This document shows positions 1-64,000 of a stretch of 64,000 nt of DNA, one piece after another. The notes under the pieces are model-generated. The model saw only the letters and a program-made list of their open reading frames with translations. It was not told where the DNA came from and searched no databases. The DNA lies in NCBI GenBank assembly GCA_949130485.1, contig OX422195.1, positions 2,217,566 to 2,281,565 of the forward strand. Reading direction: 5' to 3'. This stretch comes from Agelas oroides (taxonomy: Eukaryota > Porifera > Demospongiae > Agelasida > Agelasidae). Both the position numbers and the translations under genes were made by a program. Each line of letters starts with the position of its first letter. Within the stretch, counting starts at the first letter, position 1.

Positions 1-2
1 AT

Positions 3-188
3 GGTACTGATGAAGATGGCATTGCTAACCCTGACAGTGAAGGTGTGGAGATTCCACCCTCTGAAGTCCAGCTGACTAAGGAACAGGTGAATGAGCTGCA
101 GCAAATTGTCAACCCACTAACTGATTGTGATGACATGGGAGTTGACTTGTATTTGCAAACCCTTGAGTTTGTTCAGTCTGTGATTTAA
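3..188 (+). CDS. C-terminal end of an unidentified protein (partial)
   Basis: The third frame is open from the window edge to a TAA at 186-188, giving 61 residues. The peptide is acidic and hydrophilic and ends LYLQTLEFVQSVI. It has no motif I recognise. The open frame and biased composition suggest the end of a host or transposon gene whose main part lies to the left. A chance open frame of this length is possible, so confidence is low. Confidence 0.35.
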   Translation, partial: GTDEDGIANPDSEGVEIPPSEVQLTKEQVNELQQIVNPLTDCDDMGVDLYLQTLEFVQSVI

Positions 189-858
189 GTGATATTTGTG
201 CTTGTATTACCGTTCTGTTTAGTTCAGCATACATGCATTTGTACTTGGCATTATTTTGAACTGAAACAGCTGGTAATGACTAAACTGCATCATCTCAAGG
301 TTGAACATAATCATAATGTAAGAATGATACTCAAAGCAACACAATGTACAGTAGACTCAGTTGAAGTGCATCTTCACTTTAGAACTGCAAGACTAACTCT
401 TGTGCAACCTCAGGGTAGGCAAGATATGTGGTTGGAAGTTCACGAGTGTTGCCTGCATGTATGGCTGATTGCATGTCTCATTGTTCTCAACATTTTGCAG
501 AAAGCTGGTTCCTAGTCTCATTCCCATGCAGACCCCAATTCTAGCCCAGCCTATAGCAGTACATACTGGCTCACAGTCTCATTCCCATTCCAGGCCCTTT
601 TGCAAACAAGACTAACTGCATAGCCTTATATATAGTCTACTGCAAGATCACGTCAGATAAAACGAGAATGAAAGAACATGATCATGAGAATGAGTTATGA
701 GCACCCATGGCCCATGCACCTAGACTACATACACACTCTCATGCAAGATCGCAACACAATCAGTTGAGTATGAAAGACCATGGTTAGAGTTACAAAGCAT
801 CCATGGCCCATGCACCAAGACTACAGGCAGCTTGGCCTGTAAGAACAGCAAGTAACAT
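189..858. other. Intergenic stretch, no gene seen
   Basis: Only chance reading frames are present. It contains two imperfect copies, at about 711-760 and 800-830, of a phrase beginning cccatgcacc. I see no splice-bounded exon. Confidence 0.5.
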
Positions 859-1012
859 GGTAAGTCGCGATATGACGACTTGGAAGTCGCGATATAACGA
901 CTTGGTAAGTCGCAATATAAGGATCGACATACAAAGTCGCGATATAACGACTTGGTAAGTCGCAATATAACGACTTGGAAGTCGCGATATAACGACTTGG
1001 TAAGTCGCAATA
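859..1012. repeat. Short tandem satellite, about 22-bp unit (left part)
   Basis: Repeated units alternate between aagtcgcgatataacgactt and a variant with caatat. Each unit is partly palindromic (aagtcg ... cgactt). The same array resumes at 2236-2325, so the LINE between them split one array. The reading frames through the array are repeat artefacts. Confidence 0.85.
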
Positions 1013-2235
1013 TAATAATAATAATAATAATAATAATTTTAATGACAAGAGAAGCCGGGGTGGCTTATAAGTCAATAAAGTATGAACTGTGTAATTTAAA
1101 GGCTAAATGTACAAACTTGGCTAAGGAGTTTACAACAGCTGTGTTTTTGGATGTTAACAAACGGATAAATTTGTCTCTAGTGGAGAGATACATGAAGCTT
1201 GGGTGGAATTTAACAATGATAGTGTACAGTTCATCCCTCAGGTCATTATATACAGGACAGACACATACGAAATGGACTTCATCCTCGATGCAGTTGCATA
1301 ATTTGCAAAGTCTCTGTTCTGGGGGGATGGAGCATGGTTTGTGGTACCTTCCCAGTTCTATCTGAAGCCTGTGACAACTCACTCTCAACTTGGTGAGAGC
1401 TATGCGATACTTTGCTACCTTGACTTGAGAGAGGTAACTCTCCAGTTCGAATCGGGACTTGAACAGTCTGTAAGTTCGTAGTTTGTTTCCTGCTTCACCT
1501 CTCTTGCTAGTCTGTCTGCTAAGTTCGCTGTTCCAGAGCTGAATAAACTGATCTCTGTAGCGTATCATTACTTGCTCTATTTCTCTTCGTCCACATCCCT
1601 GTGGAGTGAATGCAAACGACATACCAGCGTTGTCAAATAGCTGTTTTACCTTTGTTACCCAGGTGGTTTTACCGGTTTGATGCATCCAAGTGGATAGATG
1701 AAAGGCCTCTCTGAGGAGATCTGGAATCTCCTCTGAGCAGAGTCTATTCCAGTAACACAATATCCTTTCTCTCCACAGGAGATGAAGGGGAAGCTGTCCG
1801 AGCTCTCCACGTACGGCCATGTTTGTTGCACTTGGTGGCAAGTTTAAAATATATTTTAGAAAATGCATTTCTGTTGCCTCCAGCTCTGGATCCACTACAT
1901 GTCCCCATAGTTCGCAACCGTAAGATAGTACTGGCAGTATCATAACATCAAATAGCTTCAGTGCAATGGTGATGGGTGGGTACTTTAACTTTACAAGTAA
2001 TCTTTGTAGTGCAAATATTGCTTTCTTCCCTTGGTTGGCCTGGGCTTTCTGAGCTTTATTATAAACATGGTTTGTTGAGAGCCACACTCCCAAATATTTG
2101 TATTCCTGTACCATTTCCAGGTTAATACCCTCAAATGAGAAAGGTGACAGTAATCTTGGCTTTTTCCCAAAAGCACATACTTTGGTTTTGTCTATATTTA
2201 CCTCTAATTTCCACTCTTCACAGAATTCCTCCAGT
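1013..2235 (-). mobile_element. 5'-truncated LINE: C-terminal part of a reverse transcriptase
   Basis: On the minus strand an uninterrupted frame of about 390 codons starts in the late part of a non-LTR reverse transcriptase. The motif CEEWKLEVN...KTKV and then YKYLG correspond to the last palm and thumb blocks. The catalytic YADD box, the rest of the polymerase and the endonuclease lie upstream in the family and are absent here. Near the end is a Cys/His cluster (CKLC, then EDEVHF and CP.Y), typical of LINE C-termini. The 3' end is followed by an (ATT)n tail at about 1012-1036. Both sides are flanked by the same satellite, so it inserted there as a 5'-truncated copy and cannot be autonomous. 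Confidence 0.85.
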
Positions 2236-2325
2236 GATATAACGACATACGAAGTCGCAATATAACGACATACGAAGTCGCAATATAACGACTTGGTAAG
2301 TCGCAATATAACGACATACGTACTT
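2236..2325. repeat. Short tandem satellite, right part
   Basis: This continues the partly palindromic aagtcgcaatataacgac units found at 859-1012, on the other side of the LINE. Several units carry acatacg in place of acttggt. Confidence 0.8.
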
Positions 2326-3030
2326 ACTGCATGTTGAAGTCGACTTCATAATTTTGTTATGCGTGGCGTGCCATATATGCGCGACGCGAACGGGATGGCA
2401 TAAGGCGTTTGAAACGGCACGTCATAATTGCATCATTTTGAATGTGTGCCACACCCTCTGTGTACTTGGACGAATGGCCATGATGACAGCAGAGTTTTAA
2501 ACGACGCCAGCAAGACTCCAGATTGAAAGAGACTCCATCCGTCAGGTGATTGTGAACAACAAGGAACTTCAACTTATCTGGCTAGGCATGAAGGCACTGC
2601 CACTGAAGTGAATGTAATGAGAATCATTTTTACCACCATTCTGTTGTCTCCACTAGAAGTATTAACTGCCAGTAACAATGATAGGGTGCACTCGTACAGT
2701 CTAGTATATTTCAGCATCCTCGTATTAAAATCGCAAGGAAAGGATTTGCATGAAGCAATCAGAACTTCACAAAGATATGCTGTTGACTGTCTGACGCAGG
2801 AATGGCCCAAAGACTATGAGTTAGGACAGATGCCAACAAGACCACAGCTTCAAGCAAGAACCACAATGCCGTATTACTTCAACCTATGACATCATGGACA
2901 AACAGATGTATAGTAGCTATCATGTGACACCACATAGTGGAGAAACTGATTCACTTGAGGTGGCAGTGGACGTAATTATGTCAACTAAAAGATCTTGTCA
3001 TTTTTACTTCATATCATATATATTATATAA

Positions 3031-3648
3031 AGACTTTAAAAACATTAAAAATGTAAAAAGATGTAGGGATGGCATGCCAAAAAGTATGCAAACAAGGTAG
3101 GGATAATGCATGAAAGCAAAGGTCAACATATTGGCAAAGCCCCATCCCTACATCTTTTTCACACTGCAGTTAGACAGTGCATAGGGTCTTCCTAAAATGT
3201 ACCACAAGCACACCCCAACCTTTCATGGCTGTAGCCTCGTTCTCAGACCACTTCTTAGCTCCTCCCACATGGACTGGGAATGAGGCTAGTATGATCCGTC
3301 TCGTAGCCGTCATAGGTACCTATCAGATAGCTACTAAGTAGCTTTACTGCCATCATACTACTTGTAGTGACAGTAGCACCCTTTCTGATACAACCTACAT
3401 AGACACTGAGCTTGAGTGGGCTGCAGACTAGTCATAGACAGTGTGTAAACTCAAGTACTCATGCTAACTGCATGGATGGGTGCAGATTCAGCTCTCAAGC
3501 TCTCTGTCTAACTGCAGTGTGAAAAAGATGTAGGGATGGGGCTTTGCCAATGTTGACCTTTGCTTTCATGCATTATCCCTACTTTGTTTGCATACTTTTT
3601 GGCATGCCATCCCTACATCTTTTTACATTTTTAATGTTTTTAAAGTCT
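3031..3648. mobile_element. Foldback element with arms of about 147 bp
   Basis: Bases 3031-3177 are close to the reverse complement of 3504-3648. The arms begin agactttaaaaacatta and end agtct. Each arm also contains a smaller inverted pair (agatgtagggatgg and ccatccctacatct), so the structure is nested. The 325-bp centre has no coding signal. Confidence 0.85.
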
Positions 3649-4062
3649 TGTTTCTGTACTTTTTTGATGTTAATCTCAGTTACAGTTAGACCTAAGCCTA
3701 TTTCAAGTGTAATCACAACACCAGAACTTGAAACGGTGTTGACAGTAGTTCCAGGCATGTAATAATAATGTGTAATATATCCAGCTAGAACCTGATAAAG
3801 GGCCAACCGCTCTCCCTACCAAACTTTGTGAAACCAATTTCATGATTCAGTTGTCATGACGACTGACCAGCTGCAGCGCAGAAAACGATCATACTGACAA
3901 CTGACCATCCTAGCTTTACAGTTCACAAAAGCTGTGAGTAGGCTATTTTTAGTGTAGCTACAAGTAGGTAGCGCCTTACCTACGTGGTGTTCATAAGCCT
4001 TGCCCAACGCCGCGGGGGGAAAAGTCCGTGCGTACTGCCCACTGGCCATTTCGCCTGTGTAC

Positions 4063-4113
4063 TAGTCTCGCTTCCAGACCAATGACCGTGGTCTTTGGTC
4101 TGGGAACGAGACT
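4063..4113. mobile_element. Short TAGTCTCG hairpin element
   Basis: The sequence tagtctcgcttccagacca pairs with the reverse complement ending tggtctgggaacgagact a few dozen bases later. It has the same terminal motif as the 33-bp, 314-bp and 337-bp elements with 9-bp duplications. No clean duplication is left here. Confidence 0.55.
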
Positions 4114-4619
4114 TCGTGTGCGCATGCGTACAACATTATAAAATGGCGTCCTAAGCAACGGACAGCAGCCTCAGAGTGTTGTGAATGGCTTTTGTTGACC
4201 AGGGTGCTATGAAGTCGCTGAGTGGTTGGGAAGCTGCGCGCTGTGATGAGCATCCGTTTCGTGCTAAAATCAAGGTGAGTACTTGAGCCGTTTTCGAGTT
4301 ATCATAATTTACAAAGTGGTCGGAACAAAGAAAGAAAGAAAGAAAGAAAGAAAGAAGAATAAGAAAAATGGCACTTTTGCTAGCGCACACTTTTGTGTTT
4401 AGCTGTCTTCCGCGTGGCTTTTGGTCACTTGTATGAGTCTTGCTGATCACAAAGGCACTCAAAGAGGAAGCCTGGGCGCTTAAATAAGCTTTTAGCGTGT
4501 TTGTGGTGAAGTTATACGGCTTTTGCTTAAGTATTGCATATATTGCGCGTCGGCGCCATCCCTACATAGAGAGTCTACCGACTCTCTGATTATGATGACC
4601 CAGTTAACGAGGAAATCCC

Positions 4620-4830
4620 CAATAGCACTTAGGCTAATTTTAAGGGGTTCCCCAGGACCGACGGCTTAACGTCCCCTCCGAAGGACGCAAAGGAAAACCT
4701 TCTACTCAATTTTTGAGGTAGGGCTGAGTGCACCCAGAAGAGAAATAAATCTTCGCTGCTAGTGGGACTGGAACCCTGGACCTTTCGATCCGCAGTCCAG
4801 TGCTTTAACCAATAGGCCACCAGCAACCCC
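4620..4830 (-). mobile_element. tRNA-derived SINE
   Basis: Read on the minus strand, the 5' end is tRNA-like. It has an A box (TGGCCTATTGGTTAAAGCA), an anticodon-like stretch and a B box (GGGTTCCAGTCC), followed by an unrelated body of about 140 bases. The head resembles the SINE at 43982 (both have GGTTAAAGCACT.GACTG and ATCGAAAG), so they belong to one family. Confidence 0.8.
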
Positions 4831-5781
4831 AATGTGATCATACAACAGAAATGTTTTGATATACTATTACAATGGTCTAGATGCACATGATTGTGAATGA
4901 TGTACAACTGTATGCTACTGTAGTCAAGTTGAAGTAGCCTCCGATCTTCCCATTTTGATCACTTATTGTGTCATACCGTAAATGCTGGAATGCGGCAAGG
5001 TCTGGGAATGAGTAGGAACAAGGCTATGGTTGACAGTTGTTTAAATTGTCGGGTCACGCATACAATTTAGTCGCATTCATCCTTGTAAACAATGAGTAAT
5101 CCCTCATTGAGTCACCTCTCCTGTGAAATCAATTATCGGACTCATGTATAAGTGATTTCCTACAAGGCCCGGTAACTAGCAATATTTTCAGTTGGCCAAG
5201 AACTTGCTCTTTCTGGCAGTGACTTCTAGTGGAGACAACAGAGCGGTAGCAAATGATTCTCATCTATTTACTGATTTCTTGTTCACTTCAGTGGCAGTGC
5301 CTTCATGCCTAGCCTGATAGGTTGAAGTTCTTTGTTGTTAACAATCACCTGACGAATGGAGTCTGTTTCAATCTGGAGTCTTGCTGGCGTCTTGCTGTCA
5401 TCATGGCCATTCGTCAAAGTACACAGAGGGTGTGGCACACGTTCAAAATGATGCAATTATGACGTGACCGTTTCAAACGGTGTGAACTTATGCCAGCTAC
5501 GCTAGCGGAACTAGTGTTGAAGCTACCATATAGTGGCCCGAGATTAGTATACGGTAGTCCACGGAAAATCAAATTCCGTGTCCACGGATTTCTGGTAATG
5601 CCAGTGGCTGGTAACGTTATAACTGGAGGCTTCATTCCTGATACTGCGCTAAATTAGATAGGTAATGTGACCTTTGCTCTAAGGACATGACTAACTGACT
5701 TGTCACAATTTTGAGCAGTTGAGCAAGAACAGGTTTCATTGGGGCTTCAGCAGAACCTAATAGTTGTCAGTCTACTGCAAA
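4831..5781. other. Upstream region of the death-domain gene
   Basis: It holds the right arm of the inverted-repeat element up to 5496, then about 285 bp without recognised elements before the ATG at 5782. A polypyrimidine-poor stretch ends gttgtcag at about 5770, which could be a splice acceptor, so a small 5' non-coding exon cannot be excluded. No TATA box stands out. Confidence 0.4.
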
Positions 5782-7557
5782 ATGCCTTTGGAAGTGAATC
5801 TTGTGAATCTGCTGGATGTTCTACAGGAGGTAACTGACGTGGATAACCTAGGTCTTCACTTGTGTGTTCCAAAACATGAACTGGACAAAATCAGGCAAGA
5901 TTTTCGTACAACAGATGAACGAAAGAGGGAAATGTTACAATGGTGGCTAAAGCATGCACTCAATCCTACCTGGAGGAGGGTGATTGCTGCACTGAGAGCA
6001 GTCCATGAACCAAAACTAGCTGATGCAGTCTCACTAGTGTCCCAACGTGAAAGTCTGTATGAACCATGTGAAGAGGAGTCACAACGATGGGAAGGAAATC
6101 TCAAGAAGATCGAATCATTAGATACAAAACTTCAAAAACTTCATCAACATTCTGAAGACTTGGAAAAAGAGTGGGAGAAAGGTGAAAAGGAATGGCGAAA
6201 ATACTTGAAAAAAATGAAAAAGCTTGAAGAAAATTGGGAAGACCTTGTCAAAACCCAACAAACACAACAGGGAGATATTTTCACACTTGGGATGAGTCAT
6301 TCAGAATTACTGCACCGAATTGATGTGATGGAGCAGAAGGTACTACAGCACATAGCAAGAAGCAAGGAATTGAGAGATTTCTATGGAAGAGCCACGGAAC
6401 ATCAATGTGAGTTGCAAAAAACTGAAACAGAACTAAATGAGTGGAAAAAGGCACTGATTGAGCAGATATTGGAGCTGCAAAAGCGCATAGATCAACTAGA
6501 AGAACTGGGAGAGAAATTCTCAAAGGAAGCAAAGGATTGTAGAGAGCAGTTAGAAAAGTCGAGAGAACGACTACAGGCCTGCAGAAACAAAATGAGTGAA
6601 TGTCAGGATGAACTCACTAAATCACAGAGACAGCTACAGAAATGTCAAGATAAACTGATAGAATGTGAAGTGAGCTTGAGAAGGTGCAGAGATGAGCTGA
6701 GCAATGATCAGGAACAGATCACAAAATGCATTGAGGCACTAAAAAAGAAGTCAGAGGGACTGAAAAGGAAATCAGTGACCTTCTCAAGCAATAATCATAA
6801 TTTCTCAGTAACATTTTGTGGGCTTCTTGGCACAGGAATTGGCACTTTAGTTGGCATCATTGCAGCTGGCATTGGAGTTTGCACTGGAGTTGATGCTAGT
6901 GGAGTTAGCACTGGAGTTGGCAAAGTAGTTTGCACTGTAGTTGTTGCTATAATTGGTTGTATGTTTGGTGCTGTAGTTGGTGCTCTACTTTGTGCTGTAG
7001 TTCACTCTGTAGTTGGCCCTGGAGTTTACACTTATAAGGGTGCCATTGTACTATGTGCTGGATTTGGTGCTGTATATGGTACTAAAGCTGTTGCTGCACT
7101 TGGCACTGGAGTTGACAGTGGATTTGGTGCTCGATTTGGTTGTTTGCTTGGCGCTCTAGTTGGCAGTATAGTCGACAAGGTAGTTGCTGCTGTACTTGGT
7201 GCTAGAATTGACACTAGTATTGGTGCTGTAGTTTGCACTGGATTTGGTGCTGGTTTTGGCACTATAGTTGGCACTGGAGTTGACACTAAGGATGGTGCTA
7301 GAGCTGCTGCTTTGCTATTATTCGGGTCAATGGTGTTTGGGGCAATGTTAGGGATTGATGTAGGAACTCTGCAGGCCCATGCATGTAAGGATGAACTAGA
7401 AAACACATTAGACAAGCTATGTAAATGCAAACGTGAGCTAAATGATTGTCGTAATGTGATTGAAAGATGCAAGGAGGTACTGAGGAAGGGTGAGAAAGAA
7501 CTGGGAGAATTGCTAAGGATTGTGAGTGAGCTGAAACAAACATTTCACAGACTGTAA
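5782..7557 (+). CDS. Death-domain, coiled-coil and glycine-rich membrane-like protein
   Basis: This is a single open frame of 591 residues. The first ATG gives MPLEVNLVNLL. Residues 1-85 look like a death-fold domain: predicted helices with LLDVLQEV, LGLHLCVPKHELDKI and MLQWWLKHALNPTWRRVIAALRA, close to the death-domain pattern of a Trp in helix 5 and a closing ALR. Residues about 95-335 are a charged heptad-rich coiled coil with many Cys in its second half. Residues about 345-535 are rich in Gly, Ala and Val with repeated GxxxG spacing (GTGIGTLVGIIAAGIG), resembling glycine-zipper membrane segments. A short Cys-rich coiled coil closes the protein. Death domains mediate homotypic assembly in apoptosis and immune signalling. 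A membrane-acting effector is my inference. There is no intron, and the gene lies between inverted-repeat arms. Confidence 0.8.
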   Translation: MPLEVNLVNLLDVLQEVTDVDNLGLHLCVPKHELDKIRQDFRTTDERKREMLQWWLKHALNPTWRRVIAALRAVHEPKLADAVSLVSQRESLYEPCEEESQRWEGNLKKIESLDTKLQKLHQHSEDLEKEWEKGEKEWRKYLKKMKKLEENWEDLVKTQQTQQGDIFTLGMSHSELLHRIDVMEQKVLQHIARSKELRDFYGRATEHQCELQKTETELNEWKKALIEQILELQKRIDQLEELGEKFSKEAKDCREQLEKSRERLQACRNKMSECQDELTKSQRQLQKCQDKLIECEVSLRRCRDELSNDQEQITKCIEALKKKSEGLKRKSVTFSSNNHNFSVTFCGLLGTGIGTLVGIIAAGIGVCTGVDASGVSTGVGKVVCTVVVAIIGCMFGAVVGALLCAVVHSVVGPGVYTYKGAIVLCAGFGAVYGTKAVAALGTGVDSGFGARFGCLLGALVGSIVDKVVAAVLGARIDTSIGAVVCTGFGAGFGTIVGTGVDTKDGARAAALLLFGSMVFGAMLGIDVGTLQAHACKDELENTLDKLCKCKRELNDCRNVIERCKEVLRKGEKELGELLRIVSELKQTFHRL

Positions 7558-7904
7558 CTGAGTGTGATTCATATTAGATAGTGCTTACAATGTATGGCAC
7601 TTTTCTTGTGGTTGTGTAATTTGTATAGCCTTGTGTAGGAGCAGTAGCGGCCATAGAAGCTTTGGCCGCTACACTTTTTAGCCTGTAGATTAATATTCAT
7701 AACCTGCTATCTGCTGTAACTTATATTATATAGCTCAGCTGCAGCAGTCTCTTATACACAATTACTTGCGTACACTCATTTCCGCTTAAAGTACACTGTA
7801 AAGCGATCAAAATCTTGCCTGTGGGACGGCCTTAGTACATTGCAAGCGATAAAAAAGCTGGGCGATCTTCAGGGAACGACGACAAATTTATTATCATACC
7901 GTTT
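7558..7904. other. 3' flank of the death-domain gene
   Basis: No gene is seen. A perfect hairpin (gtagcggcca and its complement with an 8-base loop) lies at 7644-7672 about 90 bases after the stop. No AATAAA is evident close to the stop codon. Confidence 0.4.
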
Positions 7905-7999
7905 GGCCATTCGTCAAAGTACACAGAGGGTGTGGCACACGTTCAAAATGATGCAATTATGACGTGACCGTTTCAAACGGTGTGAACTTATGCCATCCC
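7905..7999. repeat. Solo arm of the 3.1-kb inverted-repeat element
   Basis: The sequence ggccattcgtcaaagtacac onward repeats 5405-5493 almost exactly in the same orientation. It is inverted relative to 2392-2483. Its outer end, tgccatccc, mirrors gggatggca at 2392 better than the middle copy does. Confidence 0.8.
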
Positions 8000-8030
8000 A
8001 CGCGCGAACGCAAGGATCGTGGAGGATCGG

Positions 8031-8463
8031 TAGCCTCGTTCCCAGGCCTCCCCCGTTTTACCTTCCGTTTGCGTTCACAATAATACACGGGAGCGGAAGG
8101 CCGGCGAAAAACGGGGAAGGCCTGGGAGCATTCATCACGTGAATGACGTCAGGTGGACGTAGGGGGGGAGGGGCCCAACTGCCAAAACAACGCACAGGAC
8201 CATCCGTTCGAGCGCTCTACCGCGTTTTCGGGCTCCAGACCTTAGCGTGATGGAAACTACTCGTCTTGACCGGTAAGAAACTCACTTTCAAGTTTAGTAC
8301 GTTTATATTTGAATATCGGCCCCTCCCCCCCTACATCCACCTCGCGTCCACTCACGTGATGAATGCTCCCAGGCCTTCCCCGTTTTTCGCCGGCCTTCCG
8401 CTCCCGTGTATTATTGTGAACGCGAACGGAAGGTAAAACGAGGGAGGCCTGGGACCGAGGCTA
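8031..8463. mobile_element. Long palindrome with arms of about 145 bp
   Basis: Bases about 8031-8178 and 8318-8463 are near-perfect reverse complements: tagcctcgttcccaggcct at one end, ggcctgggaccgaggcta at the other. The spacer is about 140 bp. The ends match the TAGYCTCG family. The sequence is GC-rich and could form a stable hairpin. Confidence 0.85.
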
Positions 8464-8464
8464 G

Positions 8465-8548
8465 ATGCTCCCAGGCCTTCCCCGATCTTCCGATTCCGTG
8501 TGAACGCAAAGGGAAGATCAAAACGGGGAAGGCCTGGGACCGAGGCTA
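8465..8548. mobile_element. Small hairpin element adjacent to the palindrome
   Basis: The phrase gctcccaggccttccccgat pairs with atcaaaacggggaaggcctg, ending cgaggcta. It looks like a deletion derivative of the neighbouring palindrome. Confidence 0.7.
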
Positions 8549-9340
8549 ACCTCTCCCCCTTATGTCGCTAAACAACTCACGGCTCTGTTCCATACACAAC
8601 CACTCTTCAGCTCCTTTGGGTACTGGAGCGTAATACCAACGATAATTGCGTATTCTAGTCAAGCCCAGCCCAGTACTCGAAGCACCTGGCCACGGTCACC
8701 AACTAGGCTAGGCTTACGGCCGCGAGACCTGCAAGCTCTGCCGTGAAATGTGCATTCATCTTGGTGCAGTCAAAGTTGTCCATGCATTCCAAGAATAGTG
8801 ACAAACACGAGTCTAGCCTGACTTTGAGACTGTAGCTCTGAACAAAAGCTGGCACACTTGATTTGAGTTACATTGGTGGTTAGGACGCTACCTACAGTGA
8901 GCATGTAGATGCGTCCATCGAGTGGCAATTTTGGGTTCATGAATATATTAAGAACTACTAAAACCCTTTTTAAAATTAGGCAAAGCAAGATTGCCCTAAA
9001 GCAAACCCTAACCCTGAAACTTACTAACTAGGACCCTGGTCCTGACTGTAACCCAGGTTTATGTTAATTTTCATTAACCTCCACCAAGAGACTTCCGTGC
9101 CACCTTAATTAATGTTCCCTGCAAAATGCTGGCTGATCTAAAGTTAGACCTATGAGACTAAAATTAATTAAACACAAATCATCAGCGGATTGATCATGAG
9201 GACTCTTACAAGGCCTACAAAATACTACTAGTGCAAAACACTGTTCCATGCACAGCAGGTCTGTTGCAAGTCAATTGCATCCACACGTTTATTGAACACT
9301 TGCTGGTGTCCCCAATGTCATACTGCATGATGTTTCATGA
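8549..9340. other. Intergenic stretch, no gene seen
   Basis: There are only short chance frames and no recognised repeat apart from AT-rich patches. It ends where similarity to the 35.5-kb and 63.2-kb regions begins. Confidence 0.45.
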
Positions 9341-9960
9341 CACAACAGAATAAAAAAGGAACTGCTCAAAGTACATGTCTTAGCTACGTGTCCAAGCAGG
9401 AGCGTGCAAGTTGATGCAGCCTCAAAAGACCATGTCAATAAATGAAGTGTATCTCTGTAACTGGTGTCATGAAAATATGATAATTATGTACAATGTGTGG
9501 CATCCCAGGAAAATGAGGACCAGGGTTCTCAATATGGGGATCCCCAATCATTTCCACAGTACTATAGGGACCCACTATATGGCTAATCTTAGATAACCAG
9601 CCTCCCACTGACCTGAGCATCCCTCTCCGTATAGTTTGGTAACCAGACCTAGAGAGACACATTATTCACTAGGATCGAAGCTAGTCCACATGCATTCCAC
9701 TAGATACAACACGAGCCTCATACCCAGGCTCTTTCTCGTGCGCAGAAGAGGAAATGAGCCTGGATACGAGGCTAAGGCTATGCCAGTAATAAAAGCAGAT
9801 GTGTCTGTGAAATGTCCACACAGAACGCCGTACTTTAATAAAAACACACCACACCACACTTATCCCATCACAGATTATCATACATTCACACATACAAAAA
9901 TTGAAAACAATAATACCTGGAGTTCTAGAGGTGAGTTATAAGCATTCAGATCAAATGCAA

Positions 9961-12900
9961 CTACTTGTGGACGTAAGTAGTTCCATAGTCAGTCAGCCCA
10001 TATGTTGTGTGCAAGTGTTCATCACATTGTGTGTGGGCCCTCTCCTCAATCCTGCTGGCTGTCAGCTCCTGTAGGCTTGGATTCCTCAGCAGGGTGTATG
10101 TCACCAGCCAACGGTTACGAGCTCGACGAGACTTGAGAGAAGGAGAATCTGCATTAATAAATTAATAACATTTTAGATAGAAAGATAGAGAGCTAGATAG
10201 TAGTCTCGTTCCCAGATTGGACCTGGGAACGAGACTGGATAGATAACAAACAACAGATAGGTAGCCTCATTCCCAGGCCTTCAATCACAGCTAACACGGT
10301 GGAAGGCCTGGTAAAACTCCTATGTAGAATGACATCAGGTGGACTCCCATCTGCTATTTCTCTAAGACGTCTCAATTATGCACGACAAGCCAGGCTGTGT
10401 TCGGACTTAACCTACTGTTAGCCAGAGTAGCTGCTTAGGTATAGGACAAATGGCTCCATTGTATTCTACCACTCCATGTCATGTTATTCTCTGCAATCAT
10501 AACACTATTATCTAAGCTGTAAATCACTTTTGCAGACAGTAGAATATCAAACCTTGTTTAGCTACATGCCACAGCCTGTGTCCTGTGATCTGATACTTTA
10601 CTGGTAAAAAGCCTTAGCTATATAACAGTTCAATGCCACAATGTACTGCTCAAGCTCGCCCCACAATGTTCTACATTCACCTACTATAAATAACTATGCT
10701 AGTCTTGCAAGCCACACCTCTTGCACAAGTAGGAAGGGTCTGGTCACACAACTAACAAGTTGTCACCAAGGAATGTGGTTTGGTAGTACACCCACTCAAC
10801 ACATTATTTAGACAATGAATGCAATCTACGAATAGCACAGATCTGATTGGTTACAGCAAGATTCCACCGTGGTAACAACTCAATGTGACCAGACCCTTCC
10901 TCCCTCTCCAGAAAGAAACAAAGTACCTACAAGGTACGTAAGGCACACTTGTAGCCCATTCCCAGGTGTTCACCTGTGGGGAAAGCCTTGTGCAAAGGAG
11001 AGAAATAGCCCACCCAATGTCACCCAAAATCTTGTTTATAGCACATCAACTACCATGTGCTTCCGACATTACGCCTAAGTCCACCCACATAACTTCCACT
11101 GTCCCACCTTTTCTGCTGGTGCACAACCTATCTCTAATTTGATGACCACAAAAATGGACATTAGCTAGCTAAAGGCAGGCCTAGCTAAAGGCAGGCCTAG
11201 AGTTGTTGTTGTTGCCTTGGATACACCATGAGTACATGTATGAGGTTACTTACTGCTACCAAGTGTTCCTGGTGGGAGTGGCCCTCCATTGACTACCCTA
11301 CCCAAGTGGGAGTGGTTGGAGTGCAGCAGTGAGGACCCTGTGGAAAGGTGAGTGATGAGATCAGTACGATATGTGCTGCTTTGTGGTCCAGTTGGTTGAC
11401 CATTGGCCTTGATTGCTTGTGATCATAGGTTTAAAGCGGCAGTGCAGGATTAAATTTTGTAGAGAGAGCTGGTTAGTCAGGTTTAACCCTTTAACTACTA
11501 ATGACAACTATAGTTGTCGTCAAAATTTGGCTGCATCTGTTTTGAAGTTAAGTTCTGCACTAGCAGAAAGGGTTGGACAGGGGGAGGTGGGTTGGTGACA
11601 GCACATTGCAGCAGTTGCAGCTGGCTGTAGAAAGGCCTTGGTCAACACCGGGTGGGCCATTTTTCTCATATCCTGTACAAACGGGCATAGAAAACGCTCC
11701 TTTCACATTGTAGGGGCACCATTTCTGGCATTGAGGCAGCTTTCAGTCTACAGGAGCGTTCCCTGACTATTGAATGCTCGCTAGTGGTCAATCTCTTGAA
11801 CTTACAAAGAACATTTGTAAGAAGCTGTGGCTCAAGTTTCCAGGGCTAACTCCCAGCAGAAGTCAAAAAAACACATCCAAGAAGGTGCCACTAGTCTAAA
11901 AATGACCTCTTAGTAGTCAATTCAGTAGTTAAAGGGATGTACTCATGCCAGGCATCATGCGGTGACATAAATTATTGGTTGTTATTTAGTAACGCCCAAG
12001 GCAAGGAAAGGGAGAGGAGAGTGGAGAGAAATAGGAGAAAGCCATTGGGAAGACAGAGAAGAGGAAGATATGAGAACAGCCTCGTTCCCAGCCTCTCATA
12101 CCCCCCGCTTTTATTGCTTGCAATATGGAGTTGGGTGTGTGAGAGGCTGGGAATGAGGCTACATTGCTCAACATGGCAAACTGCAGTCAATAATGGAAAG
12201 GGTAAAAAGTCTGAACAACAGAAGAGAGGGAGAAGAGAGGGAGGGTGAACTCCAGACCTTCATTCTCCTCTGAGCTGGCGCTTCCTGCACGCTGAGGGTC
12301 TCTCTGAATATTCGTACTCTCAAGCAGTCCTGCGCGCACCCTGCCACCACCAACTGGCTTCGTCCTTCCCTTCACAGTGTCCTGAAGCAGCTTAGTGAAT
12401 GTACGCAACACAGAGTTGTTGAAAGTGTACTCCATGTACACGTAGCTGATGTAAATACGGTTACCTGCAGGGAGACAGAGAGAGAGAGACATTTAGACCA
12501 GCACAATTGCATTGGCAGACTTGAAGCATTGGTTTAGTACAGTTTTCTGTAGAACATTGCATACATACCGACTGTCTCTAAGCAAAAATCAAATTAAACT
12601 GATTTAGAATCAAAGTGTCTGGCATGGCTTTAATCACTTTTGCTGTGATTTATCATTGCGTTCATCTCATCTAGTCATAAACTAACTGATGTGGAATCCT
12701 GCTTAGTGGACATCCCTCACTAGCGGACACCTACTAAATATTATAAAAACCCTGACTGTCCTTCCATTCACTTCAGTTCTTAAGCAGATGCCCTGCTACT
12801 TCATACAATGAACACTTTTTGCACTCCTAACTGTACGCAAACAATACTTAAAAACCCTAATATAGCAGACACTCGTCAAACATTTCTGCAAGATTGTCCA

Positions 12901-15900
12901 CTGTCGCTGCTGGAGTTAACAACTTGACGTTAGATTTGTGCTGTTACTCATAGTACTAGCCTCTACAGCTGGTTAGCCTTCTCCACCAGCATGAAAGCTC
13001 TGAAAACGTGGCCATGTTGTGCTCAACCATGCCTACTGGAATCCCCTGAGTTAGGGACACCTCGCTATAAGTAACAAAACGTTGACTACAAATCTATAGA
13101 GAGGTTCCACTGTACTGCTTTCTGTGTGTGTGGTCTAAACCATATCCTGCCTACAAAGCTGCCTGCCAGAGGAGATAGCACATACATAACTCCAACCACC
13201 TCTAACTTTACATGTACAAGTAAATACATGTGTACCTGTGTCCCACCCCTCAAGACCCCTCATGTAGACGTCCCAGTCAATGCGGAAAAGCATCACCATG
13301 GTGAACATCATCAAGGCAAAGACCCTTAAGACACACATCACCATCCCAAAGATCATATTGAAGAAGAAGAGGAGGTAGGTTACTACCTGGTAGAGACGTC
13401 TGGGAGGGTGGGAGGAGGGAAGGGAGGGGGAGGGAGGGGGAGGGAGGGGGAGGGAGGGGGAGGGAGGGGGAGGGAGGGGGAGGGAGGGGGAGGGAGGGGG
13501 AGGGAGGGGGGAGGGGGGAGGGAGGGGGGAGGGGGGAGGGAGGGGGAGGGGAGGAGGGAGGGGGAGGGAGGGGGAGGAAGGGGGAGGGGGGGAGGGAGGG
13601 GGCAGAAGGGGGAGGGGGGGAGGGAGGGGGAGGAAGGGGGAGGGAGGGGGAGGAAGGGGGAGGGAGGGGGAGGGAGGGAGGGAGGGAGGGAGGGAGGGAG
13701 GGAGGGAAGGGAAGGGAAGGGAAGGGAAGGGAAGGGAAGGGAGGGAGGAGGGAGGGAGAGGGAGGGAGGAGGGAGGGAGGGAGGGAAGGGAAGGGAAGGG
13801 AAGGGAAGGGAAGGGAAGGGAAGGGAAGGGAAGGGAAGAGGAAGATGAGGGGAGGGGAGGGAGGGTAAAGAAGAAAGCGGTGAAATACCACATGTTGCTA
13901 CAAGGTTACCCATGGTATTTTATGCCGCTAGCTATACCCCTGGCTGCCAGGAGGTTTTCTACCCATTTATTGTACACTAATCTGGGTGAACCAAGGTTAC
14001 ACACAACACTCATATACACACAAACCTATGTTGAATGGTCACAAACTGCCCGGACTTCTTGTCCAAAAAGAAATAACGACAGATGAAGAGCTGTAAGTGG
14101 TGCAAACCAGCTGCCCACATCATTGGAATCCTGGTCAAGTAGAGAACTACATCACAAACTGGAACCATTGGCACATTTGGGAACAACAAACATCTAGACT
14201 GCATCAGTTACGTATCTACTGAGAATAGGAATGTGAGAGCTGACATAAAGGTCTGGGAATGTTACTACTGCCAATATGAGACCTGGGAATGTGATCACCA
14301 CTGATCTTGGGCCGACTCCCACTAACAACAAGGCCTGGAAATTCAATCCCTGTCAACAACAAGGCTCAGGAGTATGGCTGCTACTAAAACATTGTCTGGG
14401 AATAACTACACAACATGGGGTATGAGACTACAGGTAAATAACTCACATGAACCATGCCCAAATATGGATGCCGAAGGATTGAAAGTTTTTGAAGAGGTAG
14501 TAGAAACCCAGGCCGACAAACATGATAAACCACATCATAACCGTGTAGAGCATCCAAGCTGTGTGAGTGAATATGCACACTCATCATTCAGCAAGGCATA
14601 GAACATCCTGCCTCAGCTGGACATGAAGACATGCTCGACGTTATGAGGCAAAGCAGAGCAAAGTGAAAAGCAACACAAACAATGGTTGTAAGGTCTAGGG
14701 CTGGTGGTTGTCTGGTAGTCATAGCTCAGTGGCAGAACACAGGCGGTTCAAACCAGGCCTAGGGGCCCTAGCTGGACTCGATTCTCAGCAGCTGCTGGCT
14801 TTCACTTTCCTCTATTTTGTCTCATAACCATCAAACATGCCTCATCATTCAGCAGTTTCCTCAGTTCACTTCATTCCATGTATGTATGTAGCATGCGTCA
14901 ACTCACTGGTGAGCAGGTAGGCTGCCTGGAAGGCAGAGTACTTCATTGTGCCAGCCTGGGAGGGGAGGAAGACAGACAGGATGGTAGACTCTGGACAAAC
15001 ATGTCTACTAGTTATTTATGAGGTGTGCTAATTACTGTCATGGAAAACATGCACACAGAATAAATCAATTTTAAGATCCTTCTGCTCTGTTGGTTAGTGA
15101 TTTGATGAGGATAAGATGAAAGTGCACAAGTATTTTGAAGGGGGGTGGCTAGCCACCATTTTGTCTGGCACTTGCAACAATACAAACAGCAAACAACCTT
15201 GTGATATTTTCTGGTATACCTTTGTATTATGGTGATATGATACTGTTATCTAACTCACGCTAATGTATGGGAGTCAATCGGGAAGCCTTGCAGCTGCGCG
15301 CAGTTTATAAAAAGCCGTATTTTTTACTACAAGTCACACGACAATCGGTATCAGTACTACAAGTCACGTGAGAATCCGTATCAGGTACTACAAGTCACAC
15401 GAGCTGCGTCTGAACGTGCAATGAAATCAAAGGTTCGTATGATAAAATCATTATCACCATAGTACCAAGCTATACCGAAAAAAAAACATCACTCGTTTGT
15501 TGCCGTTGGCATTGTTACTCGTGTTGCGCACTCGTAACAATACAGACGGCAACAAACTCATGATATTTTCCGGTATAGCTTCGTACTATGGTGATAATTA
15601 TATAATATAATACTGGTACATGTAGTTGTATTCAAATATTTTGATATCACTATCAGCATATTAGCAAAATTAATAGTTTAAACATCTTGCCAATAAAGAC
15701 GTGTATGATGTTATAGAGGAGATTGCAGTCACTGGGAATCAAACCCAGCGCTCTTGGCTGCTTCCAGTACTCATACTGACTACTGGACAACCACCAGCCC
15801 TCACAATCCTCTATATGTACTGCACAGGTGGTACTGAATGTTTTAGTCATGCACACCCATGCAGCAGCCACTGAAGCATTGTGCTTACCAGCATGTATGT

Positions 15901-16003
15901 TAGTGTTGGCAAGGGTTCTGATGAAACAAGAAACGATATGTCACCTCTGAATGCTCTCCTTAGTTGCTTGCTGTGTGTGTGCGTGTGTGTGTGTGTGTGT
16001 GTG

Positions 16004-16045
<42 letters not shown>

Positions 16046-19000
16046 TATATTTAGGTAAATCACCACACATATTCCATACTGTCTGAAAATAGGCCCACCC
16101 TCTAAAATAAGCCCCCCCTTTTGTGAATGAAGTTGTTGTTATATTCTCAAAAGTTGGACTTATTTATGGGGCAGTACATGCTGTTATGTTGAGGAGGGAC
16201 CAAGAGGAGGGACGAACAAATGAAGTTATTGCAGAAGCAAGCGCATGACAAAACCAGGTATCGCAGAATCACTGCATGCATGCATAACACCCTAGACTAA
16301 CTGCGTGTGATCATGAGGTGTGATCATGAGGTGGGCCATGATGTGGGCATATTTTCAAGGGAAATATCACAACTCTTGAAAATATCCCCACCCCCCTCTT
16401 TGACGAGCCACTTAAGTTCATCTCCCAAGGACCTATTGTTAAGAGATTATGGTACTCATGTGTACCATACTTTCAACCTACTATTCATGACTAAAGGGTT
16501 CATGGGAGATATGCGTAGGGAGGGTTTATGGAATGTGTGTTATTCACAGCCATGTAAGAAGCTACATACTTCTGTTCTTGCAGAATGTGGAAACCAACAG
16601 AGAGAGATTGCTAGTGCTAAACATAACCAGATTTCATGGACCAACTCCCAGTAAAAGTGTTCTAGAATCCAAGATGGAGTCTGATGCAGCATGTATACAG
16701 GCAAAATGTTTCATCAACCATCCTGCTTTTAGCACAACCACAGTATTACACAAGTATTCCTGAGCATTGCTAAACATTTGTGGGGCATGCAGACCTCATA
16801 CCATCTTGTGAAGCTCTGCAAAGCACATAGCTGCTGTTGTGACCTTCGATGACCGTGCTCACAAAAGTTGTGTTACCTTTGTTTAACACATAGGCAAAAA
16901 GCAGGGAGCTAGGCCTCGGTTTGAGGCTAATGTGGAGTAGATGCATGCACAACCACCTGACTGTACTCGTGCACAGACAGGTGCACACTCACTGAAAGCT
17001 CTGCACCATGTACATGGTGAATAACCACAAGTTGAGAAAGCCGATGACAGTACCAACTGGGAGAATCGCTGGAGAGGGAAACAGCACGTCACAATTACAT
17101 CAATAGCAACAACAACCTGTACTTGATTGACAAACTTACAAATCCATGCACAGATAACCAATCACACTTCTATGTTTAGCGTGTCTATTGTAATAATGTC
17201 AAACCATCCACATATAAGTGGTAAATCAAGATGGTGGACAGTAAGGCAAGAAAACTCAGCACTATTTTCAATAAACATGCTAACACATGTTTTGCTTTCT
17301 CTGGCCAGGCTACTTGGCACCAGGGTTTACAGCGATACAAAAAAATATCAGTGTAGAGAGTGAGGCTCAGGAAATGTCAGTGCAATTGATAGATCACAGA
17401 CACAGAGATTACTTTGCGTAGCCTTTCCAAAACTCTGAACGTCGCTATAAATTTTGTCCACTTCTGTTTTAGATGCTGGAAGGAGTGTTTCAATCCATTT
17501 CACAGTCACATTGAAGCTGTCGATGAAATCAATTAAGTTGTTGGAGAATATGGCCAGGTGCCCCGTCCAAGATACAATCAGCTGAAAAATGAGGTGAAAA
17601 ATAAATAAATGAATGAATGAATGAATGAATGAATGAATGAATGAATGAATGAATGAATGACTGAACGAAACTAACGAACGAACACCATATGTTGAGATTG
17701 ACATAGTTGTACGACTATTAACCTCAACAGTGGCGGATCTAGGATGAGGCCTAGAGGCTACTTCCTTCCCTCTCTTCTGCAACTTGCTCGTGTTCAATGT
17801 TGTGCTGCTCTCAAAAATCACAGTGATGGTCTAAAAGTAGTTACTAAGAGACTCCACTCCATGGATAGACATCATAAACCACTTCATTGATCATAAGTTT
17901 GAAACACTGTCAGATACAATAATAGCCGTTCCGATCCTGCCTGTTATCTATAACCATACTCAGCGAGAAATACCGTAAGATGGAAAGTTTCACGGACATG
18001 ATATTTTCCCTATATTTGTGGTTGGACTCATACCGCGAAAATAATATTCACAAAAGAATCATTGGTACACTGTGCGCATGCGCACGCGTCAGCCACTTGG
18101 CCAGCGTCCACGAAAATTTAATCTGCGAATAATTTCGCTAATGCATTGCAATGGTACATCCACAAATATTTTCGACCGTAACAATTTCCCGTCCTACGGT
18201 ATGCAAGATGCTTCTCTGACTTCATTCCTTCCAGGCTCACTTCTTTATCCTTGGCTAGATCTGCCCCTGGATCCATCCCAGTCCTTCACCCCAAATTACC
18301 TGGAGAGGTGACCTTGCAGCTGCAAGATGAAATCCAGGTGGAGGCCTGGGAACACTAGTTGACTACACTACACACAGCTAAGTAATAAAACACCGATATA
18401 CATAATTAGATGACTGGTACTTACCTGATACAGCATGGTGTATGCGATAATCAAAGCACCAAGAAAGGGCAGAGGATATCTGAACTCTGCAAGAATAAAA
18501 ACAGCTGATAAAGTTCCGCTATAAGATTCGTATGTACTACCAACCAGAAGGCTTGGACAGACACTACAAGGCCTCAAGTTCGTTCTTTCAGTCAGGGACC
18601 CCTCCTCCCCTCTGTCTACCTAGGTAGACAATGCTACTCACATGATAAAATGGACCAGGCTTCCCCCCTCCATTTGTGCCTACTGTAAGCAGTGGGAAGG
18701 CCTGGGAATGAGGCTATACACATCCCACAATGACAATCATTCTAGTTTATATTGTTAGTTCAAGTTATAACAAGTTACAGTCAGTGTCAGAACCAAATAT
18801 GGTAGCTGCTCCTCTGACCAACTTACTCGGGTTGTATGGAGTGACAAATTTAATCCCTCGTATGAAGTAGTTCCAGAGGCTCTCGAAATTGATTGCTCCT
18901 CTCCCTGTCAACATTACTGGTCTGTGGCATGTAAAATATGGTCTATAATACTAATATCCGACTGCAAGCCTAGCCTCATTCTCTCAGGCCTTCCCTGCCT

Positions 19001-22000
19001 CCAATTATTGATCACTTGCGGTATCAATCAAAAACTAGAGGCAGGGAAGGCCTGGGAGTGAGGGTAAGTCAAGCCTTGCTCCAAGGCTCCTTCAAAAGAT
19101 CTAAAAGAGCCTGGCCACACTTGTGTCTGCACTGCGTTGAAAGTGATACACAAAAATGGACACACACAAAGTGACTACTGCTCATACTCAGTTTGCTGGT
19201 TGCATCAGAAGGTATTCGGGTATTCATCCTGCAGAGTCAATGCCTGCCTACCAGAAATCCAGCCTGAGAATATTGAACAGTGTCTACGGATCTATCCTCT
19301 GTTCCGATGCCAGAGCTCCAGTGGCTCAGTTTGTAAGAACATCCGACTAATCTATCTTCTGCTGCCAGAGCTCCAGTGGCTTGTAAGAGCATCCGACCGA
19401 TCTATCTTCTGCTGCCAGAGCTCCAGTGGCTCGATGGTAAGAACATCCGACTAATCTATCTTCTGCTGCCAGAGCTCCAGTGGCTCGATGGTAAGAGCAT
19501 CCGACTGATCTATCTTCTGCTGCCAGAGCTCCAGTGGCTCGATGGTAAGAACATCCGACTAATCTATCTTCTGCTGCCAGAGCTCCAGTGGCACAGATTG
19601 TAAGAGCATCCGACCGATCTATCTTCTGCTGCCAGAGCTCCAGTGGCTCGATGGTAAGAACATCCGACTAATCTATCTTCTGCTGCCAGAGCTCCAGTGG
19701 CTCGATGGTAAGAGCATCCGACTAATCTATCTTCTGCTGCCAGAGTTCCATTGGCTCAGATGGTAAGAGCATCCGACTAATCTATCTTCTGCTGCCAGAG
19801 CTCCAGTGGCTCACTTTGTAAGAGCATCCGACTAATCTATCTTCTGCTGCCAGAGCTCCAGTGGCACAGATTGTAAGAGCATCCGACCGATCTATCTTCT
19901 GCTGCCAGAGCTCCAGTGGCTCAGATGGTAAGAGCATCCGACTAATCTATCTTCTGCTGCCAGAGCTCCAGTGGCTCGATGGTAAGAACATCCGACTAAT
20001 CTATCTTCTGCTGCCAGAGTTCCATTGGCTCAGATGGTAAGAGCATCCGACTAATCTATCTTCTGCTGCCAGAGCTCCGGCATTCAGAAGACCCAGGTTT
20101 GAATCCTGGCTTGAACTCATGTCCTTTGTACCAAGTCAGTGCAACTATTTAATGAACACTTATCATATATCTCACTTGATACAAAGTTAACAATTCTTCA
20201 TAGCATGACATTGGCATCAAGCAGTTTCCACATTAAGAAATGAGTGGAAGGTGAACATCTCCTGAAATCAAGAGCTGCTGACTTAGCACATACAGAAAGT
20301 GTTGCAAGTATAACCAGGCCCTTTTTCAGAGGGGCCTAGAAATGAGACCCATCTCTTCAGCTTTACTGGGGCTGCAACGTTAGGCCTCAAACCCAGGCTT
20401 TCGGTTCCAGATTTTGTCTTCAAAGCTGCAAGACAAAATCTGGAACTGAATGCCTGCGTTCGAGGCTTTGTATTCTGGCCTGGCTAGCTGGCTACATACC
20501 ACTCACTACCAGTTTCTGATGTGGCCATGATAAAGATTGTCACACTACAATACATAGAAGTTGGTATAGTGGAACGACCAGGGAATGAGGTTGGGGTCTT
20601 GTCCCTTCCCCTATTTATTATTTACTGACATCTCTATAGCCTTGTTCCTAGGCCCTGAGGTCAGTGAAGTTGGGGTCTTGTCCCTTCCCCTATTTATTGT
20701 TTACTGACATCTCTATAGCCTTGTTCCTAGGCCCTGAGGTCAGTGAAGTTGTGGTCTTGTCCCTTCCCCTATTTATTATTTACTGACATCTCTATAGCCT
20801 TGTTTCATGCCCAGAGTTCAGGCGGGCCTGGGGTAATGTCCTAAGGTCAAACTCTTCGTTGCCAACTAATACAATTGAGTTCAAGATATACTACATTGTT
20901 AAATGAATTTGCTGTGTCCAGCACATGCAGCCTTGGCACGCACCATCAAATACTATATTATTGCATATTATGTAACCATGTTTATTATGTTACCACATTC
21001 CAAGTGCTGCCCCATAAGAGTCCATCCCTTACAAGGGCGTAGCTAGGATTTGTTGAGTGAGGAGGCAACACCTTACAGCGCACGGCGAAAATTTAGCTAA
21101 TTAATTATTCATAACTTAACTAATTCAATCAACCAACGTTAAAAGGACGTAAATGTATTTCCTTCCACGCTTTGTAAAGAAAGTCGTTGTCAATGCTGCT
21201 GGTCTTTTCCCAACCAGGAGCGAGTGAGTTCCGATGTAATTTACTTTGCGCATGCGCTGGATACTTTATAGGACATCGCCAATGCGTGCGCGCGCTCTTA
21301 CGCAGAAAACTGAGGAGGCAACTGCCTCCTCTGCCTCATTGCTAGCTATGCCCCTGCCTTATCAAAACTTCTCTACTACCATGGGGTCATATGTAATTCA
21401 CAGTGCATGAAATGTCTATGCAGCACATATATACGAGCCAGCCCTTGAAGTCCTGCACAATGGCACTTCTAAGTGTTACGTAATGTGTTTATAATACAAA
21501 CAGAATAATGTTTACTTTCTACCTGGGAATGCCACAACTGTATGTATCAGTACAACTCACCTTTTGAGTAGAGATTTGACGTGATGAAAATCACCTTGAT
21601 ACTCATCACAGTCTGGAATCTGTGGGCAGGAAAATATCAGTTCACTTTATTCGCTTTCTGATTTACCCTCCCACTCCTGCATCTAAAACTTGGCATGCAC
21701 GAGGACACCCTCTCCTCCCTCCTGTTTAAGGAAAGACTAAATTCAACAGGGCTATGGGCTCTGGACTAGGTGTGGACCATGTTCTACTCACAATAACAGC
21801 AGAGAATCTCTCTATCAAAAATTGAGGTACATACTCACTATTCATTTTTTAAAGGGTCATACACGTAAATTATTGGAGTATGATGTGTCCATGTCAAATG
21901 AAGGTGCTTGACTTCAAGTCTTAACCCATTCCTACATATTTTACCTTCACGTCCTTTAGAGGGACATTTAAGCCACTGGCTTCAGGGAATCCTTTAATAG

Positions 22001-22205
22001 TTTGTGTAGTCTTCAATGTGATTTATTGGGATCTCCCGCTTGGGGTTATTCAAGCTAAACAAAAACATCTTACATACATTCTGACTGAGGTTGTGACGTC
22101 GGAAGAGGATCAGCATAGTTTCCATGGCAGCATGGCAGAAGAACCACCCAGCAATCACAACATAGAACACATAGACTGGGAAAACCACACCCAGTGAGAT
22201 GCCAA

Positions 22206-22298
<93 letters not shown>

Positions 22299-25200
22299 GG
22301 TAAGGGGGGAAGAATGGAAACGGATAACATACACAGTCTTAACATGTAAATCAACATCACTTACATCTTTGTTTGTGAGAACCCCTCGATAAGAACAGCC
22401 ATGAATGGTCGTCACCTCTGTGTAGATATTGCTGCCTGCCCTGTGAGCAGGCAAGACAACATGTCACTCAGCTAGGCTTGTATATTTTGGGAATCCTCCT
22501 CAATCATGTGTACAAAATGAGAAGTGGTTACTGATACGTACTGTGTATGAATAAAGGAGCATTCCCTAAAAGAACAGTTCTCACATATGAATGAAGTGTT
22601 CCCTAAACTGTTTGGTGAGAACAGTTCTCACGTATGTATGCTCTACAGTTCTCTCAGGGAGGTGCATGTATCCCTACTCCTGGACTAGCTTACAAGAGCA
22701 GTGTGTAGAAGAAGCCAATGACATGGCCAAGCAGGGGAATGGGAGCATCCACACATGCAAACACGGGGAAGTAGGCCACAGCCTGGCTCAGTATGATCAC
22801 AGCGGGTGTGGCCACTGGAGAAGGTGGGTGGGAAGGAGGGGGAAGAGAGGGGGGGAGGAAGGAAGGGAGGGAAGGAGGAAGGGAGAGAAAGAGAGAGGAA
22901 GGGGGAAGTGAGTGAGCCCTTCTGAATGCCTGAACTTTTGACAACAAAGCTATAAGTGCACAGGCCATCAGTGCACAAGCCGTATAAAGCCTCGCTGGAA
23001 CATATCCTTCCTTCACTCTTTCAACCACAATTCTCTCTTATTTTTTGGACAAATTATAATCTTTCTCTCTTCAAAGCTTACATCAAATTGAAAAATAATT
23101 TCCAATATACGGTACTCAGTGGAAGCCACAAATAAGGTATAGTTTACCAAAGAAGTCAAAAGCGTCTTCCAGTCCACCATCTGAGTGGAAGTAGAGGCCC
23201 TTATCCAACATGTTCTGGAGGACATCTCCCCCCCAGGCACTCATAATCAGACAGTAGATGAAACGGAAGGGAGAGGCACTCAGGAACTTGATGGGACTAA
23301 TGGTGTGTTCGTGTGTGTGTGGAGGGGAGAGGGGAGGGGGAAGGGGGACAAATACAAAGCAAAGAAGGCTATAATCCAGAGGATGAATTAGCAGGTGCAT
23401 TACCTTAACAACAAATGCATAACAGTTGAAAGGCAAAGCTTGGTTGGTTAGAGAGGTATATACCATTTCCGTCCTCTTCCCCTCACCCTGTCTATCATGC
23501 ACTCTTAACCTAGCTACAAAATGAGCAAATAAACTAGCTACTATTATTATGAAAGGTTTGAGCAACAACAGTGTACTCCTCTTGTCCACCAGAGTAGAAC
23601 TGTACGTACACGATAATGCCAGGAATGCCCCAGAGGACGTGTGTACAGTGTTCTCTTCGTCGCTGAGTGAAGCCTAGGAGAATCACTATAGTGAACTAAG
23701 GGTGGAAGGGAAGGAGGAGGGGGAAGGGGGGAGGAGGAGGGGGGGAGGAGTGGGAGAAGGAGGAGGAGGAGGAGGAGGAGGAGGAGGAGGAGGAGGAGGA
23801 GGAGGAGGAGGAGGAGGAGGAGGAGGAGGAGGAGGAGAAGAAGGAAGGAGAGGGGGGAGGAGAGGAGGAGGAGGAGGAGGAGGAGGAGGAGGAGGAGGAG
23901 GAGGAGGAGGAGAAGGAAGGAGAGGGGGGAGGAGAGGAGGAGGAGGAGGAGGAGGAGGAGGAGGAGGAGGAGGAGGAGGAGGATGAAGAAGGAGGAGGAG
24001 GAGGAGGGGGGGGAGGAGAAGGAAGGAAAGGGGGGAGGAGAAAGGATTAAATTGTATGTCAAAAACCTTTCTTTGCCTCATACCAAGGTTAAAGGAGGCC
24101 AAAACAAGGCAGGAGCAAGCTGACTACGCAATGCGAGGTCGACACAGCAGTTAGTATATTCATAAGGGTCATAAGGTCATCATACGTAGTAGGGAGAACA
24201 TACCAGCACACCCGCTGCACGTAATGAATATCACAAGTCACACCCTAGCACTTTTTCTGCATGACTCAATTAAGTTCTACCTCTCATGCATCTTGTTTCT
24301 GAGTCAACTAGCAATTCATTAGCACTTCAAAAATCATGTCTATGTATCAAAGAGCTTCCAACCTTAGTTGTGTCAGTACATGCAAATGAGTAAGATGGTG
24401 AGATAAATGGAGTGAGATAGGGACCTTAGTTACTACCTGCAGAATTACAACTACACTAGCATAATACTGCCTCCACAGTTGTTGTCTGAGATTTACCTCC
24501 TTACCGTGTTTTACTGTGTGCTGAAATGCGTCCTGTGCAGTGGGTAACTTTGCATAACATCTAGGCCTACCTTCTTTATCCATGGAGACGGGATCATTGG
24601 TTTTATTTACTGCATGTACATAATACATGTATGGCTTAAGCTTTGTCTTGAGGCCTGGCATCAAGAATTGCTTTGTGTGTGCACAAGATTTAGGATTCAG
24701 TGTTTATGAGCCTGAGATAGATGCTAAGTGTGTGTATCACACACAGCATGCATGAGAGCTGGCAGCTCTGCTATCATTAGATGCAATGCTGTACAGCAGA
24801 GAGCACACAGATGGTCACAGACAGATGACAGAAATGAGACACAGTGGAGACTTACTGCAGTAACCATCACAGAAATGTACAGCAGAAACGCTATGTGGTT
24901 CTCTTGGTGACAGCTGGAACAAGAGAAAAGCAGACAAACCATTTCTAAACTGTTAGGATTTTACAAGATTATCAGAGACTTGTTTCTTATCTTACCAACT
25001 CACATGTACCAAATCACTCTGTTTCTGTTGTGGACTTTCTGAGAACACCAATCCAACTTTCCCTTGCTAAATTGCCAGCTTCATTCTAAAATCACTCCTG
25101 TGATTGCCGGCAGTAATTACCTCTAACATTTTGGTCCCACCCCTTGAAAGTCGAGCGGGATGACATTATGTAACCGACCCTTTCTTGCACAGCAAGGTCA

Positions 25201-26802
25201 GTGGTCTGAGAGCAAGACTACAATCTGACCTCTATGGTTTTAAATCAACAATCAATCGAGATCACTTTTTTCTTTTCCATTTACTTTGAGCTCATGCAGA
25301 CTGGGAAGGACCGCCAACACCACTAGTGAACTATATAGACTATAGTCTCGTCCCCAGATCCCACCCTCTTAGAAAAACAACCAAGTCGAATTACTTGCGC
25401 TAGCACATGCTCTTGCAACGGTATAACCTAGCGATGCTCAAAACATTTTGCGCCAAACCCACTCAAAGTACGGATACCTGAGTAGAGATCAAAAATTTTT
25501 ACTGTTATAAGGGAAGTGCTACATAATAATAACCATCTCGCAATCTCATTGGTCCTTACCACTTTTGGGGAATAAGCCCAAGAAATTCGACTTCGTTCAC
25601 CAGACCGTTTCTTGCCAGGAGGCGTGTACGGGCTGGGCACGAGACTAAGTGAACTACAGTTATATATGCATTGTACAGAGCAACATCACCACCTTTGAGA
25701 ATACAAGGGAAACAGCTATAGCTAGCTACAAGGGAAACAGCTACCATGTTGTGTACTACAAAACTGTTCCATGCCAATTTTGCAAACAGAAAGAGACACA
25801 TATAATGCTCCTAGTGTGTTGAGTTTGACAAAATACCACTGCTGTGTAAGCTGTATAAATGCTCACCTGTGTTTTTATTTTTATTTTTATCATATTGACG
25901 TACTGTTCATGCTGTGACATATATATGTGCTGTGCCAGGAAAGCTCACCACAAACATGAATATATATTTCCCTACCCACTTCTCACTCTTATCTATCCAG
26001 ATTACATATGTTCGCCCTAAATTTCCCAACCACCCATCCGAGGAGTCTTGTTATAGGCTGGTTAACAAGTATTGTGGTTTCGAGACATTTTGCTCATACA
26101 TGCTGGCAACAAGGCATACTGAAGGACTAGTGGTAGCTAGCTATAAAATAATAATAAATAAAATTTGAGGGTCACTTTATCTACATAATTTATTATAGCT
26201 ACGTAGACCTCTCAAGCAATGGTATACCCCACCTTGCATACCTGGGGCAGATGTTGGAGAAAGGAGGGGGATTTGCCATTGGAATTTCCCCCAAGGGGTT
26301 GGTGTTTAGTCAGGATTGTCCCAGTCCACTCAAATGGCATACACATTCTCTTTTGTTGTGTTAAATGTCTTTGTAAAAGTCTTTGTGAATTCCACAAACA
26401 CCCATATCTCCTTGCCACACACTGTGCATGACAGGGAGATATGGGGTATTGGTAAGGGATGTGTAGGGGAATGATACACAGGTTTGTGCCTCAGGTATGC
26501 GGGTTTGTTTGATTAGGCCATGTAAATTTCCCTCCAACCCCCCATCAAGCCCCAGGTGTTGTAGGGAGGGCATACCACTGATTTAAGTAGGCGCACAAGG
26601 TGAGTCATTCCGTCTGATTAGCGTTACGAGTTGGCGTTAAAATTACACCGGAGGATAGGTTAGAGATACAAAGGTAAAGAAAAAAACTACTGTGCACATA
26701 GCTGGCCTGCTAACGATCGACCATTATTAGGCATTAAAATCGACCCCGCCAACGGACTTATATAGCTTACTCGGTAGCAGTGCCATTGACCACGTCAGAC
26801 AT
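9961..26802 (-). CDS. STRA6-like: STRA6-like retinol-binding-protein receptor, copy A (20 exons)
   Basis: STRA6 imports retinol from its carrier across the plasma membrane. Exons in coding order: 26771-26802, 24856-24913, 23610-23695, 23148-23296, 22694-22814, 22365-22440, 22078-22206, 21561-21619, 18827-18921, 18425-18486, 17413-17581, 16993-17068, 15889-15917, 14907-14990, 14447-14558, 14026-14130, 13236-13399, 12258-12464, 11254-11337, 9961-10148. All junctions are GT/AG and all phases fit, giving 694 residues (human STRA6 has 667). The N-terminus [11 protein letters not shown] has an N-glycosylation site before the first membrane helix. Recognisable blocks are [68 protein letters not shown] and the C-terminal [19 protein letters not shown], all in STRA6 order. 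Least certain are the starts of exons 9 and 14 and the first ATG. Confidence 0.85.
10149..11253. other. Intron 19 of copy A
   Basis: It holds a TAGTCTCG hairpin at 10201-10236, a second hairpin with caggccttc and gaaggcctg at 10261-10310, and otherwise unique AT-rich sequence. The equivalent B intron is about 2.4 kb longer because of insertions. Confidence 0.6.
11354..11990. other. Copy A-specific segment in intron 18
   Basis: About 620 bp has no counterpart in copy B, where about 95 bp of other sequence sits at 39922-40018. It begins with a decayed tRNA-like stretch (gtggtccagttggttgacca at about 11382). The rest is unidentified. Confidence 0.5.
12079..12162. mobile_element. Hairpin element of the TAGYCTCG type
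   Basis: The phrase cagcctcgttcccagcctct pairs with agaggctgggaatgaggct. Copy B has the same element at about 40042-40138 with a different centre. Confidence 0.6.
13403..13866. repeat. (GGGGGA/GGGA)n purine tract in intron 16, copy A
   Basis: About 460 bp of nearly pure purine on the plus strand starts two bases from the exon 17 acceptor. On the coding strand it is an oversized polypyrimidine tract. The reading frames through it on both strands are low-complexity artefacts. Confidence 0.95.
14714..14766 (+). repeat. Truncated tRNA-like sequence (A and B boxes only)
   Basis: The stretch tagctcagtggcagaacac followed closely by ggttcaaacc has RNA polymerase III A and B box patterns, but the anticodon arm is missing. 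The same sequence is at 42584-42636 in copy B. Confidence 0.45.
15438..15602. mobile_element. MITE-like hairpin
   Basis: The stretch attatcaccatagtaccaag mirrors the end cgtactatggtgataat, and the inner parts gtttgttgccgt and acggcaacaaac also pair. The same element is in copy B at about 43322-43473. Three imperfect copies of a phrase around tactacaagtcac lie just before it (15328-15405). Confidence 0.75.
15976..16044. repeat. (TG)n microsatellite, intron 12 of copy A
   Basis: This is a simple dinucleotide repeat. The equivalent position in copy B (from 43846) carries a SINE inserted in the repeat. Confidence 0.95.
17606..17660. repeat. (TGAA)n microsatellite near the exon 11 acceptor
   Basis: Tetranucleotide repeats lie 24 bases beyond the exon 11 acceptor at 17582-17583. 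Copy B has a shorter run at about 45953-45996. Confidence 0.9.
18968..19066. mobile_element. Hairpin element (tagcctcatt type)
   Basis: The stretch caggccttccctgcctc pairs with gaggcagggaaggcctg, with tagcctcat and gtgagggta ends. It is present in copy B at about 47305-47402. Confidence 0.75.
19250..20105 (+). repeat. 54-bp minisatellite built from a tRNA-like SINE, copy A
   Basis: About 14 units of 54 bp contain agctccagtggctcagatgg, an A-box-like tRNA 5' half. After the last unit the sequence runs into gcattcagaagacccaggtt and a B-box-like gtttgaatcc, so the array sits inside a SINE-like unit related to 31796. Because 54 is a multiple of three, long open frames appear but are not taken as genes. 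Copy B has only about 4-5 units (47640-47880). Confidence 0.8.
20375..20470. mobile_element. Hairpin element
   Basis: The stretch ggttccagattttgtctt pairs with aagacaaaatctggaact, with outer caggctttc and gcctgcgtt. Copy B carries it at about 48180-48265. Confidence 0.7.
20574..20812. repeat. 79-bp minisatellite, short allele (copy A)
   Basis: About three units contain gaggtcagtgaagttg and tttactgacatctctatagc. The matching array in copy B (48370-50965) has about 33 units. Confidence 0.9.
21032..21356. mobile_element. 325-bp inverted-repeat element, only in copy A
   Basis: The ends caagggcgtagctagga and ctagctatgcccctg are imperfect inverted repeats, and the element is flanked by the 5-bp duplication cctta (21027-21031 and 21357-21361). 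Copy B has the uninterrupted site catcccttatcaaaa at about 51182. It lies in intron 8. No coding capacity is seen. Confidence 0.85.
22208..22296. repeat. (TG)n microsatellite abutting the exon 7 acceptor, copy A
   Basis: On the coding strand the (CA)n run forms the intron end and its last CAG is the splice acceptor of exon 7. In copy B (52039-52117) the acceptor reads AAG. Confidence 0.95.
22820..22908. repeat. Purine-rich GGGA/GGAA tract at the exon 5 acceptor
   Basis: It starts a few bases from the acceptor at 22815-22816 and gives a long polypyrimidine tract on the coding strand. It is repeated in copy B at about 52637-52724. Confidence 0.85.
23701..24045. repeat. (GAG)n tract at the exon 3 acceptor, copy A
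   Basis: About 345 bp of trinucleotide purine repeat begins four bases beyond the exon 3 acceptor (23696-23697). It produces poly-Ser, poly-Leu and poly-Pro frames that are not genes. Copy B has a similar tract at 53512-53835. Confidence 0.95.
25334..25647. mobile_element. 314-bp TAGTCTCG-family element with 9-bp duplication
   Basis: It is bounded by tatagtctcgtccccag and ctgggcacgagacta and flanked by agtgaacta on both sides (25325-25333 and 25648-25656). It lies in intron 1 of copy A and is also present in copy B at about 55123-55437. No coding capacity is seen. Confidence 0.75.
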
Positions 26803-27218
26803 CGGAGTGTGTTTCGGGGGCCAAGGGAAGGCACCCAGCTGACCCATCGTAGATCCTAGTAGAGTAGATGAGTTCATCGGGAGAGGTTCGCTGGTGTTGT
26901 TCGCTTGCCAAGCCTGGCCCACAAGCCACTCACGTGTTTATATTATGTTTTATTGAGTAATACAGCCGGGACTTCATATTGACACGATAAATTTAATTTG
27001 AGTAGGATCAACATAGAACAGAATTCATGCTCTACATTAAAGGGAGGGCGCTGGTGCGAAACAACAAATCTAGTTTGCCTGGCCTTAGTACAGTCAGTCA
27101 CGGTTAGTCTACTCTTAAAATGTCCCTAGCAAAACGCAGCTGGTCTGACCTTAGACAGTACTGACCTTAGTTATTAATTTACAACTATGGTACGTGCATC
27201 AGGATTGAAGCCTCGCGC
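26803..27218 (-). promoter_or_regulatory. Presumed 5' region of STRA6-like copy A
   Basis: This is the sequence upstream of the ATG at 26800-26802. No TATA box or other core element stands out. It contains gggagggcg at 27042-27050, the intact site at which copy B has a 33-bp insertion. The promoter role is only positional inference. Confidence 0.3.
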
Positions 27219-27245
27219 CCCCCCCCCCCCCCCCCCCCCCCCCCC
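27219..27245. repeat. Poly-C tract
   Basis: This is a run of about 27 C bases. The corresponding run in copy B (57047-57061) is about 15. Confidence 0.95.
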
Positions 27246-27745
27246 GCAAAGCAGAGCCTGGCCACAGTATTGTCGATTGGGGTAGACACTAAGTGATAGA
27301 CTACAATAGCTACCTGACGGTCATTAGAGCTTCGTGGAAAGCCATTGCATAGCTTTTCTTCCGTCCGACACTCCATAACTGCTGAGCGAGGGAGTTCGAT
27401 TAGGGCAGACAAACTATTGGCGGCAATAGCCGTAGGACGAGTGCAGAAACTGCTGCATGAGCGATGACCGATGTAACTAGTAAGATATTCAGATGGATTG
27501 GTAACATTAGCAGGAAAAACTGGATGTAATCCACTAGACCTTTAATGCAGAATGTTGAATTAACTGCCCCTACGATTCATGCAATTAACTGTACTAGCAG
27601 GAAAGCAATAGGGGACCAGGGAAGCCTTTGCTAGCTACCATAGTTTGGAGTGGAATAATAGAGTTTGTGATCCCAAGGTGGTGGATACAACTAGTGGAGG
27701 AAGATTATCTGTCTATCATAGTTTGGGGTGTCTCTAATCGCTGGA

Positions 27746-28453
27746 ATGGAATATGGAATGGAACGGTGGAATGGAAAATGGAATGGAACAGTGAATGTAC
27801 ATAGTTACAGCTAACTCGTGTAGCTGGCGCTGTTCTCCAAAGTTGAGCTAGCTACTATGTGTCTAGGGCTCTTATCTCACCGCAGATGCTGTATGAGCAA
27901 GTCCAATGCATGTTGGCAGCATTCTTCCTTGTCTGGTATCATGATGTCACGGTCAGAACTCAGGATCCCCAGAGACCAGCTACAGTACCATGCATAGGAG
28001 CCACGCTTACTACTGTTAAGGAAGGCTGCTACTAAGGTTGTGAGACCTGGGAGTGACTGAGGATCGAGGTGCACGGACAAAGACCGAAGCGAAAAGACTG
28101 AGGATCGAGCACTAATTTCTGCCATTAAGCACATTGAGTTAGTCTACGAAGACTATAACTATAGTCTTGCGAAGCCAGACCCTTGTTTTTCGTTTGAGAG
28201 TCTGGCTTTGCAAGACTGCAATAACAAAGCATCTGATGATGAGACAGCAACGGTACCATGCTAGGATAGACAAGCATGACGGTGGGCAATGCCGTACTTG
28301 CTCATAAAGCTTCTGCGATGAGATAACAGCCCTAGAGATACACTAGGTAGTTCAACCTAGACTGAGCAGCGCCAGTTACACGAGTTAGCTATAACTGTGT
28401 ACGTTCACTGTTCCATTCCATTTTCCATTCCATCGTTCCGTTCCATATTCCAT
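27746..28453. mobile_element. 708-bp inverted-repeat element carrying a reading frame
   Basis: The ends (atggaatatgg and its complement) and at least 140 further bases on each side are imperfect inverted repeats. The interior has a second small hairpin (gtcttgcgaagccagac and gtctggctttgcaagac, 28161-28222) and a minus-strand open frame at 27877-28134. Copy B carries it at about 57562-58269. It sits in the region of 58-bp repeats. Confidence 0.75.
27877..28134 (-). other. Exon-like open frame of 85 residues inside the element
   Basis: The peptide ends DKEECCQHALDLLIQHLR and has a protein-like composition with SWSLGILSSD. Near its end the sequence CTGCG|GTGAGA would serve as a splice donor, and TCCTCAG near its start as an acceptor, so it may be a captured exon. 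The last part of the frame overlaps the element's inverted repeat. I do not recognise a family. The same frame is open in copy B (57693-57950). Confidence 0.35.
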
Positions 28454-28483
28454 AGTTTGTGACCCCAAGGTGGTGGATACAAC

Positions 28484-30361
28484 CATAGATAATAGAGCCA
28501 AATGGATTGGCAACGGCAAAAAAATTTACGGCCAAACCCGGGCAAAACGCAGATGACGTCACGTCCTATCCTTGGTACGGCACACCCATTGAAGTTACGG
28601 TGAGCAGGCATGTCAGGAAATGCTTACTAACAGGCTTATCTCCTGTGTAGGGTATTGTACGGTAGGTCCAAGCGTATCTATCGATTATTGCACAGTATCT
28701 GCATGCTCTGGTAAATAATTGTGCTATGCTTGGCTGTGAATTAATTGTTATGCAACGTAGAAACGCTAAAATAATAGTTTTGTAGTTTTTTCTGGAAACT
28801 AAACAAGGCTATCCCATGTTGCAAGCGGTCATAACGTGTAAGCAATAGCCAAGAATGCAATAGAATGGCTTATTTATCTGTAGTACAACACACAGTTTCG
28901 TGCGAGGCCTTGAAGGGTGTAAATAATGTGAAAAGTCTTGTAGTTTTCTAGAAAGATCGGTGCACTAGGTTAGGTCAAGTCTGCTGGTACAGTGTTAGTC
29001 TCGCGTGGCCACACCCATTTCCGCAAGAGAGGGAAGGGGTCTGGTAACTTCTGTTACAGCAGTTTGTTGCCCCGCACTGTGGAGTGCGTTCCAATCACAG
29101 CGCAGTATTCGGTCACATGAGTGCTGTTATCACAACTTCAATAGGAAATTACAAGGTGTAAATCAACTGTGAAACCACAAGCAGCTGCTTCGTCAGTCTT
29201 CCCGAGATAATTATGCGGCCTTAGCGCTTACGCAATGCGAGTAAATGAAATTCCTGTGCTACGAGCGGCTGCAACGAAGGTTACCAGACCCCTTCCCTCT
29301 CTTGCGGAAATGGGTGTGGCCACGCGAGACTAGTACAGTGTTAGCAGTAGATTGGCAAGTGCAATGCTGACAAAACAAGGGGTCTGCAGCGATTGTGTGC
29401 ACTTTTCCCTGGCCTTCTGCACAGGTGGCTTCAGCAGTCTCAAAGAACACATCGATCTGTCCTGGTTGTCTCCAGGCCTACTGATAACTCCAAGGACCGT
29501 TTCGCACTCCTCCTTAACTCTTTACCGACCGTAGCAAATTATTGCAATATTACGTGAATGACCACACAGGAATTCCGGAAGCGGCCTAGACGACATGTTG
29601 TATACTCTGTGTTATATCTCCAGTTGCAAACCAGCTACAGACTTCTGGTCAAAAACATTGGAGAGCCTTAGGCTTTGCCTAGCTTCGCTGTAGTTCTGAA
29701 GCTTACCACTAAAGAACAAGCTTTGAGATAAAACCGAACGTTTTATACCGGAAGTTGCCACCTTCGGTCTGTTCTGGTGCCTGTAACTTGGATGTTACAG
29801 TTCTGTTTCCTTTGAAATCTGTAGCGAAGTTAGAGCTTTCATTCAGCTATACATTGCTTTTTATCGCATCTTCGTAGCTTGTATACTTCTCGAGATCGGT
29901 CGCGACAAACACGGCCCGGTCGATTGCGGTAGAACGACGCGCTACGCTACGTTCAACTTCCGCCTCATCAAAGTACTAGTTCAATCAAAATATGCACGAC
30001 TAGCATCCGGTGAGTGTAATGAATACTGTTAGAACGTGTAAGGTGCATACTAAACCGCTATCTTCCGGGGGAAACACCCAAAGGCATATAAGTACTCATG
30101 ACGCCGTTCGGCGTCATTGGTCATACGGGATCATTAATCTCATGACGCCGTAGGCGTCATTGGTTGGTAAAGAGTTAACAGCAGAGTCTGCCAGGCACTA
30201 CTTGACATCTGGGGAAGCAGAAAGCAGACATAACTGTCGCTCTCGTGCAGTCGGCGCTTACATATACAGTCATTGCCGCGTTCGTCTGCATCACGTGACC
30301 GTAACGAGGATTGTACGTAAAATTATTGCCGTTGCCAATCCATTTGGCTCTATTATCTATG
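28484..30361. mobile_element. 1.88-kb inverted-repeat transposon, only in copy A
   Basis: Both ends carry the same inverted sequence beginning catagataatagagcc and running about 35 bp. It is flanked by atacaac (28477-28483 and 30362-30368; eight bases if the adjoining g is counted). It interrupts one unit of the 58-bp minisatellite, and copy B has no insert there. No transposase frame is visible. It contains the 337-bp foldback element and two short catgacgccg hairpins near 30100-30160. Confidence 0.85.
28996..29332. mobile_element. 337-bp foldback element with 9-bp duplication, nested
   Basis: The arms are about 55 bp (tagtctcgcgtggccacacc at the left, the exact complement at the right). 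It is flanked by gtacagtgt at 28987-28995 and 29333-29341. It is nested in the 1.88-kb transposon, so it arrived after that element or moved with it. Confidence 0.9.
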
Positions 30362-30460
30362 ATACAACTAGTGGAGGAAGATTATCTGTCTATCATAGTT
30401 TGTGACCCCAAGGTGGTGGATATACAACTAGTGGAGGAAGATTATCTGTCTATCATAGAT
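30362..30460. repeat. 58-bp minisatellite, few units in copy A
   Basis: Units read tagtttgtgaccccaaggtg, then gtggatacaactagtggagg, then aagattatctgtctatca. Related units also occur at about 27668-27722 and 28454-28483. Copy B has about 11 consecutive units (58272-58918). Confidence 0.85.
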
Positions 30461-31735
30461 GCAATTTAGCCCTGTGTTGGAATTTGTTTGTTCGATGCTT
30501 GTATTTATATTATTTAGTGTCAATACATTTACTCCCACACAAAACTGTGCAATTATTTTTGTAATAGCACAGGTAGAAAAGATTCTAATTGGACAAAAAT
30601 ACAAAAGCTACAAAACCAGTGCAAGGTGTAATAGCTCACTGATTATATTAACATAATGTAAACTTGTAACTTATATGTGACAACAATTTGCTGTAAACTA
30701 TACAATTTACTGTAAACTTGTATGCTATAATAAACCACCACATCACATACATACTCATGCTTATTATAGCATACTGTAAACTAGGCAAAGTTTATGATTA
30801 ATAAGGAACACCATGCTTTCTCTTATGATTTGGGATTAATAGCACTCACGAAACGCGTCCTGCGCAGTGGGTGACTTTGCATAACATCTAGGCCTGTTTT
30901 ATAAGGGAGATGTGGTTCGTTGATTGTTCATGAATGGCATAATTGCACTCCGCTTCGCCTCGTGCAATTAACAGCCATTCACTCGTGCTATTAGTCCCAA
31001 ATATGCACTCGAAACCATGCTGTTACTTATACTAATCATCACAGTCCATCCATTAACGACAGTGAAATAAAACAGTGCAAAAAGTGTAATAGCTTATTGG
31101 TTGGCTGAACAACAGTCCAAAAAGTGTAATAGCTCTCTGATTGGTTGAAAAACAGACTGTCAACAGTGCAAAAGTGTAATAACTCACTCATTGGTCAGTG
31201 ACTTGTAAGTAGCTAGCTTCCCAACAATTTACTGTGATGTACTATAAACTTGTAAACTTGTAAGTAACAACAATTTGTTGTAAACTATATAGTGTAGTGT
31301 AAACTTGTATACCATAAACTTGCCTATCTCATACATACTCATACTTATTGTAGTGTACTGTCAACTTGGCAAGGTTTATGATTAGTAATCAATAGCATGT
31401 TTTCTCGTACAATTTTGGATTAATAGCACTCATGAATGGCATAATTGCACTCTGCTTTGCCTCGAGCAATTAATAGCCATTCACTCGTGCTATTAATCCC
31501 AAATTGCACTCGAAACCAACAACTCCAACTCCAACTTACAACTCCACCTTATATCCCTGCCTTTCTTTTATAATCCATACATGTCATTTTCTATGAGAAG
31601 ATGTATTTATTGCAGTTATTTGGTGAAGCTGATACCCAGCTCGCTGGGGCTGCAGCAAAAAGTACCTTGGTACTCCATACAGTGAGTTGCTTTAGCACTC
31701 ACCATGCAAAGTAAAGCCTACTCCAAAGAGATCCA
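30461..31735. other. AT-rich intergenic region with repeated hairpins
   Basis: Two related palindromic blocks (about 30838-31020 and 31430-31520) contain taatagcactc, cataattgcactc and gagcaattaatagccattca. Three repeats of a phrase like aaagtgtaatagct lie between. No gene is seen. Confidence 0.6.
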
Positions 31736-31795
31736 GCCTGAGAATTGAGCTGTGTCGATGGATATATACCATCTATCATCTGCTCCAATGCCAGA

Positions 31796-31867
31796 GCTCC
31801 GGTGGCTCAGTTGGTAAGACCATCTGACCGGCATTCAGAAGATCCAGCTTCAAATCCTGGCTGGATC
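31796..31867 (+). tRNA. tRNA-Ala(GGC)-like sequence, probably a SINE head
   Basis: The 72 bases fold as a near-complete cloverleaf. The acceptor arm GCTCCGG pairs with CTGGATC (one mismatch and one wobble), the anticodon stem is TCTGA/TCAGA around a loop containing GGC, and the TTCAAAT loop is present. The A box (TGGCTCAGTTGGTAAGA) and B box (CTTCAAATCC) are recognisable. A leader shared with 19250 (atccagcctgagaat) argues for a SINE rather than a functional tRNA. Copy B has it at 60257-60328. Confidence 0.45.
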
Positions 31868-32119
31868 TCAATGTCTTTTTTCGCCATGTCATTTTCTTCT
31901 CTTACTGTGTCTCATAAGCCTTCCTCTGGCTGGTTGTGTATACAAATGACACAAAAATTAAAATTTGATTGATTAGTTGTTAGCTCATTTTAAGCCACGT
32001 TTTTGAAGAGTATGCTCCTGTCATCTTTCCTCATCAAAGTCCCTGTCAATTGCCAAGTCACTGGAATCATAGGGTCAGTGACTAGAATGTACGTTGCAAC
32101 AAAGCAGTCCTGCATCAAG

Positions 32120-33675
32120 AGTACTGTAGTACTGCAGCCCCACCTCCAGAGCTATAGTGCACAGTAACCATGCACACTACTGTAGTACTGCAGCCCCACC
32201 TCCAGAGCTTTGTTGCACAGTAACCATGCACACTACCGTAGTACTGCAGCCCCACCTCCATGCAGAGCTTTGTTGCACAGTACCATGCACACTACTGTAG
32301 TACTGCAGCCCCACCTCCAGAGCTTTGGTGCACAGTAACCATGCACACTACTGTAGTACTGCAGCCCCACCTCCAGAGCTTTGTTGCACAGTAACCATGC
32401 ACACTACCGTAGTACTGCAGCCCCACCTCCATGCAGAGCTTTGTTGCACAGTACCATGCACACTACTGTAGTACTGCAGCCCCACCTCCAGAGCTTTGGT
32501 GCACAGTAACCATGCACACTACTGTAGTACTGCAGCCCCACCTCCAGAGCTTTGTTGCACAGTAACCATGCACACTACCGTAGTACTGCAGCCCCACCTC
32601 CATGCAGAGCTTTGTTGCACAGTACCATGCACACTACTGTAGTACTGCAGCCCCACCTCCAGAGCTTTGTTGCACAGTAACCATGCACACTACTGTAGTA
32701 CTGCAGCCCCACCTCCAGAGCTTTGTTGCACAGTACCATGCACACTACTGTAGTACTGCAGCCCCACCTCCAGAGCTTTGTTGCACAGTAACCATGCACA
32801 CTACTGTAGTACTGCAGCCCCACCTCCAGAGCTTTGTTGCACAGTACCATGCACACTACTGTAGTACTGCAGCCCCACCTCCAGAGCTTTGTTGCACAGT
32901 AACCATGCACACTACTGTAGTACTGCAGCCCCACCTCCAGAGCTTTGTTGCACAGTACCATGCACACTACTGTAGTACTGCAGCCCCACCTCCAGAGCTT
33001 TGTTGCACAGTAACCATGCACACTACCGTAGTACTGCAGCCCCACCTCCATGCAGAGCTTTGTTGCACAGTACCATGCACACTACTGTAGTACTGCAGCC
33101 CCACCTCCAGAGCTTTGGTGCACAGTAACCATGCACACTACTGTAGTACTGCAGCCCCACCTCCAGAGCTTTGTTGCACAGTAACCATGCACACTACCGT
33201 AGTACTGCAGCCCCACCTCCATGCAGAGCTTTGTTGCACAGTACCATGCACACTACTGTAGTACTGCAGCCCCACCTCCAGAGCTTTGTTGCACAGTAAC
33301 CATGCACACTACTGTAGTACTGCAGCCCCACCTCCAGAGCTTTGTTGCACAGTACCATGCACACTACTGTAGTACTGCAGCCCCACCTCCAGAGCTTTGT
33401 TGCACAGTAACCATGCACACTACCGTAGTACTGCAGCCCCACCTCCATGCAGAGCTTTGTTGCACAGTACCATGCACACTACTGTAGTACTGCAGCCCCA
33501 CCTCCAGAGCTTTGTTGCACAGTAACCATGCACACTACTGTAGTACTGCAGCCCCACCTCCAGAGCTTTGTTGCACAGTACCATGCACACTACTGTAGTA
33601 CTGCAGCCCCACCTCCAGAGCTTTGTTGCACAGTAACCATGCACACTACTGTAGTACTGCAGCCCCACCTCCAGC
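32120..33675. repeat. 57-bp minisatellite, about 27 units (copy A)
   Basis: Units of 55-60 bp contain actactgtagtactgcagcc and agctttgttgcacagta. Alternating variants, some with an extra catgcag, keep long frames open on both strands; they are repeat artefacts. Copy B has about 13 units. Confidence 0.9.
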
Positions 33676-34084
33676 GCAGTACTGATATAGAGGAATGTAC
33701 ATAAAGTAGGCTCAAAATTATCCAAGGTCTTCAACTAAATGAGGCACACTTTGTAAACAATATGTATTACCGTTCATGCAGATGCAAGACAGTTTGTGCT
33801 AAGCACATGGCTGCAGAATCAGAATATGATGAAGAGGGACAGAAGTGAGACAGTCTAGCAAGGCAATCTCTGGCTAAGCTTTCTCCCCATGCTCTGTGGA
33901 GTACAGTTGCTATATGTAAAGCGGAGTTATGCTTATTGTGCAATAGTATAAGTATGTGACATCAATACTGTAGCAAACCTGTATGAAAAATGTTCTGCTT
34001 TGTAGCTAAAAACATGCAATTAATGGTCTTGCTGCTCTTTCTTAGCAATGCAGCCCTTGAGTGAGAAAAGAAGTTTCTAAGGCA

Positions 34085-34200
34085 ATACCATGAGACACCA
34101 TGAGACAGCGTAAGACACCGTGAGACACTATGAGACACCATGAGACATCATTAGGCACTATGAGACACAGTAAGACACCATAAGACACTATATGAGACAT
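34085..34200. repeat. Degenerate 10-bp repeat (tgagacacca)n
   Basis: About eleven imperfect copies of tgagacacca are present. The block is repeated in copy B at about 61757-61872. A poly-A run follows at 34257-34276. Confidence 0.85.
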
Positions 34201-34620
34201 AAGAAAAGATAAAGATTTACTCGAAAGCACGCAGAAGTTTGCACGTAAAATATCACAAAAAAAAAAAAAAAAAAAAACGGGGACAAAGGCCATGATGAGC
34301 TTCTGAATATGACTAACTTGGCCAACCTTGCAGACAGAAGGTTTAACTGTGTTCCTTATACAAAATGGTGCGCAATGTTTTATTTTTCACATAACATTGT
34401 AGCACCTAAAGTCACTAGATCATATACAAGCATGCCCTTTACCTTGTACCAGCCCTTTGGATATATACTAATTGTTTTTTCAACTCTTTTGTCCCACATT
34501 CTGTATCACACTGGAACTCACTTTCTGAGCCAGTTGTTTCAACTCCCTCGATCCTTGCAACTTGTACCCATTGCTATTATACGCAAAACTAAATAGAAAT
34601 AATAAAATTTAATTACAAAC

Positions 34621-35490
34621 CAAGTGGAAAGAAAAAATTTACAAATGAATGAATGAATGAAAAGCCACAAAAGTGCACATGTATGTCCAATGTTTTAGCC
34701 TTTCTCTCCAAGCCTGAGAGGACTTACTGAAGTTTGACACCACAGCTAGATACAGCTGTCATTGAAGTACCTTTGGTTAAAGCGCTATATATGGCTGAGA
34801 GTTAATCTACGGAGACTATATATAGGGCCAAACATTTGCCATCACGAAATGGGACCAATGGTGACACAGGATTTTACAGTGGCCATACTAGCTATCTTAG
34901 CATGAAGGTACTTACATTTGCTAAAGATGAGAATACACGTCATGTATGCAATTCTTTTTAAACCACTGCTAACCTCAGTTATGATCGAAAATGTTGACAC
35001 TTCAGTGACCACATAAACTTCATCCCAACTTGCAGCTCTGGAACCTTGTATAAAGGCTATGGTAGAACAAGCTAGATCTATTAGCTACAATTTTATGGTA
35101 GCAGACTACCAATACAGTACAGCAACACTGAGCTACAAGTCACTTGGACACTTCAGTGAAGTGCGCACTTAGCTACTGGTTTGCTGCACTACAGCACATC
35201 CCATGCCTCCACAGCACTTCTGCTGGCAATGACGCTTCTTTACAATACTGACTGAGCTTGCACATCAAGCCAGAGAAATTCGCCCTGCGTTTGGTGGACA
35301 CTTGCATGGATGTCAGCATTTGAAGAGATGACTGAGCCAGAGGCTGGGGTGGTGGATAGTGAGAGTATGATACTATCTGCTCAGGAAATGTGCTTATGCA
35401 GTGAATCCACCCCAGGCCTGCAACCATTCAAAATACGGAGCTGCCACTGGCTCGTTGGTGCCATCAAAAGCCACTGAAAAGCTAGAACCA
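34621..35490. other. Intergenic region with a damaged reading frame
   Basis: This corresponds to 62290-63165. The minus-strand frame open at 62828-63148 is broken here by the absence of 19 bases near 35427. Otherwise no gene is seen. Confidence 0.5.
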
Positions 35491-36335
35491 CTGATTCATG
35501 ATGCAACAGAGAAAACAAACAGCTCAAATTACATATGTCCTAGCTACATGTCTAAGCAGGGTCTCACAATTAAGTTGTCACAGGTCATGTCAATAAATAA
35601 AGTGTATCTCTGTAACTACTGTCATGAAAATATACACACCCTGGGAATCTGGCCACTGTCATGTGAAAATGGGGACCCCTAAAAATTCCCAGGAAAATGG
35701 GGACCTGGTTTCCCAATGTGGGAATCCCCTGTATGGCTGACCATTCCCCAGGAGTATAGAGACCCTCTGTATGGTAGATCTTCAATGCCACTGACCTGAG
35801 CATCCCTCTCTGTAGTTTGGTAACCAGACCTCTGACTTGTGAGACTAGAGAGAGACACATTATTCACCAAGGGGAGACATATGTCTTAGGGGGCTTATTG
35901 ACATTTTGTGGGCTGAAAACTGTGAACTATAACACTGGCCTATGTCAGGTAGTCACAGGAACAAACTTGAGATAATATCACTCGCATAGCCTGCATTGTA
36001 TCTAGTGGAATGCATGTGGACTAGACTCGAACCTAGATCCATCCCAGATGTGTCTGTGAAAAACATAACACCATACTTCCTCAAATCAATAAAAACACAC
36101 CACACCACACTTTTCCACAACTACATGTGGACGTAAGTAGTTCCATAGTCAGTTAGCCCATATGTTGTGTGCAGGTGTTCATCACATTGTGTGTGGGCCC
36201 TCTCCTCAATCCTGCTAGCTGTCAGCTCCTGTAGGCTTGGATTCCTCAGCAGGGTGTATGTCACCAGCCAACGGTTACGAGCTCGACGAGACTTGAGAGA
36301 AGGAGAATCTGCATTAATAAAATAATAACATTTGC

Positions 36336-36395
<60 letters not shown>

Positions 36396-36405
36396 GAGAT
36401 AGATA
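36336..36405. repeat. (AGAT)n microsatellite in intron 19 of copy B
   Basis: About 15 tetranucleotide units lie just beyond exon 20. Copy A has only two or three. Confidence 0.95.
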
Positions 36406-36459
36406 GTATTCTCGTTCCCAGATTGGGCCTGGGAACGAGGCTGAATAGATAAGACAATA

Positions 36460-37268
36460 TACCGTCCTTATTCGAATAAAACGCATGCAAATTAAATAAT
36501 TTGAGTGGGCATGCGTTGAGTTATATCCACCCATAAATTCCAGGAATTGAATTTCTTGGATCATGCACTGCAATGGATTCAAACGCGAAAATTTTTTTGG
36601 TCAAGAGAAATGCAAAGAGTTCCTGGCCTTCAGTTCTCTAGAAGTGAGGTTCTTGGTAGACAGTAGCAGCTGCAGCAACAACAAAAGTCTTACAAATCCC
36701 AAAGTAGAACATTTATGGACTACCGTACTTCTTCGACTAGACACCCCCCCTCGAATACGGTAGCCGCAGCAACTATATGCGACGTATGCGAATAATTCTG
36801 ACGACGGTCACCAGGCTAGAGCTAGGACTGTTCGTGTTGTACAACTCTTTTCCATGGCTGACAGCAGAACTGAGAGGTTGCATGTACTACTGCCAGCATC
36901 TAACAGTCGTCGCTGTATCGCTCGCACGTACCTTATCCAGCCGTCATTGATGTCTGCGGGCTTTCCAATGAAATATACGCCACCCTCGAATAGTAGCCAC
37001 ACAGAAACATGCAGCGAGTAGCCGCAGCATCTGATCGAAGAAATACGGTAGCTCATGTAGCTCTTTTTCCTGGAAATTGTTCTTGACCGCCCTTTGTTGT
37101 CACAAAATAGGGACAACTGAGAGGTTTCATCCCTGGTATTGCGGTAAATTGGATCAACTCAAAGTTAATTAGTGGCGGCTTGCGCTAAGTTGGATCCACC
37201 CATAAATTCCCAGAATTGAATTTCTTACGCTAGATTGGATCATGGGTTTTATTTGAAAAAATACGGTA
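36460..37268. mobile_element. Element of about 810 bp with TACCGT ends, copy B only
   Basis: The left end taccgtccttattcgaataa mirrors the right end tttgaaaaaatacggta. A smaller element with its own ends (taccgtacttcttcga and tcgaagaaatacggta, about 36722-37050) is nested inside. Copy A has different sequence at this position. No coding capacity is seen. Confidence 0.6.
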
Positions 37269-37382
37269 GGTCCATATTATATAAATAACTATGCATTTTG
37301 CAAGCCACACCTCTTCCACAAGGAGGAAGGGTCTGGTCATACAACTAACAAGTTGTCACCAAGGAATGTGGTTTGGTAGTAC

Positions 37383-37905
37383 CATAGTCTCAATAAAGAG
37401 CACCTACACTCGAAAGAGCGGCTACTTTTGGCCCAATTTCCTGTATAGGGTCAAAGTTTACTCGAATGAGTGCCCACCCTGGAGCGAGCTTCGTGTGGCT
37501 AATGGAGTGTACTTGTGGAGTTTGAGAAGTACAGTCACAAGCGCTATGCATATCTGAGCTAAGAAACTTCGTGTTATACTTCACCAAAGGTTATTACAAG
37601 GCAGCTTTGCGTAGACGGACTTGGCGTATCTAATGCGGTGTGCATCACGAGCTACACCATGCTCATGGTGACTTGGTGCCATTCAGAGTGTTGTTGTGCA
37701 GTCAGGCCTTGACGTTGGAGCCGCTGGTGGCTCCGTTGTACGTTATTGTTCGTCTAATTATTTGCTTCAAGGGCATCGAGTCGCTGTAAACATGACATGG
37801 GCGCTCTTTCGCGGTTAAATGCGGAAACATTTGAAAGAGCGCCCACCCCCTCTTTGATGGACTTGCAAGGTGCTCTGCCCATGGGTGCTCTTTCGTGAGA
37901 CTACG
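37383..37905. mobile_element. 523-bp inverted-repeat element, copy B only
   Basis: The ends catagtctcaataaagagca and tgctctttcgtgagactacg are inverted repeats, and gtac flanks both sides (37379-37382 and 37906-37909). Copy A has the intact site ggtagtacaccca at about 10783. It lies in intron 19 of copy B. Confidence 0.8.
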
Positions 37906-38219
37906 GTACACCCACTAGACGCATTATGATGTACGTTTGCTACTACGAACAGCACAGATCTGATTGGTCACAGCAACATTCTGCCATGGTGACAACTCAA
38001 TGAGACCAGACCCTTCCTCCCTCTGAATACATGCCCAGACTGAAACTGCCTGCAGCAACAGAAACAAAGTACCTACAAGGCAAGGCACACTTGTAGCCCG
38101 TTCCCAGGTGTTCACATGTGGGGAGAGCCTGGAAATGAGGCTAGCCAACTTGTGCAAAGGAGAGAAATAGTCTACCCAATGTCACGCAACCAATATCTTT
38201 TTATAGCTAAGCACATCAA

Positions 38220-39718
38220 CTATAGCCTTGTTCCCAGGCTCTCTTCTCACCCAGATGAAAAATAAAAAGGGGGGGGAGCCTGGTATCGATTCACATATGA
38301 TGTCATGGCATGACGATACCACAGCAGCAATAATGGCCAACTGCGTGACAGGATCACACGATACAGCTGGGGGTCAGGGTCTACGGAATCACCATAGAAA
38401 ATATATGGAGATTGCTGACACTGGGACTCTGGAACTCAGCCTTTTTGTAGCTGTTCTATTGAGGATTACCTTTGACCATGAACACTATATGAGCCCATCT
38501 TGGAATGCCAGTTGACTCAGGTGAGCCAAAAGCCATTATAAACTTGGCTACAAGCTTTTGTGTACACATTATTAATGGGCGGGCGCAGGGGGATGAAGCC
38601 AGTTCTAGCCAACCCCCCTTTTATAATGAAGTTGTTGCAAAGGGTGGTTTTCTCTTGAAATTACATCCACCTATTTATGCAGTTGTACGTGCTGTTATGT
38701 TAAGTTGTTGCTGTTATGTTAAGTTGTTGCTGTTATGAGACTGCAGGGCTGTGACCAGGTGAGCTTACAGGTCATGTGGCTCAGCGTAATTACAAGAGCA
38801 CTAAGCTCACCAACCAATGAAATTTTAGAGCAGTTGAATTCTGTTTACTGATAATAGCTCACAGTTGACACTCCTTTAACTGGATGTTGCTGTACACTGC
38901 AAGTTTGATGCTTGGAAAGCCACCTTCCTCCGTGTAGTCTGGGAACAAGACTAGCATCAGTATTATGACGAATAATAATGTGCCTCAGTTAATTAGAGCG
39001 GCTCTCTTGGGTCTGAACTCTGAAGGGACATCTGGAGGGCTCCCTTTTCAGTGACAGCTATCCGAAGTTCATGTGCTGTTATTTATACAGAACGGTAGCA
39101 GAATTCAAAGGGGACTGCAACTTCGAGGGCACTAGTACTGTGAGCAACTACGGCGAGTGAGAGTGACGAGTCAGTTTGCACTTCCGTTCCATTTCCATTT
39201 TTGTTTCCATTTCCATTTCCATCATTCCTGGTTTTACCACTTCCCCTGGAGGACACGCTGTGCAGGAGCAGCAAGCTATTTTATCAACTATGGTGGTCTG
39301 GCAAGCTATTTTATCAACCACGGTGTCAACCAAGTCAGCCACTGCAAAAGTCGTGACACAATTATGCAGCCATGTGATAAGCTGACCCGAACAGCTATGA
39401 TATTACTACTGAAGAAAGTGAGCTGCGACTGCATTGGTGAGACCTTGGACGATGGATAAGTACCCAGCATGTAGATAAGACTTAGTCTATTTACTGTTAC
39501 CATGCTCCGCTTTTTATAAAATTGCTAAGAGGCTTAAAGCTTCAACACAGCTATACAACAAAAAGGAGTAGTAGTAACAATTAAACTCCTGATCCGAGAG
39601 TACTTTGCGGTCTTCATGTGAGTGACATTTCTGGTTAGTGCAAAGGCATCATGCTGTGACATCACATGCAAATCGATACCTCCTTTTTTATTTTTCATCA
39701 GGGCAAAGGGTTACATAA
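38220..39718. other. Copy B-specific segment of about 1.5 kb in intron 19
   Basis: It starts with a tagccttgttcccaggctc hairpin (38221-38285). It includes a dispersed phrase around taatgaagttgttgcaaagg, also seen near 16130 and 44450, and tandem agttgttgctgttatgtta at 38700. The rest is unidentified. Copy A has about 100 bp of other sequence here. Confidence 0.5.
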
Positions 39719-41376
39719 TTCGATGACCACAAAAATGGACATTAGCTAGCTAAAGGCAGGCCTAGAGTTGTTGTTGTTGTCTTGGATACACCATGAGTAC
39801 ATGTACGAGGTTACTTACTGCTACCAAGTGTTCCTGGTGGGAGTGGCCCTCCATTGACTACCCTACCCAAGTGGGAGTGGTTGGAGTGCAGCAGTGAGGA
39901 CCCTGTGGAAAGGTGAGTGATGAAATCAATACAGGCATACCTAGATATTTCTTGCCTTGCTTGTCAAGCCTCAGTATGCATAATAAAGTTGAATGTTAGA
40001 TTGATCTGCTTGAAGAAAAAGAAGAGGAAGATATGAGAATAGCTTCGTTCCCAGCCTTTCATCCCCTTCCCCCAGCGTTTATTTCTTGTAATATGGAGTG
40101 ACCAAAGTTGGGGGTGTGAGAGGCTGGGAATGAGGCTACATTGCTGAACATGGCAACTGCAGTCAATAATGGAAAGGGTAAAAGTCTGAACAACAGAAGA
40201 GAGGGAGAAGAGAGGAGGGTGAACTCCAGACCTTCATTCTCCTCTGAGCTGGCGCTTCCTGCACGTTGAGGGTCTCTCTGAATACTGGTACTCTCAAACA
40301 GTCCTGTGCGCACCCTGCCACCACCAACCGGCTTCGTCCTTCCCTTCACGGTGTCCTGAAGCAGCTTAGTGAATGTACGCAACACAGAGTTGTTGAAAGT
40401 GTACTCCATGTACACATAGCTGATGTAAATACGGTTACCTGCAGGGAGACAGAGAAAGAGAGACGTTTAGACCAGCACAATTGCATTGGCAGACTTGAAG
40501 CATTGGTTTAGTACAGTTTTCTGTAGAACATTGCATACATACCTACTGTCTCTAAGCAAAAATCAAATTAAACTGATTTAGAATCAAAGTGTCTGGCATG
40601 GCTTTAATCACTTTTGCTGTGATTTATCATTGCGTTCATCTCATCTAGTCATAAACTAACTGATGTGGAATCCTGCTTAGTGGACATCCCTCACTAGCGG
40701 ACACCTACTAAATATTACAAAAACCCTGACTGTCCTTCCATTCACTTCAGTTCTTAAGCAGATGCCCTGCTACTTCATACAATGAACACTTTTTGCACTC
40801 CTAACTGTACGCAAACAATACTTAAAAACCCTAATATAGCAGACACTCGTCAAACATTTCTGCAAGATTGTCCACTGTCGCTGCTGGAGTTAACAACTTG
40901 ACGTTAGATTTGTGCTGTTACTCATAGTACTAGCCTCTACAGCTGGTTAGCCTTCTCCACCAGCATGAAAGCTCTGAAAACGTGGCCATGTTGTGCTCAA
41001 CCATGCCTACTGGAAGCCCCTGAGTTGGGGACACCTCGCTATAAGGAACAAAACGTTGACTACAAATCTATAGAGAGGTTCCACTGTACTGCTTTCTGTG
41101 TGTGTGGTCTAAACCATATCCTGCCTACAAAGCTGCCTGCCAGAGGAGATAGCACATACATAACTCCAACCACCTCTAACTTTACATGTACAAGTAAATA
41201 CATGTGTACCTGTGTCCCACCCCTCAAGACCCCTCATGTAGACATCCCAGTCAATGCGGAAAAGCATCACCATGGTGAACATCATCAAGGCAAAGACCCT
41301 TAAGACACACATCACCATCCCAAAGATCATATTGAAGAAGAAGAAGAGGTAGGTTACTACCTGGTAGAGACGTCTG

Positions 41377-41738
41377 GGAGGGTGGGAGGGGGGGAGGGAG
41401 AGAGAGAGGGGGGAGGGAGGGAGAGGGAGGGGAGGGAGGGAGATGGAGGAGGGAGGGGGAGGGAGGAGGGAGGGAAAGGGAGAAGGAAGGGGGGGAGGGA
41501 GGGAGGAGGGAGGAGCGAGGAGGGAGGGGAGGGGAGGGGAGGGGAGGGGAGGGGAGGGGAGGGGAGGGGAGGGGAGGGGAGGGGAGGGGAGGGGAGGGGA
41601 GGGGAGGGGAGGGGAGGGGAGGGGAGGGGAGGGGAGATGAGGGGAGGGGAGGGGAGGGGAGGGGAGGGGAGGGGAGGGGAGGGGAGGGGAGGGGAGGGGA
41701 AGATAAGGGGAGAGGAAGGGAGATGAGGGAGGGTAAAG
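41377..41738. repeat. (GGGGA)n purine tract, copy B
   Basis: This is the equivalent of 13403-13866 at the exon 17 acceptor. Here the unit is a clean GGGGA pentamer rather than the GGGGGA/GGGA mixture of copy A. Confidence 0.95.
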
Positions 41739-43840
41739 AAGAAAGCAGTGAAATACCACATGTTGCTACAAGTTATTACCCGTGGTGTTTTATGCCGCTA
41801 GCTATACCCCTAGCTCCCAGGAGGTTCTCTACCCATTTATTGTACACTAATCTGGGTGAACCAAGGTTACACCCAACACTCATATACACACACACCTATG
41901 TTGAATGGTCACAAACTGCCCAGACTTCTTGTCCAAAAAGAAATAACGACAGATGAAGAGCTGTAAGTGGTGCAAACCAGCTGCCCACATCATTGGAATC
42001 CTGGTCAAGTAGAGAACTACATCACAAACTGGAACCATTGGCACATTTGGGAACAACAAACATCTAGACTGCATCAGTTACGTATCTACTGAGAATAGGA
42101 ATGTGAGAGCTGACATAAAGGTCTGGGAATGTTACTACTGCCAATATGAGACCTGGGAATGTGATCACCACTGATCTCGGGCCGACTCCCACTAACAACA
42201 AGGCCTGGAAATTCAATCCCTGTCAACAACAAGGCTCAGGAGTATGGCTGCTACTAAAACATTGTCTGGGAATAACTACACAACATGGGGTATGAGACTA
42301 CAGGTAAATAACTCACATGAACCATGCCCAAATATGGATGCCGAAGGATTGAAAGTTTTTGAAGAGGTAGTAGAAACCCAGGCCGACAAACATGATAAAC
42401 CACATCATAACCGTGTAGAGCATCCAAGCTGTGTGAGTGAATATGCACACTCATCATTCAGCAAGGCATAGAACATCCTGCCTCAGCTGGACATGAAGAC
42501 ATGCTCGACGTTATGAGGCAAAGCAGAGCAAAGTGAAAAGCAACACAAACAATGGTTGTAAGGTCTAGGGCTGGTGGTTGTCTGGTAGTCATAGCTCAGT
42601 GGCAGAACACAGGCGGTTCAAACCAGGCCTAGGGGCCCTAGCTGGACTCGATTCTCAGCAGCTGCTGGCTTTCACTTTCCTCTATTTCGTCTCATAACCA
42701 TCAAACATGCCTCATCATTCAGCAGTTTCCTCAGTTCACTTCATTCCATGTACATGTATGTATGTAGCATGCGTCAACTCACTGGTGAGCAGGTAGGCTG
42801 CCTGGAAGGCAGAGTACTTCATTGTGCCAGCCTAGGAGGGGAGGAAGACAGACAGGATGGTAGACTCTGGACAAACATGTCTACTAGTTATTTATGAGGT
42901 GTGCTAATTACTGTCATGGAAAACATGCACACAGAATAAATCAATTTTAAGATCCTTCTGCTCTGTTGGTTAGTGATTTGATGAGGATATGATGAAAGTG
43001 CACAAGTATTTTGAAGGGGGGTGGCTAGCCACCATTTTGTCTGGCACTTGCAACAATACAAACAGCAAACAACCTTGTGATATTTTCTGGTATACCTTTG
43101 TATTATGGTGATATGATACTGTTATCTAACTCACGCTAATGTATGGGAGTCAATGGGGAAGCCTTGCAGCTGCGCACAGTTTATAAAAAGCCGTATTTTT
43201 TACTACAAGTCACACGACAATCGGTATCAGTACTACAAGTCACGTGAGAATCCGTATCAGGTACTACAAGTCACACGAGCTGCGTCTGAACGTGCAATGA
43301 AATCAAAGGTTCGTATGATAAAATCATTATCACCATAGTACCAAGCTATACCGAAAAAAAACATCACTCGTTTGTTGCCGTTGGCATTGTTACTCGTGTT
43401 GCGCACTCGTAACAATACAGACGGCAACAAACTCATGATATTTTCCAGTATAGCTTCGTACTATGGTGATAATTATATAATATAATACTGGTACATGTAG
43501 TTGTATTCAAATATTTTGATATCATTATCAGCATATTAGCAAAATTAATAGTTTAAACATCTTGCCAATAAAGACGTGTATGATGTTATGGAGGAGATTG
43601 CAGTCACTGGGAATCAAACCCAGCGCTCTTGGCTGCTTCCAGTACTCATACTGACTACTGGACAACCACCAGCCCTCACAATCCTCTATATGTACTGCAC
43701 AGGTGGTACTGAATGTTTTAGTCACGCACCCATGCAGCAGCCACTGAAGCATTGTGCTTACCAGCATGTATGTTAGTGTTGGCAAGGGTTCTGATGAAAC
43801 AAGAAACGATATGTCACCTCTGAATGCTCTCCTAAGTTGC

Positions 43841-43845
<5 letters not shown>

Positions 43846-43935
<90 letters not shown>

Positions 43936-43981
43936 GCGTGTGCGTGCGTGTGTGTGTGTGTGCGTGCGTGTGTGTGTGTGA
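43846..43981. repeat. (TG)n microsatellite with SINE insertion point, copy B
   Basis: TG repeats with CG interruptions lie here. The run continues after the SINE at about 44376-44396. Confidence 0.95.
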
Positions 43982-44375
43982 CTGTGTGGCCAAGTGGTTA
44001 AAGCACTTGACTGTCAATCGAAAGATCACAGGTTCAAGTCCCACCAGTTACCACAGGAGAAAAAAAAAAAACATCTTTCTTTCTCCACTTGGCACCCAAC
44101 CCAGGCCCAAGTAAAATAGTAAATTGGGAACCTGGCTTAGGCTGGGGAAGGACAAGACCACTGGCTGTGCCTAATTCCACTGAGGTACAGGTGGGACTTC
44201 GGGTGCCCACACCACAGTGGAGGGGCATAGTCAGTGCTCCTGCGAGTGCTTGGCCCGGCTTCAGGAGTTTGTCTAGCGCTCGGCCCAGTGTTCCCTGAAG
44301 TAGCGCACAGGGGTCCCAGCCTTAATTGGTCTGGGGGGGCATATCCCCATTAGGGGAGCTCCTTACATTTTGTCC
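43982..44375 (+). mobile_element. tRNA-derived SINE inserted only in copy B
   Basis: The tRNA-like head has A box tggccaagtggttaaagcac and B box ggttcaagtccc, followed by a body of about 320 bp with an internal A-rich run at 44059-44071. It lies in intron 12, embedded in the TG repeat. Copy A has an uninterrupted repeat there, so the insertion is younger than the duplication or polymorphic. Confidence 0.85.
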
Positions 44376-47300
44376 TTGTGTGTGTGTGTGTGTGATATAT
44401 TTAGGTAAATCACCACACATATTCCATACTCTCCGAAAATAGGCCCACCAATGAAGTTGTTGCAAAGGGTGTTTTACTCTCAAAAGTGGGACTTATTTAT
44501 GGGGTAGTACATGTGGTTATGTTGACCAAGAGGAGGGACCAAGAGGAGGGAAGAACAAATGAAGGCAGACACCACTAGCTGTTATTGCAGAAGCAAGCCC
44601 ATGACAAAACCAGGTATTGCAGAATCACTGCATGCATGCATAACACCCTAGACTAACTGCGTGTGATCATGAGGGGTGGGCCATGATGTGGGCATATTTT
44701 CAAGGGAAATATCACAACTCTTGAAAATATCCCCACCCCCCTCTTTGACGAGCCACTTAAGTTCATCTCCCAAGGACCTATTGTTAAGAGATTATGGTAC
44801 TCATGTGTACCATACTTTCAACTTACTATTCATGACTAAAGGGTTCATGGGAGATATGCGTAGGGAGGGTTTATGGAATGTGTGTTATTCACAGCCATGT
44901 AAGAAGCTATATACTTCTGTTCTTGCAGAATGTGGAAACCAACAGAGAGAGATTGCTAGTGCTAAACATAACCAGATTTCATGGACCAACTCCCAGTAAA
45001 AGTGTTCTAGAATCCAAGATGGGAGTCTGATGCAGCATGTATACAGGCAAAATGTTTCATCAACCATCCTGCTTTTAGCACAACCACAGTATTACACAAG
45101 TATTCCTGAGCATTGCTAAACATTTGTGGGGCATGCAGACCTCATACCATCTTGTGAAGCTCTCATAACTGCTGTTGTGACCTTCGATGACTGTGCTCAC
45201 AAAAGTTGTGTTACCTTTGTTTAACACATAGGCAAAAAGCAGGGAGCTAGGCCTGGGTTTGAGGCTAATGTGGAGTAGATGCATGCACAACCACCTGACT
45301 GTACTTGTGCACAGACAGATCCACACTCACTGAAAGCTCTGCACCATGTACATGGTGAATAACCACAAGTTGAGAAAGCCAATGACAGTACCAACTGGGA
45401 GAATCGCTGGAGAGGGAAACAGCCCGTCACAATTACATCAATAGCAACAACAACCTGTACTTGATTGACAAACTTACAAATCCATGCACAGATAACCAAT
45501 CACACTTCTATGTTTAGTGTGTTTATTGTAATAATGTCAAACCATCCACATATAAGTGGTAAATCAAGATGGTGGACAGTAAGGCAAGAAAACTCAGCAC
45601 TATTTTCAATAAACACGCTAACACATGTTTTGCTTTCTCTGGCCAGGCTACTTGGCACCAGGGTTTACAGCAATTAAGATACAAAAAAATATCAGTGTAG
45701 AGAGTGAGGCTCAGGAAATATCAGTGCAATTGATAGATCACAGACATAGAGATTACTTTGCGTAGCCTTTCCAAAACTCTGAACGTCGCTATAAATTTTG
45801 TCCACTTCTGTTTTAGATGCTGGAAGGAGTGTTTCAATCCATTTCACAGTCACATTGAAGCTGTCGATGAAATCAATTAAGTTGTTGGAGAATATGGCCA
45901 GGTGCCCCGTCCAAGATACAATCAGCTGAAAAATGAGGTGAAAAATAAATAAATAAATGAATGAATGAATGAATGAATGAATGAATGAATGAATGACTGA
46001 ACGAAACTAATGAATGAACACCATAGGTTGAGATTGACACAGTTGTACGACTATTAACCTCAACAGTGGCGGATCTAGGATGAGGCCTAGAGGCTACTTC
46101 CTTCCCTCTCTTCTGCAACTTGCTCGTGTTCAATGTTGTGCTGCTCTCAAAAATCACAGTGATGGTCTAAAAGTAGTTACTAAGAGACTCCACTCCATGG
46201 ATAGACATCATAAACCACTTCATTGATCATAAGTTTGAAACACTGTCAGATACAATAATAGCCGTTCCAATCCTGCCTGTTATCTATAACCATACTCAGC
46301 GAGAAATACCGTAAGATGGAAAGTTTCACGGACATGATATTTTCCCTATATTTGTGGTTGGACTCATACTGCGAAAATAATATTTGCGAAAGAATCATTG
46401 GTACACTGTGCGCATGCGCACGCGTCAGCCACTTGGCCAGCGTCCACGAAAATTTAATCTGCGAATAATTTCGCTAATACATTGCAATGGTACATCCACA
46501 AATATTTTTGACCGTAACAATTTCCCGTCCTACGGTATGCAAGATGCTTCTCTGACTTCATTCCTTCCAGGCTCACTTCTTTATCCTTGGCTAGATCTGC
46601 CCCTGGATCCATCCCAGTCCTCCACCCCAAATTACCTGGAGAGGTGACCTTGCAGCTGCAAGATGAAATCCAGGTGGAGGCCTGGGAACACTAGTTGACT
46701 ACACTACACACAGCTAAGTAATAAAACACCGATATACATAATTAAATGACTGGTACATACCTGATACAGCATGGTGTATGCGATAATCAAAGCACCAAGA
46801 AAGGGCAGAGGATATCTGAACTCTGCAAGAATAAAAACAGCTGATAAAGTTCCGCTATAAGATTCGTATGTACTACCAACCAGAAGGCTTGGACAGACAC
46901 TACAAGGCCTCAAGTTCGTTCTTTCAGTCAGGGACCCCTCCTCCCCTCTGTCTACCTAGGTAGACAATGCTACTCACATGATATAATGGACCAGGCTTCC
47001 CCCCTCCATTTGTGCCTACTGTAAGCAGTGGGAAGGCCTGGGAATGAGGCTATACACATCCCACAATGACAATCATTCTAGTTTATATTGTTAGTTCAAG
47101 TTATACCAAGTTATGGTCAGTGTCAGAACCAAATATGGTAGCTGCTCCTCTGACCAACTTACTCGGGTTGTATGGAGTGACAAATTTAATCCCTCGTATG
47201 AAGTAGTTCCAGAGGCTCTCGAAATTGATTGCTCCTCTCCCTGTCAACATTACTGGTCTGTGGCATGTAAAATATGGTCTATAATACTAATATCCGACTG

Positions 47301-47639
47301 CAAGCCTAGCCTCATTCTCTTAGGCCTTCCCTGCCTCCAATTTTTGATCACTTGCAGTATCAATCAAAAACTAGAGGCAGGGAAGGCCTGGGAGTGAGGG
47401 TAAGTCAAGCCTTGCTCCAAGGCTCCTTCAAAAGATCTAAAAGTGCCTGGCCACACTTGTGTCTGCACTGCGTTGAAAGTGATACACAAAAAGGGACACA
47501 CACAAAGTGACTGCTGCTCATACTCAGTTTGCTGGTTGCATCAGAAGGTATACGGGTATTTATCCTGCAGAGTCAATGCCTGCCTACCAGAAATCCAGCC
47601 TGAGAATATTGAACAGTGTCTACGGATCTATCCTCTGTT

Positions 47640-47885
47640 CCGATGCCAGAGCTCCAGTAGCTCAGTTTGTAAGAGCATCCGACTAATCTATCTTCTGCTG
47701 CCAGAGCTCCAGTGGCACAGATGGTAAGAACATCCGACTAATCTATCTTCTGCTGCCAGAGCTCCAGTGGCACAGATGGTAAGAACATCCGACTAATCTA
47801 TCTTCTGCTGCCAGAGTTCCAGTGGCTCAGATGGTAAGAGCATCCGACTAATCTATCTTCTGCTGCCAGAGCTCCGGCATTCAGA
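47640..47885 (+). repeat. 54-bp tRNA-like minisatellite, copy B
   Basis: About four to five units of the array are present; copy A has about 14 units in the same intron. Confidence 0.8.
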
Positions 47886-48369
47886 AGACCCAGGTTTGAA
47901 TCCTGGCTTGAACTCATGTCCTTTGTACCAAGTCAGTGCAACTATTTAATGAACACTTATCATATATCTCACTTGATACAAAGTTAACAATTCTTCATAG
48001 CATGACATTGGCATCATGCAGTTTCCACATTAAGAAATGAGTGGAAGATGAACATGTCCTGAAATCAAGAGCTGCTGACTTAGCACATACAGAAAGTGTT
48101 GCAAGTATAACCAGGCCCTTTTTCAGAGGGGCCTAGAAAGGAGACCCATCTCTTCAGCTTTACTGGGGCTGCAACGTTAGGCCTCAAACCCAGGCTTTCG
48201 GTTCCAGATTTTGTCTTCAAAGCTGCAAGACAAAATCTGGAACTGAATGCCTGCGTTCGAGGCTTTGTCTTCTGGCTGGCTACATACCACTCACTACCAG
48301 TTTCTGATGTGGCCATGATAAAGATTGTCACACTACACATACATAGAAGTTGGTATAGTGGAACGACCA

Positions 48370-50965
48370 GGGAATGAAGTTGTGGTCTTGTCCCTTCCCC
48401 TATTTATTATTTACTGACATCTCTATAGCCTTGTTCCTAGGCCCTGAGGTCAGTGAAGTTGTGGTCTTGTCCCTTCCCCTATTTATTATTTACTGACATC
48501 TCTATAGCCTTGTTCCTAGGCCCTGAGGTCAGTGAAGTTGTGGTCTTGTCCCTTCCCCTATTTATTGTTTACTGACATCTCTATAGCCTTGTTCCTAGGC
48601 CATGAGGTCAGTGAAGTTGGGGTCTTGTCCCTTCCCCTATTTATTGTTTACTGACATCTCTATAGCCTTGTTCCTAGGCTCTGAGGTCAGTGAAGTTGTG
48701 GTCTTGTCCCTTCCCCTATTTATTGTTTACTGACATCTCTATAGCCTTGTTCCTAGGCCATGAGGTCAGTGAAGTTGGGGTCTTGTCCCTTCCCCTATTT
48801 ATTATTTACTGACATCTCTATAGCCTTGTTCCTAGGCCATGAGGTCAGTGAAGTTGTGGTCTTGTCCCTTCCCCTATTTATTGTTTACTGACATCTCTAT
48901 AGCCTTGTTCCTAGGCCCTGAGGTCAGTGAAGTTGTGGTCTTGTCCCTTCCCCTATTTATTATTTACTGACATCTCTATAGCCTTGTTCCTAGGCCATGA
49001 GGTCAGTGAAGTTGTGGTCTTGTCCCTTCCCCTATTTATTGTTTACTGACATCTCTATAGCCTTGTTCCTAGGCCATGAGGTCAGTGAAGTTGTGGTCTT
49101 GTCCCTTCCCCTATTTATTGTTTACTGACATCTCTATAGCCTTGTTCCTAGGCTCTGAGGTCAGTGAAGTTGGGGTCTTGTCCCTTCCCCTATTTATTGT
49201 TTACTGACATCTCTATAGCCTTGTTCCTAGGCTCTGAGGTCAGTGAAGTTGGGGTCTTGTCCCTTCCCCTATTTATTGTTTACTGACATCTCTATAGCCT
49301 TGTTCCTAGGCTCTGAGGTCAGTGAAGTTGTGGTCTTGTCCCTTCCCCTATTTATTGTTTACTGACATCTCTATAGCCTTGTTCCTAGGCCATGAGGTCA
49401 GTGAAGTTGGGGTCTTGTCCCTTCCCCTATTTATTATTTACTGACATCTCTATAGCCTTGTTCCTAGGCCATGAGGTCAGTGAAGTTGGGGTCTTGTCCC
49501 TTCCCCTATTTATTGTTTACTGACATCTCTATAGCCTTGTTCCTAGGCCCTGAGGTCAGTGAAGTTGTGGTCTTGTCCCTTCCCCTATTTATTATTTACT
49601 GACATCTCTATAGCCTTGTTCCTAGGCCATGAGGTCAGTGAAGTTGTGGTCTTGTCCCTTCCCCTATTTATTGTTTACTGACATCTCTATAGCCTTGTTC
49701 CTAGGCTCTGAGGTCAGTGAAGTTGGGGTCTTGTCCCTTCCCCTATTTATTGTTTACTGACATCTCTATAGCCTTGTTCCTAGGCTCTGAGGTCAGTGAA
49801 GTTGGGGTCTTGTCCCTTCCCCTATTTATTGTTTACTGACATCTCTATAGCCTTGTTCCTAGGCTCTGAGGTCAGTGAAGTTGTGGTCTTGTCCCTTCCC
49901 CTATTTATTATTTACTGACATCTCTATAGCCTTGTTCCTAGGCTCTGAGGTCAGTGAAGTTGGGGTCTTGTCCCTTCCCCTATTTATTGTTTACTGACAT
50001 CTCTATAGCCTTGTTCCTAGGCTCTGAGGTCAGTGAAGTTGTGGTCTTGTCCCTTCCCCTATTTATTGTTTACTGACATCTCTATAGCCTTGTTCCTAGG
50101 CCATGAGGTCAGTGAAGTTGGGGTCTTGTCCCTTCCCCTATTTATTATTTACTGACATCTCTATAGCCTTGTTCCTAGGCCATGAGGTCAGTGAAGTTGG
50201 GGTCTTGTCCCTTCCCCTATTTATTATTTACTGACATCTCTATAGCCTTGTTCCTAGGCCATGAGGTCAGTGAAGTTGGGGTCTTGTCCCTTCCCCTATT
50301 TATTGTTTACTGACATCTCTATAGCCTTGTTCCTAGGCCATGAGGTCAGTGAAGTTGGGGTCTTGTCCCTTCCCCTATTTATTATTTACTGACATCTCTA
50401 TAGCCTTGTTCCTAGGCCATGAGGTCAGTGAAGTTGGGGTCTTGTCCCTTCCCCTATTTATTATTTACTGACATCTCTATAGCCTTGTTCCTAGGCCATG
50501 AGGTCAGTGAAGTTGGGGTCTTGTCCCTTCCCCTATTTATTATTTACTGACATCTCTATAGCCTTGTTCCTAGGCCATGAGGTCAGTGAAGTTGTGGTCT
50601 TGTCCCTTCCCCTATTTATCGTTTACTGACATCTCTATAGCCTTGTTCCTAGGCCATGAGGTCAGTGAAGTTGGGGTCTTGTCCCTTCCCCTATTTATTG
50701 TTTACTGACATCTCTATAGCCTTGTTCCTAGGCTCTGAGGTCAGTGAAGTTGGGGTCTTGTCCCTTCCCCTATTTATTGTTTACTGACATCTCTATAGCC
50801 TTGTTCCTAGGCTCTGAGGTCAGTGAAGTTGTGGTCTTGTCCCTTCCCCTATTTATTATTTACTGACATCTCTATAGCCTTGTTCCTAGGCCATGAGGTC
50901 AGTGAAGTTGGGGTCTTGTCCCTTCCCCTATTTATTGTTTACTGACATCTCTATAGCCTTGTTTC
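48370..50965. repeat. 79-bp minisatellite, about 33 units (copy B)
   Basis: Units are nearly identical, with a few alternating variants (gttgtgg or gttgggg; ttattattt or ttattgttt; ccctgagg, ccatgagg or ctctgagg). The runs of variants suggest recent slippage or unequal exchange. It lies in intron 8. Confidence 0.95.
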
Positions 50966-52038
50966 ATGCCCAGGGTTCAGGCAGGCCTGGGGTAATGTCC
51001 TAAGGTCAAACTCTTCCTTGCCAACTAATACAATTGAGTTCAAGATATACTGAATTTGCTGTGTCCAGCACATGCAGCCTTGGCACGCACCATCAAATAC
51101 TATATTATTGCATATTATGTAACCATGTTTATTCTGTTACCACATTCCAAGTGCTGCAGTACAGAAGTTCCCATAAGAGTCCATCCCTTATCAAAACTTC
51201 TCTACTACCATGGGGTCATATGTAATTCACAGTGCATGAAATGTCCATGCAGCACATATATACGAGCCAGCCCTTGAAGTCCTGCACAATGGCACTTCTA
51301 AGTGGTAATGTGTTTATAATACAAACAGAATAATGTTTACTTTCTACCTGGGAATGCCACAACTGTATGTATCAGTACAACTCACCTTTTGAGTAGAGAT
51401 TTGACGTGATGAAAATCACCTTGATACTCATCACAGTCTGGAATCTGTGGGCAGGAAAATATCAGTTCACTTTATTCGCTTTCTGATTTACCCTCCCACT
51501 CCTGCATCTAAAACTTGGCATGCACGAGGACACCCTCTCCTCCCTCCTGTTTAAGGAAAGACTAAATTCAACAGGGCTATGGGCTCTGGACTAGGTGTGG
51601 ACCATGTTCTACTCACAATAACAGCAGAGAATCTCTCTCTCAAAAATTGAGGTACATACTCACTATTCATTTTTTAAAGGGTCATACACGTAAATTATTG
51701 GAGTATGATGTGTCCATGTCAAATGAAGGTGCTTGACTTCAAGTCTTAACCCATTTCCTACATCTTTTACCTTCACGTCCTTTAGAGGGGACATTTAAGC
51801 CACTGGCTTCAGGGAATCCTTTAATAGTTTGTGTAGTCTTCAATGTGATTTATTGGGATATCCCGCTTGGGGTTATTCAAGCTAAACAAAAACATCTTAC
51901 GTACGTACATTCTGACTGAGGTTGTGATGTCGGAAGAGGATCAGCATGGTTTCCATGGCAGCATGGCAGAAGAACCACCCAGCAATCACAACATAGAACA
52001 CATAGACTGGGAAAACCACACCCAGTGAGATGCCAATC

Positions 52039-52045
52039 TTGTGTG

Positions 52046-52117
<72 letters not shown>
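52039..52117. repeat. (TG)n microsatellite at exon 7 of copy B
   Basis: The repeat ends at the acceptor, which reads AAG here rather than CAG. Confidence 0.95.
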
Positions 52118-52120
<3 letters not shown>

Positions 52121-53511
52121 GGTAAGGGGGAAGAATGGCAGCAGATAACATACACAGTCTTAACATGTAAATCAACATCACTTACATCTTTGTTTGTGAG
52201 AACCCCTCGATAAGAACAGCCACGAATGGTCGTCACCTCTGTGTAGATATTGCTGCCTGCCCTGTGAGCAGGTAAGACAACATGTCACTCAGCTAGGCTT
52301 GTATATTTTGGGAATCCTCCTCAATCATGTGTACAAAATGAGAAGTGGTTACTGATACTGTGTATGAATAAAGGAGCATTCCCTAAAAGAACAGTTCTCA
52401 CATATGAATGAAGTGTTCCCTACACTGTTTGGTGAGAACAGTTCTCACGTATGTATGCTCTACAGTTCTCTCAGGGAGGTGCATGTATCCCTACTCCTGG
52501 ACTAGCTTACAAGAGCAGTGTGTAGAAGAAGCCAATGACATGGCCAAGCAGGGGAATGGGAGCATCCACACATGCAAACACGGGGAAGTAGGCCACAGCC
52601 TGGCTCAGTATGATCACAGTGGGTGTGGCCACTGGAGAAGGTGGGTGGGAAGGAGGGGGAAGAGAGGGGGGGAGGAAGGAAGGGAGGGAAGGAGGAAGGG
52701 AGAGAAAGAGAGAGGAAGGGGGAAGTGAGTGAGCCTTCTGAATGCCTGAACTTTTGACAACAAAGCTGTAAGTGCACAGGCCATCAGTGCACAAGCCGTA
52801 TAAAGCCTCGCTGGAACATATCCTTCCTTCACTCTTTCAACCACAATTCTCTCTTATTTTTTGGACAATTATAATCTTTCTCTCTTCAAAGCTTACATCA
52901 AATTGAAAAATAATTTCCAATATACGGTACTCAGTGGAAGCTACAAATAAGGTATAGCTTACCAAAGAAGTCAAAAGCGTCTTCCAGTCCACCATCTGAG
53001 TGGAAGTAGAGGCCCTTATCCAACATGTTCTGGAGGACATCTCCCCCCCAGGCACTCATAATCAGACAGTAGATGAAACGGAAGGGAGAGGCACTCAGGA
53101 ACTTGATGGGACTAATGGTGTGTTCGTGTGTGTGTGGAGGGGAGAGGGGAGGGGGAAGGGGGACAAATACAAAGCAAAGAAGGCTATAATCCAGAGGATG
53201 AATTAGCAGGTGCATTACCTTAACAACAAATGCATAACAGTTGAAAGGCAAAGCTTGGTTGGTTAGAGAGGTATATACCATTTCCGTCCTCTTCCCCTCA
53301 CCCTGTCTATCATGCACTCTTAACCTAGCTACAAAATGAGCAAATAAACTAGCTACTATTATTATGAAAGGTTTGAGCAACAACAGTGTACTCCTCTTGT
53401 CCACCAGAGTAGAACTGTACGTACACGATAATGCCAGGAATGCCCCAGAGGACGTGTGTACAGTGTTCTCTTCGTCGCTGAGTGAAGCCTAGGAGAATCA
53501 CTATAGTGAAC

Positions 53512-53835
53512 TAAGGGTGGAAGGGAAGGAGGAGGGGGAAGGGGGGAGGAGGAGGGGGGGGAGGAGTGGGAGGAGGAGGAGGAGGAGGAGGAGGAGGAGG
53601 AGGAGGAGGAGGAGGAGGAGGAGGAGGAGGAGGAGGAGGAGGAGGAGGAGGAGGAGGAGGAGGAGGAGGAGGAGGAGGAGGAGGAGGAGGAGGAGGAGGA
53701 GGAGAAGGAAGGAGAGGGGGGAGGAGAGGAGGAGGAGGAGGAGGAAGAGGAGGAAGAGGAGGAGGAGGAGGAGGAGGGGGAGGAGGAGGAGGAGGAGGAG
53801 GGGGAGGAGAAGGAAGGAAAGGGGGAAGGAGAAAG
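53512..53835. repeat. (GAG)n tract at exon 3 of copy B
   Basis: This is a longer uninterrupted trinucleotide run than in copy A, with fewer gaaggaagg interruptions. Confidence 0.95.
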
Positions 53836-56800
53836 GATTAAATTGTATGTCAAAAACCTTTCTTTGCCTCATACCAAGGTTAAAGGAGGCCAAAACAAGG
53901 CAGGAGCAAGCTGACTACGCAATGCGAGGTCGACACAGCAGTTAGTATATTCATAAGGGTCATAAGGTCATCATACGTAGTAGGGAGAACATACCAGCAC
54001 ACCCGCTGCACGTAATGAATATCACAAGTCACACCCTAGCACTTTTTCTGCATGACTCAATTAAGTTCTACCTCTCATGCATCTTGTTTCTGAGTCAACT
54101 AGCAATTCATTAGCACTTCAAAAATCATGTCTATGTATCAAAGAGCTTCCAACCTTAGTTGTGTCAGTACATGCAAATGAGTAAGATGGTGAGATAAATG
54201 GAGTGAGATAGGGACCTTAGTTACTACCTGCAGAATTACAACTACACTAGCATAATACTGCCTCCACAGTTGTTGTTTGAGATTTACCTCCTTACTGTGT
54301 TTTACTGTGTGCTGAAATGCGTCCTGTGCAGTGGGTAACTTTGCATAACATCTAGGCCTACCTTCTTTATCCATGGAGACGGGATCATTGGCTTTATTTA
54401 CTGCATGTACATAATACATGTATGGCTTAAGCTTTGTCTTGAGGCCTGGCATCAAGAATTGCTTTGTGTGTGCACAAGATTTAGGATTCAGTGTTTATGA
54501 GCCTGAGATAGATGCTAAGTGTGTGTGTCACACACAGCATGCATGAGAGCTGGCAGCTCTGCTATCATTAGATGCAATGCTGTACAGCAGAGAGCACACA
54601 GATGGTCACAGACAGATGACAGAAATGAGACACAGTGGAGACTTACTGCAGTAACCATCACAGAAATGTACAGCAGAAACACTATGTGGTTCTCATGGTG
54701 ACAGCTGGAACAAGAGAAAAGCAGACAAACCATTTCTAAACTGTTAGGATTTTACAAGATTATCAGAGACTTGTTTCTTATCTTACCAACTCACATGTAC
54801 CAAATCACTCTGTTTCTGTTGTGGACTTTCTGAGAACACCAATTCAACTTTCCCTTGCTAAATTGCCAGCTTCATTCTAAAATCACTCCTGTGATTGCCG
54901 GCAGTAATTACCTCTAACATTTTGGTCCCACCCTTTGAAAGTCGAGCGGGATGACATTATGTAACCGACCCTTTCTTGCACAGCAAGGTCAGTGGTCTGA
55001 GAGCAAGACTACAATCTGACCTCTATGGTTTTAAATCAACAATCAATCGAAATCACTTTTTTCTTTGCCATTTACTTTGAGCTCATGCAGACTGGGAAGG
55101 ACCGCCAACACCACTAGTGAACTATATAGACTATAGTCTCGTCCCCAGATCCCACCCTCTTAGAAAAACAACCAAGTCAAATTACTTGCGCTAGCACATG
55201 CTCTTGCAACAGTATAACCTAGCAATGCTCAAAACATTTTGCGCCAAACCCACTCAAAGTACGGATACCTGAGTAGAGATCAAAAATTTTACTATTATAA
55301 GGGAAGTGCTACATAATAATAACCATCTCGCAATCTCATTGGTCCTTACCACTTTTGGGGAATAAGCCCAAGAAATTCGACTTCGTTCACCAGACCGTTT
55401 CTTGCCAGGAGGCGTGTACGGGCTGGGCACGAGACTAAGTGAACTACAGTTATATATGCATTGTACAGAGCAACATCACCACCTTTGAGAATACAAGGGA
55501 AACAGCTATAGCTAGCTACAAGGGAAACAGCTACCATGTTGTGTACTACAAAACTGTTCCATGCCAATTTCGCAAATGGAAAGAGACACATATAATGCTC
55601 CTAGTGTGTTGAGTTTGACAAAATACCACTGCTGTGTAAGCTGTATAAATGCTCACCTGTGTTTTTATTTTTATTTTTATCATATTGACGTACTGTTCAT
55701 GCTGTGACATATATATGTGCTGTGCCAGGAAAGCTCACCACAAACATGAATATATATTTCCCTACCCACTTCTCACTCTTATCTATCCAGATTACATATG
55801 TTCGCCCTAAATTTCCCAACCACCCATCCGAGGAGTCTTGTTATAGGCTGGTTAACAAGTATTGTGGTTTCGAGACATTTTGCTCATACATGCTGGCAAC
55901 AAGGCATACTGAAGGACTAGTGGTAGCTAGCTATAAAATAATAATAAATAAAATTTGAGGGTCACTTTATCTACATAATTTATTATAGCTACGTAGACCT
56001 CTCAAGCAATGGTATACCCCACCTTGCATACCTGGGGCAGATGTTGGAGAAAGGAGGGGGATTTGCCATTGGAATTTCCCCCAAGGGGTTGGTGTTTAGT
56101 CAGGATTGTCCCAGTCCACTCAAATGGCATACACATTCTCTTTTGTTGTGTTAAATGTCTTTGTAAAAGTCTTTGTGAATTCCACAAACACCCATATCTC
56201 CTTGCCACACACTGTGCATGACAGGGAGATATGGGGTATTGGTAAGGGATGTGTAGGGGAATGATACACAGGTTTGTGCCTCAGGTATGCGGGTTTGTTT
56301 GATTAGGCCATGTAAATTTCCCTCCAACCCCCCATCAAGCCCCAGGTGTTGTAGGGAGGGCATACCACTGATTTAAGTAGGCGCACAAGGTGAGTCATTC
56401 CGTCTGATTAGCGTTACGAGTTGGCGTTAAAATTACACCGGAGGATAGGTTAGAGATACAAAGGTAAAGAAAAAAACTACTGTGCACATAGCTGGCCTGC
56501 TAACGATCGACCATTATTAGGCATTAAAATCGACCCCGCCAACGGACTTATATAGCTTACTCGGTAGCAGTGCCATTGACCACGTCAGACATCGGAGTGT
56601 GTTTCGGGGGCCAAGGGAAGGCACCCAGCTGACCCATCGTAGATCCTAGTAGAGTAGATGAGTTCATCGGGAGAGGTTCTGGTGTTGTTCGCTTGCCAAG
56701 CCTGGCCCACAAGCCACTCACGTGTTTATATTATGTTTTATTGAGTAATACAGCCGGGACTTCATATTGACACGATAAATTTAATTTGAGTAGGATCAAC

Positions 56801-56838
56801 ATAGAACAGAATTCATGCTCTACATTAAAGGGAGGGCG

Positions 56839-56871
56839 TAGTCTCGGAACCAGGGTCTGGTTCCGAGACTA
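56839..56871. mobile_element. 33-bp hairpin insertion with 9-bp duplication, copy B only
   Basis: The insert has 13-nt perfect arms (tagtctcggaacc and ggttccgagacta) around a 7-nt loop. It is flanked by gggagggcg at 56830-56838 and 56872-56880. Copy A has one gggagggcg at 27042-27050 and no insert. Confidence 0.9.
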
Positions 56872-58271
56872 GGGAGGGCGCTGGTGCGAAACAACAAATC
56901 TAGTTTGCCTGGCCTTAGTACAGTCAGTCACGGTTAGTCTACTCTTAAAATGTCCCTAGCAAAACGCAGCTGGTCTGACCTTAGACAGTACTGACCTTAG
57001 TTATTAATTTACAACTATGGTACGTGCATCAGGATTGAAGCCTCGCGCCCCCCCCCCCCCCGCAAAGCAGAGCCTGGCCACAGTATTGTCGATTGGGGTA
57101 GACACTAAGTGATAGACTACAATAGCTACCTGACGGTCATTAGAGCTTCGTGGAAAGCCATTGCATAGCTTTTCTTCCGTCCGACACTCCATAACTGCTG
57201 AGCGAGGGAGTTCGATTAGGGCAGACAAACTATTGGCGGCAATAGCCGTAGGACGAGTGCAGAAACTGCTGCATGAGCGATGACCGATGTAACTAGTAAG
57301 ATATTCAGATGGATTGGTAACATTAGCAGGAAAAACTGGATGTAATCCACTAGACCTTTAATGCAGAATGTTGAATTAACTGCCCCTACGATTCATGCAA
57401 TTAACTGTACTAGCAGGAAAGCAATAGGGGACCAGGGAAGCCTTTGCTAGCTACCATAGTTTGGAGTGGAATAATAGAGTTTGTGATCCCAAGGTGGTGG
57501 ATACAACTAGTGGAGGAAGATTATCTGTCTATCATAGTTTGGGGTGTCTCTAATCGCTGGAATGGAATATGGAATGGAACGGTGGAATGGAAAATGGAAT
57601 GGAACAGTGAATGTACATAGTTACAGCTAACTCGTGTAGCTGGCGCTGTTCTCCAAAGTTGAGCTAGCTACTATGTGTCTAGGGCTCTTATCTCACCGCA
57701 GATGCTGTATGAGCAAGTCCAATGCATGTTGGCAGCATTCTTCCTTGTCTGGTATCATGATGTCACGGTCAGAACTCAGGATCCCCAGAGACCAGCTACA
57801 GTACCATGCATAGGAGCCACGCTTACTACTGTTAAGGAAGGCTGCTACTAAGGTTGTGAGACCTGGGAGTGACTGAGGATCGAGGTGCACGGACAAAGAC
57901 CGAAGCGAAAAGACTGAGGATCGAGCACTAATTTCTGCCATTAAGCACATTGAGTTAGTCTACGAAGACTATAACTATAGTCTTGCGAAGCCAGACCCTT
58001 GTTTTTCGTTTGAGAGTCTGGCTTTGCAAGACTGCAATAACAAAGCATCTGATGATGAGACAGCAACGGTACCATGCTAGGATAGACAAGCATGACGGTG
58101 GGCAATGCCGTACTTGCTCATAAAGCTTCTGCGATGAGATAACAGCCCTAGAGATACACTAGGTAGTTCAACCTAGACTGAGCAGCGCCAGTTACACGAG
58201 TTAGCTATAACTGTGTACGTTCACTGTTCCATTCCATTTTCCATTCCATCGTTCCGTTCCATATTCCATAT

Positions 58272-58918
58272 ATAGTTTGTGACCCCAAGGTGGTGGATAC
58301 AACTAGTGGAGGAAGATTATCTGTCTATCATAGTTTGTGACCCCAAGGTGGTGGATACAACTAGTGGAGGAAGATTATCTGTCTATCATAGTTTGTGACC
58401 CCAAGGTGGTGGATATACAACTAGTGGAGGAAGATTATCTGTCTATCATAGTTTGTGACCCCAAGGTGGTGGATACAACTAGTGGAGGAAGATTATCTGT
58501 CTATCATAGTTTGTGACCCCAAGGTGGTGGATACAACTAGTGGAGGAAGATTATCTGTCTATCATAGTTTGTGACCCCAAGGTGGTGGATATACAACTAG
58601 TGGAGGAAGATTATCTGTCTATCATAGTTTGTGACCCCAAGGTGGTGGATACAACTAGTGGAGGAAGATTATCTGTCTATCATAGTTTGTGACCCCAAGG
58701 TGGTGGATACAACTAGTGGAGGAAGATTATCTGTCTATCATAGTTTGTGACCCCAAGGTGGTGGATACAACTAGTGGAGGAAGATTATCTGTCTATCATA
58801 GTTTGTGACCCCAAGGTGGTGGATACAACTAGTGGAAGAAGATTATCTGTCTATCATAGTTTGTGACCCCAAGGTGGTGGATATACAACTAGTGGAGGAA
58901 GATTATCTGTCTATCATA
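58272..58918. repeat. 58-bp minisatellite, about 11 units (copy B)
   Basis: Units are nearly identical; some are 60 bp because of an extra at before acaactag. The 1.88-kb transposon occupies the equivalent place in copy A. Confidence 0.95.
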
Positions 58919-60582
58919 GATGCAATTTAGCCCTGTGTTGGAATTTGTTTGTTCGATGCTTGTATTTATATTATTTAGTGTCAATACATTTACTCCCACA
59001 CAAAACTGTGCAATTATTTTTGTAATAGCACAGGTAGAAAAGATTCTAATTGGACAAAAATACAAAAGCTACAAAACCAGTGCAAGGTGTAATAGCTCAC
59101 TGATTATATTAACATAATGTAAACTTGTAACTTATATGTGACAACAATTTGCTGTAAACTATACAATTTACTGTAAACTTGTATGCTATAATAAACCACC
59201 ACATCACATACATACTCATGCTTATTATAGCATACTGTAAACTAGGCAAAGTTTATGATTAATAAGGAACACCATGCTTTCTCTTATGATTTGGGATTAA
59301 TAGCACTCACGAAACGCGTCCTGCGCAGTGGGTGACTTTGCATAACATCTAGGCCTGTTTTATAAGGGAGATGTGGTTCGTTGATTGTTCATGAATGGCA
59401 TAATTGCACTCCGCTTCGCCTCGTGCAATTAACAGCCATTCACTCGTGCTATTAGTCCCAAATATGCACTCGAAACCATGCTGTTACTTATACTAATCAT
59501 CACAGTCCATCCATTAACGACAGTGAAATAAAACAGTGCAAAAAGTGTAATAGCTTATTGGTTGGCTGAACAACAGTCCAAAAAGTGTAATAGCTCTCTG
59601 ATTGGTTGAAAAACAGACTGTCAACAGTGCAAAAGTGTAATAACTCACTCATTGGTCAGTGACTTGTAAGTAGCTAGCTTCCCAACAATTTACTGTGATG
59701 TACTATAAACTTGTAAACTTGTAAGTAACAACAATTTGTTGTAAACTATATAGTGTAGTGTAAACTTGTATACCATAAACTTGCCTATCTCATACATACT
59801 CATACTTATTGTAGTGTACTGTCAACTTGGCAAGGTTTATGATTAGTAATCAATAGCATGTTTTCTCGTACAATTTTGGATTAATAGCACTCATGAATGG
59901 CATAATTGCACTCTGCTTTGCCTCGAGCAATTAATAGCCATTCACTCGTGCTATTAATCCCAAATTGCACTCGAAACCAACAACTCCAACTCCAACTTAC
60001 AACTCCACCTTATATCCCTGCCTTTCTTTTATAATCCATACATGTCATTTTCTATGAGAAGATGTATTTATTGCAGTTATTTGGTGAAGCTGATACCCAG
60101 CTCGCTGGGGCTGCAGCAAAAAGTACCTTGGTACTCCATACAGTGAGTTGCTTTAGCACTCACCATGCAAAGTAAAGCCTACTCCAAAGAGATCCAGCCT
60201 GAGAATTGAGCTGTGTCGATGGATATATACCATCTATCATCTGCTCCAATGCCAGAGCTCCGGTGGCTCAGTTGGTAAGACCATCTGACCGGCATTCAGA
60301 AGATCCAGCTTCAAATCCTGGCTGGATCTCAATGTCTTTTTTCGCCATGTCATTTTCTTCTCTTACTGTGTCTCATAAGCCTTCCTCTGGCTGGTTGTGT
60401 ATACAAATGACACAAAAATTAAAATTTGATTGATTAGTTGTTAGCTCATTTTAAGCCACGTTTTTGAAGAGTATGCTCCTGTCATCTTTCCTCATCAAAG
60501 TCCCTGTCAATTGCCAAGTCACTGGAATCATAGGGTCAGTGACTAGAATGTACGTTGCAACAAAGCAGTCCTGCATCAAGAG

Positions 60583-61345
60583 TACTGTAGTACTGCAGCC
60601 CCACCTCCAGAGCTATAGTGCACAGTAACCATGCACACTACTGTAGTACTGCAGCCCCACCTCCAGAGCTTTGTTGCACAGTAACCATGCACACTACCGT
60701 AGTACTGCAGCCCCACCTCCATGCAGAGCTTTGTTGCACAGTACCATGCACACTACTGTAGTACTGCAGCCCCACCTCCAGAGCTTTGGTGCACAGTAAC
60801 CATGCACACTACTGTAGTACTGCAGCCCCACCTCCAGAGCTTTGTTGCACAGTAACCATGCACACTACCGTAGTACTGCAGCCCCACCTCCATGCAGAGC
60901 TTTGTTGCACAGTACCATGCACACTACTGTAGTACTGCAGCCCCACCTCCAGAGCTTTGGTGCACAGTAACCATGCACACTACTGTAGTACTGCAGCCCC
61001 ACCTCCAGAGCTTTGTTGCACAGTAACCATGCACACTACCGTAGTACTGCAGCCCCACCTCCATGCAGAGCTTTGTTGCACAGTACCATGCACACTACTG
61101 TAGTACTGCAGCCCCACCTCCAGAGCTTTGTTGCACAGTAACCATGCACACTACTGTAGTACTGCAGCCCCACCTCCAGAGCTTTGTTGCACAGTACCAT
61201 GCACACTACTGTAGTACTGCAGCCCCACCTCCAGAGCTTTGTTGCACAGTAACCATGCACACTACTGTAGTACTGCAGCCCCACCTCCAGAGCTTTGTTG
61301 CACAGTAACCATGCACACTACTGTAGTACTGCAGCCCCACCTCCA
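60583..61345. repeat. 57-bp minisatellite, about 13 units (copy B)
   Basis: The same units as 32120-33675 are present at about half the copy number. Confidence 0.9.
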
Positions 61346-62827
61346 GCGCAGTACTGATATAGAGGAATGTACATAAAGTAGGCTCAAAATTATCCAAGGT
61401 CTTCAACTAAATGAGGCACACTTTGTAAACAATATGTATTACCGTTCATGCAGATGCAAGACAGTTTGTGCTAAGCACATGGCTGCAGAATCAGAATATG
61501 ATGAAGAGGGACAGAAGTGAGACAGTCTAGCAAGGCAATCTCTGGCTAAGCTTTCTCCCCATGCTCTGTGGAGTACAGTTGCTATATGTAAAGCGGAGTT
61601 ATGCTTATTGTGCAATAGTATAAGTATGTGACATCAATACTGTAGCAAACCTGTATGAAAAATGTTCTGCTTTGTAGCTAAAAACATGCAATTAATGGTC
61701 TTGCTGCTCTTTCTTAGCAATGCAGCCCTTGAGTAAGAAAAGAAGTTTCTAAGGCAATACCATGAGACACCATGAGACAGCGTAAGACACCGTGAGACAC
61801 TATGAGACACCATGAGACATCATTAGGCACTATGAGACACAGTAAGACACCATAAGACACTATATGAGACATAAGAAAAGATAAAGATTTACTCGAAAGC
61901 ACGCAGAAGTTTGCACGTAAAATATCACAAAAAAAAAAAAAAAAAACGGGGACAAAGGCCATGATGAGCTTCTGAATATGACTAACTTGGCCAACCTTGC
62001 AGACAGAAGGTTTAACTGTGTTCCTTATACAAAATGGTGCGCAATGTTTTATTTTTCCCATAACATTGTAGCACCTAAAGTCACTAGATCATATACAAGC
62101 ATGCCCTTTACCTTGTACCAGCCCTTTGGATATATACTAATTGTTTTTTCAACTCTTTTGTCCCACATTCTGTATCACACTGGAACTCACTTTCTGAGCC
62201 AGTTGTTTCAACTCCCTCGATCCTTGCAACTTGTACCCATTGCTATTATACGCAAAACTAAATAGAAATAATAAAATTTAATTACAAACCAAGTGGAAAG
62301 AAAAAATTTACAAATGAATGAATGAATGAAAAGCCACAAAAGTGCACATGTATGTCCAATGTTTTAGCCTTTCTCTCCAAGCCTGAGAGGACTTGCTGAA
62401 GTTTGACACCACAGCTAGATACAGCTGTCATTGAAGTACCTTTGGTTAAAGCGCTATATATGGCTGAGAGTTAATCTACGGAGACTATATATAGGGCCAA
62501 ACATTTGCCATCACGAAATGGGACCAATGGTGACACAGGATTTTACAGTGGCCATACTAGCTATCTTAGCATGAAGGTACTTACATTTGCTAAAGATGAG
62601 AATACACGTCATGTATGCAATTCTTTTTAAACCACTGCTAACCTCAGTTATGATCGAAAATGTTGACACTTCAGTGACCACATAAACTTCATCCCAACTT
62701 GCAGCTCTGGAGCCTTGTATAAAGGCTATGGTAGAACAAGCTAGATCTATTAGCTTTATGGTAGCAGACTACCAATACAGTACAGCAACACTGAGCTACA
62801 AGTCACTTCAGTGAAGTGCGCACATAG

Positions 62828-63146
62828 CTACTGGTTTGCTGCACTACAGCACATCCCATGCCTCCACAGCACTTCTGCTGGCAATGACGCTTCTTTACAA
62901 TACTGACTGAGCTTGCACATCAAGCCAGAGAAATTCGCCCTGCGTTTGGTGGACACTTGCATGGATGTCAGCATTCGACGAGATGACTGAGCCAGAGTCT
63001 GGGGTGGTGGATAGTGAGAGTATGATACTATCTGCTCAGGAAATGTGCTTATGCAGTGAATCCACCCCAGGCCTGCAACCACATCTGCCAGGGATCTCCA
63101 TTCAAAATACGGAGCTGCCACTGGCTCATTGGTGCCATCAAAAGCC
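62828..63146 (-). CDS. Exon-like open frame of about 105 residues, unidentified
   Basis: The frame follows a good acceptor (GCTTTTCAG) and reads AFDGTNEPVAAPYFEWRSL, ending at a TGA with CCSAANQ. No domain is recognised. It lies between the 5' end of copy B and the 3' end of copy C on the same strand. The matching place in unit A lacks 19 bases and is frameshifted, so at least one version is not functional. It could be one exon of an unseen gene or a relic. Confidence 0.3.
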
Positions 63147-63816
63147 ACTGAAAAGCTAGAACCACTGACTCATGATGCAACAGAGAAAACAAACAGCTCA
63201 AATTACATATGTCCTAGCTACATGTCCAAGCAGGGTCTCACAATTAAGTTGTCACAGGTCATGTCAATAAATGAAGTGTATCTCTGTAACTACGGTCATG
63301 AAAATATACACACCCTGGGAATCTGGCCACTGTCGTGTGAAAATGGGGACCCCTAAAAATTCCCAGGAAAATGGGGACCTGGTTTCCCAATGTGGGAATC
63401 CCTGTATGCCTGACCATTCCCCAGGAGTATAGAGACCCTCTGTATGGTAGATCTTCAATGCCACTGACCTGAGCATCCCTCTCTGTAGTTTGGTAACCAG
63501 ACCTCTGACTTGTGAGACTAGAGAGAGACACATTATTCACCAAGGGGAGACATGTGTCTTAGGGGGCTTATTGACATTTTGTGGGCTGGAAACTGTGAAC
63601 TATAACACTGGCCTATGTCATGTAGCCACAGGAACAAACTTGAGATAATATCACTCGCATAGCCTGCATTGTATCTAGTGGAATGCATGTGGACTAGACT
63701 CGATCCTAGATCCATCCCAGATAAGCAGATGTGTCTGTGAAAAACATAACACACCACACCACACTTTTCCAATAAAATATCAATAAAATATCACACCACA
63801 CCACACTTTTCCACAA

Positions 63817-64000
63817 CTACTTGTGGACGTAAGTAGTTCCATAGTCAGTTAGCCCATATGTTGTGTGCATGCAGGTGTTCATCACATTGTGTGTGGGCCC
63901 TCTCCTCAATCCTGCTAGCTGTCAGCTCCTGTAGGCTTGGATTCCTCAGCAGGGTGTATGTCACCAGCCAACGGTTACGAGCTCGACGAGACTTGAGAGA
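63817..64000 (-). CDS. STRA6-like: STRA6-like receptor, copy C, last exon only (frameshifted)
   Basis: This matches exon 20 of copies A and B and runs off the window. Relative to them it has four extra bases within 63866-63873 (ttgtgtgcatgcagg against ttgtgtgcagg). Reading from the conserved [11 protein letters not shown] side, the frame changes and ends at 63845-63847, so the last 18 or so residues are replaced by a shorter tail. The old stop is at 63817-63819. Whether the gene still works depends on the upstream exons outside the window. Confidence 0.75.

Follow-up and report, generated by a model that had tools for sequence, protein, structure and literature searches.

We identified a single-exon gene whose 591-residue product joins, within one open reading frame, a death domain, an extended coiled coil, a hydrophobic block rich in glycine, valine and alanine, and a second leucine/cysteine zipper. 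The gene lies in a window of 64,000 nucleotides from the sponge Agelas oroides, which is the whole stretch of DNA analysed here and to which all positions refer. Judged from sequence, this architecture is real and unusual, and its function is putative. Among the readings weighed below we tentatively favour a membrane-anchored death-domain scaffold over an executioner, a linker and a retrocopy. The coding sequence and the features of its product are as follows.

5782 to 7557, + strand: single-exon coding sequence of 591 amino acids with all domains inside (open reading frame analysis).
5803 to 6030, + strand: Death domain, residues 8-83 (Pfam PF00531).
6034 to 6327, + strand: coiled coil 1, spanning roughly residues 85-182 (heptad contrast as high as 6.3 sd over shuffled sequence).
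6370 to 6789, + strand: coiled coil 2, about residues 197-336 (heptad contrast and cysteine positions).
6811 to 7380, + strand: hydrophobic G/V/A-rich block of 190 residues, 344-533 (hydropathy and insertion-energy scan).
6828 to 7300, + strand: degenerate in-frame 12-nt (four-codon) tandem repeat with a consensus near GGCACTGGAGTT / GGCACTGTAGTT (repeat analysis).
7381 to 7554, + strand: coiled coil 3, residues 534-591, a second Leu/Cys zipper (heptad contrast up to 5.0 sd).

The reading frame of 591 codons starts with an ATG at 5782, is preceded by an in-frame stop at 5761 and ends with a stop codon whose last base is 7557. Among 1000 sequences of 2600 nt simulated with an order-2 Markov model of the region, the longest stop-free stretch was 222 codons (mean 116), so the length of the frame found here is not due to chance. 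The remaining five frames are interrupted between 5782 and 7557 by 53, 50, 38, 16 and 19 stops. The original prediction had placed a death domain, a coiled coil and a hydrophobic region in one open reading frame, which is confirmed at the sequence level, and had named no standard family with such a domain order. PF00531 is the only model in Pfam or NCBIfam to pass a curated cut-off. The whole protein returned 24 Pfam rows at E ≤ 1, all but PF00531 (23 of 24) below the cut-off, and all 24 of its rows in NCBIfam, a prokaryotic library, were likewise below theirs. Pfam contains CARD, NACHT and leucine-rich-repeat models; NACHT and leucine-rich repeats were missing from the 24 whole-protein rows, and the same search at E ≤ 1 gave no TRADD-N row, which would count only if Pfam has a model for the expanded TRADD-N clade. 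A match to the membrane-protein family FUSC (residues 224-434, E = 5.2e-5, 22.5 bits against a cut-off of 30.9) covers coil 2 and the first half of the hydrophobic block. We set it aside and ascribe it to coil and composition, because the hydrophobic piece 334-540 has no Pfam row on its own.

Relatives were absent from viral contigs and prokaryote genome contigs, searched with the whole protein and with the death domain alone, and from phage records searched with the whole protein; these collections cover viruses, bacteria and archaea and have little bearing on an animal gene. PADLOC gave zero matches for the two pieces of the protein tried. The same architecture was not recognised in the literature searched, most subscription journals lying outside its scope, and there the terms "death domain" and "glycine zipper" came together for bacterial systems only, as far as the available text of the sources goes.

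By its profile matches the protein belongs to the death-domain family. On the first 98 residues PF00531 scores 33.0 bits (E = 6.6e-8) against a cut-off of 22.6, with residues 8-83 aligned to profile positions 5-82 of 86, and it stays above the cut-off when the whole protein is used as query (27.3 bits). Death is the sole Pfam family reported for this 98-residue N-terminus at E ≤ 1, and thus there is no CARD row. The 12 distinct PDB sequences matched at E < 1 are without exception death domains of PIDD or FADD, as are 12 of the 14 found up to E = 10; these matches are weak singly (E = 0.029, the best, to 0.54) yet concordant. Structure prediction of the N-terminus without an alignment gave six helices of at least 4 residues with a mean pLDDT of 48.1, and fold comparison of this low-confidence model returned weak matches with no death domain among them.

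Coiled coils were assessed by the contrast of hydrophobic residues at heptad positions a and d in 42-residue windows, each compared with 300 shuffles. The contrast exceeded 3 sd in all 11 windows starting at residues 78-148 (3.1 to 6.3) and in 15 of the 16 starting at 197-302 (3.3 to 6.5; the window starting at 204 reached 2.5). The six windows between coils 1 and 2 (starts 155-190) were weak, at 0.9 to 2.4 sd, and the best register is identical in every window starting from 85 to 302, these six included. After the hydrophobic block, all five windows starting at 519-547 gave 3.0 to 5.0 sd.

The C-terminal half of coil 2 is a Leu(a)/Cys(d) zipper. Seven of the eight cysteines in coil 2 occupy position d (random placement would put seven of eight in any one register with a probability of 3e-5), as do four of the five in coil 3, and position a is Leu or Ile at 12 of 20 sites in coil 2 and 6 of 9 in coil 3. 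Aligned with each other, coils 2 and 3 score 74, where 300 shuffles averaged 38.9 and reached 59 at best; part of this score is shared heptad composition, since both are coils. The long coiled coil of the original prediction is upheld in its heptads, but coil 3 (534-591), beyond the hydrophobic block, had been overlooked. By its heptads and cysteines the block is flanked by two Leu/Cys-zipper stretches, which is new relative to that prediction.

Residues 340-525 include 39 Gly, 32 Val and 25 Ala; 15 are charged or His. A crude scan of insertion energy picked out six candidate membrane segments in the block. Three of these are clear (382-406 at -3.1, 348-367 at -1.4 and 509-525 at -1.4), one is near zero (448-464, -0.2) and two are unfavourable (480-496, +0.4; 418-434, +0.8); charged residues set the hydrophobic candidates apart. 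AlphaFold2 without an alignment placed seven helices over or just past the block and modelled coil 3 as a single long helix, at low confidence (mean pLDDT 53.5). Residues 334-540 gave no Pfam row at E ≤ 1, a search in which HMMER filters drop weak matches; no row came up for the IFI6/ISG12 family either, whose model should be in the Pfam copy used, though the filters could have removed a weak one. Nor did the block have a PDB sequence match at E ≤ 10 or a PADLOC match, and its two NCBIfam rows were far under the cut-off. The block may insert into a membrane.

As a self-contained executioner, the protein would cluster through its death domain and coil on a signal, and the Gly-rich block would then be pushed into a membrane, oligomerise and permeabilise it. 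MLKL, HeLo proteins and alpha-pore-forming toxins permeabilise membranes by other folds. The order of coil, hydrophobic block and coil is consistent with such an executioner, as is a match of residues 227-373 to the NCBIfam model of MakE, an alpha-pore-forming subunit (E = 7e-6, 25.3 bits, under a cut-off of 360), which most likely reflects coil composition, because SMC and Rad50 models score higher or similarly. However, a block of 190 residues that includes strongly hydrophobic segments would be likelier to enter the membrane while it is being translated than to stay soluble until a trigger comes, and no pore-former family reached a curated cut-off in Pfam or NCBIfam. Pfam at E ≤ 1 has no row for a four-helix-bundle executioner domain of the MLKL/HeLo type, a point on which the structure model is too poor to bear. 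We regard the executioner as unlikely.

At the DNA level the block is largely the 12-nt repeat. The first position of the four-residue unit is mostly Gly, the second Ala or Thr, the third Gly, Val or Leu and the fourth Val, Leu, Phe or Ile, and five phase breaks interrupt the array. Glycine pairs at spacing 4 (GxxxG) in residues 340-525 number 15 against 7.8 in shuffles (z = 3.2), which is the strongest single spacing. Pairs at spacings 2, 6, 8 and 16 are raised as well (z = 1.8-2.3), those at 10, 12 and 14 are not, and those at 1 (z = -3.6) and 3 (z = -3.1) are depleted. Because spacings 2, 6 and 8 are also favoured, the GxxxG excess does not by itself demonstrate that helices pack, and we do not rely on it as such evidence. 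We read the pattern as a consequence of the 12-nt DNA repeat, which would appear in the protein as a repeat of four residues. Of the roughly 190 GxxxG-rich residues originally described, the hydrophobic block and the GxxxG excess stand, but other even spacings are raised too and the source is the DNA repeat.

Over 6829-7320 the coding frame has no stop in 164 codons and the other frames have 12, 12, 6, 3 and 10. In 2000 simulated random decays of the repeat, 25% were likewise stop-free, and polar or charged residues averaged 22.5 ± 4.4 against the 15 of 170 observed. Among the repeat units, codon bases 1 and 2 are more variable than base 3 (summed entropies 5.99, 5.21 and 3.54), an excess that composition could account for. 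In four of five repeat pairs pN exceeds pS, with the pairs overlapping and the units not independent; a third-base bias could mimic the same signal, and we report it as an oddity only, not as positive selection.

These properties of the repeat enter into a reading in which the block is no membrane domain. The expanded DNA repeat would instead encode a flexible, elastic or self-associating Gly/Val linker in a cytosolic death-domain coiled-coil scaffold, which would work by analogy with the CARD-coiled-coil proteins. Consistent with such a linker are the degenerate 12-nt origin of the block, the like preference of glycine for spacings 2, 4, 6 and 8, the preservation of residue class alone while codon bases 1 and 2 vary more than base 3, and the near-zero or unfavourable energies of three of the six candidate segments. 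Yet three segments (348-367, 382-406 and 509-525) score as clear spans, and polar residues are somewhat fewer than under simulated decay. A linker of this kind has, in our estimate, a low probability.

The membrane-anchored scaffold is the reading that we prefer, with less than even confidence. Through homotypic contact, its death domain would engage those of other proteins, such as NOD-like receptors or adaptors. A coil of roughly 250 residues would keep the death domains aligned with one another and extend them away from the membrane, where the hydrophobic block built by the repeat would serve as the anchor. If six (or four) of the candidate segments span, coil 3 would come back to the face of the membrane on which coil 2 lies, and the Leu/Cys zippers of the two coils could pair, possibly under redox control; it is the match between these zippers that suggests the pairing. 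If the three clear segments alone span, coil 3 would lie on the other side and would not pair with coil 2. The scaffold is supported by the length of the reading frame, the Death match with the concordant PIDD and FADD hits, the heptads, the Leu/Cys cores, the segments separated by charged residues and, in the repeat, the stop-free frame and the shortage of polar or charged residues relative to simulated decay. Its fold, membrane insertion, topology, partners, redox control and any immune role are all what we infer from these features. Assembly on a signal followed by action on membranes, as originally predicted, stays conjectural. The "effector" of the original prediction becomes one of several readings, and an anchored scaffold fits equally well or better.

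Self-comparison of the DNA around the gene revealed two flanking copies of a repeat, and the segment between them contains the whole gene.

5404 to 5495, + strand: left copy of a 92-bp perfect direct repeat (self-comparison).
5496 to 7903, + strand: 2408-bp segment between the repeats with the whole gene inside, a possible insertion or retrocopy.
7904 to 7995, + strand: right copy of the 92-bp perfect direct repeat (self-comparison).

The two flanking copies are 100% identical. A third, uninterrupted member of this dispersed repeat lies on the opposite strand at 2675-2392. Its alignment (83%; 252 of 305 columns, 36 gaps) runs through the left flank starting near 5210, continues over one repeat and stops 4 bases into the right flank. 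Because the match to the right flank extends over only 4 bases, the case for an empty site rests on the left side. The identity of the flanking copies, set against the divergence of the third, makes it probable that the arrival of the 2408-bp segment duplicated the 92 bp in situ. The segment has no other match within the window. By eye we found neither a poly(A) tract at its 3' end nor a short target duplication outside the 92-bp repeats, and the + strand from 7001 to 9000 has no AATAAA or ATTAAA. We considered an LTR/TRIM element, as the repeats begin with TG and end with CA, but rejected it on inspection by eye, for want of an outer target duplication and of any PBS-like or polypurine-like sequence inside. 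The segment may have originated as a retrocopy, as another kind of insertion or as the relic of a tandem duplication. A foldback-like inverted repeat (8031-8463; 115-nt arms, 97% complementarity) lies 35 bp past the right 92-bp repeat.

The gene might on this account be a silent, recent retrocopy or inserted duplicate, its frame still open simply because the 2408-bp insertion has not yet decayed. The single exon points this way, as do the identical repeats that bound the segment beside a diverged, uninterrupted third copy, and the lack of AATAAA and ATTAAA on the + strand over 7001-9000. Against it, the 591-codon frame is intact, including a repeat with stops in all five other frames, and the segment end lacking a poly(A) tract by eye speaks against simple retroposition. 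We think it quite unlikely that the gene is silent in this sense.

The surroundings look like those of a repeat-rich animal genome. A partial open reading frame on the minus strand (1065-2306) resembles the terminal part of a non-LTR reverse transcriptase; its match to Pfam RVT_1 (E = 0.026, 14.7 bits against a cut-off of 29.6) leaves that label a reading only. Between 12049-36300 and 40012-64000, about 21 kb of sequence aligns in blocks of 94-99.9% identity that occur twice in the same order. This is either a tandem duplication on a large scale or an assembly haplotype left uncollapsed, and the death-domain gene lies outside it. The two copies differ in their tandem arrays. Between matched blocks, the copy with an array of 79-bp period (48375-50963) has about 2.6 kb and the other copy about 0.5 kb, and arrays with a unit of about 56-59 bp, at 32122-33677 and 60583-61349, also differ in length between the copies. 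Four Rfam tRNA matches, unreported by ARAGORN, lie at 20019-20117, 31796-31868, 47816-47914 and 60257-60329; our guess is that the matches at 31796 and 60257 could belong to tRNA-derived SINEs.

A bolder account would combine the repeat, the zippers and the mobile-looking segment. The 12-nt repeat would have expanded inside a Leu/Cys coil and produced de novo a multi-pass membrane domain hard-wired to a death domain. The result would be a one-protein sensor-to-membrane device for cell death or immunity, mobilised as an intronless cassette, in which clustering or redox change opens or assembles the membrane part. We consider this account decidedly improbable.

Many death-domain proteins have been reported from early-branching animals, according to the available text of two papers (PMC8195603, PMC12909245). 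If true, the fusion of a death domain with a membrane region of its own would link a signalling assembly directly to a membrane, and the block would show clearly how a short DNA repeat can grow into a membrane domain. If the gene is merely an unexpressed retrocopy, it matters little.

Among known systems, MLKL, HeLo proteins and alpha-pore-forming toxins place a helical bundle or coil beside a membrane-active part; the protein here has no match above cut-off to their families. PIDD and FADD resemble it at the N-terminus, where residues 8-83 match their family PF00531, and FADD aligns over 22-92 with single-residue gaps. We know of no long Leu/Cys coils or hydrophobic repeat block in either, and of no death domain in Mdm33 or CCDC51. 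These two proteins of the inner mitochondrial membrane are likened here by description only, as membrane proteins for which the available part of one paper mentions coiled coils and GxxxG (PMC11668171). CARD9, CARD10, CARD11 and CARD14, like the protein here, combine a death-superfamily domain with a coiled coil. They have a CARD, whereas the protein here has a Death domain by Pfam, and to our knowledge their family has neither a hydrophobic block nor a second zipper. CARD-coiled-coil proteins act in signalling complexes, as stated in the accessible portion of a further paper (PMC5978004).

Sponges themselves offer the nearest setting for comparison. In the text available from the two sources, they carry large expansions of diverse architecture, in which an N-terminal death-superfamily domain is joined to C-termini that vary (PMC8195603), and sponge NLRs have an N-terminal DEATH domain, with transmembrane segments in some NLR architectures (PMC12909245). 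These reports are in keeping with the anchored scaffold. The protein here shares an N-terminal death-superfamily domain and a variable C-terminus with the Amphimedon TRADD-N proteins and the Dysidea NLRs with DEATH, as far as these same texts describe them (PMC8195603, PMC12909245). It differs from the sponge expansions in having no NACHT, LRR or TRADD-N row in Pfam, and in a coil and hydrophobic repeat that go unmentioned for them in the available text (PMC8195603, PMC12909245). Because the sponge expansions are so diverse, one more odd death-domain fusion is not very surprising.
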